From Candidatus Heimdallarchaeota archaeon LC_2 (GTDB taxonomy: Archaea > Asgardarchaeota > Heimdallarchaeia > Heimdallarchaeales > Kariarchaeaceae): a DNA stretch of 43,146 nucleotides. The translations under genes were made by a program, and so were the position numbers. The DNA lies in assembly GCA_001940725.1 (NCBI GenBank), contig MDVR01000058.1:1-43146 (forward strand). The letters run 5' to 3'. A model generated the notes under the pieces. The model was not told the origin of the DNA. It saw nothing but the letters and a program-made list of their open reading frames with translations, and made no database searches. This document shows positions 1 through 43,146 of the stretch, piece by piece; the first letter of the stretch is position 1; every line of letters begins with the position of its first letter.

Positions 1-704
1 GATTTTGGTAAAGTATTGTATTTAATTCCAACTAACCAATCAGTGAGTAACATTCTTGGTGTATCCTTCGCTTTATCTGGATTAGACCAAATCTTGAATG
101 TCACCCCTGAATCTGATTTTTCATCTATCTCTTTAACTAACATTTTCTTATGCTCCCACATTTGATTTGAATCATCTGTATTAAAAGGCAGATTATCTAT
201 AACAAATCCATACTCGGTAACCCGTTTTTGAAAGAATTGTTCAAATTTCGAAATTCTAATATCTATCTTATTCTTCAATTCTATGAGTGTTGCAGAATAT
301 GCGGCTAAAGTGATCATTTTGTCATTAGTTAATGTAAAAATGGGTTTAAGTACCTGATTATAGGATCCAAAATATTGATACCTCTTTTTCCCATGTCTCT
401 TTATAATACCCTGCGACAACCATTCTTGCACAATAATTTCCCCATGCTCCCAAACCTCTCCAACTGTTGATGAAATAAAAACAAGAAAAATATCACCCAA
501 ATTAATTTGAAGGATCAATTTCTCTAATTCATTAATAGTTTCAATTCTCTTCTTGGTACCTGCATCTTTATATTGTTCATTAAGTTCAAAAAATGGTGCT
601 CTATTCGTTCCTACTGCCCCTAAGAGATATGGCTTGTTTGGATCCTTTGGTTTTCCAAATAATTCAGCTTCCTTATTATCTATATAGAAATATAATAGTC
701 CCAT
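1..704 (-). CDS. DUF3800-like protein, C-terminus cut by window edge
   Basis: An open minus-strand frame runs from ATG at 704 to the window edge without a stop, about 234 codons. The N-terminus reads YFYIDNKEAE followed by YLLGAVGTN, which resembles the YIDESG...FVLGGV opening of DUF3800 proteins (RNase H-like fold). A later FVIDNLP segment and a near-terminal LLTDWLVGI resemble the internal Asp motif and the final Q-x-ADL-x-AG motif of that family. The match is by eye and remote. The start has a clear Shine-Dalgarno (AGAGGAG, reverse complement of 713-719), unusual for this genome. It lies downstream of a paralogous gene at 800-1549 in the same direction and may be co-transcribed with it. 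The true function is unknown. Confidence 0.7.
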   Translation of the reverse strand, partial: MGLLYFYIDNKEAELFGKPKDPNKPYLLGAVGTNRAPFFELNEQYKDAGTKKRIETINELEKLILQINLGDIFLVFISSTVGEVWEHGEIIVQEWLSQGIIKRHGKKRYQYFGSYNQVLKPIFTLTNDKMITLAAYSATLIELKNKIDIRISKFEQFFQKRVTEYGFVIDNLPFNTDDSNQMWEHKKMLVKEIDEKSDSGVTFKIWSNPDKAKDTPRMLLTDWLVGIKYNTLPK

Positions 705-799
705 TTGAACTCACTCCTCTAGTTACAACGATTTATTATATAAATAACAATCGATCTATGATCAATGGAGACCGCAATTGCTGACAGGATCGATATCGA

Positions 800-1549
800 T
801 CATGACTTGCTTTCCAAATAAACATAATTATCCACTACTACTGCTCCCCTCTCTTCTTTACTTTCAATTTTCTTTATACCAATTTGTGTTTTTCCACAAG
901 AAGTTGTATAAACTAATTTCTGGCCGTCGCTAGCTTGAGATAAAATAGTTAAAATAGTTTTAAATGAATTATATTTTTCCTCCGTATTCGGATCATTCTC
1001 AGCAGGGAGTTCATCTATTATGAAATATACTTTATCAATTTTTCCAATCATTGTTTCCATATTCGATTTATGATTTTCACAGAATTGAGATATTGCAGTG
1101 AGAATGACATCAGCATAAGCAAATAACGATGAAGCATAATCTTCCCTAATTTCATATACAATTGATGAATTCTGAATATTTTGAATCAATGTATACTTAT
1201 TCTTATTAACTGATTTTTGAATGAAAGGGGATGAGTGTTGAATTGCTTGTTCTAATAGGTCTCTTCCGAGTTCATAGTATTCTCTCCTTGTTTTCTTTTT
1301 TCTAAACCTAAACGCTTCTCCGGATTGAATTAACCTTTCTGCTGCTTCAATTCTTTTTGCAATGTATTTAGCTTTATATTTGCTTGGTTTTTTTGTTCTC
1401 TTAGCCTGACTTAATCCATCAAATATCTCAAAATGTTTACAATAAATTCCTACAAAATTAAGTTCAACGTCGTCAATTAACTTTTCAGATACATATTCAC
1501 TTGGTGAGACGTCTACATAAAAATAAATTTCTCCTCCAGATACACTCAT
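800..1549 (-). CDS. DUF3800-like paralog of unknown function
   Basis: This 249-residue protein has the same architecture as the partial gene next to it: an N-terminal EIYFYVD strand, a conserved VGIY strand, and a later KVYFIIDELP segment that aligns with FVIDNLP in the neighbour. A Lys/Arg-rich helical stretch (about residues 50-95) could bind nucleic acid. The C-terminus (AVVVDNYVYLE) sits where DUF3800 proteins carry their last acidic motif, but the canonical DESG is not present. The start ATG at 1549 has no Shine-Dalgarno. The pair looks like a tandem duplication that has diverged. DUF3800 proteins often occur near mobile or defence loci, but nothing here proves that role. Confidence 0.6.
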   Translation of the reverse strand: MSVSGGEIYFYVDVSPSEYVSEKLIDDVELNFVGIYCKHFEIFDGLSQAKRTKKPSKYKAKYIAKRIEAAERLIQSGEAFRFRKKKTRREYYELGRDLLEQAIQHSSPFIQKSVNKNKYTLIQNIQNSSIVYEIREDYASSLFAYADVILTAISQFCENHKSNMETMIGKIDKVYFIIDELPAENDPNTEEKYNSFKTILTILSQASDGQKLVYTTSCGKTQIGIKKIESKEERGAVVVDNYVYLESKS

Positions 1550-1724
1550 CTACATTTCACATGTTACGGCAGTCAAGAGTACATAATAATTTTTCTTTCA
1601 AAAAGGTCGTGATGTTTAATTACGCAAGGAATTTGTATCAACTACTAATGTCCTGTCCTCTACCTTACAAAACAGATCCATCGATGACGTTTAATTTATT
1701 AAACTCCGAAGTTTAAGTTAATTT

Positions 1725-1759
1725 CCCATTCGATCATTTGATCGGATGGGGTTTTTTTT
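1725..1759 (+). terminator. Hairpin plus T-tract terminator-like element
   Basis: An 11-bp stem (left arm CCCATTCGATC 1725-1735, right arm GATCGGATGGG 1740-1750, one G-U pair) with a four-base ATTT loop is followed one base later by eight T residues (1752-1759). It looks like a bacterial intrinsic terminator on the plus strand. No plus-strand gene is recognised just upstream, so it either ends an unannotated transcript from about 1560-1720 or acts in the leader of the dihydrouridine synthase gene. The interval 1550-1724 shows no convincing gene. A weaker inverted repeat (AAACT/AGTTT) lies at 1701-1715. Confidence 0.6.
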
Positions 1760-1805
1760 GTTTTATTGAATCTGTAAAATTAAAAACACCACCACCATTC
1801 TTATT

Positions 1806-2624
1806 ATGAAGATGAAGTTTCACTATATGTTGGCTCCAATGGAAAAATTAGTGGATGCTTCTTTTAGGACCATCTGCCACAAGTACGGTGCAGACCTAAC
1901 TTTCACAGAACTTGTTCGATTTGAGGGATTGGCAAAAGGAAATAATTCAGCTGTAAAAAGAATCAGATTATGTGATGACACGCCTACATATATTCAATTT
2001 ATGGGTAAAATAGAAGACAAGCTGGAAAAATTTTTGAATAAATTTGAACCTTCAAATGGGTTTTTGGGATTTAATTTTAATCTGGGTTGCCCTTCTCAAA
2101 ATTATACTAATCAGGGGGTTGGCTGTGCTATGGTCAAAAGACCAACTAAAACCGCAAGATTGGTTGATATTGTCAAAGATTATGGGTATGCAGTAAATGT
2201 AAAAATGAGACTTGGAATGACTAAAATAGAAAAAGAAGACAAACTATTCATAAAGTTAATTGAGAAGGTTAATGCTGATTTTTTTGTTGTTCATGCAAGG
2301 TATCGATCTGAATCTTATCGCAAAGAACCGGATTGGAACGCTTTAGAGGAATGTGTGAATACAGGTAAGTCAATTATCGCAAATGGAAATATTGAGACGA
2401 TAGATCATGTAACTTTTATGAAAGAAATGGGATGTGAAGGGGTAATGATTGGACGTCCTGCTCTTATTAATCCACTAATTTTTGCGGAATTAAGAGGAAT
2501 CTCAACACCACTACTTGATGAAGTATGGAAAGAATATCTTGAACTTGTAAATTCTAGAGAAATGAATTATTCTAAAAGACTATTATCTATTGAGAAGAAT
2601 GATTTAAAAAATCTTAAAGGGTAA
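1806..2624 (+). CDS. dus: tRNA-dihydrouridine synthase family protein
   Basis: A 272-residue FMN-dependent TIM-barrel enzyme of the Dus family, which reduces uridine in tRNA D-loops using NADPH. Visible family motifs are LAPMEKLVDASFR at the N-terminus, NLGCPSQN followed by GVGCAMVKRP (catalytic Cys loop), VNVKMRLGM, HARYRSESYRKEPDW and IANGNI, then GVMIGRPALINP near the C-terminus (phosphate-binding). It is shorter than bacterial Dus (about 320 residues) because the C-terminal helical domain is reduced. Start choice: ATG at 1806 or the in-frame ATG at 1812, two codons later. The gene is monocistronic and convergent with the AAA+ ATPase gene. Which uridine is modified cannot be read from the sequence. 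Confidence 0.9.
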   Translation: MKMKFHYMLAPMEKLVDASFRTICHKYGADLTFTELVRFEGLAKGNNSAVKRIRLCDDTPTYIQFMGKIEDKLEKFLNKFEPSNGFLGFNFNLGCPSQNYTNQGVGCAMVKRPTKTARLVDIVKDYGYAVNVKMRLGMTKIEKEDKLFIKLIEKVNADFFVVHARYRSESYRKEPDWNALEECVNTGKSIIANGNIETIDHVTFMKEMGCEGVMIGRPALINPLIFAELRGISTPLLDEVWKEYLELVNSREMNYSKRLLSIEKNDLKNLKG

Positions 2625-2678
2625 TTTCTTCAAATATTAAAATTTAAGATTTATAATATTATATTGTATTATAGGTCA

Positions 2679-3764
2679 TTATAATAAATCAGCCCTGTTT
2701 CTCTCTATCCAGGAATCAAATTCTGGATGATCAACAAGAATTTCCATTATATCTTTTTTAGGTGTTAAAGCTTGTATTAATTCCTTCACCAAGACCGTTG
2801 CGTGGTCTGAATAGGGTGTGTTTTCATATTGATTCACATATGCGAAAAAGTGTTTAATTTTTTCACTCGTCATCTTATCCATGAGTTCTCTAATCAGCCC
2901 ACCCATTAGCACGTATAAAGCATCGATTTGCTGTGGTAATTCATATGGTTCACCATTTAGAATATTCTTTGGATCTGGAATTTCATCTCTAAAATTGAGG
3001 AAAGCTAGAAATTGTTGTGCTGCTGCGTCACCCACCGTACCTTGCAGCGTGTTCATATACAAAACTAGATTTTTCTCTCTGAGATTTTCTAGTCTGGAAC
3101 TGAATGACCACGATCTAGGACTTGGAAATGCTGTCTGATTCTTTCTTGGATCAAATTGCATCAAGATATGTGGCTGCATCCTTAAGAAACTGATAATATA
3201 TGAATCCAGGTTGTTTTCCCATGCCCAAACAGTCCATTCATCAATATGAGGGTCTATTTCTAAATGAGTAAATCGATTTGCAAGTGCAGATGGTAATCTG
3301 TAGGCAACACTTCGATCAGACACTCGATTTCCAGCGGCAATGACAATCCAATCTTCTGGTAATTCATAGGTACCAATTCGTTTATCCAGAATTAGTTGAT
3401 AAGCAGAGGCTTGAATTGCAGGTGGTGCTGCATTGATTTCATCTAGGAAGAGAATACCTGCTGGGGATCCCGGTTTTGGTAAGAAATCGGGTGGCAACCA
3501 AATTGCCAAATGTTTTTCCTTATCTGTGATAGGCAAACCTCGTAAATCTACAGGATCTAATAATGGCAATCTTAAATCAACCATCTCTCGTTTCAATTCA
3601 ACCGCTAGTTGTTTTACTAACGCACTTTTTCCTATTCCTGGAGGGCCCCAAAGAAATATCCCCTGTGACTCAGAATCACTTATTTCGTTTATCAATGCCC
3701 GAATAATTTCTTTAGCAGCATTAATCGTAACTTTCGGAACCGAATCAGAACTAATTGCACTCAA
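2679..3764 (-). CDS. MoxR-type AAA+ ATPase
   Basis: A 361-residue AAA+ ATPase of the MoxR/AAA_5 type. Walker A is LWGPPGIGKSALVK (about residues 38-51), Walker B is GILFLDEINAA (about 103-113), sensor 1 is VIAAGNR, and the arginine-finger region is LPSALANRF. A helical C-terminal lid follows. Such proteins usually work as chaperone-like motors with a von Willebrand A-domain partner, but no VWA gene lies beside it here. The start appears to be TTG (3764): an in-frame TGA lies three codons upstream and no ATG occurs before Walker A. It converges with the dus gene. Confidence 0.85.
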   Translation of the reverse strand: MSAISSDSVPKVTINAAKEIIRALINEISDSESQGIFLWGPPGIGKSALVKQLAVELKREMVDLRLPLLDPVDLRGLPITDKEKHLAIWLPPDFLPKPGSPAGILFLDEINAAPPAIQASAYQLILDKRIGTYELPEDWIVIAAGNRVSDRSVAYRLPSALANRFTHLEIDPHIDEWTVWAWENNLDSYIISFLRMQPHILMQFDPRKNQTAFPSPRSWSFSSRLENLREKNLVLYMNTLQGTVGDAAAQQFLAFLNFRDEIPDPKNILNGEPYELPQQIDALYVLMGGLIRELMDKMTSEKIKHFFAYVNQYENTPYSDHATVLVKELIQALTPKKDIMEILVDHPEFDSWIERNRADLL

Positions 3765-3959
3765 TAATATTCAATTAGTTTTGTTCCATATAACCATTCT
3801 TTCTTGGGTCAAATTAATACGTAAAATAATAATTAAGTTAATAAAAAAAGAAATCTGAGAACTAGAAGGTTGTGTCAATTAAAATTAAAGATAATCATAA
3901 ATGATAAATCTTGTATGGTCATTATCCTAAGTAAATTAAAATACTAGAACAGAAGGGAA

Positions 3960-5873
3960 ATGAAGTACTTTATGTCCACATCTAGTGATCATTCTTATTC
4001 ATTTAAGACAGAAACAAAAAAGATTCTTAAAATCATAATAAATTCACTATATCAGCATAAGGAAGTATTCCTAAGGGAGATAATTTCTAATGCCTCTGAT
4101 GCTCTTAATAAGGTTAGATTAAAACTTCTAACCAGTGAAAAAATATACGAAAAAGATTTTGATTTAAAGATTGAAATAATTCTTGATAAAGAAAATAATA
4201 CTTTAACAATTCGTGATTCTGGTATTGGCCTTACCAAACAGGAAATGATTACCAATCTCGGAACTATTGCACAATCTGGAACACAAGAATTCCTTGAAGC
4301 TCTAGAATCAGGTGAAAATGGAGAATCATTAATTGGTAAATTTGGTGTAGGTTTCTACTCAGCATTTCTAGTTGCTGATGAGGTTAGAGTTGAATCCCGA
4401 TCCTATAAACCAACTGCAAAAAGTTGTCAGTGGGTATCAGATGGAGAATCATCATTTTCAGTTACGGATCACGATCGAGTTAATCGTGGAACCGATATTA
4501 TCCTAAAATTAAAAGAGGAATTTAAACAATATACAGAAGAATATGAGATAAAAAATCTCATCAAGAAATATAGTAATTATGTAGAATTCCCAATAATGAT
4601 GGGTGAAGACCAAATAAATGATGAAACCGCAATTTGGCGTATCTCCCCCAAGGAAGTAAAAGAAGAACAATACGAGCAATTCTATCAACACTTAGGTCAA
4701 TTTGGTAATCCAATGATGAAACTTCATGTGAAGACAGACATTCCAATTGAATTTTATTCCATTTTATATGTTCCACCAACAAAACCACGAACCATGACAA
4801 GTGATAAAGAGTGGGGTTTGAGGCTTTACAATAGGAAAATACTCATTGATGATAAAAATAAAGAATTCCTTCCTGATTATCTTAGATTCATGATTGGAGT
4901 TATTGATGCTGAAGATCTTGACCTGAATGTATCTCGTGAAGTCATACAAAATACAAGAGTACAAGCTTCAATTAAGAAATATCTCCATAAGAAGGCTCTT
5001 GAAGAATTTGAAAAATTAGCGAAGGATGATGAAGAAAATTACCTATTATTCTTTAGAGAATTCGGTCCCTTCCTTAAAGAGGGTATTGCATCTGAGACTG
5101 GTCCTAAAAACAAAAATCGAATCACTGAACTATTGAGATTTTACTCAACAGCAGAAGATGGTAATGATGGATCTATAACCCTATCAAAATATCTTGAGAG
5201 AATGAAAGTCGGTCAAGATAAGATTTACTATCTGACTGGACTGGATTTGGATATGGTTAAAAAGAGCCCTCATCTAGAGTACTACAAGAAAGAGGGATAT
5301 GAAGTAATTCTACTAGGCGATCCTATTGACAGTTTCATGATGATGCATCTTACAGAATATCAGGAAAAACCATTCTTCTTAATTGATCAAGATGAACCGA
5401 CTGATGAGGAAAAAGCTGAGGAAACAGCATCAGATTCTGATGAAGAAGGCGAAACAAAGAAGGAAAAGACCGGCCCCTATGCTCCATTGTTAAACAAAAT
5501 TGTAGAAGTTCTAGGTGCTAAAATTGCTGATGTTAAAACTTCAGATCGTATTGTTGATAGTGTTTCTCGATTGGTTACTCCAAAAGGTGGTATTTCTAGC
5601 GATTTACAAAGAGCTATGAGAATTATGGAATCTAGTCAGGGTAGTCCGGCAATGAATTTACCTATGATGGGTAAGATCTTCCAGATTAATCCCAATCATG
5701 ATTTGATTAAATCGATGAACAAAATGGCTGAAGAGGATGAAGGAAATGAATTGTTAGTGTCACTCATTGAACAAATTCATGATAATGCTCGAATTATTGA
5801 TGGAGATGTTCCCGATTTTCTTACTATGACCAAACGAATTGAGAAAATCATGTCTGAAACTGTGAATCAATAA
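3960..5873 (+). CDS. htpG: HtpG (Hsp90-family chaperone)
   Basis: A full-length 637-residue Hsp90 homologue. The GHKL ATPase domain is clear: NASDALNK, DSGIGLT, GTIAQSGT and KFGVGFYSAFLVAD. The middle domain contains LPDYLRFMIGVIDAEDLDLNVSRE in its usual place. An acidic/lysine-rich stretch (about 478-505) links to the C-terminal dimerisation domain; there is no MEEVD tail. HtpG is patchy in archaea, so transfer from bacteria is likely. A TATA-like element at 3932-3940 predicts a transcript start near 3962, so ATG at 3972 (fifth codon) is a good alternative start to 3960. It is monocistronic. With ClpB downstream it makes up a protein-folding stress set. Confidence 0.95.
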   Translation: MKYFMSTSSDHSYSFKTETKKILKIIINSLYQHKEVFLREIISNASDALNKVRLKLLTSEKIYEKDFDLKIEIILDKENNTLTIRDSGIGLTKQEMITNLGTIAQSGTQEFLEALESGENGESLIGKFGVGFYSAFLVADEVRVESRSYKPTAKSCQWVSDGESSFSVTDHDRVNRGTDIILKLKEEFKQYTEEYEIKNLIKKYSNYVEFPIMMGEDQINDETAIWRISPKEVKEEQYEQFYQHLGQFGNPMMKLHVKTDIPIEFYSILYVPPTKPRTMTSDKEWGLRLYNRKILIDDKNKEFLPDYLRFMIGVIDAEDLDLNVSREVIQNTRVQASIKKYLHKKALEEFEKLAKDDEENYLLFFREFGPFLKEGIASETGPKNKNRITELLRFYSTAEDGNDGSITLSKYLERMKVGQDKIYYLTGLDLDMVKKSPHLEYYKKEGYEVILLGDPIDSFMMMHLTEYQEKPFFLIDQDEPTDEEKAEETASDSDEEGETKKEKTGPYAPLLNKIVEVLGAKIADVKTSDRIVDSVSRLVTPKGGISSDLQRAMRIMESSQGSPAMNLPMMGKIFQINPNHDLIKSMNKMAEEDEGNELLVSLIEQIHDNARIIDGDVPDFLTMTKRIEKIMSETVNQ

Positions 5874-5928
5874 AATATTTACATTAATATTTCGCTTGAC
5901 TAATAATGCATTTTAATTATATTGTTGA

Positions 5929-5967
5929 AGGATGACATGAAAATGGTTAATCTATTATTTTCCATCC
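5929..5967 (+). other. Imperfect hairpin between htpG and next gene
   Basis: GGATG-acat-GAAAA (5929-5942) can pair with TTTTCCATCC (5958-5967), giving ten base pairs with a four-base bulge and a loop of about 15 nt. It lies about 55 nt after the htpG stop. It could be a 3' UTR or processing element. I found no box C/D or H/ACA signature that would name it. Confidence 0.3.
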
Positions 5968-6029
5968 TACAGCGCGAGCTTTGATTTACTAACGATAGAA
6001 ATTTTAACAACTCAATTACTTTACCGATT

Positions 6030-6614
6030 ATGGCATTACCATTTGGCATTGACGCATTCAGTTTTATTCCAGCTCTTGGAGCTGCAGGACTTTCTTTTAA
6101 AAATTGGTTGGGACTTAGACAGGGGGCTGTAATTCAAGCTAACAACATTGTTAGCTATGGTTTATGGGGTATTAGCTATGAAGGTAAAACGAACAAAGGC
6201 TTGATTATACCTATTACATTTAGTAATAATGGAACTAAATCAGGAATGGTAACGGACATTGCAATTAAATTCAAATCTTCAAGTGGTACAAAAGACTTAA
6301 GAATCCGCAGAAAAATAGAATTAAAAGGCATTCCAGTGGATAAGCTGAAATCTATGACTTATCAGGATTATAGAAAAAATGGAATGTTAGAACTAAATCC
6401 TTTCTTTCCGATCTCTGTAGGATCAAAAGAGGATGAAAGCGTCATTCTAGATTGCCTAGATCTCGAAAATATGATTCCATTAGATGAGGAAACGATGTGT
6501 TCAATAACTGTATATTACGGATTTAATAAGTCAACTACGATAACATTTCCCTTTAATATTTCAAGAGATAATTTTGAAAAGTCTACTGAAAGTATTCTAT
6601 GGTTAAGAAATTAA
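6030..6614 (+). CDS. Hypothetical beta-rich protein with hydrophobic N-terminus
   Basis: A 194-residue protein not assigned to a family. The N-terminus (MALPFGIDAFSFIPALGAAGLSF) is hydrophobic and could be a membrane anchor or re-entrant segment. The remainder alternates short hydrophobic strands with charged turns (GLIIPITFSNNG, MVTDIAIKF, SITVYYGF, TITFPFNIS), as in an immunoglobulin-like beta-sandwich. No catalytic motif is seen. The ORF is free of competing frames and has normal codon use, so it is likely real. It converges on the thiolase gene. Confidence 0.65.
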   Translation: MALPFGIDAFSFIPALGAAGLSFKNWLGLRQGAVIQANNIVSYGLWGISYEGKTNKGLIIPITFSNNGTKSGMVTDIAIKFKSSSGTKDLRIRRKIELKGIPVDKLKSMTYQDYRKNGMLELNPFFPISVGSKEDESVILDCLDLENMIPLDEETMCSITVYYGFNKSTTITFPFNISRDNFEKSTESILWLRN

Positions 6615-6624
6615 TTTACAAATA

Positions 6625-7896
6625 TTAAGTATCCAAATTCTCGATGATGGTGGCAACACCTTGACCACCACCAATACAAGCATTTGCAACCCCATATTTG
6701 GCTTTGTTATCCTTTAATATTCGGGCCAGAGTTCCGGTTAATCTAATCATTGTGGATCCTAACGGATGTCCAATTGCAATTGACCCACCCATAACATTGA
6801 CTTTTTCTTCAGGAATACCTAATTTATCCATCGCATTGAGTGGAACAATCGAAAATGCCTCATTAATTTCCCAATAGTCAATATCATCAACAGATAAACC
6901 CGCATGTGCTAGCGCTTTTTGCGTTGCTGGAACCGGCCCCCTACCCATTACAGAAGGATCAACTCCAGCCCACCCGATAGATACAATTTTTGCCATGGGT
7001 TCAATTCCTCTTTTTTTTGCTTCTTCAGCTTCCATTAAAACAGCTGCAGTAGCTCCAGCATTTAGAGGAGAAGCATTTGCTGCTGTAATTACTCCTTCCT
7101 CAGTTCCTTCTCTTTGTACATATCCTACTTTACCTCCATTCTTTTCAAGAAAGAATGGTTTGGAAAGCCTTGCTAACTGAGAAACTTTCTCAAGAGTAGA
7201 TGGACGAGCAGTCATATCACGATCAATCATCATTTTTTCTTCTATATTTCCTGGAGCATGTCCTTCTATTGCAATTATTTCTTGTTTAAGCCAACCATTT
7301 TCCTGATTTTTAACGGTTAAATTATGACTTCTTACTCCAAATTTATCCATATCCTCTTTAGTGAATTTTGGAACTTCTTCCTCGTATAATTTCTGTGCTG
7401 TTTGAAGCATATAATACATGGTGCTGGCGGTTAAGTCAGAACGATAAAATATACTGTTAGGGTCTTCAAGTTTCTTATTTCTATCAATACCTTGACCTCT
7501 TACACGAGTCATATGTTCAAATCCTGTAGCTAGGAATGTTTTACTGAAACCAGTCATCAGTTCCATTACACCTACATGCATACCTGATCCCGCAGATCCA
7601 CATTGACGATCAATGAAAAAAGAAGGAACACTAGCAGGAAATCCAGCCATAAATGATGGAATTTTTCCACCATAGGTCCAGTTTTCCATTACTCCAGATG
7701 CTACTCCAATTGCAATTTCATCTATGTCGCTTTTCTGAACACCCTTTTCAGCAAGAGAACCATCGAAAAACTTAATCAATAACTCTCCTAATAATTCATC
7801 TCCTCTAATCTCTCCAAAAACATCCGTCTCAGCTTTTCGTGGCCGAGAACGGGAAAATGCAGTTCGTGCATAATCAATTAACCAGACTTCTTTCAT
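6625..7896 (-). CDS. Thiolase (acetyl-CoA C-acyltransferase)
   Basis: Thiolase-fold enzyme of about 423 residues from the chosen start. It carries the acyl-accepting Cys in RQCGSAGSG (about residue 100), NEAF and GHPLG with their catalytic/binding Asn and His, and the C-terminal CIGGGQG with the second Cys. This is the full set for condensation or cleavage of acyl-CoA. I prefer ATG at 7896 (MKEVWLIDYARTAFSRSR, a typical thiolase beginning) over an ATG at 7980 that adds 28 atypical residues; an AT-rich TATA-like stretch lies about 30 nt before 7896. It is isolated from other fatty-acid or mevalonate genes, so biosynthetic versus degradative role is open. Confidence 0.92.
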   Translation of the reverse strand: MKEVWLIDYARTAFSRSRPRKAETDVFGEIRGDELLGELLIKFFDGSLAEKGVQKSDIDEIAIGVASGVMENWTYGGKIPSFMAGFPASVPSFFIDRQCGSAGSGMHVGVMELMTGFSKTFLATGFEHMTRVRGQGIDRNKKLEDPNSIFYRSDLTASTMYYMLQTAQKLYEEEVPKFTKEDMDKFGVRSHNLTVKNQENGWLKQEIIAIEGHAPGNIEEKMMIDRDMTARPSTLEKVSQLARLSKPFFLEKNGGKVGYVQREGTEEGVITAANASPLNAGATAAVLMEAEEAKKRGIEPMAKIVSIGWAGVDPSVMGRGPVPATQKALAHAGLSVDDIDYWEINEAFSIVPLNAMDKLGIPEEKVNVMGGSIAIGHPLGSTMIRLTGTLARILKDNKAKYGVANACIGGGQGVATIIENLDT

Positions 7897-8101
7897 ATTT
7901 TTGCCTGTTTTGATCTCACAAATAATTATAATTAAACTGTCACGGCATTGTACTAAACATTCGATTTTGTTAAATTTCAAACCCTACTTTTGATCATTAT
8001 GACACTTATTTCCTTTCTTATCTCACAAAATCATATTCAATAGAAATAATATCGGACCGTATGTAAAATTTTTTTATTAGACTTGTAAACGATCCAACTA
8101 G

Positions 8102-9418
8102 ATGGCAAAAGAACGAATCCTAATACTTGGGGCCGCTGGGAAGGACTTCCATGTATTTAATATGGTTTACCGAGAAAATTCAGATGTGGATGTAGTCGCA
8201 TTCACAGCTACACAAATCATGGGGATCGCTGGAAGAAAATACCCTCCTGTACTCTCTGGTGAACTGTATCCAAACGGAATTGATATTCTGGATGAGAAAG
8301 AATTGGTTAATATCATACGTGAAAGAAATATTGATACCTGTATTTTTGCATATTCAGACGTTACACATGATACAGTAATGAATATTGCATCCGTCGCAAA
8401 TGCGAATGGGGCAGACTTCAAACTACTTTCAATGGATAAGACAATGTTGAAGACAGATAAACCTGTTATTTCTATCACTGCTGTCAGAACTGGAGTTGGT
8501 AAATCGCAAACTTCTCGATATATTACTGGTATCCTAAAAGAAAATGGGCTGAAAGTGGTAGCGATGAGGCATCCAATGCCCTATGGTGACCTCTCAAAAC
8601 AAGTAGCTCAAAGATTCGCAGAATATTCAGATCTTGACAAATATGAGTGCACAATTGAGGAACGTGAAGAATACGAACCTTATATAGATCAAGGTTTTGT
8701 CATCTATTCTGGAGTTGACTATGATAAAATTTTACGAATGGCTGAAAAAGAAGCAGATGTCATTATCTGGGATGGAGGTAACAATGATACCCCATTTGTT
8801 AAGCCCGACCTTCACATAGTTCTCGCAGATCCGCACAGAGTTGGCCATGAATTGATGTATCACCCAGGTGAAACCAACTTTCGCTCAGCAAATGTGATTG
8901 TTATCAACAAAGTGGACTCTGCAAAGGCCCAGGATGTACAAACAGTTTATGATAATGCTAAGCAAGCCAATCCAGAAGCAATTATCCTGAAAACAGAATC
9001 TCCTGTAACTGTTGAAGATGAAGAAGCAGTTAAAGGTAAAAAAGTATTAGTTATTGAAGATGGACCTACAATCACTCATGGGAGTATGGCATTTGGCGCA
9101 GGAATGGTAGCCGCTGAACGATTAGGTCTAGAAGTGGTTGATCCTAAACCATATCTTGTTGGAACAATAAAAGCTTCATTTGAAAAATATACTCAGTTAG
9201 ACATGGCTCTTCCCGCATTGGGATATTCAGCAGAACAATTGAAAGAATTGGAACAAGTAATAGATTCCGTCGATTGTGATGTGGTTCTTTCTGCAACACC
9301 AATTGATATCACTAGAGTTATAAAAGTAAACAAACCAATCGTTCGTGTAAGATATGCATCAAAGGAGGTTGATGGAACTCCTCTTGCAGATATGGTGAAA
9401 AAGATAATTTCTAATTAG
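8102..9418 (+). CDS. Cyclic 2,3-diphosphoglycerate synthetase-like P-loop protein
   Basis: A 438-residue protein matching the archaeal family named after cyclic 2,3-diphosphoglycerate synthetase, which closes 2,3-DPG into its cyclic form using ATP. An N-terminal Rossmann-like part (ILILGAAGKDFHVFN, FTATQIMGIAGRKYPP) is followed by a P-loop domain (ITAVRTGVGKSQTSRY, about residues 125-140), IIWDGGNNDTPF, and a GTPase-like INKVDSA. Homologues occur in non-thermophiles and bacteria, where the substrate is uncertain, so the reaction is inferred from family name only. A TATA-like element (about 8068-8081) sits 20-30 nt before the start. It is divergent from the thiolase gene and monocistronic. Confidence 0.8.
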   Translation: MAKERILILGAAGKDFHVFNMVYRENSDVDVVAFTATQIMGIAGRKYPPVLSGELYPNGIDILDEKELVNIIRERNIDTCIFAYSDVTHDTVMNIASVANANGADFKLLSMDKTMLKTDKPVISITAVRTGVGKSQTSRYITGILKENGLKVVAMRHPMPYGDLSKQVAQRFAEYSDLDKYECTIEEREEYEPYIDQGFVIYSGVDYDKILRMAEKEADVIIWDGGNNDTPFVKPDLHIVLADPHRVGHELMYHPGETNFRSANVIVINKVDSAKAQDVQTVYDNAKQANPEAIILKTESPVTVEDEEAVKGKKVLVIEDGPTITHGSMAFGAGMVAAERLGLEVVDPKPYLVGTIKASFEKYTQLDMALPALGYSAEQLKELEQVIDSVDCDVVLSATPIDITRVIKVNKPIVRVRYASKEVDGTPLADMVKKIISN

Positions 9419-9539
9419 ATCAAAAATTGGTGTGAAAAATTATAAAATTATAAATTAACCTAGTTCAATAAAATATAATAAATTAATATGGTCATAACTG
9501 AAAAACCTCTTAAATATCTATTGTTTATTCTTATTAGCG

Positions 9540-10733
9540 ATGGAGCTAAAGAATAATTTCTCGGTGACAAAAGAGGAAGCATCTAATCTACTGAATAATT
9601 TAGCTAATAGTTTGAAAAATCGAGGTAAATTTGAAATCACATTGGCCAACCAAGAGATCTCTTTGGACATTGGGGAAGAACTAAGTGCTACACTTGTAAT
9701 ATCAGAAACGAATTTTTCTGTTGATTTCACTTGGAAAAGAGCTGGAACAAAATCAAGTACCGATGTTAATTGGAGAGAAAAGTTTGATAAAGACATGGCA
9801 GATGCTGGTTTACCAATAACTGATGAGATCAAAAGTCCAGGCAAAGCGAGAGCTACTTCGAGTCTACGTAGCCCCCCTGGCCCCACTCCCAAATCCAGCG
9901 GTCCAATACCTGCAAATACAATTCCGAGCACACCAACTCCCTCTGTTCCTAAAATCAAATCAAAAGGTTTAGGTCCAAGAAAACTAAAAGAACAGATGAC
10001 ATTGGAAACAACCACACTACCATATGAAGGAGGTGTTTGGAACCCTGCTTTCTCACTTACTCATCAAACTCATTGGACAGAAATTGGAATAAATAATCAA
10101 TTAGAAAATACCAAATGGATTACTGATGCAGATATAGTTTCGCTCGATGCGCCTGGATCATCAAGACAACCCACTTCAGATAATGATGATTTATTTACAG
10201 ATTTAGACTCTGTGGATCCGTTATCTTCTAGACCTTCTGGTAAAAAAGGGTCGAAGCAGGCAGTAACTCCAGCTGCAATGCTTTTTAATACTTCACCATC
10301 AGATTTGGATGATGCTAGTATTGCAGAAGCTGCCGCAGAATGGAGTGAACCAAGTTCGGAGGAAAATACTGGAGATGAATGGGTAAAGCCTTCTGAGGTT
10401 ATAAAGAAAAAGAAAGCAAAAGTAGCTAAAATTGCGAAGGGAACAAAATCCAAAGTTGTTCCACCTGTGGGGTCTCTTGATCAGAAAGAAGCTGGAAGTG
10501 AAATTCTACAATGGACTGAACCAGAAGCTGAAGAAGATACAGAAGATGAATGGGTAAAGCCATCAGAATTTCTTAAAGAAAATAAAAAGACAGATAAGGG
10601 TTCGCAACCTCCTGTACCTAAGAAACAGAAAAAACAGAAAAAAGATTCGAAAGGTAAAAAGACTAGACCTCCGCCCGTGCCCCCAGACGACGATGACGAT
10701 AAATCAAAGGGATGGGCTTCTTGGAAGGATTGA
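9540..10733 (+). CDS. Amphi-Trp domain protein with acidic Trp repeats
   Basis: 397 residues. The N-terminal 67 residues match the amphi-Trp domain (SVTKEEASNLLNNLANSL, then alternating strands ending in FSVDFTWKR), a small domain of unknown function found in archaea and bacteria. A Pro/Ser/Lys-rich, probably disordered linker follows, with GGVWNPAFSLTHQTHWTEIG in the middle. Two degenerate tandem repeats then appear: EWSEP...GDEWVKPSEV and QWTEP...EDEWVKPSEF, each followed by a Lys-rich run. The C-terminus is a basic stretch, PPDDDDDK, and WASWKD. The layout suggests a scaffold that presents short Trp-acidic peptides to a partner; the partner is unknown. No signal peptide or membrane segment is seen. 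Confidence 0.75.
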   Translation: MELKNNFSVTKEEASNLLNNLANSLKNRGKFEITLANQEISLDIGEELSATLVISETNFSVDFTWKRAGTKSSTDVNWREKFDKDMADAGLPITDEIKSPGKARATSSLRSPPGPTPKSSGPIPANTIPSTPTPSVPKIKSKGLGPRKLKEQMTLETTTLPYEGGVWNPAFSLTHQTHWTEIGINNQLENTKWITDADIVSLDAPGSSRQPTSDNDDLFTDLDSVDPLSSRPSGKKGSKQAVTPAAMLFNTSPSDLDDASIAEAAAEWSEPSSEENTGDEWVKPSEVIKKKKAKVAKIAKGTKSKVVPPVGSLDQKEAGSEILQWTEPEAEEDTEDEWVKPSEFLKENKKTDKGSQPPVPKKQKKQKKDSKGKKTRPPPVPPDDDDDKSKGWASWKD

Positions 10734-10805
10734 ATAAGTTAGAATAATATTCTTATTACTATCATTTAATTTTAAAACTGGTATCCTTTAAGAAATTAGG
10801 ATTAT

Positions 10806-11645
10806 ATGCAATTTACACAATTAGAAATGATTAATGAAATGTCCGTTAATCAAAAAATTGCAGAAATTGCTCTGATGTTAAACAATAAGAAAGTTATTGT
10901 GGCTTTCTCTGGTGGTGTAGATTCATCAGTCGTTTCACTTTTAGCTAAGCATTATTGTTCAAAGGTTCTGCTCGTTATGCAAGATGGATTATCGGTGGGA
11001 ATAGGAGAAACTGATTATGCCAAGAAAATTGCGGAAATTCTAGAATTACAATTGAAATTTATTGAATATAATGAATTTGAATTAAGCGAAAGCTATGCTA
11101 ATAATCCCAGTAATCGTTGTTATTATTGCAAACAATTATTGCACGATCAGTTAGAAAAGATGAGAATTGAAAATAGATTTGATTTAGTGATTAATGGGAC
11201 AAATGCAAGTGATTTAAATGGACATCGACCGGGACTAAAAGCATCAAAAGAATTCAATTCAATAAGTCCATTAGTTGAAGCAAAATTATTGAAATTTGAA
11301 ATACGGTGGATTGCAAAAAAATATAATTTACCTGTTTGGGATAAACCCTCTACGGCATGCCTTGCATCTAGATTTCAAACTGGGATTAAAATCACAAAAG
11401 AAGGTCTTATACGAGTGGCTGCAGCTGAAGATTTTATCAAAACTGAATATCAAATTAAAGTCCTTAGAGTCAGAGATCATGGTAAGTTGGCAAGAATTGA
11501 AGTTGGAAAAGATGAAATTAGTAAATTGAATAATTCTTTGACAAGTATTACAAATAAACTCATGGAATTAGGTTATAACAAAGTTATCTTGGATCCTGAA
11601 GGGTACAGGCAAGCTACACCAAATGAGGGTATGAAATATGGATGA
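10806..11645 (+). CDS. larE: LarE-like ATP-dependent sulfur transferase
   Basis: A 279-residue member of the LarE branch of PP-loop ATP pyrophosphatases. It has the PP-loop FSGGVDSS (about 36-43), NRCYYCK (about 103-109), NGTNASDLNGHRPGLKA, and PSTACLASR (Cys about 185), the region of the sacrificial cysteine in lactobacillar LarE. LarE adds sulfur to pyridinium-dinucleotide during synthesis of the nickel-pincer cofactor of lactate racemase. LarB and LarC are not in this window, so it may serve another sulfur-transfer step. The last 8 nt overlap the YbaK-like gene, so the two are probably translationally coupled. Confidence 0.88.
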   Translation: MQFTQLEMINEMSVNQKIAEIALMLNNKKVIVAFSGGVDSSVVSLLAKHYCSKVLLVMQDGLSVGIGETDYAKKIAEILELQLKFIEYNEFELSESYANNPSNRCYYCKQLLHDQLEKMRIENRFDLVINGTNASDLNGHRPGLKASKEFNSISPLVEAKLLKFEIRWIAKKYNLPVWDKPSTACLASRFQTGIKITKEGLIRVAAAEDFIKTEYQIKVLRVRDHGKLARIEVGKDEISKLNNSLTSITNKLMELGYNKVILDPEGYRQATPNEGMKYG

Positions 11646-12138
11646 AATACTAATCGTTCCTGACCCTGTAAAAATGGCCGAGTTTACAAAATGGATTGAT
11701 AAAAATAAAAAGAATGGTGTGGAACTGTTTCAATATAATCGACCTGTCCGATCTGTTGCAGAGGCTGTAGAAGTCTCTGGATTCAAGAAATCACAATTTA
11801 TAAAGTCAATTTGTATGAAACATCGAAGTGAGGGTAATTTTGTAATTGCAATAATTTTATCCGGAAGTCGAGTTGACAAAAAAAGTTTGCAAGAAGGAGT
11901 TGCACCAAAAAGGTGGATAATGGCAACTCCAGAAGAAATTTTAGATCTTATAGGTTTTCCTGCTGGAGGTGTTCCCCCGGTGTGTTTGCCACATGATCTT
12001 ACCGTATATGTTGACCCCAGAGTTCTAACTAGAGAATTTGTTATTGGCGGTGGTGGGTCCCAGTCATCCTTAATTAAATTACCACCAAATTTCATCATTG
12101 ATTCCGGGGCAATTAATAGGATAATATCAATTGGCTGA
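11638..12138 (+). CDS. YbaK/ProX-type aminoacyl-tRNA deacylase
   Basis: A 166-residue single-domain protein with the YbaK/aaRS-associated fold: SVAEAVEVSGF at the start, FVIAIILSGSRVDKKSL with a conserved Lys, GFPAGGVPPV and the near-terminal GGGGSQSSLIKL. Such proteins hydrolyse mischarged aminoacyl-tRNAs in trans (for example Cys- or Ala-tRNAPro). It starts inside the end of larE (ATG 11638), an 8-nt overlap pointing to one transcript. Which mischarged tRNA it clears cannot be deduced. Confidence 0.88.
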   Translation: MDEILIVPDPVKMAEFTKWIDKNKKNGVELFQYNRPVRSVAEAVEVSGFKKSQFIKSICMKHRSEGNFVIAIILSGSRVDKKSLQEGVAPKRWIMATPEEILDLIGFPAGGVPPVCLPHDLTVYVDPRVLTREFVIGGGGSQSSLIKLPPNFIIDSGAINRIISIG

Positions 12139-12215
12139 ATCTGAAAATTATTAGCTGATGAACCATATCCACACCGATTTGTTTTTTACTCATACCGAAG
12201 TTAATAATTTGAATA

Positions 12216-13823
12216 ATGAGTTTTGGAAGTGATCCTTTTGCATCTGAGGAACATGATCCACTAAATTTTGAAGGCTATGATCCTTTAATTTCACTGGTAA
12301 ATAGAAAAAAAGTAGATCCTAAAGCTCTACAGAAATTAAATAAAAAAAGATATACTGCTTGGGTGTTATATGATGTAGCTAACACATTCTATGCTTCAGG
12401 TATTCTTTCATTTATTTCACTCGCATGGATTTTAATTTTAGGTCAGAAGAATGGTTATAGTTATGGAGATGCAACCGCACTATATAGTGTAGTTATTGCT
12501 ATCGCTTCCGTATTCATGGCTATCATGTTGCCTATATTAGGTAGTATGAGTGATGTTACCCAGCAACGAAAGAATTATGTTGTTTTCTTTTCAGTTGTAA
12601 GTATTGTGTCAACTTGGCTTTTTATCATACTTGATAGTTTTTTCTGGGTATTACTAGTGTTTTCAATTTCGATGATAACTTATCAATGGGCTCAAGTATT
12701 TTATGATTCAATGTTACCAGGAATTGTACCTCCAGGAAAAGAGGCTAAATTGTCTTCTATAGCAATTACTATTGGTTATTTGGGTGGTGCAATAATTACA
12801 GCTTATGCATGGTTCCTTTCCCAATCCCATGATGCACCTAATACAGAAGAAGGTAAATTAGATTTAGGATATTCTGAACAAATGGCCTATGCAGTAATTG
12901 TTGGATTCACATTATTCGCAATCCCTATATTTTTTGTTAGGGAACAAAATTGGGATGAAATTAACGCTCTCGTCTTCCTCAATGAAATGGATGAATGGCA
13001 AGCAATCTATTCTGCATTTGCTGAATCTATTGAAGAGGATATCACTGGTTCCTCATTATACACAAGTCCAAAAACCATGTGGAAAATAGCAAAGGAATCA
13101 TTGCAAGAGCTTGGGGAATCATTTAAAGACATACGGCACAATAATCAGGCAATGTTTTACTATATAGTTGCATATTTCATTATTGCTGATCTCGCAAATT
13201 TAATGGCATTAATTAACATTGTATTCCTGAGGGATTCTGTAGGGTTAAGCGAGAATGGAATATTTTTCATTATAATGTTATCTGGAGTGAGTTTATTGAT
13301 ATTGACACCAATAATTGGTGTGATATGCGACAAATACGGAGCGAAGACAGGATACAAATTTGTCGGCATATTGTGGTTTTTAGCACTAACAATAATGATA
13401 TTTCAGGATTTTATTTTACCTGGTTGGACGATCTATATTGCTGCTCTTGCCTTTGGCCCTGCATTGAGTGGAGTTTGGGTGGCTCAAAGACAAATGGTTC
13501 TTGAATTAGTTCCAAATGATTCTCAGATTGGTAAATATTTTGGATTAACAAAATTCAGTGGGAAGCTAAGCTCTGCAATTGGACCACTTATTTTTGCTGC
13601 TACACTAAAATTTTCAGAACGAGTCTATTCTGACAGTCCAAATCAAATTCAAATTGCATACAGGTGGTCAATTACCTCATTAACAGTATTTTTAGCAGTT
13701 GGATTTTATATTTTAATGAAGTATGTCCCAAATAAATCGGTTGAATTCAAAAAGCGAAAAAGAAGGATTGCAGATGTATTGGATGCCTCGGAAACCCTGA
13801 CTTCACATCCAAATATTCCATGA
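12216..13823 (+). CDS. MFS transporter, UMF1/Atg22-like
   Basis: 535 residues with about twelve hydrophobic transmembrane stretches. The first membrane helix carries WVLYDVANTFYASGILSFIS, the signature of the UMF1 family related to the yeast vacuolar effluxer Atg22. A soluble loop of about 100 residues lies between the two six-helix halves (from about 245). The N-terminal 45 residues and the Lys/Arg-rich C-terminus are cytoplasmic by charge. The substrate is unknown; Atg22 exports amino acids. It starts 77 nt after the YbaK-like gene with its own AT-rich upstream region, so it is probably transcribed separately. Confidence 0.88.
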   Translation: MSFGSDPFASEEHDPLNFEGYDPLISLVNRKKVDPKALQKLNKKRYTAWVLYDVANTFYASGILSFISLAWILILGQKNGYSYGDATALYSVVIAIASVFMAIMLPILGSMSDVTQQRKNYVVFFSVVSIVSTWLFIILDSFFWVLLVFSISMITYQWAQVFYDSMLPGIVPPGKEAKLSSIAITIGYLGGAIITAYAWFLSQSHDAPNTEEGKLDLGYSEQMAYAVIVGFTLFAIPIFFVREQNWDEINALVFLNEMDEWQAIYSAFAESIEEDITGSSLYTSPKTMWKIAKESLQELGESFKDIRHNNQAMFYYIVAYFIIADLANLMALINIVFLRDSVGLSENGIFFIIMLSGVSLLILTPIIGVICDKYGAKTGYKFVGILWFLALTIMIFQDFILPGWTIYIAALAFGPALSGVWVAQRQMVLELVPNDSQIGKYFGLTKFSGKLSSAIGPLIFAATLKFSERVYSDSPNQIQIAYRWSITSLTVFLAVGFYILMKYVPNKSVEFKKRKRRIADVLDASETLTSHPNIP

Positions 13824-13877
13824 TCAGATAATGTTTCAGAAATTTCGATAGTCTTTTATTTATGGTGGATTTTTTGA

Positions 13878-14324
13878 TTAGAATTCCATTTGGTTTGAAG
13901 TGGCATTCTTTGCATTTCTTAAAAACATTGTCGAAATAAAACTTCCAATTATCCCACCATAAAAGCCAGTATCCAACCACCAATCATCATTTTCAGAAGC
14001 AGATGTTGAGAATACAATTCCTCCCACTGCTATAATAATCAATGCCGTTAAACTTATCTTATACATTCTATATAATTCTTCATCAGAAGGTTTCTCTTTA
14101 GTAGCATTGTAAGAACCATATGCAACAAAAAGTAGAGCTACTGAGACACCTACTATAAGAACAAACGCGCCAGGGTCATAAAATACTCCATAGTATTCCC
14201 ATATTTCAAAAGCTTGAAAATTGTTGTACCATCCACCAAAATCAAATAAAAGCAATAGTAATCCACCAACTAAGCTTCCTATAAATGCACCCATGTAATT
14301 ATTAAAAACATTTTCACTACTCAT
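13878..14324 (-). CDS. Small four-helix membrane protein, unknown
   Basis: 148 residues with four clear hydrophobic helices: AFIGSLVGGLLLLLFDF, FVLIVGVSVALLFVAYG, ISLTALIIIAVGGIVF and FYGGIIGSFISTMFL. No recognised motif. It is divergent from clpB across a 206-nt promoter region and converges with the transporter gene. A real but unassigned integral membrane protein. Confidence 0.7.
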   Translation of the reverse strand: MSSENVFNNYMGAFIGSLVGGLLLLLFDFGGWYNNFQAFEIWEYYGVFYDPGAFVLIVGVSVALLFVAYGSYNATKEKPSDEELYRMYKISLTALIIIAVGGIVFSTSASENDDWWLDTGFYGGIIGSFISTMFLRNAKNATSNQMEF

Positions 14325-14470
14325 GGTTTTCTTATATTTGAATTGTAGAAAAGTATTGAGTAGGTAGATTGAAAATAGATAAATTAAAACCGAAAATTAT
14401 CGATAAATGAAATAACAAATTGCATTTTCTAAGTCTGTTAATAGAGATCTTAGTTGCATGTTCTCCAAAT

Positions 14471-14511
14471 ATTTTTATACTAGTATTCACTATGGTACTA
14501 TAAGTACTATA
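14471..14511 (+). promoter_or_regulatory. clpB promoter with direct repeat over start site
   Basis: A TATA-like ATTTTTATA (14471-14479) places the transcript start near 14500. Exactly there lie two direct copies of GTACTATA (14495-14502 and 14504-14511) separated by one base, inside a partly palindromic stretch. A repressor bound here would block initiation, as known archaeal heat-shock repressors do at their targets. The leader to ATG 14531 would be about 30 nt. The role is inferred from position only. Confidence 0.45.
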
Positions 14512-14530
14512 CCGAAAGTGATATACCCTG

Positions 14531-17125
14531 ATGAATTTCAAAAAAATGACTTACAAAACCCAAGAAGCAATCTCTCATGCACAATCCCTCGCAAGTAAAA
14601 ATAATCATTCTGAAATTACACCCTATCATATATTGGCCTCTTTACTAGAGAAAGAAATTTCAGGCGAAATCATTATATCAATACTTGAAAAAACTGGAAC
14701 TTCTGTCTCTAAATTGAGAAGTGAGTTAAATTTTGAGATTAATAGGCAAGCACAAATTACCGGGGAAGATATGGATCCAAGATTGAGCACATCTGCAGGA
14801 AAATCTCTCGAAGAGGCAGAAAACTACACATCCAAGATGGGCGATGAATTCGTAGCATTAGATCATGTATTACTTGGATTAAGTTCAAAAACAAAAGAAA
14901 TTTCAGCTCTTTTAAAATCACAAAATGTTAAAACAAAAGATTTAGAATTGGCTATCAGTGAAATTCGATCAGGTCAAAACATTGCAGATCAAGGTGCAGA
15001 TGACCGATTTCAGGCATTGAAACGTTATACAATCAACTTCACAGAACTTGCTCAACAAGGCAAGCTCGATCCTGTCATTGGACGAGACGAAGAAATACGT
15101 AGAGTTATCCATGTTTTATCTAGAAGGACGAAGAATAATCCTGTACTTATCGGTGAACCAGGTGTGGGTAAAACTGCAATCGTCGAGGGATTAGCTCGCA
15201 GAATTGCGACAAAAGACGTTCCAGAATCCCTAAAAAACAAACAATTGTTATCTTTGGATATGGGCGCTCTAATTGCGGGAGCAAAATTCAGGGGTGAATT
15301 TGAGGAAAGACTCAAAGGTGTTGTCAAAGAGATTGAATCGTCAGATGGTGAAATTATTCTATTTATGGATGAGCTTCATACAATTGTGGGAGCAGGAGCA
15401 GCTGAAGGTGGAATGGATGCGTCGAATTTATTAAAACCAGCTTTAGCCCGTGGTTCATTGCATGCGATCGGTGCCACCACATTTGAGGAGTACCGCAAAT
15501 ATATTGAGAAGGATGCAGCGCTTGAACGAAGATTTCAACCAGTTCAAATTCTTGAACCAACAGTTGCAGATACTGTTTCTATTTTAAGAGGCTTAAAAGA
15601 AAAATATGAACAATTCCATGGTATTCAGATACAAGACGAAGCAATTGTAGCAGCTGCAACACTTTCTCAAAGATATATTAGTGATCGATTTTTACCTGAT
15701 AAAGCTATAGATCTAATAGATGAAGCATCAGCTAAAATAGCTATGGAGATACAATCCATGCCAAGTGAGATGGATGAACTCAAACGGAAGATTGATCAAT
15801 TAGAAATCGAAAGACAGTTGTTCAAAAGAGAATCTGACAAAGTTGCGAAGAATAAATTACAAGCAGTCGAAAGCAAATTAGAAGAGCTAAAGGGAAAATT
15901 TGCTTCATTACAATCTCAATGGGATAAAGAACGAGCTTCAATTGCAGAAATATCTAACCTTAAAGAGCAAATTGAAAATTTGAAAATCGAAATAGACAAT
16001 GCGACTCGGCAAGGTGACTATGAGACGGTTGGGCGATTTACCTATCGTGATATGCCTGAAATACAAAAAAAGATTGAGAATAGAAGGACTGAACTTGAAG
16101 TAATTCAGAAAAATGGAAGTTTATTGAAAGAACAGGTTAGCGAGGAAGATATCGCGGAGGCGATTGCCCGTTGGACTGGTATTCCTATTAAAAAATTATT
16201 ACAAGAAGAAAGTGATAAATTAATGACAATGGAATTAACTCTAGCAAAAAGAGTAAAGGGTCAGGACCATGCAATAAAAGTGTTATCAGAGGCAGTTAGA
16301 AGAGCTCGAGCTGGATTGGTAGATGAAGGGCGACCACTGGGTAGTTTTATATTCTTAGGACCAACTGGAGTTGGTAAAACAGAACTTGCAAAGGCTTTGG
16401 CTGAATTTTTGTTTGATTCGGAGGATCTTCTAATCAGACTCGATATGTCTGAGTATAAGGAATCTCATTCAATTGCAAAGTTAATTGGGGCTCCACCAGG
16501 TTATATTGGACATGATGAAGGTGGTCAACTTACCGAACAAGTACGAAGAAAACCTTATTCTGTAATATTACTGGATGAGCTTGAAAAAGCACACCCTGAT
16601 GTCTTCAACATGTTATTGCAAATTCTGGATGATGGAAGATTGACTGATTCAAAAGGTCGAACAGTTAATTTTGCAAATACTGTTATCATTGCGACTTCAA
16701 ACGTTGGATCAGAGAAGATATTTGAGATGACGAAAAATGATACTTTTGAAAGTGCTACTGGTCAAATTATGGAGGATTTAAAATATTATTTTAAGCCTGA
16801 ATTTTTGAACAGATTGGATGAAATAGTCGTTTTCAATACAATTAGTAAAGATTTGATGATTGATATTGTCGATATTCAATTAGCTGAATTGAATGAAAAG
16901 TTGCTTTCACAACAGTTACAGTTATTTGTAACTAATAAAAGTAGAGAATTTTTGGCTGAAAAAGGTTATGATCCTAGTTTCGGTGCACGTCCCCTTAGAC
17001 GAACTATTCAAAAATATCTCTTAAATCCATTATCAGATTATCTTCTGTCAGAACAAAATCCTAAAGATAAGAAATTACAAGCTCAATTAAAAAATGACAA
17101 ATTAGAGATTTCTGTTTTGAATTGA
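14531..17125 (+). CDS. clpB: ClpB disaggregase
   Basis: 864 residues, close to E. coli ClpB (857). The N-terminal Clp_N repeats are at about 1-150, AAA+ domain 1 has Walker A GEPGVGKT (about 208) and Walker [11 protein letters not shown], and a coiled-coil middle domain (about 410-530) rich in Glu/Lys separates it from AAA+ domain 2 with GPTGVGKT (about 610), [16 protein letters not shown] and the C-terminal D2-small domain with [13 protein letters not shown]. It is a hexameric ATPase that threads aggregated proteins through its pore, normally with DnaK/DnaJ, which are not in this window. ClpB is uncommon in archaea. Divergent from a small membrane protein gene. Confidence 0.97.
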
Positions 17126-17175
17126 AGATAAAAATACAATAATAACAAAATCAGACTAATAAGTAATATAATTTT

Positions 17176-18024
17176 TCACACTACATTTTCTAAAAATTCA
17201 ATCATATCATATACTGCTTTTGGTTCCTCGAATCTGAACATATGGGCTGCATTTGGATACTCAATTAATTTTGAATGTGGAATTAATTTATGAATAAGTA
17301 ATGAATTTTCAGGTGAAATTAATTTATCTTTCAGACCCACAAGAACCAGCGTAGGCATTTTGATCTCATTTAATTTTTCCTTTGTAGCGTGATTATAAAT
17401 TGCTAATAGCTGATTTCGATAACCATGAGGTTTCTGAATTGGGTAATCTGGTGGATTATCTATATAATTTTTAATCTCATTATAATGTTTATCAAAAAAT
17501 TCTGATGTATACACAGCTTCAAAAAATTTCCACTGATCCGTCTTGTAATCTCCTTTACGATGATTAGCTAGTAATTCCATACTATCTTCAGATAATCGAT
17601 GCCCGCCTCTTCCAACAGTTGTTACGGGTAGTAAGAGTGATTTAACTACTTGGGGATATTTAAGTACAAAATTTAGTGCAATCATCCCACCCATAGATTC
17701 ACCATAAAGATGAATATTAGTCAGATTTAAATGATTAATTAAACCCATTGTATCTTCAACAAATTGGTCCATAGAATATAATTCTTTAGGAACATCAGTT
17801 TTTCCAACACCTCTATTATCGAAAATGATTACTTGATATTTTTCAGTTAATACATCCAAAAAATTTGGTGGCCAAATTGTAATATCTGCAGTGATACCTG
17901 CAATTAGAACAAGAGGCTCACCTTTACCCTTTACTTCATAATAAAGATTAATTCCGTTAGAATTACAAAATGGCATAAATTTCGATAATTCCACAGAGTG
18001 AAAATCTTGTTGTTTAATTTTCAT
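17176..18024 (-). CDS. Alpha/beta hydrolase
   Basis: 282 residues of the alpha/beta-hydrolase fold. The oxyanion segment is LVLIAGITAD, the strand IIFDNRGVGKTD follows, and the nucleophile elbow is GESMGGM with Ser. A later VLVGLKDKLIS supplies the acid, and NAAHMFRFE supplies the His, so the catalytic triad is intact. Sequence style is that of the 3-oxoadipate enol-lactonase/haloperoxidase group, but the substrate is unknown. ATG at 17976 (MPFCNSNGINLYYE) is an alternative start typical of the family; the longer start at 18024 fits better with the AT-rich promoter region upstream. Divergent from the wHTH gene. Confidence 0.9.
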   Translation of the reverse strand: MKIKQQDFHSVELSKFMPFCNSNGINLYYEVKGKGEPLVLIAGITADITIWPPNFLDVLTEKYQVIIFDNRGVGKTDVPKELYSMDQFVEDTMGLINHLNLTNIHLYGESMGGMIALNFVLKYPQVVKSLLLPVTTVGRGGHRLSEDSMELLANHRKGDYKTDQWKFFEAVYTSEFFDKHYNEIKNYIDNPPDYPIQKPHGYRNQLLAIYNHATKEKLNEIKMPTLVLVGLKDKLISPENSLLIHKLIPHSKLIEYPNAAHMFRFEEPKAVYDMIEFLENVV

Positions 18025-18161
18025 CTTCTGATTAGAAATTAATACTCTTATACTCTAAAAACAACAATATTGGAAACTTATGTTATTTGCAAAATGAATC
18101 AATCGATAATTCAACGAAAAAGTGAAATGTCTTAATTATCTTATTGGAGGTGACGAATAGA

Positions 18162-19064
18162 GTGGGGATGCCTCAAACTAGAATTTCTAGATATCAATGC
18201 TTGTTATGCACAAAAATGAGAAGTATTGAAATATCAATATCAGACCATGAAGAAAAAGTCTCAAAAAGTGCTAATGGTTTGGTTTTATATTCTGATTTGC
18301 ATAGATGCGACGAGGGGATTTTAGCCATAAATAATGCTTATGTTGATCTAGATTTTGCAGTGAGATCCTATTCGTCAATTGAGCTTCCTGATAAACGAAC
18401 ACCAGTAATTAAATCTTTACCTGGTCTCCCTCTGCCCCAAACGAAAGTAGCTCAAACAACTCGAGAATATACCATAACTCAAATGCTACCTAAAAAAAGC
18501 CTAAGATTAATAATTGAGGATAATCGGTTGGATGCTATTATTAAAATTGGGAGAATACCAAAGAAAGAAAAACCAATTGCTGTGGCTGAATCAGATCAAG
18601 GATCCATTATATTAGACTACTATCCATCAGAATTAGATTACAATACAAATATGGAGAAATGGTTTAACATTTTAGTCAATCAACTTGAATTGCTACCAGT
18701 AACCAGACTTGGTCTATTTGTAGAAACACTACGATTTATTCACAGCTTTTACCGTAGCCCTCCAGATGCATTTCAAATTAAACAGCTACAAACAATTTTG
18801 TCTTCTCATGAAACCTATTTCAAGCAATTAATTGATTTATCTGAAAATGAAAGTCTGGGGACAATCAATGCTAAATATGGAGAAGATTTAGGGAACCTTT
18901 CCTTAAAAATACTCGGGGTTTTGAAAGAAAATCCAAAATTTAGCCTTAAAGAGGTTGCATTTAAATTGGATTGGGATTTGATTCATTTAATTTATACTTT
19001 ACTCATTATGGAACAGGAAGGCTTTATTGAAATTCATCGTCCTGCCATAGTAGATCGAAAATAA
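18162..19064 (+). CDS. Cys-containing winged-helix protein, unknown
   Basis: About 300 residues. A perfect Shine-Dalgarno GGAGGTGA at 18146-18153 points to GTG at 18162 (8-nt spacing) as the start rather than TTG at 18144; ATG at 18168 is also possible. The N-terminus has YQCLLC and later HRC, which could form a small zinc site. The middle is a mixed alpha/beta domain. The last 60 residues (SLKILGVLKENPKFSLKEVAFKLDWDLIHLIYTLLIMEQ) look like a winged-helix DNA-binding domain. It could be a transcription factor or an adaptor. A perfect 9-bp inverted repeat (19081-19089 with 19102-19110) lies 16 nt after the stop and may mark the transcript end. Confidence 0.65.
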   Translation: MGMPQTRISRYQCLLCTKMRSIEISISDHEEKVSKSANGLVLYSDLHRCDEGILAINNAYVDLDFAVRSYSSIELPDKRTPVIKSLPGLPLPQTKVAQTTREYTITQMLPKKSLRLIIEDNRLDAIIKIGRIPKKEKPIAVAESDQGSIILDYYPSELDYNTNMEKWFNILVNQLELLPVTRLGLFVETLRFIHSFYRSPPDAFQIKQLQTILSSHETYFKQLIDLSENESLGTINAKYGEDLGNLSLKILGVLKENPKFSLKEVAFKLDWDLIHLIYTLLIMEQEGFIEIHRPAIVDRK

Positions 19065-19130
19065 AATAACTTCATTAGATAAATAGTATATACCAAATTC
19101 AATACTATTTAGGAAGTTAGCATAAGTAGA

Positions 19131-19138
19131 TTTTAAAC
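19131..19138 (+). promoter_or_regulatory. TATA box of candidate RNA gene
   Basis: TTTTAAAC preceded by a purine-rich AAGTAGA, as expected for TATA and BRE elements. It lies about 25 nt before G19160, the first base of the first hairpin of the candidate RNA. Confidence 0.5.
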
Positions 19139-19159
19139 TCAATTATTGCTAAGACATTA

Positions 19160-19345
19160 GGGAGTCGTTTCCCAGTATTAAGAATACAAAATCCCACATA
19201 ATAGGCAAGGCACTCTGAAAAGAGTAACAGTTACATACTATTGGGATGCAAACAGGCTATTGGAGGTATATCACCAATAGTGGGGTTCCTGTCAGTAACC
19301 CCATTGTAGCGTCTTCGGGCAGTTACAAGAAAAGTATATACTTTT
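19160..19345 (+). ncRNA. Candidate structured non-coding RNA with pseudoknot
   Basis: A 381-nt gap between two genes holds a G/C-richer segment that folds extensively. Elements seen: GGGA/TCCC hairpin (19160-19173); GTATT/AATAC hairpin (19175-19187); a long-range stem ATCCCA (19191-19196) with TGGGAT (19242-19247), continued by ATAG/CTAT; inside it a perfect ACTCT-GAAA-AGAGT tetraloop hairpin (19212-19225); CTATTGG/CCAATAG (19257-19280); TGGGGTT/AACCCCA (19281-19303); and a terminal TTGTA/TACAA hairpin capped by GTC-TTCG-GGC (19304-19328). ACAGG (19252-19256) can pair with CCTGT (19288-19292) in a hairpin loop, making a pseudoknot. It ends in the palindrome AAAAGTATATACTTTT plus a further T. 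It does not match RNase P, SRP, 5S or tRNA consensus that I can recall. Confidence 0.65.
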
Positions 19346-19407
19346 TAACTGATTAGATAACTAATTCCATTCAAAATTTGTTCTAGATAAATTGTTAGAA
19401 CATTTGA

Positions 19408-19416
19408 ATTTATAAT
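19408..19416 (+). promoter_or_regulatory. TATA box of the synthetase gene
   Basis: AATTTATAA about 30 nt before ATG 19446 predicts a very short leader. It shows the synthetase has its own promoter, so the RNA at 19160-19345 is unlikely to be just its leader. Confidence 0.5.
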
Positions 19417-19445
19417 ATCCAAAACTTCCGTGAAAATAGATACCA

Positions 19446-20792
19446 ATGGTTGATATCAAATTAGGTTTTGACAAAAGATACAAAACACATAGAACAATAG
19501 ACATCAATGCTGAAAATGCGGGGGATGAAGCTCTAATTGCAGGATGGGTTACAGTACATCGGCATAAAGGTAAAATTATATTTGTGAAGATACGGGATAG
19601 TAAGGGAATTGCTCAAATTGTTATTAAGCAAGGAGAGGCTTCAGAAGAATTGTGGACTATAGCTGAAAAACTTAATTTAGAAAGTGTGATTAGTGTTAAG
19701 GGAACCATAATCGCTGACGATAGGTCTCACACAGGGGCTGAACTAAAACCATTGGAATTAAATGTGTTAGCTGATGCTGAAACATTACCAATTGATTTAA
19801 CTTCCAAGAAGACTGAGACCTTGATTGATACGATTTTTGAATACAGACAGTTATCAATCAGAAGACCGGAAGCAATTGCTGTGTTTAGAATTAAACATCA
19901 CATTGGACAAGCGGTTCGTGAATTCTATACAAGCGCAGGCTTTTATGAAATTTGGACTCCATATGTTTTAGGTGCATCCACAGAGGGAGGCGCTGAAATG
20001 TTCAAAGTTGACTACTTCGGTGAGGAAGCAGTATTGGCACAGAGCTGTCAGTTCTACAAACAAGCATCAATATTCAGTTTAGAAAAGGTGTTTGGGATCA
20101 TTCCTTCTTGGCGTGCAGAAAAATCGCGTACTCCAAAACATGTTAACGAATTTCATCAAATAGAGACTGAAATCGCTTTTGGCTCTGATGAGACCATCAT
20201 GCAAGTTCAAGAACAATTGGTCCACCATATACTAAAAACAGTAATTGAAAAATGCCAAGAGGATCTCAAATTCTTGGGAAGGAGTGATCTAAAGGTCCCT
20301 ACTATACCATTCAAACGTTTTACTTTTGGAGAGGCAAAGGCTTTGGGAACGAAATTAGTAAAGGAAGAAATGGATATGGATGAGCCAGAAGGAGATTTAT
20401 CTACCCCGGCAGAGACTGCATTATCACGTCATATTGGAGAACCATTCTTCATTACACACTGGCCTACTGAACTTCGTGGTATGTATTATGGATCAGATCC
20501 CGAAAATGATGATATCACTCTATCAATCGATTTGGTAGCTCCAGAAGGGGTTGGTGAATTATCATCTGGCGGAGTAAGAGTAAATGATGCCGATACTTTG
20601 GTTCAGCGTATCTTGAAAAAAGATATGGACCCTGAGATGTTCCGTTGGTATATTGATATGTTCAAATTTGGTGGAGCCCCACATGCAGGATTCGGTCTAG
20701 GATTCGAACGAATAACACGTTGGATAACTGGCGTAGCTCATATTCGAGAAGCAATAATGTTTCCAAGAACACCTGACTTACTTACTCCATAA
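19446..20792 (+). CDS. aspS: Class IIb aspartyl(-like) tRNA synthetase
   Basis: 448 residues, the length of archaeal AspRS. An N-terminal OB-fold anticodon-binding domain (AGWVTVHRHKGKIIFVKIRDSKG) precedes the class II core: motif 2 WRAEKSRTPKHVNEFHQIETEIAF, motif 3 HAGFGLGFERITRW. LAQSCQFYKQ resembles AspRS LAQSPQLYKQ, while DLVAPEGVGELSSGG resembles the equivalent AsnRS stretch, so the amino-acid specificity is not certain from these motifs. It is predicted to charge tRNAAsp (possibly also tRNAAsn in a non-discriminating manner). The residue after GWV, used to tell discriminating from non-discriminating archaeal enzymes, is Thr here, neither of the usual Trp or His. Confidence 0.85.
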   Translation: MVDIKLGFDKRYKTHRTIDINAENAGDEALIAGWVTVHRHKGKIIFVKIRDSKGIAQIVIKQGEASEELWTIAEKLNLESVISVKGTIIADDRSHTGAELKPLELNVLADAETLPIDLTSKKTETLIDTIFEYRQLSIRRPEAIAVFRIKHHIGQAVREFYTSAGFYEIWTPYVLGASTEGGAEMFKVDYFGEEAVLAQSCQFYKQASIFSLEKVFGIIPSWRAEKSRTPKHVNEFHQIETEIAFGSDETIMQVQEQLVHHILKTVIEKCQEDLKFLGRSDLKVPTIPFKRFTFGEAKALGTKLVKEEMDMDEPEGDLSTPAETALSRHIGEPFFITHWPTELRGMYYGSDPENDDITLSIDLVAPEGVGELSSGGVRVNDADTLVQRILKKDMDPEMFRWYIDMFKFGGAPHAGFGLGFERITRWITGVAHIREAIMFPRTPDLLTP

Positions 20793-20811
20793 TTTGATAA
20801 TTTAGAATATA

Positions 20812-21462
20812 TTAATATCTTAAATCTCGTAAAAATTTACCAATGTCAGTTGCAATCCAAAATGCCACAGTATTTGCTGGTTTACCTTCGACTTCCATTA
20901 AATGATTCGCTCCACCGATCCTACTTACCTTTGCATGTCTAGCCATCATTGTGGTTTGATTTTTTAATCTATCATCAGTCCCTCTATTACTTTTACTCCC
21001 CTGGCAAAATAAACCATCTCCCATTAATGCAGTTAAGGCTGAAGTATCTACCAATTCTGGACGATTTGGGGGATACATTGGATAGCTGATACATATTGTT
21101 GGGGGGATTCCAAAATCTGCATAGGAAATACTTGCAACTCGTAAAGCAGTGAGTCCTCCTATACCTATACCTCCTACACACCATTTCTTATCAGGGAATT
21201 TACTTATTGCATAATTCCAAACTTCAAGATATGCTAGATCCAGAATTTGTGGACTGTCTGCTTTGTTTTGTTTTTTCATTTGAAAAGGGAAGTTAAATCG
21301 GAGTGAGGATATGTCTTTTTCTCGTAGTTTTTTGGATAAATGGGGTAATATTCCTTCATTCATCTTTAGCTTTTCAGCTGGTGCCAAGATGACTCCCCAT
21401 TCCCCATTGGCCTTGACAACTTCTCCTTCCATTTCAATATCAAAAGGGATTTTAATACTCAA
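20812..21462 (-). CDS. KANL3/Tex30-like hydrolase-fold protein, triad degraded
   Basis: 216 residues of the compact alpha/beta-hydrolase group that includes Tex30 and KANL3. The expected nucleophile elbow G-x-S-x-G-G reads GIGIGG, with Gly in place of Ser. The expected acid motif GTRD-P-F-G-T reads GSKS-N-R-G-T, with Ser in place of Asp. His is kept in GGANHLMEV. Two of three catalytic residues are therefore missing and hydrolase activity is unlikely; a binding or structural role is inferred. The start appears to be TTG at 21462; ATG at 21432 is the alternative. The zinc protein gene lies 66 nt upstream in the same direction and may share its transcript. Confidence 0.75.
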   Translation of the reverse strand: MSIKIPFDIEMEGEVVKANGEWGVILAPAEKLKMNEGILPHLSKKLREKDISSLRFNFPFQMKKQNKADSPQILDLAYLEVWNYAISKFPDKKWCVGGIGIGGLTALRVASISYADFGIPPTICISYPMYPPNRPELVDTSALTALMGDGLFCQGSKSNRGTDDRLKNQTTMMARHAKVSRIGGANHLMEVEGKPANTVAFWIATDIGKFLRDLRY

Positions 21463-21528
21463 TGTTGTTTGTATAGGTTGTCCTAATATAATTGTATAGA
21501 TATCACAGATGGATCAATTCTTAAATCT

Positions 21529-21747
21529 TCAATATTTCAAATAATCGTCAATATTTTTTGGAAGCGATCCTTTGCTTGGTATTGGTTTACCTTTTGAAAT
21601 TATTTGAATGCAAACCTGACAAATGCCCTGCTTAAAACCAGCACAAAATTGACAATATTCTTTGAAACACTGAGAACACTGTTTGGTTGCGATGTTAACT
21701 CTGCATTTCTCACATTTTTTGGGTAACATTATAGTTTCATTATTCAA
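21529..21747 (-). CDS. Small zinc-binding protein (four CxxC knuckles)
   Basis: 72 residues with CEKC, CSQC, CQFC and CQVC spaced as two interleaved treble-cleft or B-box-like zinc sites, followed by a Lys/Pro-rich tail. Eight cysteines are enough for two zinc ions. Two starts are possible, ATG 21747 and ATG 21729 (MLPKKCEKC). It may be co-transcribed with the degraded hydrolase-fold gene. Function unknown; such knuckles mediate protein or nucleic-acid binding. Confidence 0.7.
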   Translation of the reverse strand: MNNETIMLPKKCEKCRVNIATKQCSQCFKEYCQFCAGFKQGICQVCIQIISKGKPIPSKGSLPKNIDDYLKY

Positions 21748-21969
21748 TTATACATCGTCATTCTTCTTTGTTTTTGTTTAAGAATTAAGAAATCTTCAAA
21801 ATTTGTGATATTATTTAAATAAATTTGACTTTATCTTTGGATTTCTCCAATTACTTACTTTAATACAGTTTTTACTAATTAATGAAACCAAAATTATAAC
21901 AATATTGGAAAAATTTAGTATATCGTAATAGTATTATCACATATTCAATATTGATTTGGGATTTGAAAT

Positions 21970-22914
21970 ATGAGAGAAAAAATAATTGAAACTTTGAATT
22001 TATCCAAGAAATTTAAAGGGAACGTTGAGGCCCTCAAGTCTCTAAACCTAATAATTAAATCAGGAGAATCGGTTGGTTATATTGGTCCAAATGGCGCGGG
22101 TAAAACAACTACAATCCAAATTATTCTAAATTTGATTAGAGCAACTACTGGTGAGGTATATTTATTTGGTGAAAAATTGAATGGCAATTCAAAACAACAT
22201 TTGAGTCGTATAGGTGCTTTAGTTGAAATACCCGGCTTTTATGAATATCTAACACCCATTCAGTTTTTGAATCATGTTTGTAGAATACATCGAATTGAAA
22301 AAAAAGAAATCGATTCTCAAATATTAAATACTTTGAACCTTATGAAATTAAAGGAGGTTGCGAACGAGAAAATTGGATCTTTTAGTACTGGAATGAAAAG
22401 ACGATTAGCTATAGCTCAAGTGCTAGTACATGATCCCGATCTAATAATATTAGATGAACCAACAAATGGCCTTGACCCAAAAGGAGTTAGAGAAGTAAGG
22501 GATATAATTAAAAAACTACATAAATCTGGGAAAACTATTTTCATATCCTCACATAATCTAACCGAAGTTTCTGAAATCGCTGAAAGAGTTATATTTCTAA
22601 ACAAAGGTAAGATTATTGAAGATGCAAACATGTCTTCCTTAAGAGATAGAATCAAGTCCACACACATCGAAATTCATTTTACTGGAGATTTATCCAACCA
22701 TCAGAAAGAAACAATTAGAAAGATACCAGGAATAATCAATGTTGATTTTAGTAGAATAACTTCTGTTGAGTACTCAGATTTAAAACAGAATCCAGAAACA
22801 ATTCTTCAAGAACTGATTAAAAAAGATTTAATGATCTCGTCTTTTATGCCTAGAAAAATGACACTTGAGGACTTATATCTGCAGTTATATGGCTCGGAGG
22901 AAAGTCTACGATGA
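21970..22914 (+). CDS. ABC transporter ATP-binding protein
   Basis: 314 residues. Walker A is GPNGAGKTT (about residues 39-47), the signature is FSTGMKRR, Walker B is LIILDEPTNGLDP, and the H-loop is SSHNLTE. The C-terminal extension of about 85 residues is typical of ABC-2 drug/antibiotic-type exporters. It overlaps the permease gene by 4 nt (ATGA), the usual sign of coupled translation. Two identical CAATATTG palindromes (21900-21907 and 21946-21953) flank the presumed promoter. The substrate is unknown. Confidence 0.95.
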   Translation: MREKIIETLNLSKKFKGNVEALKSLNLIIKSGESVGYIGPNGAGKTTTIQIILNLIRATTGEVYLFGEKLNGNSKQHLSRIGALVEIPGFYEYLTPIQFLNHVCRIHRIEKKEIDSQILNTLNLMKLKEVANEKIGSFSTGMKRRLAIAQVLVHDPDLIILDEPTNGLDPKGVREVRDIIKKLHKSGKTIFISSHNLTEVSEIAERVIFLNKGKIIEDANMSSLRDRIKSTHIEIHFTGDLSNHQKETIRKIPGIINVDFSRITSVEYSDLKQNPETILQELIKKDLMISSFMPRKMTLEDLYLQLYGSEESLR

Positions 22915-23720
22915 GCATTATTAATGGTTGGAAAACGGATTATGAAGACCTTTGGTTTAATATAAAATTTGAATTGTTGAAAAATTGGGAAAGAAATCGA
23001 AGTACAATTGCAATTGTGATTGTAGTAATTACTGCTCTTCCCTTTTATCTAATTCCTATCCTTACTAACGCTGATTTTCCTAAATTCTATTATGAATATC
23101 TAGCAAATAATATGTTATTTGTAAATCTGATTTTAATAATGAATGCTATTCTTTTCGGATCAGATGCTTTAAACGGAGAACATCATGATAAAACAGTTTT
23201 GTTAATATATCCTCTTCCTCAGAGAAGACTAACAGTTGTAATTGCAAAGTATTTAACTCAATTATTAACTTCTTGGGCTTTGATTTTTATTTATTATTTG
23301 ATTATTGGAATTGAAGTTATGTTCATCTATGGATTTGAATCAATTACAGTCGATTTTATTAAATCATTACTTTTTTCATTGTTATATATGGCTACGTTGC
23401 TAGCTTTTGCATTTTTATTAAGTGCTATTGTAAAATCACCCACTATGAGCGTTGTACTAATGTTTTTTTCCATATTACTTTTGTTCCCCATAATAATAAT
23501 GGTACTTGTTTTATCTGACATTGGGACAACTTGGATATTTACGAATTATTCAATTATGATTACACTCATATTTAGATTTCCTACAGAAATATCACTTTCA
23601 GGAATTCAAACCGATTCTAATCTTATACCAGATTTCACTCTTGGCGTTATTGTCTGTTTAGTGTCTCTAACAATTTTTATCTTTGGGGCAATAAGATTAG
23701 AACTAAGGAGGGAGGTTTAA
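22911..23720 (+). CDS. ABC-2 type permease
   Basis: 269 residues with six predicted membrane helices, beginning IAIVIVVITALPFYLIPIL and ending LGVIVCLVSLTIFIFGAI. The N-terminal 30 residues are cytoplasmic. The GEHHDKTVLLIYPLPQRR stretch between the second and third helices is the characteristic coupling element of ABC-2 permeases, where it contacts the ATPase. It is the membrane partner of the ATPase encoded immediately upstream and is followed after 2 nt by a third operon gene. Confidence 0.92.
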   Translation: MSIINGWKTDYEDLWFNIKFELLKNWERNRSTIAIVIVVITALPFYLIPILTNADFPKFYYEYLANNMLFVNLILIMNAILFGSDALNGEHHDKTVLLIYPLPQRRLTVVIAKYLTQLLTSWALIFIYYLIIGIEVMFIYGFESITVDFIKSLLFSLLYMATLLAFAFLLSAIVKSPTMSVVLMFFSILLLFPIIIMVLVLSDIGTTWIFTNYSIMITLIFRFPTEISLSGIQTDSNLIPDFTLGVIVCLVSLTIFIFGAIRLELRREV

Positions 23721-23722
23721 TA

Positions 23723-24337
23723 ATGCTAATCAAGGCAACTATACATTGGAACATACGTTTAATTAGTATATTAGTAATTGTAATGGTAATATTATCAGCA
23801 TCACTTGTGACAGCTCAAGGTAATAATACAAATCCTTCAAGATCCCACACAGATCATCAACTTACTCAAGTTGAAATTATTCAACCCAATTTATTCGTTA
23901 AAGATGTATTAATTAATCAGGGTGAACTTCCTGTGGAAGGTGAAATGGTCATTGTTGATCTTGAAATAACAAATGAAGATGATTTTGCTTATCTCGGATT
24001 AGAATTAATAGTCCAAATTGAAGAAAATGTATTCGTTCGACATGGTCCAAAACCTGTTCCTGAAGCATATAATAAAAGTTTGAGTGTTATAGCTGGGTTG
24101 ATTACAATCACTCAACAAATTTCATTTCGAGGTAATTTCGGTCAATACAAATTAACAGCTTCTCTTTCCTCAAATGGTACTATTCTTCCTAATAGTATCA
24201 ATGTTGTGACCTTTCAAGTAATTTCTCAACCAATTGGATCAATTACTAGTTTGGTATTTGCCATTATCTCAATCGTTTTGCTTTTGTTCGTTTTGATTCC
24301 GATTCCGTGGATAATTGAAAAATTGAAACCTCAATAA
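23723..24337 (+). CDS. Membrane-anchored extracellular accessory protein of ABC operon
   Basis: 204 residues. An N-terminal signal or anchor helix (ISILVIVMVILSASLVTAQ) is followed by an extracellular beta-sandwich (about 45-165; VDLEITNEDDFAYLGLELIVQIEEN) like the NEW3/CARDB-type domains often linked to ABC-2 exporters, and a C-terminal membrane helix (LVFAIISIVLLLFVLIPI). Tandem Shine-Dalgarno sequences (AAGGAGG 23705-23711, GGGAGG 23710-23715) lie inside the end of the permease gene, so it is efficiently translated from the operon mRNA. It may help present or receive the substrate. Confidence 0.75.
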   Translation: MLIKATIHWNIRLISILVIVMVILSASLVTAQGNNTNPSRSHTDHQLTQVEIIQPNLFVKDVLINQGELPVEGEMVIVDLEITNEDDFAYLGLELIVQIEENVFVRHGPKPVPEAYNKSLSVIAGLITITQQISFRGNFGQYKLTASLSSNGTILPNSINVVTFQVISQPIGSITSLVFAIISIVLLLFVLIPIPWIIEKLKPQ

Positions 24338-24344
24338 AATTTAA

Positions 24345-25310
24345 TTAGATATTAACTGACACTATTTTACTTTCAAACAAAGATTCAAGACTACTATGAT
24401 CTCTCTCCCATTCATTAGGATAGCCAATTGGACAACAAATTGCTTCTAGATTGTCCTCAACAATTTTTCGTTGTGGATAGTGTGTATGGCCAAACACAGA
24501 AATTCGTCTTAATTCATTGTTTATGCTCTTGATAATTCTTCCTAATTTTGTATTCCCGATAAACGCACTAAAAAAGTCCCAATCCAAATTACCTGTAAAT
24601 TTAACAAAATCTACAAATGGGACCATATGGGTCCCAATTACGACTGTGTCTACATTTTTTGATTCTAATTTTTTCAATTTTTTCAATTTATTATATTTGT
24701 TTAACTCTTCAATACTTGAATTACCTGAATCCCAATTCATTTCGATAAGATTGTCCGAAATGCTTTGCAGATCTTCAATCAATTCATTAGCAAAATGATC
24801 AGCAACAACATTATCATTATGATCACCAAATTTAGCATATTCTCTATCCATCCAAATTGCTCCACTCGATTTATTATATTTACTTGAATATTCCAAAATA
24901 CTAATTTTATCATCCCAAATCGGATTTCGTGTTGAGTAGTCATACCAACCCATTGTACCTACAAATGCCACATTATTAACGATTAAAGGTTGATTCGGTA
25001 AGTAATGCCAACCTAATTCCGTACTTAGTTGAGGTAATATTTGATAATATTTGGTCCAACTGGCATCGTGAGCTTTACTATTAACCCAGATATCATGATT
25101 TCCTGGACAATATATTTTCTTTTTTGCCGAAGTGAATATCCCTTCAAGAAATTTTTGTATGTAAGAAGTACTCCCAGCAATATCGCCTGTAACTAGTATT
25201 ATATCAGGTTCGATCGATTCTAAATACTCATTGAGCTGAACTAGAAATTTTGGATATCCACGTTTTTCTTGAATATCAATGTGTGGGTCAGAAAACATAA
25301 CGAGTTTCAT
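24345..25310 (-). CDS. Calcineurin-like metallophosphoesterase
   Basis: 321 residues with the complete two-metal motif set in order: SDPHID (D-x-H), VTGDIAG (GD), CPGNHDIW (GNHD), IGTHMVPF (His) and FGHTHYPQ (GHTH). It should hydrolyse phosphomonoesters or phosphodiesters with Mn or Fe/Zn. No signal peptide, so it is cytosolic. An insert between GNHD and the GTH motif (about 110-215) is mostly helical and may set specificity. Substrate unknown. It is convergent with the ABC operon and followed upstream by an unrelated minus-strand gene. Confidence 0.92.
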   Translation of the reverse strand: MKLVMFSDPHIDIQEKRGYPKFLVQLNEYLESIEPDIILVTGDIAGSTSYIQKFLEGIFTSAKKKIYCPGNHDIWVNSKAHDASWTKYYQILPQLSTELGWHYLPNQPLIVNNVAFVGTMGWYDYSTRNPIWDDKISILEYSSKYNKSSGAIWMDREYAKFGDHNDNVVADHFANELIEDLQSISDNLIEMNWDSGNSSIEELNKYNKLKKLKKLESKNVDTVVIGTHMVPFVDFVKFTGNLDWDFFSAFIGNTKLGRIIKSINNELRRISVFGHTHYPQRKIVEDNLEAICCPIGYPNEWERDHSSLESLFESKIVSVNI

Positions 25311-25409
25311 AATGAAATTCCATTGTTTATTCTATTAATTATCTGTATATATTAATATCCAGTTAAGCTAATAATGAGCTATTCACTTATTTTTTGTTTG
25401 TGTCAAAAA

Positions 25410-25787
25410 TTAAGATGCTTTTTCTTTCTCAATGGCTTGCTCAATAATAGCTCGATCAATTAGTACAATATCATTTACATCTTTCAAAAATTTAACTTTG
25501 AAGCCTTCTGTAAAAAATCCTAATGATGAAATTAACTCTTCAAAGTATAATTTTACTTTAGGATTACTAGTATCCCATGAGTCCAATGCCCCATAATTTG
25601 GTAGTTCATACCAAAACTCAAAATCATGATCTGCCTGTCCCATATCAACAATTTTAGTTCCTAAAAATTTTGATCCTTCAGGCATCGAATCCTTAAGTTT
25701 ATTCAATTTATCCTCACTTGTAAACCAATCCACAAAGTCGTGAAACTTACCTGGTTTCAATTTACCGGTTGCAATGCGATATATCAT
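25410..25787 (-). CDS. Small ferredoxin-like-fold protein, unknown
   Basis: 125 residues. MIYRIATGKLKPGKFHDFVDWF, followed by an acidic loop and FEFWYELPNYGALDSW, resembles dimeric alpha-beta barrel proteins such as NIPSNAP or antibiotic-biosynthesis monooxygenase-like domains. No catalytic residues can be named. A strong Shine-Dalgarno (AGGAGGA, reverse complement of 25793-25799) sits five bases before the ATG, unusual in this genome. Divergent from cutA. Confidence 0.65.
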   Translation of the reverse strand: MIYRIATGKLKPGKFHDFVDWFTSEDKLNKLKDSMPEGSKFLGTKIVDMGQADHDFEFWYELPNYGALDSWDTSNPKVKLYFEELISSLGFFTEGFKVKFLKDVNDIVLIDRAIIEQAIEKEKAS

Positions 25788-25861
25788 CTGTCTCCTCCTA
25801 TTGAAGCTAATTCAATTATCTCCATTCCCATTTAAACATTACTTGCAACCCTTCAATAATT

Positions 25862-25939
25862 AAAAATCGTGATTTTTATAGATTACACCTATTAATTTTA
25901 GTTTTGATTTTGTTAAATTATTTTGAATTCAAATCAAAA
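25862..25939. repeat. Inverted repeats upstream of cutA
   Basis: Within the 264-nt gap between divergent genes lie AAAAATC-GT-GATTTTT (25862-25877) and a 9-bp inverted repeat TTTTGATTT (25902-25910) with AAATCAAAA (25931-25939), whose spacer also holds the palindrome TTTGAATTCAAA (25922-25933). These could be operators. The rest of the gap is AT-rich promoter-like sequence with no gene seen. Confidence 0.3.
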
Positions 25940-26051
25940 GCTACAATAAAAGTATAGTTTTTTATATCAATGTAAAAAAAAATAGAAAATCTTGAAGATT
26001 ATTGGAATCATTGAATGGTAAGTTATTATTTGAATATTTCATTTTTTAATA

Positions 26052-26366
26052 ATGAGGAGACTTACTGTAATTCAAACCACAATTGATGATGAATTGATTG
26101 TTAATAATCTAGTTAATGGTTTGTTAGAAGAAAAATTAGTTGCTTGTGCTCAGGTGAGTAAAATAAGGTCTAGTTATTGGTGGAGAGATAAGATAGAGAG
26201 TGCCGATGAATTTTCGATTTTGTTTAAATTGCCATATGAGAATAAAAATCGTGTAATTCAATTCATAGAGAAAAATCATACATATGATTTACCTGAGATT
26301 AATATACAAGAACTAAGAACCACCGAGCGTTATTTTGAATATTGTCACGAAGTCTGTGATATATAA
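26052..26366 (+). CDS. cutA: CutA1 family protein
   Basis: 104 residues, the normal length. Family marks are KLVACAQVSKIRSSYWWRDKIE, E-FSILFKL and HTYDLPEI (consensus H-x-Y-x-x-P-E-I). CutA forms stable trimers with a ferredoxin-like fold and is linked to divalent-cation tolerance, though its exact role is unsettled. It is monocistronic, with an AT-rich upstream region carrying inverted repeats. Confidence 0.95.
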   Translation: MRRLTVIQTTIDDELIVNNLVNGLLEEKLVACAQVSKIRSSYWWRDKIESADEFSILFKLPYENKNRVIQFIEKNHTYDLPEINIQELRTTERYFEYCHEVCDI

Positions 26367-26468
26367 ATCAAAATCGATCAAATTAAGATAAACTTAGATT
26401 TTGATAATATCTAAATATAAGTAAAGTGAATGTATGGCTTTTAAAATATAATACTATACTTGAATTGA

Positions 26469-27560
26469 ATGGAAAATGAAGACCTTTCAATTAAGGATAA
26501 TATTACCGAAGCTTCCACTATTCCCTCAGATTTCTATTTCGAAAATCACTTCTATGATAAGAGTAAAAATAAAATTTTTGCAAAGACTTGGCAGTTCATA
26601 ACAGATACCGACAATGTGCGGGTTCCTGGGCAAGTTTTTCCTCATGTTCTGCTTGAAGGCTGTTTGGACGAACCTATCTTACTAAGTAGGGATTTCGACG
26701 ATGATGTGCATTGTTTATCCAATATTTGTACACACCGAGGTTTCTTATTGATTGAAAATGAAAGTAATATACGACAAATTAGATGTCGATACCATGGACG
26801 AAAATTTAAATTAGACGGGAAGTTTGAATCCATGCCAGAATTTGAATTAGTAAAAAACTTTCCTACAGAAGCGGATAACTTGACAAAAGTAAATTTTAAC
26901 ATATGGGGTAAATTTATTTTTGCATCAATTGATCCAAAATATAATTTTGATATCTTTATCAGAGAAATGGAAAAAAGAGTTGGCTGGCTACCATTAAATG
27001 AATTTAGATTTGATTCATCAAGATCGAAAGATTACCTTGTTCATGCAAATTGGGCCCTGTATTGCGATAATTACCTAGAAGGATTCCATATTCCCTATGT
27101 CCATCCGTCGTTAAATGAGGTCCTAGATTATGGGGACTATGAAACAGAAATTTATGACTATTGCAATCTACAATTAGGTATTGCAGAAGGTGCGGAAGAT
27201 ATATTTGATTTACCTCTAAATCATCCTGATACTGGAAGACGAATTGCAGCTTATTATTATTGGCTATTTCCTAACACTATGTTTAATTTTTACCCTTGGG
27301 GATTATCTATCAATATAATTAATCCGTTAGGGCCTGAGAGGACTAAAATTAAATTTCTGACTTATGTATGGAAACCAGAATTATTGGATAAAGGAGCTGG
27401 ATCTGGATTGGACCGAGTTGAAAGGGAAGATGAAGAAGTTGTTGAATTGGTACAAAAAGGTGTGAAATCGAGATTTTACAATTCCGGTCGTTTTTCTCCT
27501 ACAAGAGAACAGGGAGTACACCATTTTCATAAACTTTTATCTCAATTTATGAATGATTAA
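26469..27560 (+). CDS. Rieske non-heme iron oxygenase, alpha-subunit type
   Basis: 363 residues. The Rieske [2Fe-2S] cluster is bound by CTH (about 87-89) and CRYH (about 106-109). The mononuclear iron site is DNYLEGFHIPYVH (about 199-211). The C-terminal SRFYNSGRFSPTREQGVHHFH motif is typical of the choline/carnitine monooxygenase branch. The enzyme would insert oxygen from O2 into an organic substrate, drawing electrons from a reductase not encoded here. It depends on O2, which argues for an organism exposed to oxygen, and it may have been acquired from bacteria. It is tail-to-tail with the AlkC-like gene, with no bases between the stop codons. Confidence 0.92.
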   Translation: MENEDLSIKDNITEASTIPSDFYFENHFYDKSKNKIFAKTWQFITDTDNVRVPGQVFPHVLLEGCLDEPILLSRDFDDDVHCLSNICTHRGFLLIENESNIRQIRCRYHGRKFKLDGKFESMPEFELVKNFPTEADNLTKVNFNIWGKFIFASIDPKYNFDIFIREMEKRVGWLPLNEFRFDSSRSKDYLVHANWALYCDNYLEGFHIPYVHPSLNEVLDYGDYETEIYDYCNLQLGIAEGAEDIFDLPLNHPDTGRRIAAYYYWLFPNTMFNFYPWGLSINIINPLGPERTKIKFLTYVWKPELLDKGAGSGLDRVEREDEEVVELVQKGVKSRFYNSGRFSPTREQGVHHFHKLLSQFMND

Positions 27561-28682
27561 TCATTTTCTCACAATAAATTTTAGAAGATTTCCTTTCATT
27601 CCATTTATCTGTAATTGAATTTGATGTTCCCCTTGGTAGATTTTACGCGTAGATAATTGAGTTATCATATGGTTTTTATTGATTTTCAAGCTTTCTTTAC
27701 TGGTAAGCTTCTTTTTGGATAATTTGAACACCTTTTGTTTTGTTTTTCCATTATATTTCATGAAATGGATAATATAATCTATCATTAAATTAACGGAGTC
27801 CTTAGATTTGTTAATAATCTCAAATTCAAATTGCAATTTTGATCCAATTATTATGTTTTTTGAATGTAGTGTAAAATTCAAAATTTCAATATTTGGATCC
27901 TTATTGAAACCAAGTAATTCTAATGCATCTACATTCCCCTGCTTCACCAAAGTCCTCAATGAATGTTGAATAATCCATTGCATATTTTTTGATTTATCTT
28001 TATTTTTCCATTTATTTAACGTTTGAGTAACTATTTTAGGATTATCTTTTGAAATATCATTTAGATTATTTGCAATAGATCTTTTCACATATAATTCTGA
28101 ACTTTTATTCAATAAGGTTAGCAACTCAATTACAGGTTCAGGGTTGGTAATAAACTCTTTAAGAGGAGAACTTAGAGGTAATCTAGATCTTGTACACTCA
28201 GAAACTAATCTTCTAATATGTGGATTAGGATCTTCCACCCATCTATGAAGTAATTTGAAAGATTTAACCGGTTCTAATATTATAAAAGTCCTAATTGGCC
28301 ATTCAGAAGAAAATCTTTTTGTCATTTCATAGAGTAATTTCATTGAGGTATCAAAATTATTCCTTCCAAATCTAGATACATAAATTCCCAAAGGCATAAT
28401 ATAAAATCTATCATATCCTGTAAGATTTGCTTCTTCAATTTCAGGTCCCAATGATTTGTACAATATGTTCGCTGCTTGTTTAAAATCTTTAGGCAAAAAT
28501 TTACCTAATGCATCTGTAATAAGGGAAGACCTGTCACCAAAACTTAATATGTCTATTTTAGAGAGAACATAATTAACAAATTCATCATTCTTAAAATCGG
28601 GATATACATTATAGATACTGTTAGCAATCAAATTAACTACTTTAGTATTGAAAACCTCTCTCAGCTGAAATGTTTCACTCAT
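27561..28682 (-). CDS. alkC: AlkC-like DNA alkylation-repair glycosylase
   Basis: 373 residues. The HEAT-like repeats include LHRWVEDPNPHIRRLVSECTR and VKRSIANNLNDISKDNP, which match the AlkC/AlkD superfamily of DNA glycosylases that remove N3- and N7-alkylpurines. The last 110 residues (FTLHSKNIIIGSKLQFEFEI and onward) form an Ig-like beta domain, as seen in one AlkC subfamily. Its first 8 nt overlap the end of the upstream lipid-kinase gene, suggesting one mRNA. The active-site residues were not verified by eye. Confidence 0.8.
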   Translation of the reverse strand: MSETFQLREVFNTKVVNLIANSIYNVYPDFKNDEFVNYVLSKIDILSFGDRSSLITDALGKFLPKDFKQAANILYKSLGPEIEEANLTGYDRFYIMPLGIYVSRFGRNNFDTSMKLLYEMTKRFSSEWPIRTFIILEPVKSFKLLHRWVEDPNPHIRRLVSECTRSRLPLSSPLKEFITNPEPVIELLTLLNKSSELYVKRSIANNLNDISKDNPKIVTQTLNKWKNKDKSKNMQWIIQHSLRTLVKQGNVDALELLGFNKDPNIEILNFTLHSKNIIIGSKLQFEFEIINKSKDSVNLMIDYIIHFMKYNGKTKQKVFKLSKKKLTSKESLKINKNHMITQLSTRKIYQGEHQIQLQINGMKGNLLKFIVRK

Positions 28683-29643
28683 TGTTATCTATATTAATTG
28701 GAATCTGTTTTGGAATTATTAATTTTAGGGCATGGGGTACATATTCAAATGAAATCTCTTTGGATTTTTCAGTATATATCTCTCCTTCTGCCTCAAATGG
28801 CCAAGGTCTTTCTAAGTGTATATCTACTTTTTTCGCTCTTAGGTATTCAACACCCTTTTTACCAATATGTTTTCCCTTTTCAGCATCAAGCATGAGTTTC
28901 AACAACCTTGGGCGACTTTGGCCATACGCTATCGCTAATCCAAAATTTCCCTCATCAACAGATTGCTGTATACTGTTTCCTGGCCATAATTTATATCCAG
29001 CCATCCATTCACCAAAACTTACAGCAATAACAGTTAAATCATAATTCTTAGTTTCACCATCTATAGTGACTTCGGCTTGGTTTCGTTTGAATCTAGCAAG
29101 TTTTTTCAAGGCGTAAAATGTGTATTTAGTCTCACCTTTTAACAATTTCCAGCCATCTCGTGCTCCTTGTGCAGCTAAAGAACTTAAACCGCAATCAGAA
29201 TGATTAAGAAAATAATGGGGATTGTCAGCAAAATCTCCGGTTACCTTACCCACTGGAACAATATCGATATTACCATCCACTAAAATGTCAAAGCATTTCT
29301 CCTCATCTTTGGGCAAATCAACTGTTGTATGTAGATCATTGGAAGTTCCCATTGGCATTAATCCCATAGTAAGGTTTCTCTCGTTTTGAAGAATATAATT
29401 CCCAATCTCATTCGCTACACCATCTCCCCCAACTGCAACGATGTTTTTGTAACCTATTTCTTCTGCTTTTTCAGTCAATTTCATGGCATGAAGTGGAGCA
29501 TCAGTATATTTCCACTCATATTCGAAACCTCGTTTATTACTTAACTCCTTTAACTGTGGTTCAAGCTTTGGCCATTTTTTCTTCAATCTCCCAGTATTTG
29601 AAGCGGGATTAACGATGAAGTAAAATGCATCACTAGTAACCAT
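28675..29643 (-). CDS. Diacylglycerol/sphingosine kinase-like lipid kinase
   Basis: 322 residues of the DAGK_cat/YegS family. FIVNPASNTGR opens the domain, VAVGGDGVANEIGNYI is the nucleotide-binding GGDG motif, and MGLMPMGTSNDLH follows. The C-terminal beta domain contains WPFEAEGEIY. It should phosphorylate a lipid alcohol with ATP; in archaea the acceptor could be an isoprenoid diether alcohol. No membrane segment is seen. It overlaps the AlkC-like gene by 8 nt, so the two are likely co-transcribed, with no obvious functional link. Confidence 0.9.
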   Translation of the reverse strand: MVTSDAFYFIVNPASNTGRLKKKWPKLEPQLKELSNKRGFEYEWKYTDAPLHAMKLTEKAEEIGYKNIVAVGGDGVANEIGNYILQNERNLTMGLMPMGTSNDLHTTVDLPKDEEKCFDILVDGNIDIVPVGKVTGDFADNPHYFLNHSDCGLSSLAAQGARDGWKLLKGETKYTFYALKKLARFKRNQAEVTIDGETKNYDLTVIAVSFGEWMAGYKLWPGNSIQQSVDEGNFGLAIAYGQSRPRLLKLMLDAEKGKHIGKKGVEYLRAKKVDIHLERPWPFEAEGEIYTEKSKEISFEYVPHALKLIIPKQIPINIDNNE

Positions 29644-29717
29644 ATTTGTGTTTTAAATTCACTATTGAAAATATCTATCTACATATTTTCGAAATATTGT
29701 AAATTTTATAGTAAATT

Positions 29718-30020
29718 TCACACATCTCGAATTAATAAAGACTGATAATAACCTTTGTTTTCTTCAAGTGTTCTGATAATATCTAATATTTGATCCAAGG
29801 TTACAGAGATATGCAAACTAGGGATCAAGAATGATTTATTAGGTGAATTCTGCTGATGATAGACCCCGAGAATTTTGGCCACTTGTAGTATAGAATCTAG
29901 ATATCTTATATCATTGATGTACTGAAAATTACAATATTCGAACAGTATCTTCACCCAAATATCCAATAATTTTTTATCAGTTTCAGCATCAAAACTTAGA
30001 GTTGTTGTTTCTAATAGCAA
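29718..30020 (-). CDS. Hypothetical small helical protein, uncertain start
   Basis: 100 residues, mostly helical (LLDIWVKILFEYCNF, LDQILDIIRTLEEN). No family recognised. The best start is TTG at 30020; an in-frame ATG at 30050 is cut off by a TAA at 30036-30038, so the 5' end may be damaged. It may be a decaying gene. Its stop lies 74 nt downstream of the lipid-kinase start. Confidence 0.4.
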   Translation of the reverse strand: MLLETTTLSFDAETDKKLLDIWVKILFEYCNFQYINDIRYLDSILQVAKILGVYHQQNSPNKSFLIPSLHISVTLDQILDIIRTLEENKGYYQSLLIRDV

Positions 30021-30054
30021 ATAATCAATACTGTTTTATGATTTCAACATAAAA

Positions 30055-30150
30055 ACTCGGATTAATTACTCCATATTTAGCCGAAATTGTTTCAGAAAAA
30101 TCTTTGGAGGCAAAAATTGATGAACCAGCAAGTATTGCAGGTGTGAAATA
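30055..30150 (+). pseudogene. Possible gene remnant (31-codon C-terminal fragment)
   Basis: A short frame with no start codon encodes a protein-like tail, TPYLAEIVSEKSLEAKIDEP then ASIAGVK, ended by TAA at 30148-30150. It looks like the C-terminus of a lost gene, but so short a frame could also arise by chance. The rest of 30151-30245 holds only a promoter-like AT-rich stretch. Confidence 0.2.
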
Positions 30151-30245
30151 AAATTATCTATTTGATTTATTTAGCTTAAAATCAGATAATCTAGAATGGG
30201 TCTTGTAACAATTAAGCTATAAATTTAAATTCGAACGGAAAAATA

Positions 30246-30635
30246 ATGAAAAAAGATTATCTCTGGCTATTCTTTGGAGGAATATTTGCAGGATTGGGAG
30301 TTGCTTTTGGTGCTTTTGGAGCACATATTTTGGAAAATAGATTATCAGATGACGATTTTTCAATATACGAAACCGCAATTCAATACCAAATGTACCATGC
30401 ATTTGCCCTTCTAATTCTTTATGCGGTATCTCATACGATTTCAGAACAAAAGGTTCGAATAATTGGTTGGTCATTTGTTCTTGGTATTGTTTTATTTTCA
30501 GGTAGTTTATATTTATATATAATCACAAGTATTTCAATATTTGGTGCAATCACTCCCTTTGGTGGTGTCAGTTTTCTCTTCGGATGGATTACTCTTTCTA
30601 AAGAGGGGTATATTGTATTGAAGAATGAGGAATAG
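30246..30635 (+). CDS. DUF423/TMEM256-family membrane protein
   Basis: 129 residues with four membrane helices. The family signature is complete: GAFGAH after helix 1, ETAIQYQMYHAFALL, FSGSLYLY, and ITPFGGVSFLFGW. The family spans bacteria (YgdD) to vertebrates (TMEM256); its function is not established. A TATA-like CTATAAATTTAAA (30219-30231) sits about 20-25 nt before the ATG, so the leader is very short. Confidence 0.9.
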   Translation: MKKDYLWLFFGGIFAGLGVAFGAFGAHILENRLSDDDFSIYETAIQYQMYHAFALLILYAVSHTISEQKVRIIGWSFVLGIVLFSGSLYLYIITSISIFGAITPFGGVSFLFGWITLSKEGYIVLKNEE

Positions 30636-30734
30636 TTGAGTTAGTAAATTATGATAGAATATAACATTAATACGTCAATAATATAGATCCTCAAGAAAAT
30701 TATTTTTTAGTCTTACTAGAGCAATAGAATGTAG

Positions 30735-31142
30735 ATGACCTCTAATTTATCATATGAACTGGGAAAATCATTGGGAAAATTATTTGCATTGATTGAAAAA
30801 TCCGTTGAAATGAACAAAAGTGATAATGTAGAGGCCTTAAAAATCAAATACATATTCATTATGGAAAATTTGTTTGATTTTCTTGAACATTTGGAGGAGT
30901 CAAAAATATCAGAAAAATCACTTCATGACGTTAATGAAGAATTGGAACGTTTAATTGATAATTATGGTGAGATAAAATATGATGAACAATTACCTCGTGG
31001 GAAACGATTTATTGGGGGTTTTAAGAAAAAATTTGCACTAATACGACAAAACCGAAAGACGATAAAAACCAAAGATTTAGAAATTTTACTAGCAAAACTA
31101 AAATTATGGGATGATCGTCTCATAATTGCTTTCTCTAGTTAG
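30735..31142 (+). CDS. Hypothetical helical protein
   Basis: 135 residues, largely alpha-helical and charged (LFALIEKSVEMNKSDNVEAL, VNEELERLIDNYGE), with a basic centre GKRFIGGFKKKFALIRQNRK that could bind nucleic acid or membrane surface. No family recognised. It has its own start 99 nt after the DUF423 gene. Confidence 0.55.
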   Translation: MTSNLSYELGKSLGKLFALIEKSVEMNKSDNVEALKIKYIFIMENLFDFLEHLEESKISEKSLHDVNEELERLIDNYGEIKYDEQLPRGKRFIGGFKKKFALIRQNRKTIKTKDLEILLAKLKLWDDRLIIAFSS

Positions 31143-31208
31143 TGTAATAATAAAAAAAATAGAATTTGATAAATAAATATTTAGTAAAAGGTTTTCAATT
31201 AATTTTAT

Positions 31209-31742
31209 ATGGCAGAAATAATCGACATTGAAGAAATAATAAGGAAAAAAAGAGATATTCGTAAATTTTCTGACAAAGAGATCCCGGATCAAATTCTAGC
31301 TAAAATACTAACCGCAGGGCAATTGTCACAGAGTTCAAAAAATTCACAACCTTGGCACTTTGTAGTCGTTAAAAATAAAGATACATTACGTCAACTTGCA
31401 GCTTGTACCTACTCAGGGGATTTTATTCCTGAAGCACCACTTGCCATCGCAATAATAATGGAAAATGGAAAACTTGAAAGTGATATTGGAAGGTGTGTGC
31501 AAAATATGATGCTTGTGGCGTGGAAATATAGGATAGGGTCTTGTTGGATCACCAATTTTTGGGAAAAGGCTAAGGATATCATTGAGGTGCCAATGAGCCC
31601 TAATTATAAATTAATAACAGTTATTCCATTTGGTTATACGTTAGAAGATGATAAACCAAAAGGTAAAAAAATTAGGAAACCACTTTCTGAGATAGCACAT
31701 ACAGAAAAATTCGGTAATCCAATTAAATTAGATTATACATAG
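31209..31742 (+). CDS. Nitroreductase-family FMN protein
   Basis: 177 residues. IRKKRDIRKFSDKEIP with the FMN-binding Arg pattern, SQSSKNSQPWHFVVV, and DIGRCVQNMMLVAWKYRIGSCWI are the family hallmarks. The final VIPFGYTLEDDKPKGKKIRKPLSE is also typical. It reduces nitro or quinone compounds, or flavin, using NAD(P)H. Its last 199 bases lie within the first copy of a 724-bp tandem duplication; the intact gene is this one. Confidence 0.9.
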   Translation: MAEIIDIEEIIRKKRDIRKFSDKEIPDQILAKILTAGQLSQSSKNSQPWHFVVVKNKDTLRQLAACTYSGDFIPEAPLAIAIIMENGKLESDIGRCVQNMMLVAWKYRIGSCWITNFWEKAKDIIEVPMSPNYKLITVIPFGYTLEDDKPKGKKIRKPLSEIAHTEKFGNPIKLDYT

Positions 31743-32267
31743 AATCATTGTTAATTCAATTATTGGGTAGTAGTGTAAAGATAAATAATAGAGACACCGA
31801 ATTGTTAATATTCTTCACATTTCAAAATTAATCTATGTCAGTTAAATTTGGTCCAATATTGATAACAGGAGCAGACACGGGAATTGGTAGAGCGACTGCT
31901 ATTGGTTTGGCAAATCGTGGTTACAAAGTGTATGCATCTGTTTACTCAGAAATAAATATCGAAGAGTTGGAGAAAATAGACAATGTAAATGCTTTCAAAC
32001 TTGATGTTACAAATCCCGAGGATATATCCGCAATAAAAAAATGGATTGAGGCTAAGGGCGAAGGACTATATGGGATTGTAAATAATGCGGGTATTGGTGA
32101 AACCTGGCCCCTAATCGAATCAACTGAAGAAGAAATTCATAGAATAATTAATATCAATTTATATGGGGTTATTCGCGTAACTACTGCATTGATGCCATTG
32201 TTAACACAATCAAAGGGTCGAGTTGTTACTATTGGCTCACTCTCGGGGACAATTCCGACTAAGTTTA
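31544..32267 (+). repeat. 724-bp tandem duplication, copy 1
   Basis: First copy of a direct duplication with period 724 bp. It holds the end of the nitroreductase gene and the first 145 codons of an SDR gene. The junctions share TTGG (31544-31547, 32268-32271, 32992-32995), a microhomology consistent with template switching or replication slippage. A single mismatch was noticed between the copies (T31684 versus C32408). Confidence 0.93.
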
Positions 32268-32320
32268 TTGGATCACCAATTTTTGGGAAAAGGCTAAGGA
32301 TATCATTGAGGTGCCAATGA
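31835..32320 (+). pseudogene. Truncated SDR duplicate
   Basis: The first 145 residues are identical to the full SDR at 32559. It keeps the TGxxxGIG NAD(P) loop and NNAG but stops before the YxxxK catalytic segment. After FIG the frame runs into duplicated nitroreductase sequence read in another phase (SPIFGKRLRISLRCQ) and ends at 32320. It has a promoter identical to that of the full copy, so it may be expressed, but it cannot be a working dehydrogenase. Confidence 0.85.
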
Positions 32321-32466
32321 GCCCTAATTATAAATTAATAACAGTTATTCCATTTGGTTATACGTTAGAAGATGATAAACCAAAAGGTAAAAAAATTAGG
32401 AAACCACCTTCTGAGATAGCACATACAGAAAAATTCGGTAATCCAATTAAATTAGATTATACATAG
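32268..32466 (+). pseudogene. Nitroreductase 3' fragment
   Basis: Duplicated last 65 or so codons of the nitroreductase gene, without the FMN-binding N-terminal half. One base differs from the intact copy (C32408), changing Leu to Pro in the KPLSE segment. Confidence 0.85.
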
Positions 32467-32991
32467 AATCATTGTTAATTCAATTATTGGGTAGTAGTGT
32501 AAAGATAAATAATAGAGACACCGAATTGTTAATATTCTTCACATTTCAAAATTAATCTATGTCAGTTAAATTTGGTCCAATATTGATAACAGGAGCAGAC
32601 ACGGGAATTGGTAGAGCGACTGCTATTGGTTTGGCAAATCGTGGTTACAAAGTGTATGCATCTGTTTACTCAGAAATAAATATCGAAGAGTTGGAGAAAA
32701 TAGACAATGTAAATGCTTTCAAACTTGATGTTACAAATCCCGAGGATATATCCGCAATAAAAAAATGGATTGAGGCTAAGGGCGAAGGACTATATGGGAT
32801 TGTAAATAATGCGGGTATTGGTGAAACCTGGCCCCTAATCGAATCAACTGAAGAAGAAATTCATAGAATAATTAATATCAATTTATATGGGGTTATTCGC
32901 GTAACTACTGCATTGATGCCATTGTTAACACAATCAAAGGGTCGAGTTGTTACTATTGGCTCACTCTCGGGGACAATTCCGACTAAGTTTA
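32268..32991 (+). repeat. 724-bp tandem duplication, copy 2
   Basis: Second copy, in direct orientation and abutting the first. It supplies the 5' part and promoter of the intact SDR gene. Near-identity of the copies means a very recent event or an assembly error. Confidence 0.93.
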
Positions 32992-33452
32992 TTGGTGCGT
33001 ACTCTGTTTCTAAATTCGCTGTAGAAGCATTTGTTGATGTATTATCTTTTGAAGTCAAGAAAATGGGTATTAAAGCAATTACCATCAAACCTGGAAATAT
33101 GAAATCAGATATCACAAAAGCCGGTGTGCCCATACTTATATCAAGAAGAGATCGTTTTGAAAAGTCACAATACAAAGCTGAATTCCAACCACTCTATGAT
33201 AATATAGACAATGCCAAATATTTAGAAAGACGAGCATATGAAACTCCTGAGAGAGTAATTGATGCAATTGCTCATGCGTTGTACTCTGAAAATCCTAAAT
33301 CAAAATATCTTGTAGCAAATGAAGAAGAGTGTCAAAATGCGATTAACTGGATGTGCAGAGTAATCGCACAACTCAATCAAAACCAGGATCACAGCTTAGA
33401 CAAGGCAACAATACACCAATTTTTGGATAAGCAATTAGATAAGTTTCAATAA
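32559..33452 (+). CDS. Short-chain dehydrogenase/reductase
   Basis: 297 residues with the classical SDR set: TGADTGIG cofactor loop (about 11-18), NNAG (about 84-87), catalytic Ser in IGSLSG, and YSVSK (about 149-153). The tail of about 100 residues after the Rossmann core, with YLVANEEECQNAINWM, is like the 17-beta-hydroxysteroid/retinol dehydrogenase-like SDRs. Substrate unknown. Its first part and promoter belong to copy 2 of the tandem duplication, so a truncated sibling lies directly upstream. Confidence 0.9.
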   Translation: MSVKFGPILITGADTGIGRATAIGLANRGYKVYASVYSEINIEELEKIDNVNAFKLDVTNPEDISAIKKWIEAKGEGLYGIVNNAGIGETWPLIESTEEEIHRIININLYGVIRVTTALMPLLTQSKGRVVTIGSLSGTIPTKFIGAYSVSKFAVEAFVDVLSFEVKKMGIKAITIKPGNMKSDITKAGVPILISRRDRFEKSQYKAEFQPLYDNIDNAKYLERRAYETPERVIDAIAHALYSENPKSKYLVANEEECQNAINWMCRVIAQLNQNQDHSLDKATIHQFLDKQLDKFQ

Positions 33453-33530
33453 TAAATAGTCTCAAAACTAAATCGACCTCTATTATTAGAAGGAAAGATG
33501 ATGATTATTACTAATATATTCAAAAAACCC

Positions 33531-33538
33531 TTATAAAT
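33531..33538 (+). promoter_or_regulatory. Canonical archaeal TATA box
   Basis: TTATAAAT, preceded by C-rich sequence, about 30 nt before ATG 33568. It predicts a leaderless or nearly leaderless mRNA for the secreted protein gene, and is one of the clearest archaeal promoters in the window. Confidence 0.65.
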
Positions 33539-33567
33539 ACTTCTAGCTGTCCTATTATCGTAGTTAA

Positions 33568-34224
33568 ATGAATAAAATTATCATCATGTTTTGTTTGGTA
33601 CTCTTTACTTCTCAACCTTTGCATGCTTATACTATTGTGATTGAGGGTGATAGAATTTATACTACAGTGCAATCTGTAGTCTATAAAGTGTATGAAGGTG
33701 ATGTTTCAGGTGATCCGAATGACGCTGACTTAGATAAAATGACAGTATTTGAATTCGGTGTAATAGGGAAAATTTGGAATGATAATCAGGATATTGTAAC
33801 TCTAGCATACGGAGAATGTGATTCTGGAGCAACAATAGTTCCTAAATTTGATAATTTTGTTTATTACAATAAGCTCATGGAAATACAAACCAGTACATGT
33901 TCAAATGATATGTCAATATCAATTATTCCAGAATTAAATGAATTTGCAGCTCTAGGTTTTGTATATTTGGATGATACTTCTTTTTCATCACTTCCCAAAG
34001 GTGAATATGACATTTCATTCCAAATTGAGGGTGTACCTCAAGAAAACCATGGTCATTCACTATTAGTAAATGATGAAAATGGACTTAATCTTATTAATGA
34101 TCCTGTTCCTAAAGGTTGGGGGATTGATACACAAGTCAGTTTTGATCTTGATTTTCCTTATCTAATTTTAGTAATTAATTTATTTGCAATTCCCATTATT
34201 GGTAGATTTAGAAATAAAATTTGA
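33568..34224 (+). CDS. Secreted membrane-anchored protein, unknown
   Basis: 218 residues. A signal peptide (MNKIIIMFCLVLFTSQPLHA) is followed by an extracellular beta-rich domain with two cysteines that could bond (AYGECDSG and STCSND), and a C-terminal membrane helix (YLILVINLFAIPIIG) with a short basic cytoplasmic tail. DVSGDPNDADLDKM resembles a calcium-binding loop. No family recognised. Confidence 0.7.
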   Translation: MNKIIIMFCLVLFTSQPLHAYTIVIEGDRIYTTVQSVVYKVYEGDVSGDPNDADLDKMTVFEFGVIGKIWNDNQDIVTLAYGECDSGATIVPKFDNFVYYNKLMEIQTSTCSNDMSISIIPELNEFAALGFVYLDDTSFSSLPKGEYDISFQIEGVPQENHGHSLLVNDENGLNLINDPVPKGWGIDTQVSFDLDFPYLILVINLFAIPIIGRFRNKI

Positions 34225-34303
34225 ATAATAATGAATATTTAAATAGAAAAAAATTAACCTTATCGGGCTTAATATTTTTGTATTCATTAAAATACGATTT
34301 CAT

Positions 34304-35116
34304 ATGGATTACAAATTACCATTAAACAAATATCATATTCGAGCAAGTCATAATACGTTTGGTGTTAAGTTTTTTTGGGATAATGCATCAAATATAAAGT
34401 ATATCCCGGATTTTCTAAATGCTGGTTTTCGAGCCCTTGAGGTTGATGTCTATTATGATAGAAAGAAACGTATTAGAGTTGGCCATCATGGTTTGAATCT
34501 CTCTTTTTCAAGATCTAACTTTAAAGAATATTTAATGAAAATTCAAGAATGGAGATTATCTAATTCTAATCATTTGCCGATATTAATTCAAATTGAAGCT
34601 AATGACCCTGAAAAACAGATAAAATTAGTTGAACATGTCTTCACGACCATTCTTAGCGTGTTTCCTGAAGAATTATTAGTCGGACCCAAAGAGATATCTG
34701 ATTTTCGTACTAATAATTCTGGTTCATTTTGGCCTGAAGTAGATAGTTTACGTAGTAGATTGATATTTAATATACAAATGAATGCTTTAAAGGCTTATCA
34801 TAAGCAAAAAGATACAGAATCAGACGATCTTTCCAATATCTTCTTTGGTACTCAGGACAATGAATTTTTTGCTGATTATAGTTATTTGGAAGTTGGGGAC
34901 GATACTGATAAAGCAAATAGTAGCATGAAATTGTTGAAAGATGATATTAAGAAGGGAAAATTAGTAAGAGTTTCTCCTTCATATAAATTTACATTTTTCA
35001 GAAAAAAAATTATGAATGTTAAAGATTGTATGGAATGGGGTGTAAACATTATCGCTGTTGATAAGAAAAGTGAAGATAAAGACGTTCATCATAGTTCATA
35101 TATGGAAATAAATTGA
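34304..35116 (+). CDS. PI-PLC X-domain-like phosphodiesterase
   Basis: 270 residues. ASHNTFG near the start, LNAGFRALEVDVYYD and VGHHG follow the X-box of eukaryotic phospholipase C (SHNT-Y, GCR-x-x-E-L-D, HG), giving both catalytic histidines and the acidic residue of the TIM-barrel half. ILIQIEAN gives the next conserved strand. No signal peptide, Y box, PH or C2 domain is present, so it is a stand-alone cytosolic X-like domain. It may cleave a phosphodiester in inositol or glycerol phospholipids; the substrate in an archaeal membrane is unknown. Confidence 0.8.
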   Translation: MDYKLPLNKYHIRASHNTFGVKFFWDNASNIKYIPDFLNAGFRALEVDVYYDRKKRIRVGHHGLNLSFSRSNFKEYLMKIQEWRLSNSNHLPILIQIEANDPEKQIKLVEHVFTTILSVFPEELLVGPKEISDFRTNNSGSFWPEVDSLRSRLIFNIQMNALKAYHKQKDTESDDLSNIFFGTQDNEFFADYSYLEVGDDTDKANSSMKLLKDDIKKGKLVRVSPSYKFTFFRKKIMNVKDCMEWGVNIIAVDKKSEDKDVHHSSYMEIN

Positions 35117-35150
35117 TAAGAGCCATTTAATTTATTAATTTTAGAGTAAT

Positions 35151-35771
35151 TTACGTTTTGTTCAGAAGTTCAAGCAATTCATCACCTGTTAATCTCTTGG
35201 TATAGTCAGTTTCTACATAGCTTTCTACAATTATTCCTTTTTGATTAATTAAGAATGTTGCTGGTATTGGTAATTCCCATGATTTATTTGCCGTCAAATT
35301 CGGCAAATTCAAGTTGAATTTATTCTCATACACATCTTGCACATCTTTTGACAATATAAATTTTAATTTGTAAAGGGTTATTATTTTGAAATCTGGGTCA
35401 CTGAGTAAATCAAAATGCAAATTATTCTTTTCGGACATCTTAACCGCATCTTGAGGGTGTTGAGGAGCTATGGCAAGTACAGTCACATTTTTTTGATTCA
35501 ATTGTTCCTGTACTGATGCAATTTGTTGCATCTCTCGACTGCAGTGTCCGCACCACTCACCACGATAAAAAGATAAAATTACCGGACCTTTTCGTAATAT
35601 TTCATTTAGAGTCACAATCTTTTCGAATTGATTTTTCAATGAGAAATTGGGTGCTTTTTCACCGGGTTCCAATCCAGGTGCTTCTCCTGATATGGTTAGT
35701 TTTTCATTAAATGCTTGAATAATTTCTCGAGGAGTTTGTTTTCCTCTATTAATACTGTCGATTCCTTCCAT
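35151..35771 (-). CDS. Peroxiredoxin-like thioredoxin-fold protein
   Basis: 206 residues of the AhpC/TSA-like group. APNFSLKNQFEKIVTLNEIL is the usual opening, then FYRGEWCGHCSREM, where the peroxiredoxin-like branch normally has YRGGWCPYC. The CGHC pair makes a thioredoxin-type dithiol. The later PIPATFLINQKGII strand carries the cis-Pro. It should reduce peroxides or disulfides. An N-terminal helical extension of about 40 residues precedes the domain. Monocistronic. Confidence 0.87.
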   Translation of the reverse strand: MEGIDSINRGKQTPREIIQAFNEKLTISGEAPGLEPGEKAPNFSLKNQFEKIVTLNEILRKGPVILSFYRGEWCGHCSREMQQIASVQEQLNQKNVTVLAIAPQHPQDAVKMSEKNNLHFDLLSDPDFKIITLYKLKFILSKDVQDVYENKFNLNLPNLTANKSWELPIPATFLINQKGIIVESYVETDYTKRLTGDELLELLNKT

Positions 35772-35869
35772 TTACCTATTTTCACAATAAAATCAAAGTA
35801 TTTTAATCGTAAGTAAGGTAAATAATTGGATTGTTTGAATGTTAAATATCGTCTTTTGGTTTTTTCAAC

Positions 35870-37534
35870 TCAAAGGTAGTCAGCAGAAGTACCTGGATTT
35901 TCTAACATCATTTCTCGAGTAAGTGGTATTGGTGAAGCTCCATAACTTAGAAATTCATCATGAAACTCTTTAAGTACAAATTCTTTACCCTGACTTTCAC
36001 ATTGTTTCCTATAATCTTCCCGCAATTTCATGATCAATAGTTTTCCCAATGTATAATTGAGATACATAGGATCAATAGTTCCCCGTCTTGCTTCCATTGC
36101 TGCTGAATCAGTCCCCATCTTAGCTTTTCCTTCAAAAAGTTGCTGAGCCTGTTCCATAGTCATATTACCTGTGTGCATGGCTAAGGAAGCAACAAATCTG
36201 CAATTTCTCATCAATGCTGCCTGTAATTGTCCAACTCGGAATTTGGTGGGATCATACAAATCATAACCTAGTTCAAAAGCTAATTCCTCGGTATAATGTG
36301 CCCATCCTTCGAGGGTAGTAATGGCAAAACCAAGTTGTCGAATGATTTTTGATTTTTGCTGTTTAATATGGAGAATATGCAGATGGTGTCCTGGCCATAC
36401 TTCATGTATGGATGTACCATCTAAACTGCCATAATACCATCCTTTCATATAATTGTCAGTCCTCTCCTTATCCCAATTAGGATTTGGTGGTGTAACATAA
36501 TAATATGCTTCTCCAGTTCCTGTATCCTCTGCAATATCTGCTGTATTCATCTGTGCGAACACAAATGATTGCATGGCTTTGGGTGTCTCCTGTATCACAG
36601 GATCATCTCCTGGAGGAATACTGCAAAGATCAGTATCAACTACAAATTTCTTTGCTCTCAGGGTTGATTCAGATGCAGCATCAAGCAATTCACTAGATTT
36701 CGGATGGTCTGATTTGACCTCTTCCATGAAATTCTCTCCATTAGCTTCGAGAATTTGTTGTAATGCTTTGGAATTTGCTTCGAGATTTTCTTTTGCTACT
36801 TTCTCCAATACCCGTAGGTCGATATCAATAAATTCTTGATGTTTTAATAAATTTCGATATTTTTTCTCTCCAATTGCAAATTCAGGTTTTGTACGTGGCA
36901 TATATTCGGTTTCAAGTTTTTTAACAAACATTTCTATTGCTTCTATTGCTTTACTGTTTACATCAGACCATTCTTGAATTAATTTATCATCCTCTGAATT
37001 GGAAACGAATCCTATCAATTCATCCTTGAGAAATGGTAATACACCTCCAATAGCCATTAAACCAACAGTTAGTTTATCTCGTGGTAAATTTACTTCTAGA
37101 TTTTCTAAAGCTTGATTTATTAATTGGGGAACAGCTTTTTCTGTTGCAACTATGTGTTTTATTCTTGTATCTAACGGTGCGTAACTTCTAGATGTATAAA
37201 CATAATTAATACTCATCAAAGTCTCAAAATATGGAAATATAGAAGTCTCATATTCCTTTAAATCATTTAACTCAAATAATTCACTTTCAAGTTTCGATTC
37301 AACCAAGCGTAATTCATACAATTTCATTTTATCTTGAGATCCAGTTGAAATATACTCTTTTTTCATATTTTTTACTACTTGTAGATCTTCGTGAACATCA
37401 CTCACACGATTAGTTACAGCTGATTTGGATAAGTCTGGTGATTTACCATAAGTTCCTAATATCCCCACGTATTGAGCTAAAGACAAATGGTGATTAAGAT
37501 ATCTCTCAGCTATTCCTAGTAATATTTCTGACAT
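35870..37534 (-). CDS. DUF885-family putative metallopeptidase
   Basis: 554 residues. The HEVWPGHH motif (about 380) is the zinc-binding H-E-x-x-P-G-H-H of DUF885, followed by LEGWAHYTEELAFELGY, which supplies the downstream acidic ligand, and MRNCRFVASLAMHTGNMT. The C-terminal DPMYLNYTLGKLLIMKLRE is also characteristic. No signal peptide, so a cytosolic peptidase is inferred. It is divergent from the SDR gene at 37783 across 248 nt. Confidence 0.9.
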   Translation of the reverse strand: MSEILLGIAERYLNHHLSLAQYVGILGTYGKSPDLSKSAVTNRVSDVHEDLQVVKNMKKEYISTGSQDKMKLYELRLVESKLESELFELNDLKEYETSIFPYFETLMSINYVYTSRSYAPLDTRIKHIVATEKAVPQLINQALENLEVNLPRDKLTVGLMAIGGVLPFLKDELIGFVSNSEDDKLIQEWSDVNSKAIEAIEMFVKKLETEYMPRTKPEFAIGEKKYRNLLKHQEFIDIDLRVLEKVAKENLEANSKALQQILEANGENFMEEVKSDHPKSSELLDAASESTLRAKKFVVDTDLCSIPPGDDPVIQETPKAMQSFVFAQMNTADIAEDTGTGEAYYYVTPPNPNWDKERTDNYMKGWYYGSLDGTSIHEVWPGHHLHILHIKQQKSKIIRQLGFAITTLEGWAHYTEELAFELGYDLYDPTKFRVGQLQAALMRNCRFVASLAMHTGNMTMEQAQQLFEGKAKMGTDSAAMEARRGTIDPMYLNYTLGKLLIMKLREDYRKQCESQGKEFVLKEFHDEFLSYGASPIPLTREMMLENPGTSADYL

Positions 37535-37677
37535 TTGAATAAATTAGAAGCTAATGGTAACGTATTAAGTACTTTGAGATTGCCACGATAAATCGAACCA
37601 ATCACTAAATAATATTTAATTAATTCTTGAATGATGAAAATTAATTGCTTCTCAAAGCAATATGTTTATCAATTTCC

Positions 37678-37758
37678 GGAACACTCATTCCAAAATAGTT
37701 ATATATAATTTTTCTTACAATATACCTATAGTAAATTAAATTGGAATAAACATTCCAA
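37678..37758 (+). promoter_or_regulatory. Paired operators around SDR promoter
   Basis: Two sites share GGAA-N6-TTCCAAAA: GGAACACTCATTCC (37678-37691) and GGAATAAACATTCC (37743-37756, flanked to give TTGGAAT/ATTCCAA). The sites are centred 65 bp apart and bracket an AT-rich TATA-like region (about 37697-37735). The second lies between the probable start site and the gene. The repeated, spaced dyads suggest a dimeric repressor or activator; its gene is not identified. Confidence 0.5.
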
Positions 37759-37782
37759 AAAAAAACTAAAGGAAAAATTAAA

Positions 37783-38772
37783 ATGAGTAATAAAGAATCT
37801 AATAATGCTAAAAAAACAGCGCTTATAACCGGCGCAAATTCCGGAATTGGTTATGAAACCGCGGCAGTACTTGCTGAGCAGGGTTATGGTAAAGTTATTC
37901 TTGGAGTACGTACAAATGAAAAAGGAGAAATTGCAAGAACAAAGTTGATTGAACGTACTGGCAAGCAAGTTTTTGATGTATTAGCTGTTGATATTGCTGA
38001 AACTAAATCAGCTGATAATGCAGTAGATGAACTCAAAAGTCGAAAAGACAAAATTGATTTACTTATCTTAAATGCAGGAATGAGTAGCGGAGGGAACCGA
38101 ATCTTTAATTCCGGTGGTGTGGAAATGACCTTTGCTAATATAATCGGCCATCATGTTTTAACTATGAATCTCATTAAGGATGGTTTAATGGGTTCGGATT
38201 CACATATCGTAGTCGCAGGATCTGAAGGAGCTCGGGGTGATATGATGGGTATGAGTCCTGTAGATTTTGGTCCATTCGCAGATGAACATTTTGAAGGGGA
38301 TCTAGTAAAGGCTCTTGAGACAATTGCAAAATATGAATCTCCCTATGAAGATAAAGCAATGAATATTTATGTCACTTCGAAAGTCTATACCAATTGGTGG
38401 GCTGCGGTTCTTTCAAGAAAACTTCCACACGGTATGGTTGTTAATGCTGTTTCCCCAGGTAGTGTTCCTAGTACTAATTTTGCTCGTGATCAAGGCTTTT
38501 TCATGCGTCGAATTATGGTACCTATGATGGGAAGCATTGGTCGATTTATGGGTATGTCTTGGAATATACGAAATGCAGTAGATCGTTACATTGAAGCCGG
38601 TGAATTTGATGCTGATAATACTGGACATTTCTATGCATCACCTCCAGGCAAATTGGTTGGTAAAATGGAAATCCAAAAAAATGAACATTTTCTAAATCGT
38701 GATTATCAGGAAGCTGGTTGGAAGGCTATAGTTAATCTTGCTGGTGGAGTAGATTATCCCTTAACATCGTGA
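37783..38772 (+). CDS. SDR oxidoreductase, retinol-dehydrogenase-like
   Basis: 329 residues. TGANSGIG is the cofactor loop, LDLLILNAG the equivalent of NNAG, VVAGSEGAR supplies the catalytic Ser, and YVTSK the YxxxK (about 194-198). NAVSPGSVPSTNF follows as in retinol dehydrogenase or protochlorophyllide reductase-like enzymes. Substrate unknown. A purine-rich AAAGGAAAAA lies before the ATG. The paired operators upstream indicate the gene is regulated, perhaps by a small molecule. Confidence 0.9.
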   Translation: MSNKESNNAKKTALITGANSGIGYETAAVLAEQGYGKVILGVRTNEKGEIARTKLIERTGKQVFDVLAVDIAETKSADNAVDELKSRKDKIDLLILNAGMSSGGNRIFNSGGVEMTFANIIGHHVLTMNLIKDGLMGSDSHIVVAGSEGARGDMMGMSPVDFGPFADEHFEGDLVKALETIAKYESPYEDKAMNIYVTSKVYTNWWAAVLSRKLPHGMVVNAVSPGSVPSTNFARDQGFFMRRIMVPMMGSIGRFMGMSWNIRNAVDRYIEAGEFDADNTGHFYASPPGKLVGKMEIQKNEHFLNRDYQEAGWKAIVNLAGGVDYPLTS

Positions 38773-38899
38773 TCATATTATTTAAGTTAGTTTTAGAAAT
38801 CAACTATAATTCCATCTAGACAATAATGTTCAGACAAAATTTTACAAATAATTTCAATTATTATTAACAAAATTTCAACAATTTGCTCATATTATTTTT

Positions 38900-39010
38900 A
38901 TGGATAGATCAATAATACAATCCATCGAAAAAATGAAGTATGAGATAAATGGTATCTTCACAAATTCAAGATTTGAAAGGGGGGAATATGATGACTTCTT
39001 CGATACCTAA
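38900..39010 (+). CDS. Possible 36-codon upstream ORF
   Basis: ATG at 38900 opens a 36-codon frame (MDRSIIQSIEKMKYEINGIF and onward) ending in TAA at 39008-39010, past the start of the next gene in a different frame. An AT-rich TATTATTTTTA directly precedes it. It could couple translation to the downstream secreted protein, or be noise. The rest of 38773-38899 shows no gene. Confidence 0.25.
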   Translation: MDRSIIQSIEKMKYEINGIFTNSRFERGEYDDFFDT

Positions 39011-39938
39011 GAGATGGACTAATATCTTTATATTATTTATTCTACTGATTACACAATTGTTTTCTCAATCTTTGACCAATTATCACCCCATCCTTAGTGC
39101 CTTTGGACAACAAAATCAAGATTATTACTTTTATGAAGGGTTTGAAGGACTATCCACCGCCGACCTCTTGTTGGAAGATTTTGTTATAGAGGTAACCGGT
39201 GAGGTACCCTTTGGAATTACTTCTGAATCTGTACACAATGATTCAAATTCTCTCTTTGTGGGACCTAGCACATGTAGTAGTTTTTGTTTTGATAATTTCT
39301 CTGTAACAATAACCATTTCTTCCATAAATCTCGCAAATGGTGCATATGCAATTTCATACTGGCGACGAGAATCTTTTGATTTTGGTGGAGCAATTATAAT
39401 TTTTATTGATGGAATAGACGTATACAACGAAGATGGAGCGGATGGAGTATGGAATACAGGGGTAGATACCGGCTGGTATCAGCGATTATTTTTCTTTAAT
39501 GGTCCAATTAATTCATTAACTTTTTGGGAAACTGATTTAACTAGTTCAAATACTATTTTCATCGATGATATTGTAATTCAAGACTCATTGAGTATAGATC
39601 CTTCTACTTTAGTCACGACACAAATCGATCAATCAACAGAACCTCCAATTGGAACCTCTACAGTAATTTATAATCCACCTCCTGTTGAGACTAGGCTTGA
39701 TATAGGCTTCCTTCAAAATGGACTAGCGTTAACAATTCCTGCAATTGTTATTGCAATTATAGTTGTTAGCATAAAAAAAGGAAGCTCTCCACCTCAATAC
39801 TCAAGAAAGATTCCACCAGAAATGAAAAATCAATCATTCGAAAATATGCCAAATACAAAAGATCCATTTTGTGGTACATGTGGTGAAAAAATTGATTTTA
39901 CAAAATTTTTCTGTGGTAATTGTGGATCTAAATGGTAA
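38988..39938 (+). CDS. Secreted beta-sandwich protein with cytoplasmic zinc ribbon
   Basis: About 316 residues from ATG 38988 (38991 also possible), chosen because a G-rich Shine-Dalgarno (GAAAGGGGGG, 38975-38984) sits just ahead; ATG 38949 would put it inside the gene. A signal peptide (WTNIFILFILLITQLFSQS) leads to a concanavalin-like extracellular domain (YYFYEGFEGLSTAD ... FIDDIVIQD), a membrane helix (LTIPAIVIAIIVVSI), and a C-terminal zinc ribbon CGTCGEK...CGNCGSKW on the inside. This places an adhesive or sensing domain outside and a binding knuckle inside. Unknown function. Confidence 0.7.
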   Translation: MMTSSIPKRWTNIFILFILLITQLFSQSLTNYHPILSAFGQQNQDYYFYEGFEGLSTADLLLEDFVIEVTGEVPFGITSESVHNDSNSLFVGPSTCSSFCFDNFSVTITISSINLANGAYAISYWRRESFDFGGAIIIFIDGIDVYNEDGADGVWNTGVDTGWYQRLFFFNGPINSLTFWETDLTSSNTIFIDDIVIQDSLSIDPSTLVTTQIDQSTEPPIGTSTVIYNPPPVETRLDIGFLQNGLALTIPAIVIAIIVVSIKKGSSPPQYSRKIPPEMKNQSFENMPNTKDPFCGTCGEKIDFTKFFCGNCGSKW

Positions 39939-39981
39939 TGAAATTCATAATGAAAATGAGAAAGCTTCATTGATCTGCATT

Positions 39982-40434
39982 CTAAACTAGAAGATCAAAG
40001 TTAATTGATTCTAGATTTTCGATTATTTGTTGCATCAAGCGCTTGAATATTACTCTTTCTTCTATTGAGAAAGATTTGAAGGTTTCCTTTTCAATTATCC
40101 CCCAAATTCTTGCAATTTCTTCTTGCAAATTTTCTCCCTTCCTCGATAAATTAACTCTTGTTACTCGTTTGTCTTTCTCATCTTTTGTCATTATAAGAAA
40201 TCCCTGATCCTGAAGACCTTTAGTTACTTTAGTCACTGTAGGCGGTTTGGTTTTGAGAAATCCAGCCAACTCGTTTAGAACGATATTGGGTTTCTTTGCA
40301 AGTCTTGTTAAAACCATTTCTTGCCCAGCAAAAAGACCGATTGTTTGCAGGAGGGAATTTGTTACAGATTTATGATTCTTAGAAACTTGGGCAATCATGA
40401 AACTGAGTGTAGAAGTGATATCAAATTCTTGCAT
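39982..40434 (-). CDS. MarR-family transcriptional regulator
   Basis: About 150 residues from ATG 40434. The winged-helix DNA-binding core is VLTRLAKKPNIVLNELAGFL then KTKPPTVTKVTKGLQDQGFL, with the wing TKDEKDKRVTRVNLSRKG; flanking helices form the dimer. ATG at 40434 is preferred over the longer start at 40509 because a TATA box (GTTTTTATATTT, reverse complement of 40458-40469) lies about 25-30 nt upstream, inside the longer frame. It is divergent from the NmrA-like gene, whose promoter has a long palindrome that this protein may bind. Confidence 0.9.
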   Translation of the reverse strand: MQEFDITSTLSFMIAQVSKNHKSVTNSLLQTIGLFAGQEMVLTRLAKKPNIVLNELAGFLKTKPPTVTKVTKGLQDQGFLIMTKDEKDKRVTRVNLSRKGENLQEEIARIWGIIEKETFKSFSIEERVIFKRLMQQIIENLESINFDLLV

Positions 40435-40560
40435 GTCTAAGTAATTAATTTGCTTGTAAATATAAAAACTCATGGAACGAATAATCATATTATGCCATTT
40501 TGAGGTCACAGAAAGTCTTCTTTGTTTTAAATTTGAAAATAAAACTCATTATCTCAAAGA

Positions 40561-40603
40561 AAATATTTATTAGTCATCTAACTAATATTAATTAGATGTC
40601 TAA
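40561..40603 (+). promoter_or_regulatory. NmrA-like gene promoter with 34-bp palindrome
   Basis: TATA-like AAATATTTAT (40561-40570) is followed at once by a dyad from 40570 to 40603. Arms are TTAG-t-CATCTAA and TTAGATG-t-CTAA around the core C-TAATATTA-A; 15 of 17 positions pair. It covers the expected transcript start and the ATG at 40596. A bound MarR dimer would block initiation. Confidence 0.6.
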
Positions 40604-41447
40604 CAAAACAATATTAGTTTTTGGAGCAACTGGAAATATGGGAGGATCTGTCATTCGTGCCATTTTGGGTAAAGGGTATGATCTTAGAGCATTGGTAAGA
40701 GATCCTCATAATACAAAATCTGAACTACTTAGAAAGAAAGGAGTAAATTTGGTTGAAGGAAATTTTGATGATTACCAAAGTATGGTATCAGCAGCTAAAG
40801 GAGTAAATATAGTTTTTATTGTAACTCCAGTCACACCCGAGGAGGCAAAAATGGGTATAGCTGCCATTAATGCCGTTACCGAAGCTGGCGTTAAACATAT
40901 CATCTTTAATTCAGTTTCTGATTCAGATAATAATACTGGAATTCCTCATTTTGATGCAAAAAGGGAGGCAGAAATTGTTCTTGAACAGGGAAATGTGCCA
41001 TACACTATTGTTGGTCCAGTATTTATTATGGATAATTTAATTTCACCTTGGGTACTTCCACAAATGAAGGAAGGGAATTTTGTTCAACCCATGTCTGGTG
41101 TTACCCAATTACAAGTTATTTCTTTCCAGGATGTAGGAAAATTCGTTTCTTTGATAATTGAAAAACCAGAAAAATTTCTCAACAAAAGAATAGATATAGC
41201 GGGCGATTCTCTTACTTCAATCGAGATGAGTAGTTATGTAAGTTTGGCATCTCGTAAAGATATAAAGTATGTCCAGAGTCCTTCAGATACTTATCCCGAG
41301 GATCTACAAAAAATGTATTCTTGGTTTGAAAATGTTGGATATTCAGTGGATCTCAATGAACTTTATCAAAAATATCCCGAGGTTAAATGGACCTCATTTA
41401 AAGATTGGACAAAAATGCATGACTTAGCTGGATTGCTTAGTAATTGA
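40596..41447 (+). CDS. NmrA-like NAD(P)-binding protein
   Basis: 283 residues. The Rossmann loop is GATGNMGGSV (about 10-19), followed by LRALVRDPHN, NLVEGNFDD, VFIVTPV and the substrate-side segment VKHIIFNSVSDSD. This is the NmrA/quinone-oxidoreductase-2-like branch of atypical SDRs, which sense redox state or reduce quinones. It is likely leaderless, with TATA at about -30. The divergent MarR gene and palindrome suggest a two-gene redox-sensing unit. Confidence 0.9.
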   Translation: MSNKTILVFGATGNMGGSVIRAILGKGYDLRALVRDPHNTKSELLRKKGVNLVEGNFDDYQSMVSAAKGVNIVFIVTPVTPEEAKMGIAAINAVTEAGVKHIIFNSVSDSDNNTGIPHFDAKREAEIVLEQGNVPYTIVGPVFIMDNLISPWVLPQMKEGNFVQPMSGVTQLQVISFQDVGKFVSLIIEKPEKFLNKRIDIAGDSLTSIEMSSYVSLASRKDIKYVQSPSDTYPEDLQKMYSWFENVGYSVDLNELYQKYPEVKWTSFKDWTKMHDLAGLLSN

Positions 41448-41576
41448 TTGATTGAATTTTGGAATTAAAACATATGAGGGTTTAAAGGTGTTATAGTCCA
41501 AATTTCTAGGAAACTCTCTGTTTTTACTAACAGCACAAGTCTTTCATTGGGAAATTCCTTTTGATTTCATGGAGTA

Positions 41577-41585
41577 GTTTAAATA
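41577..41585 (+). promoter_or_regulatory. TATA box of vapBC
   Basis: TTTAAATAT about 25-30 nt before ATG 41609, supporting that start over the in-frame ATGs at 41561 and 41591. Confidence 0.5.
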
Positions 41586-41608
41586 TTCATATGGATATAC
41601 ATATACAG

Positions 41609-41821
41609 ATGACAAGTAAGACTATAATGATTGAAGAAGAACTCTATAATACACTAAAGGAATTAAAAAGAAATCGAAGTTTTTCAGAGTATCTTAGATA
41701 TCTGCTACAAAATGTCAATCGACCTCCTTCTTCTAGTCTTGGTGTACTTCGCAATGTCAAAGATCCTTTCAACTATGAAGAAATAAAGAAAGAAAGGAAG
41801 GATCGAAATGTTACTTTTTGA
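41609..41821 (+). CDS. VapB-family antitoxin
   Basis: 70 residues from ATG 41609. MTSKTIMIEEELYNTLKELK followed by RSFSEYLRYLLQ is the ribbon-helix-helix-like opening of archaeal VapB/DUF217 antitoxins; the C-terminal half (DPFNYEEIKKERKDRN) would thread into the toxin. It overlaps the toxin gene by 14 nt. The promoter position supports the shorter start. It should bind the neighbouring PIN toxin and autoregulate the operon. Confidence 0.85.
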   Translation: MTSKTIMIEEELYNTLKELKRNRSFSEYLRYLLQNVNRPPSSSLGVLRNVKDPFNYEEIKKERKDRNVTF

Positions 41822-42185
41822 CACAAGTGCTATTATCCGCTGGATGAGTGCAGACAAAGATAAATTTAATGTTGCATCAAGAGTTGGAATTTCAGTTCTG
41901 TCAATTTCAGAACTATTACCAAGAGCCATGTTTAAGGGGAAAAAGCACATAAAAGGATTGGAACTCTTTTTATCCGAGGTAGATATTTTTCCATTGAATG
42001 AAAAGATTGCTAGGATTGCCAGTGATGGAAAATTTAAGTTAATTAAAAAGGGAAAGGAAAAATCGTTAATTGATCTCTGGATTGCCGCAACGGCAAATTA
42101 TTATGGCTTGAAATTATTTACTTTGGATCGAGATTTCGAGGATATTAGTAATGTAATTCAGATCGAGCTGGAATTATTAAAATAA
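41808..42185 (+). CDS. VapC-type PIN-domain toxin
   Basis: 125 residues. The PIN acidic set is complete: D5 (LFDTSAI), E35 (SISELL), D89 (LIDLWIAATA) and D107/D109 (FTLDRDF). VapC toxins are Mg2+-dependent RNases that cut tRNA or rRNA. It starts 14 nt inside the antitoxin gene, so the two are translated together. The target RNA is unknown. Confidence 0.92.
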   Translation: MLLFDTSAIIRWMSADKDKFNVASRVGISVLSISELLPRAMFKGKKHIKGLELFLSEVDIFPLNEKIARIASDGKFKLIKKGKEKSLIDLWIAATANYYGLKLFTLDRDFEDISNVIQIELELLK

Positions 42186-42310
42186 AAAAATTTTCTGGTT
42201 TTTATACAATAGAATTCAGACGATTCGCTAAGTAAATCGTTTGATAAACAATTTTTTTAATCGGTCAATCAATAGAATTATTTTAATTGTAATCACTGGT
42301 AAAAAACATA

Positions 42311-42784
42311 ATGAGTATTATTGTAGAATATTTGATTATGCCTTTAATCATTATTTCCTTCCTGGTAATTGCAATTGTTGTTTTCAGAATATACAAAGAA
42401 TACAGACATAATAGTCACAAAATAATTTCATTTGCAATGCTGTTGATGTTCATAGAAAGTGTACTTATAGAATTGGCAGAATTTAGTTCGAATTATGATT
42501 TAGTTAGGATAATTTATATTTTTATTAATATCTTAGTTGTAATAACAATATACCTATGGGTAACAGCTCTATTACTCTTTAGATATGGTGTTTACAATTT
42601 TACCACCAATTTATCCGCACTATTATTTGGATTCGTAGCAGCTTTAATTTCATTGGGTGAAGACGTAACGTTGGAATTTGATCAAGCGAATGAATATTGG
42701 TACACAGTAAACCCAAATTATTCGATTCTGGCATTTACACCCCTGATAATATTTGTATTGTATGAAACTGCTTATCCGATTCTA
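42311..42784 (+). CDS. Multi-helix membrane protein, 3' end disrupted
   Basis: About 158 residues with five hydrophobic helices: IMPLIIISFLVIAIVVF, ISFAMLLMFIESVLIELA, IIYIFINILVVITIYLWV, LSALLFGFVAALISL and LAFTPLIIFVLYETA. The frame is cut by a stop (TAA 42785-42787) that is created exactly at the start of the repeated sequence, so the natural protein is probably longer, possibly the membrane part of a sensor. The true C-terminus lies beyond the window. Confidence 0.6.
42422..42784 (+). repeat. Terminal direct repeat, copy 1
   Basis: The bases from about 42422 to 42784 recur, apparently without change, from 42784 to the window end at 43146 (offset 362). Copy 1 lies inside the membrane-protein gene. 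Confidence 0.93.
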
Positions 42785-43146
42785 TAATTTCATTTGCAAT
42801 GCTGTTGATGTTCATAGAAAGTGTACTTATAGAATTGGCAGAATTTAGTTCGAATTATGATTTAGTTAGGATAATTTATATTTTTATTAATATCTTAGTT
42901 GTAATAACAATATACCTATGGGTAACAGCTCTATTACTCTTTAGATATGGTGTTTACAATTTTACCACCAATTTATCCGCACTATTATTTGGATTCGTAG
43001 CAGCTTTAATTTCATTGGGTGAAGACGTAACGTTGGAATTTGATCAAGCGAATGAATATTGGTACACAGTAAACCCAAATTATTCGATTCTGGCATTTAC
43101 ACCCCTGATAATATTTGTATTGTATGAAACTGCTTATCCGATTCTA
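42784..43146 (+). repeat. Terminal direct repeat, copy 2
   Basis: Second copy of the repeat, out of frame with copy 1 (362 is not divisible by 3) and ending exactly at the last base of the window. This is the usual look of an assembly graph artefact at a contig end, but a true tandem duplication cannot be excluded. Confidence 0.93.

Follow-up and report, generated by a model that had tools for sequence, protein, structure and literature searches.

The 43,146-nt stretch of DNA analysed here (the window) carries a structured RNA locus between two protein-coding regions, an open reading frame (ORF) at 18144-19064 and a tRNA synthetase gene at 19446-20792. The upstream ORF has no Pfam match; its homologues P0122, P0124 and P0127 (the last named Kariarchaeaceae) are 85%, 76% and 69% identical, and homologues with 26-40% identity are present in 7 of 58 genomes of the class. 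The synthetase gene, assigned to class IIb, asparaginyl/aspartyl type, in the original prediction and by eye, shares 71-72% identity with Candidatus Heimdallarchaeota loci L001-L003; both genes mark the organism as a Heimdallarchaeon. The region between the two (19065-19445) contains no ORF of at least 70 amino acids. GC content, calculated in 100-base windows, is 0.38-0.42 across 19150-19349, compared with 0.23-0.31 in the adjoining ones. ORFs resembling alpha/beta hydrolases lie on the reverse strand on both sides of the locus, at 20812-21462 and 17176-18024 (PF20408 and PF00561).

A multi-hairpin RNA had originally been placed at 19160-19345. Its tight fold is confirmed: the segment 19155-19350 has a minimum free energy of -51.8 kcal/mol (z -3.12), and 1 of 200 dinucleotide shuffles is equally stable. 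The core (19251-19353; z -3.72, 0/200 shuffles equally stable) and the 5' part (19156-19250; z -2.59, 5/200) are each stable separately. The 3' boundary needs to be revised, as the scaffold extends to 19353 and the RNA is part of a larger element at approximately 19076-19353. The GAAA loop, the UUCG loop and the terminal palindrome GTATATAC described before are all found in the letters. The 5' domain (19160-19250, forward strand, as are all features of the RNA and element below) comprises GGGAG..UUCCC and GUAUU..AAUAC hairpins and a long-range AUCCCA..UGGGAU pairing that encloses an ACUCU-GAAA-AGAGU hairpin. A promoter belonging to the RNA itself, as first proposed, may lie in the TATA-like box TTTTAAAC at 19131-19138, which is separate from the synthetase gene.

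The RNA matches no class in Rfam, in line with the original prediction: none of 4227 models reaches its gathering score in the 43-kb window, and the five matches with E <= 10 in 19000-19460 have E-values of 1.5-4.9, far under the gathering scores. With the RNA as a DNA query, the best BLAST match in genomes G001 and G002 has an E-value of 0.17; this locus (L006) resembles coding sequence by eye and was rejected. Short matches to the RNA occur in 23 phage records, none with 80% query coverage.

Homology to the 3' ends of Asgard tnpB genes

TnpB is a jumping-gene nuclease related to CRISPR Cas12. The first covariance model (R1) had the window RNA as its single source; run with stricter filters, it matches 1 of the 58 class genomes at E <= 1. 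The match, in G041 (locus L044), has an E-value of 4e-8, covers the whole model length and consists of the final portion of a tnpB gene (Pfam Cas12f1-like_TNB, OrfB_IS605) together with the right end of the element. Related tnpB genes are found in 6 of the 58 class genomes at E <= 1e-30 and in 4 of 227 genomes of the phylum at E <= 1e-60. The 3' ends at L044, L046, L047, L048, L051, L052 and L053 follow a common plan of a P4 hairpin, a GG-rich P5, a GUAGC/GNUAC P6, a right-end hairpin and a terminus reading ACTGAT, ATTGAC or GTTGAC.

A further model (R2), applied to 227 Asgard genomes at E <= 0.1, gives 38 matches in 19 genomes, its own seven training sequences counted in. Neighbouring tnpB genes were sought with an HMM of TnpB proteins of length 356-419 from the 120 listed (E < 0.01). 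A long upstream tnpB accompanies 17 of the matches and a partial one 6, some of the latter lying where a contig ends; another 4 matches are truncated by the end of their contig, and 11 have no tnpB within 1.5 kb. A third model (R3) was trained on six tnpB-linked 3' ends, picked from 23 tnpB-linked matches (alignment A6: L044, L046, L078, L063, L053 and L077, with L078 nearly identical to L046); the window was left out to avoid circularity. In the 43 kb, R3 yields a single match at 19236-19353 with 66.7 bits and an E-value of 1.3e-18, rough as all our covariance-model E-values are, and nothing more up to E 10.

On this comparative evidence, 19160-19369 is very probably a TnpB-type omegaRNA (reRNA) gene within a 278-bp, tnpB-less IS200/IS605 mini-element of the PATE-like kind. 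The scaffold is homologous to a tnpB 3' end and right end, both by R3 and by a remnant of the TnpB C-terminus, and the loop of stem 1 forms a pseudoknot with the bases preceding the predicted guide. There is no overlap with or adjacency to a tnpB gene: six-frame translation of the 43-kb window gives no match to the TnpB HMM, and 14 codons are all that is left. We therefore file the RNA as the omegaRNA of a tnpB-less element and not of a complete TnpB system.

In the original prediction the RNA was of unknown class and possibly a new archaeal family, a proposal superseded by the homology of the core to the omegaRNA of Asgard tnpB 3' ends. An independent RNA with a chance likeness to omegaRNA would account for the lack of an Rfam match and for a 5' domain unseen in tnpB-bearing elements, but it is contradicted already by the match of a model blind to the window and by the TnpB remnant, to which the covariation described below is added; we regard it as highly improbable. 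A reading of the RNA as a leader of the synthetase gene was likewise rejected, the RNA being absent by eye upstream of that gene at 10 loci in other genomes (L014-L021, L023 and L024, with 334 bases available at L017). R1 matches none of 14 synthetase-bearing loci apart from the window (L003 and L022 have no upstream DNA, and L001/L014 and L002/L015 are each the same place), and R2 matches none of six of these. We see no link between the RNA and the synthetase.

Conserved helices and the pseudoknot

The structure was assessed in an alignment of the window with the seven 3' ends that share the common plan (A2, eight sequences). Including the pseudoknot, 95.5% of 245 cells are paired and both-side changes are seen in 19 of 31 pairs. 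None of 500 shuffles scores as high on any of five measures, and structures slid along the alignment pair 28-42% of cells. With the window left out (A6), 95.0% of 180 cells are paired and both-side changes occur in 20 of 30 pairs. In the window core, all 28 pairs with letters on both sides are standard, the other 3 of the 31 falling in an alignment gap. One alignment (A4) was dropped since it placed the 3' portions of L044 and L046 wrongly, and A3 (window, L085, L095 and L064), A5 and A7 enter no count.

Helix P4 (19257-19263 with 19274-19280, 7 bp) changes on both sides in all seven pairs, with 94.6% of cells paired in the eight sequences. P5 (19282-19287 with 19297-19302; 89.6% of cells) does so in three of six pairs and corresponds to stem 1 of the ISDra2 omegaRNA, following the topology given in the relevant passages of PMC10097598. 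The P5 loop (GUCAGU, 19291-19296) pairs with the last six bases of the scaffold, which are also the right-end terminus (ACUGAU, 19348-19353). This pseudoknot forms all six pairs in all eight sequences, three of them with both-side changes, through the variants UCAGU/ACUGA, UCAAU/AUUGA and UCAAC/GUUGA, and it is also conserved in A6. A different pseudoknot, ACAGG 19252-19256 with CCTGT 19288-19292, had been proposed originally; the letters exist, but 35% of 40 cells pair across the eight sequences, which is the shuffled level. P6 (UGUAGC 19305-19310 with GUUACA 19322-19327, closed by the UUCG loop and equivalent to ISDra2 stem 2/3) is paired in 97.9% of cells. Its support comes from conservation and not from covariation, since no pair changes on both sides in A2; in A6 one of six does. 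The right-end hairpin AAAAGTATATACTTTT (19330-19345) occupies the position of ISDra2 stem 4 and changes on both sides in 6/6 pairs among relatives, three of the window's six pairs lying in an alignment gap in A2.

In the ISDra2 omegaRNA as described in passages of PMC10097598, the stem 1 loop forms a pseudoknot with positions -6 to -2, and stems 2, 3 and 4 and a 16-nt guide follow. The window RNA has P5, the pseudoknot, P6 and the right-end hairpin in the same order, the stem-by-stem correspondence being our own reading of those passages. Given this shared order, transcription should pass the right-end hairpin and not terminate there. The terminal palindrome and T-tract, first taken for a terminator, are thus reinterpreted, the palindrome being the right-end hairpin of the transposon. 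Unlike the ISDra2 omegaRNA, the window RNA does not overlap a tnpB gene beyond the 14-codon remnant, it carries both its own TATA-like box and a distinct 5' domain, and it reaches the gathering score of no Rfam model.

The 278-bp element, its tnpB remnant and the predicted guide

The mini-element spans 19076-19353 and is delimited by a left-end hairpin and the right end. The left-end hairpin (19080-19111) has a 10-bp stem and a 12-nt loop and is followed by GGAAGTT; an analogous hairpin followed by AGGAATT is found at L075, L085, L094 and L095. The sequence GTATATAC at 19086-19093 within it recurs in the right-end hairpin. Directly before the element, TTCAT at 19071-19075 is the probable transposon-adjacent motif (TAM) and left cleavage site, an assignment transferred from relatives. 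A left-end script applied to 30 of the 38 R2 matches recognised six canonical left-end hairpins, and the TAM rests on four of these (L075, L085, L094 and L071), which have TTCAT within 30 nt upstream. Of the remaining two, L095 is preceded by TTTAT and L066 has neither TTCAT nor TTTAT within 30 nt. A weaker left-end hairpin with TTTAT is present at L093. By eye, TTCAT is also seen at L046-L049, L052 and L072, and no clear TTCAT left end at L044, the best R1 match. The likeness of the window's left end to the canonical form is limited to the hairpin, the GGAAGTT tail and TTCAT.

With palindromes near both termini, each containing the shared GTATATAC, and no transposase gene, the element agrees with PATEs in these features. 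A Halanaerobium hydrogeniformans PATE-like element of ~271 nt, described in a passage of PMC7290912, combines a left hairpin with the final 58 nt of tnpB and the right end, and among the Haloquadratum walsbyi PATEs in the relevant passages of PMC3119063 (e.g. HqIRS71) one is non-coding with tnpB C-terminal sequence. The window element is similarly short, with hairpins near both ends and no transposase gene, and has kept the tnpB 3' end and right end. The passages concerned treat these as DNA elements and do not consider the right end as a guide RNA, whereas the window element shows an omegaRNA fold with covariation.

Both ends of the window element carry the 9-mer ATTAGATAA (19074-19082 and 19352-19360). 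PATEs are described in PMC3119063, in the passage concerned, as causing no target duplication; the repeat could stem from duplication of a target, from one insertion nested in another, or from chance.

The tnpB remnant, TNSGVPVSNPIVAS, is encoded at 19273-19314 and represents the last 14 codons. Twelve of the 14 residues are identical to the C-terminus of P0020, a Kariarchaeaceae TnpB by name, which is the closest among the 120 TnpB relatives listed (E 4e-6 for that comparison); P0002 was tried as the counterpart, fitted poorly and was set aside in favour of P0020. The remnant strengthens the identification as a TnpB omegaRNA. Directly before it lies KQAIGGIS, in another frame, while P0020 has GGISTNHGVLVSNPIVAS in a single frame, so coding is broken at this point. 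The broken coding also favours a decayed transposon relic, for which the identification would be unchanged but the omegaRNA would no longer be made or used. This is a real possibility, though we do not think it the probable state of the locus: against it stand the uniformly standard pairs of the window core.

The predicted guide, TAGATAACTAATTCCA (19354-19369, 16 nt), lies in the insertion flank, its length set by analogy with the ISDra2 reRNA, in which the final ~16 nt derive from DNA flanking the element according to the relevant part of PMC8612924. If the omegaRNA is active, transcription would begin at ~19160, directed by the TATA-like box at 19131, and run past the right end into the flank, giving a scaffold with a ~16-nt guide from 19354. 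A related TnpB made elsewhere in the genome would bind this RNA, and the complex would cut TTCAT followed by the guide sequence, which is the site as it stands once the element has been excised; if the element is an insertion, that site would read TTCAT directly followed by TAGATAACTAATTCC. Such cutting would keep the element in place, as in the ISDra2 model set out in part of PMC8612924.

Movement of the element, whether past or present, would have depended on a Y1 transposase acting in trans. At E <= 1e-10, 52 of the 58 class genomes, G001 and G041 included, have no Y1 transposase. Among the six that do, G042 and G039 have it next to a tnpB of this group: the G042 copy (G042:C178:1241-1540) contains one in-frame TGA, and that of G039 is a fragment. 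Judged from its sequence, the G042 Y1/tnpB pair is a decaying IS605. With the transposase in only 6 of 58 genomes and broken in both places where it adjoins tnpB, mobility of the element now is doubtful.

A search for guide targets among the 241 TTCAT sites on both strands of the window found at least 9 of 12 matching bases at one place, the element's own left tip. There, 10 of the first 12 guide bases match the sequence after TTCAT, and a 10/12 match occurs at four further positions on the forward strand besides the guide and the left tip. The match between guide and left tip is unexplained by the mini-element omegaRNA model.

The 5' domain and other tnpB-less copies

The 11 R2 matches without tnpB within 1.5 kb are L064, L067, L070 (whose stretch contains 100 N), L072, L074, L083, L085, L093, L094, L095 and L096. 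Ten of these are recovered by R3 at E <= 1, with L067 reaching no better than 0.13; L074 is missed. The lower scores of R3 in other tnpB-less copies (L095 21.7 bits, L064 37.6, L096 17.9 and L067 11.5) are a further point in favour of a decayed relic.

A hairpin in the 5' domain of the window RNA begins with AAGGCACTC (19207-19215), which is common to the window and the tnpB-less elements L085 and L064. None of 2000 shuffles gave a 9-mer common to all three, the motif having been chosen post hoc and L095 left out. What survives of the originally claimed novelty is that the RNA is a tnpB-less copy whose 5' hairpin start recurs in two other tnpB-less Asgard elements. The TATA-like TTTAAACT is also found upstream of the RNA in L085 and L095, and not in L064. 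These sequence likenesses suggest a common origin of the 5' domains of the window, L085 and L064 but do not prove it, given that the alignment of the domain among the window, L085, L095 and L064 is poor and that R1, which includes the window's 5' domain, reported neither L085 nor L064 from the 58 class genomes.

The sharing of AAGGCACTC hints at omegaRNA-only elements that may need TnpB in trans. A broader proposal is an Asgard lineage of such elements, with their own promoter and a common 5' RNA domain, which would spread or persist through a guide RNA loaded into the TnpB of other copies, as parasites of TnpB systems or as host-tamed guides. We put this forward tentatively, and it is made less probable by the absence of AAGGCACTC from the other 9 of the 11 tnpB-less matches, L095 among them. 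BLAST does not detect the inner part of L085 in either of the two tnpB copies that its genome carries, the match being confined to the last ~44 bases; L085 is accordingly more than tnpB leftovers, which argues against a mere relic for the similar window element.

Two pairs of tnpB-less elements resemble each other. L085 (1330-1626) and L095 (1570-1876), both in G047, are 68% identical over 424 nt and appear as diverged mini-elements whose left ends, TATA-like boxes, 5' regions and omegaRNA cores are similar; the second of them is situated downstream of an ORF which resembles, by eye, a proteasome-activating nucleotidase. L072 (G068) and L094 (G064) are 75% identical over 279 nt and by eye have the box GAGTTTAAATA in common.

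TnpB-type scaffolds can serve ends other than transposon upkeep, as in TldR, the nuclease-dead TnpB regulators. A comparable host function for the window RNA, with a trans-acting or nuclease-dead TnpB that would, for example, repress a guide-matched promoter, would fit the TATA-like box, the intact fold and the start of the 5' hairpin that tnpB-less copies from three genomes, that of the window among them, have in common. It is nonetheless unlikely, as the TTCAT sites of the window offer no target except the element's own left tip. Unlike TldR, moreover, the window has no TnpB-like match, and no promoter target is seen in it.

Once the locus is read as the omegaRNA of a tnpB-less mini-element, what was an unknown structured RNA becomes an RNA-guided system open to testing, and this in Heimdallarchaeia, which are often positioned close to where eukaryotes arose. 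Annotation based on Rfam would miss it. If standalone omegaRNA genes with their own promoter do exist, they would represent a guide RNA parting from its nuclease gene, a separation also characteristic of CRISPR-Cas12. Our literature search brought up no account of tnpB-less omegaRNA genes from Asgard archaea, and the terms MITE and PATE have no occurrence in the text of PMC12558985, which deals with archaeal circular omegaRNAs.

An omegaRNA matching R2 (E 3.9e-8) is also present at the tnpB 3' end of the IMG/VR viral contigs L086, L087 and L088, at 2462-2587. The tnpB of these contigs belongs to the same broad family, with 33% identity to that of L044.
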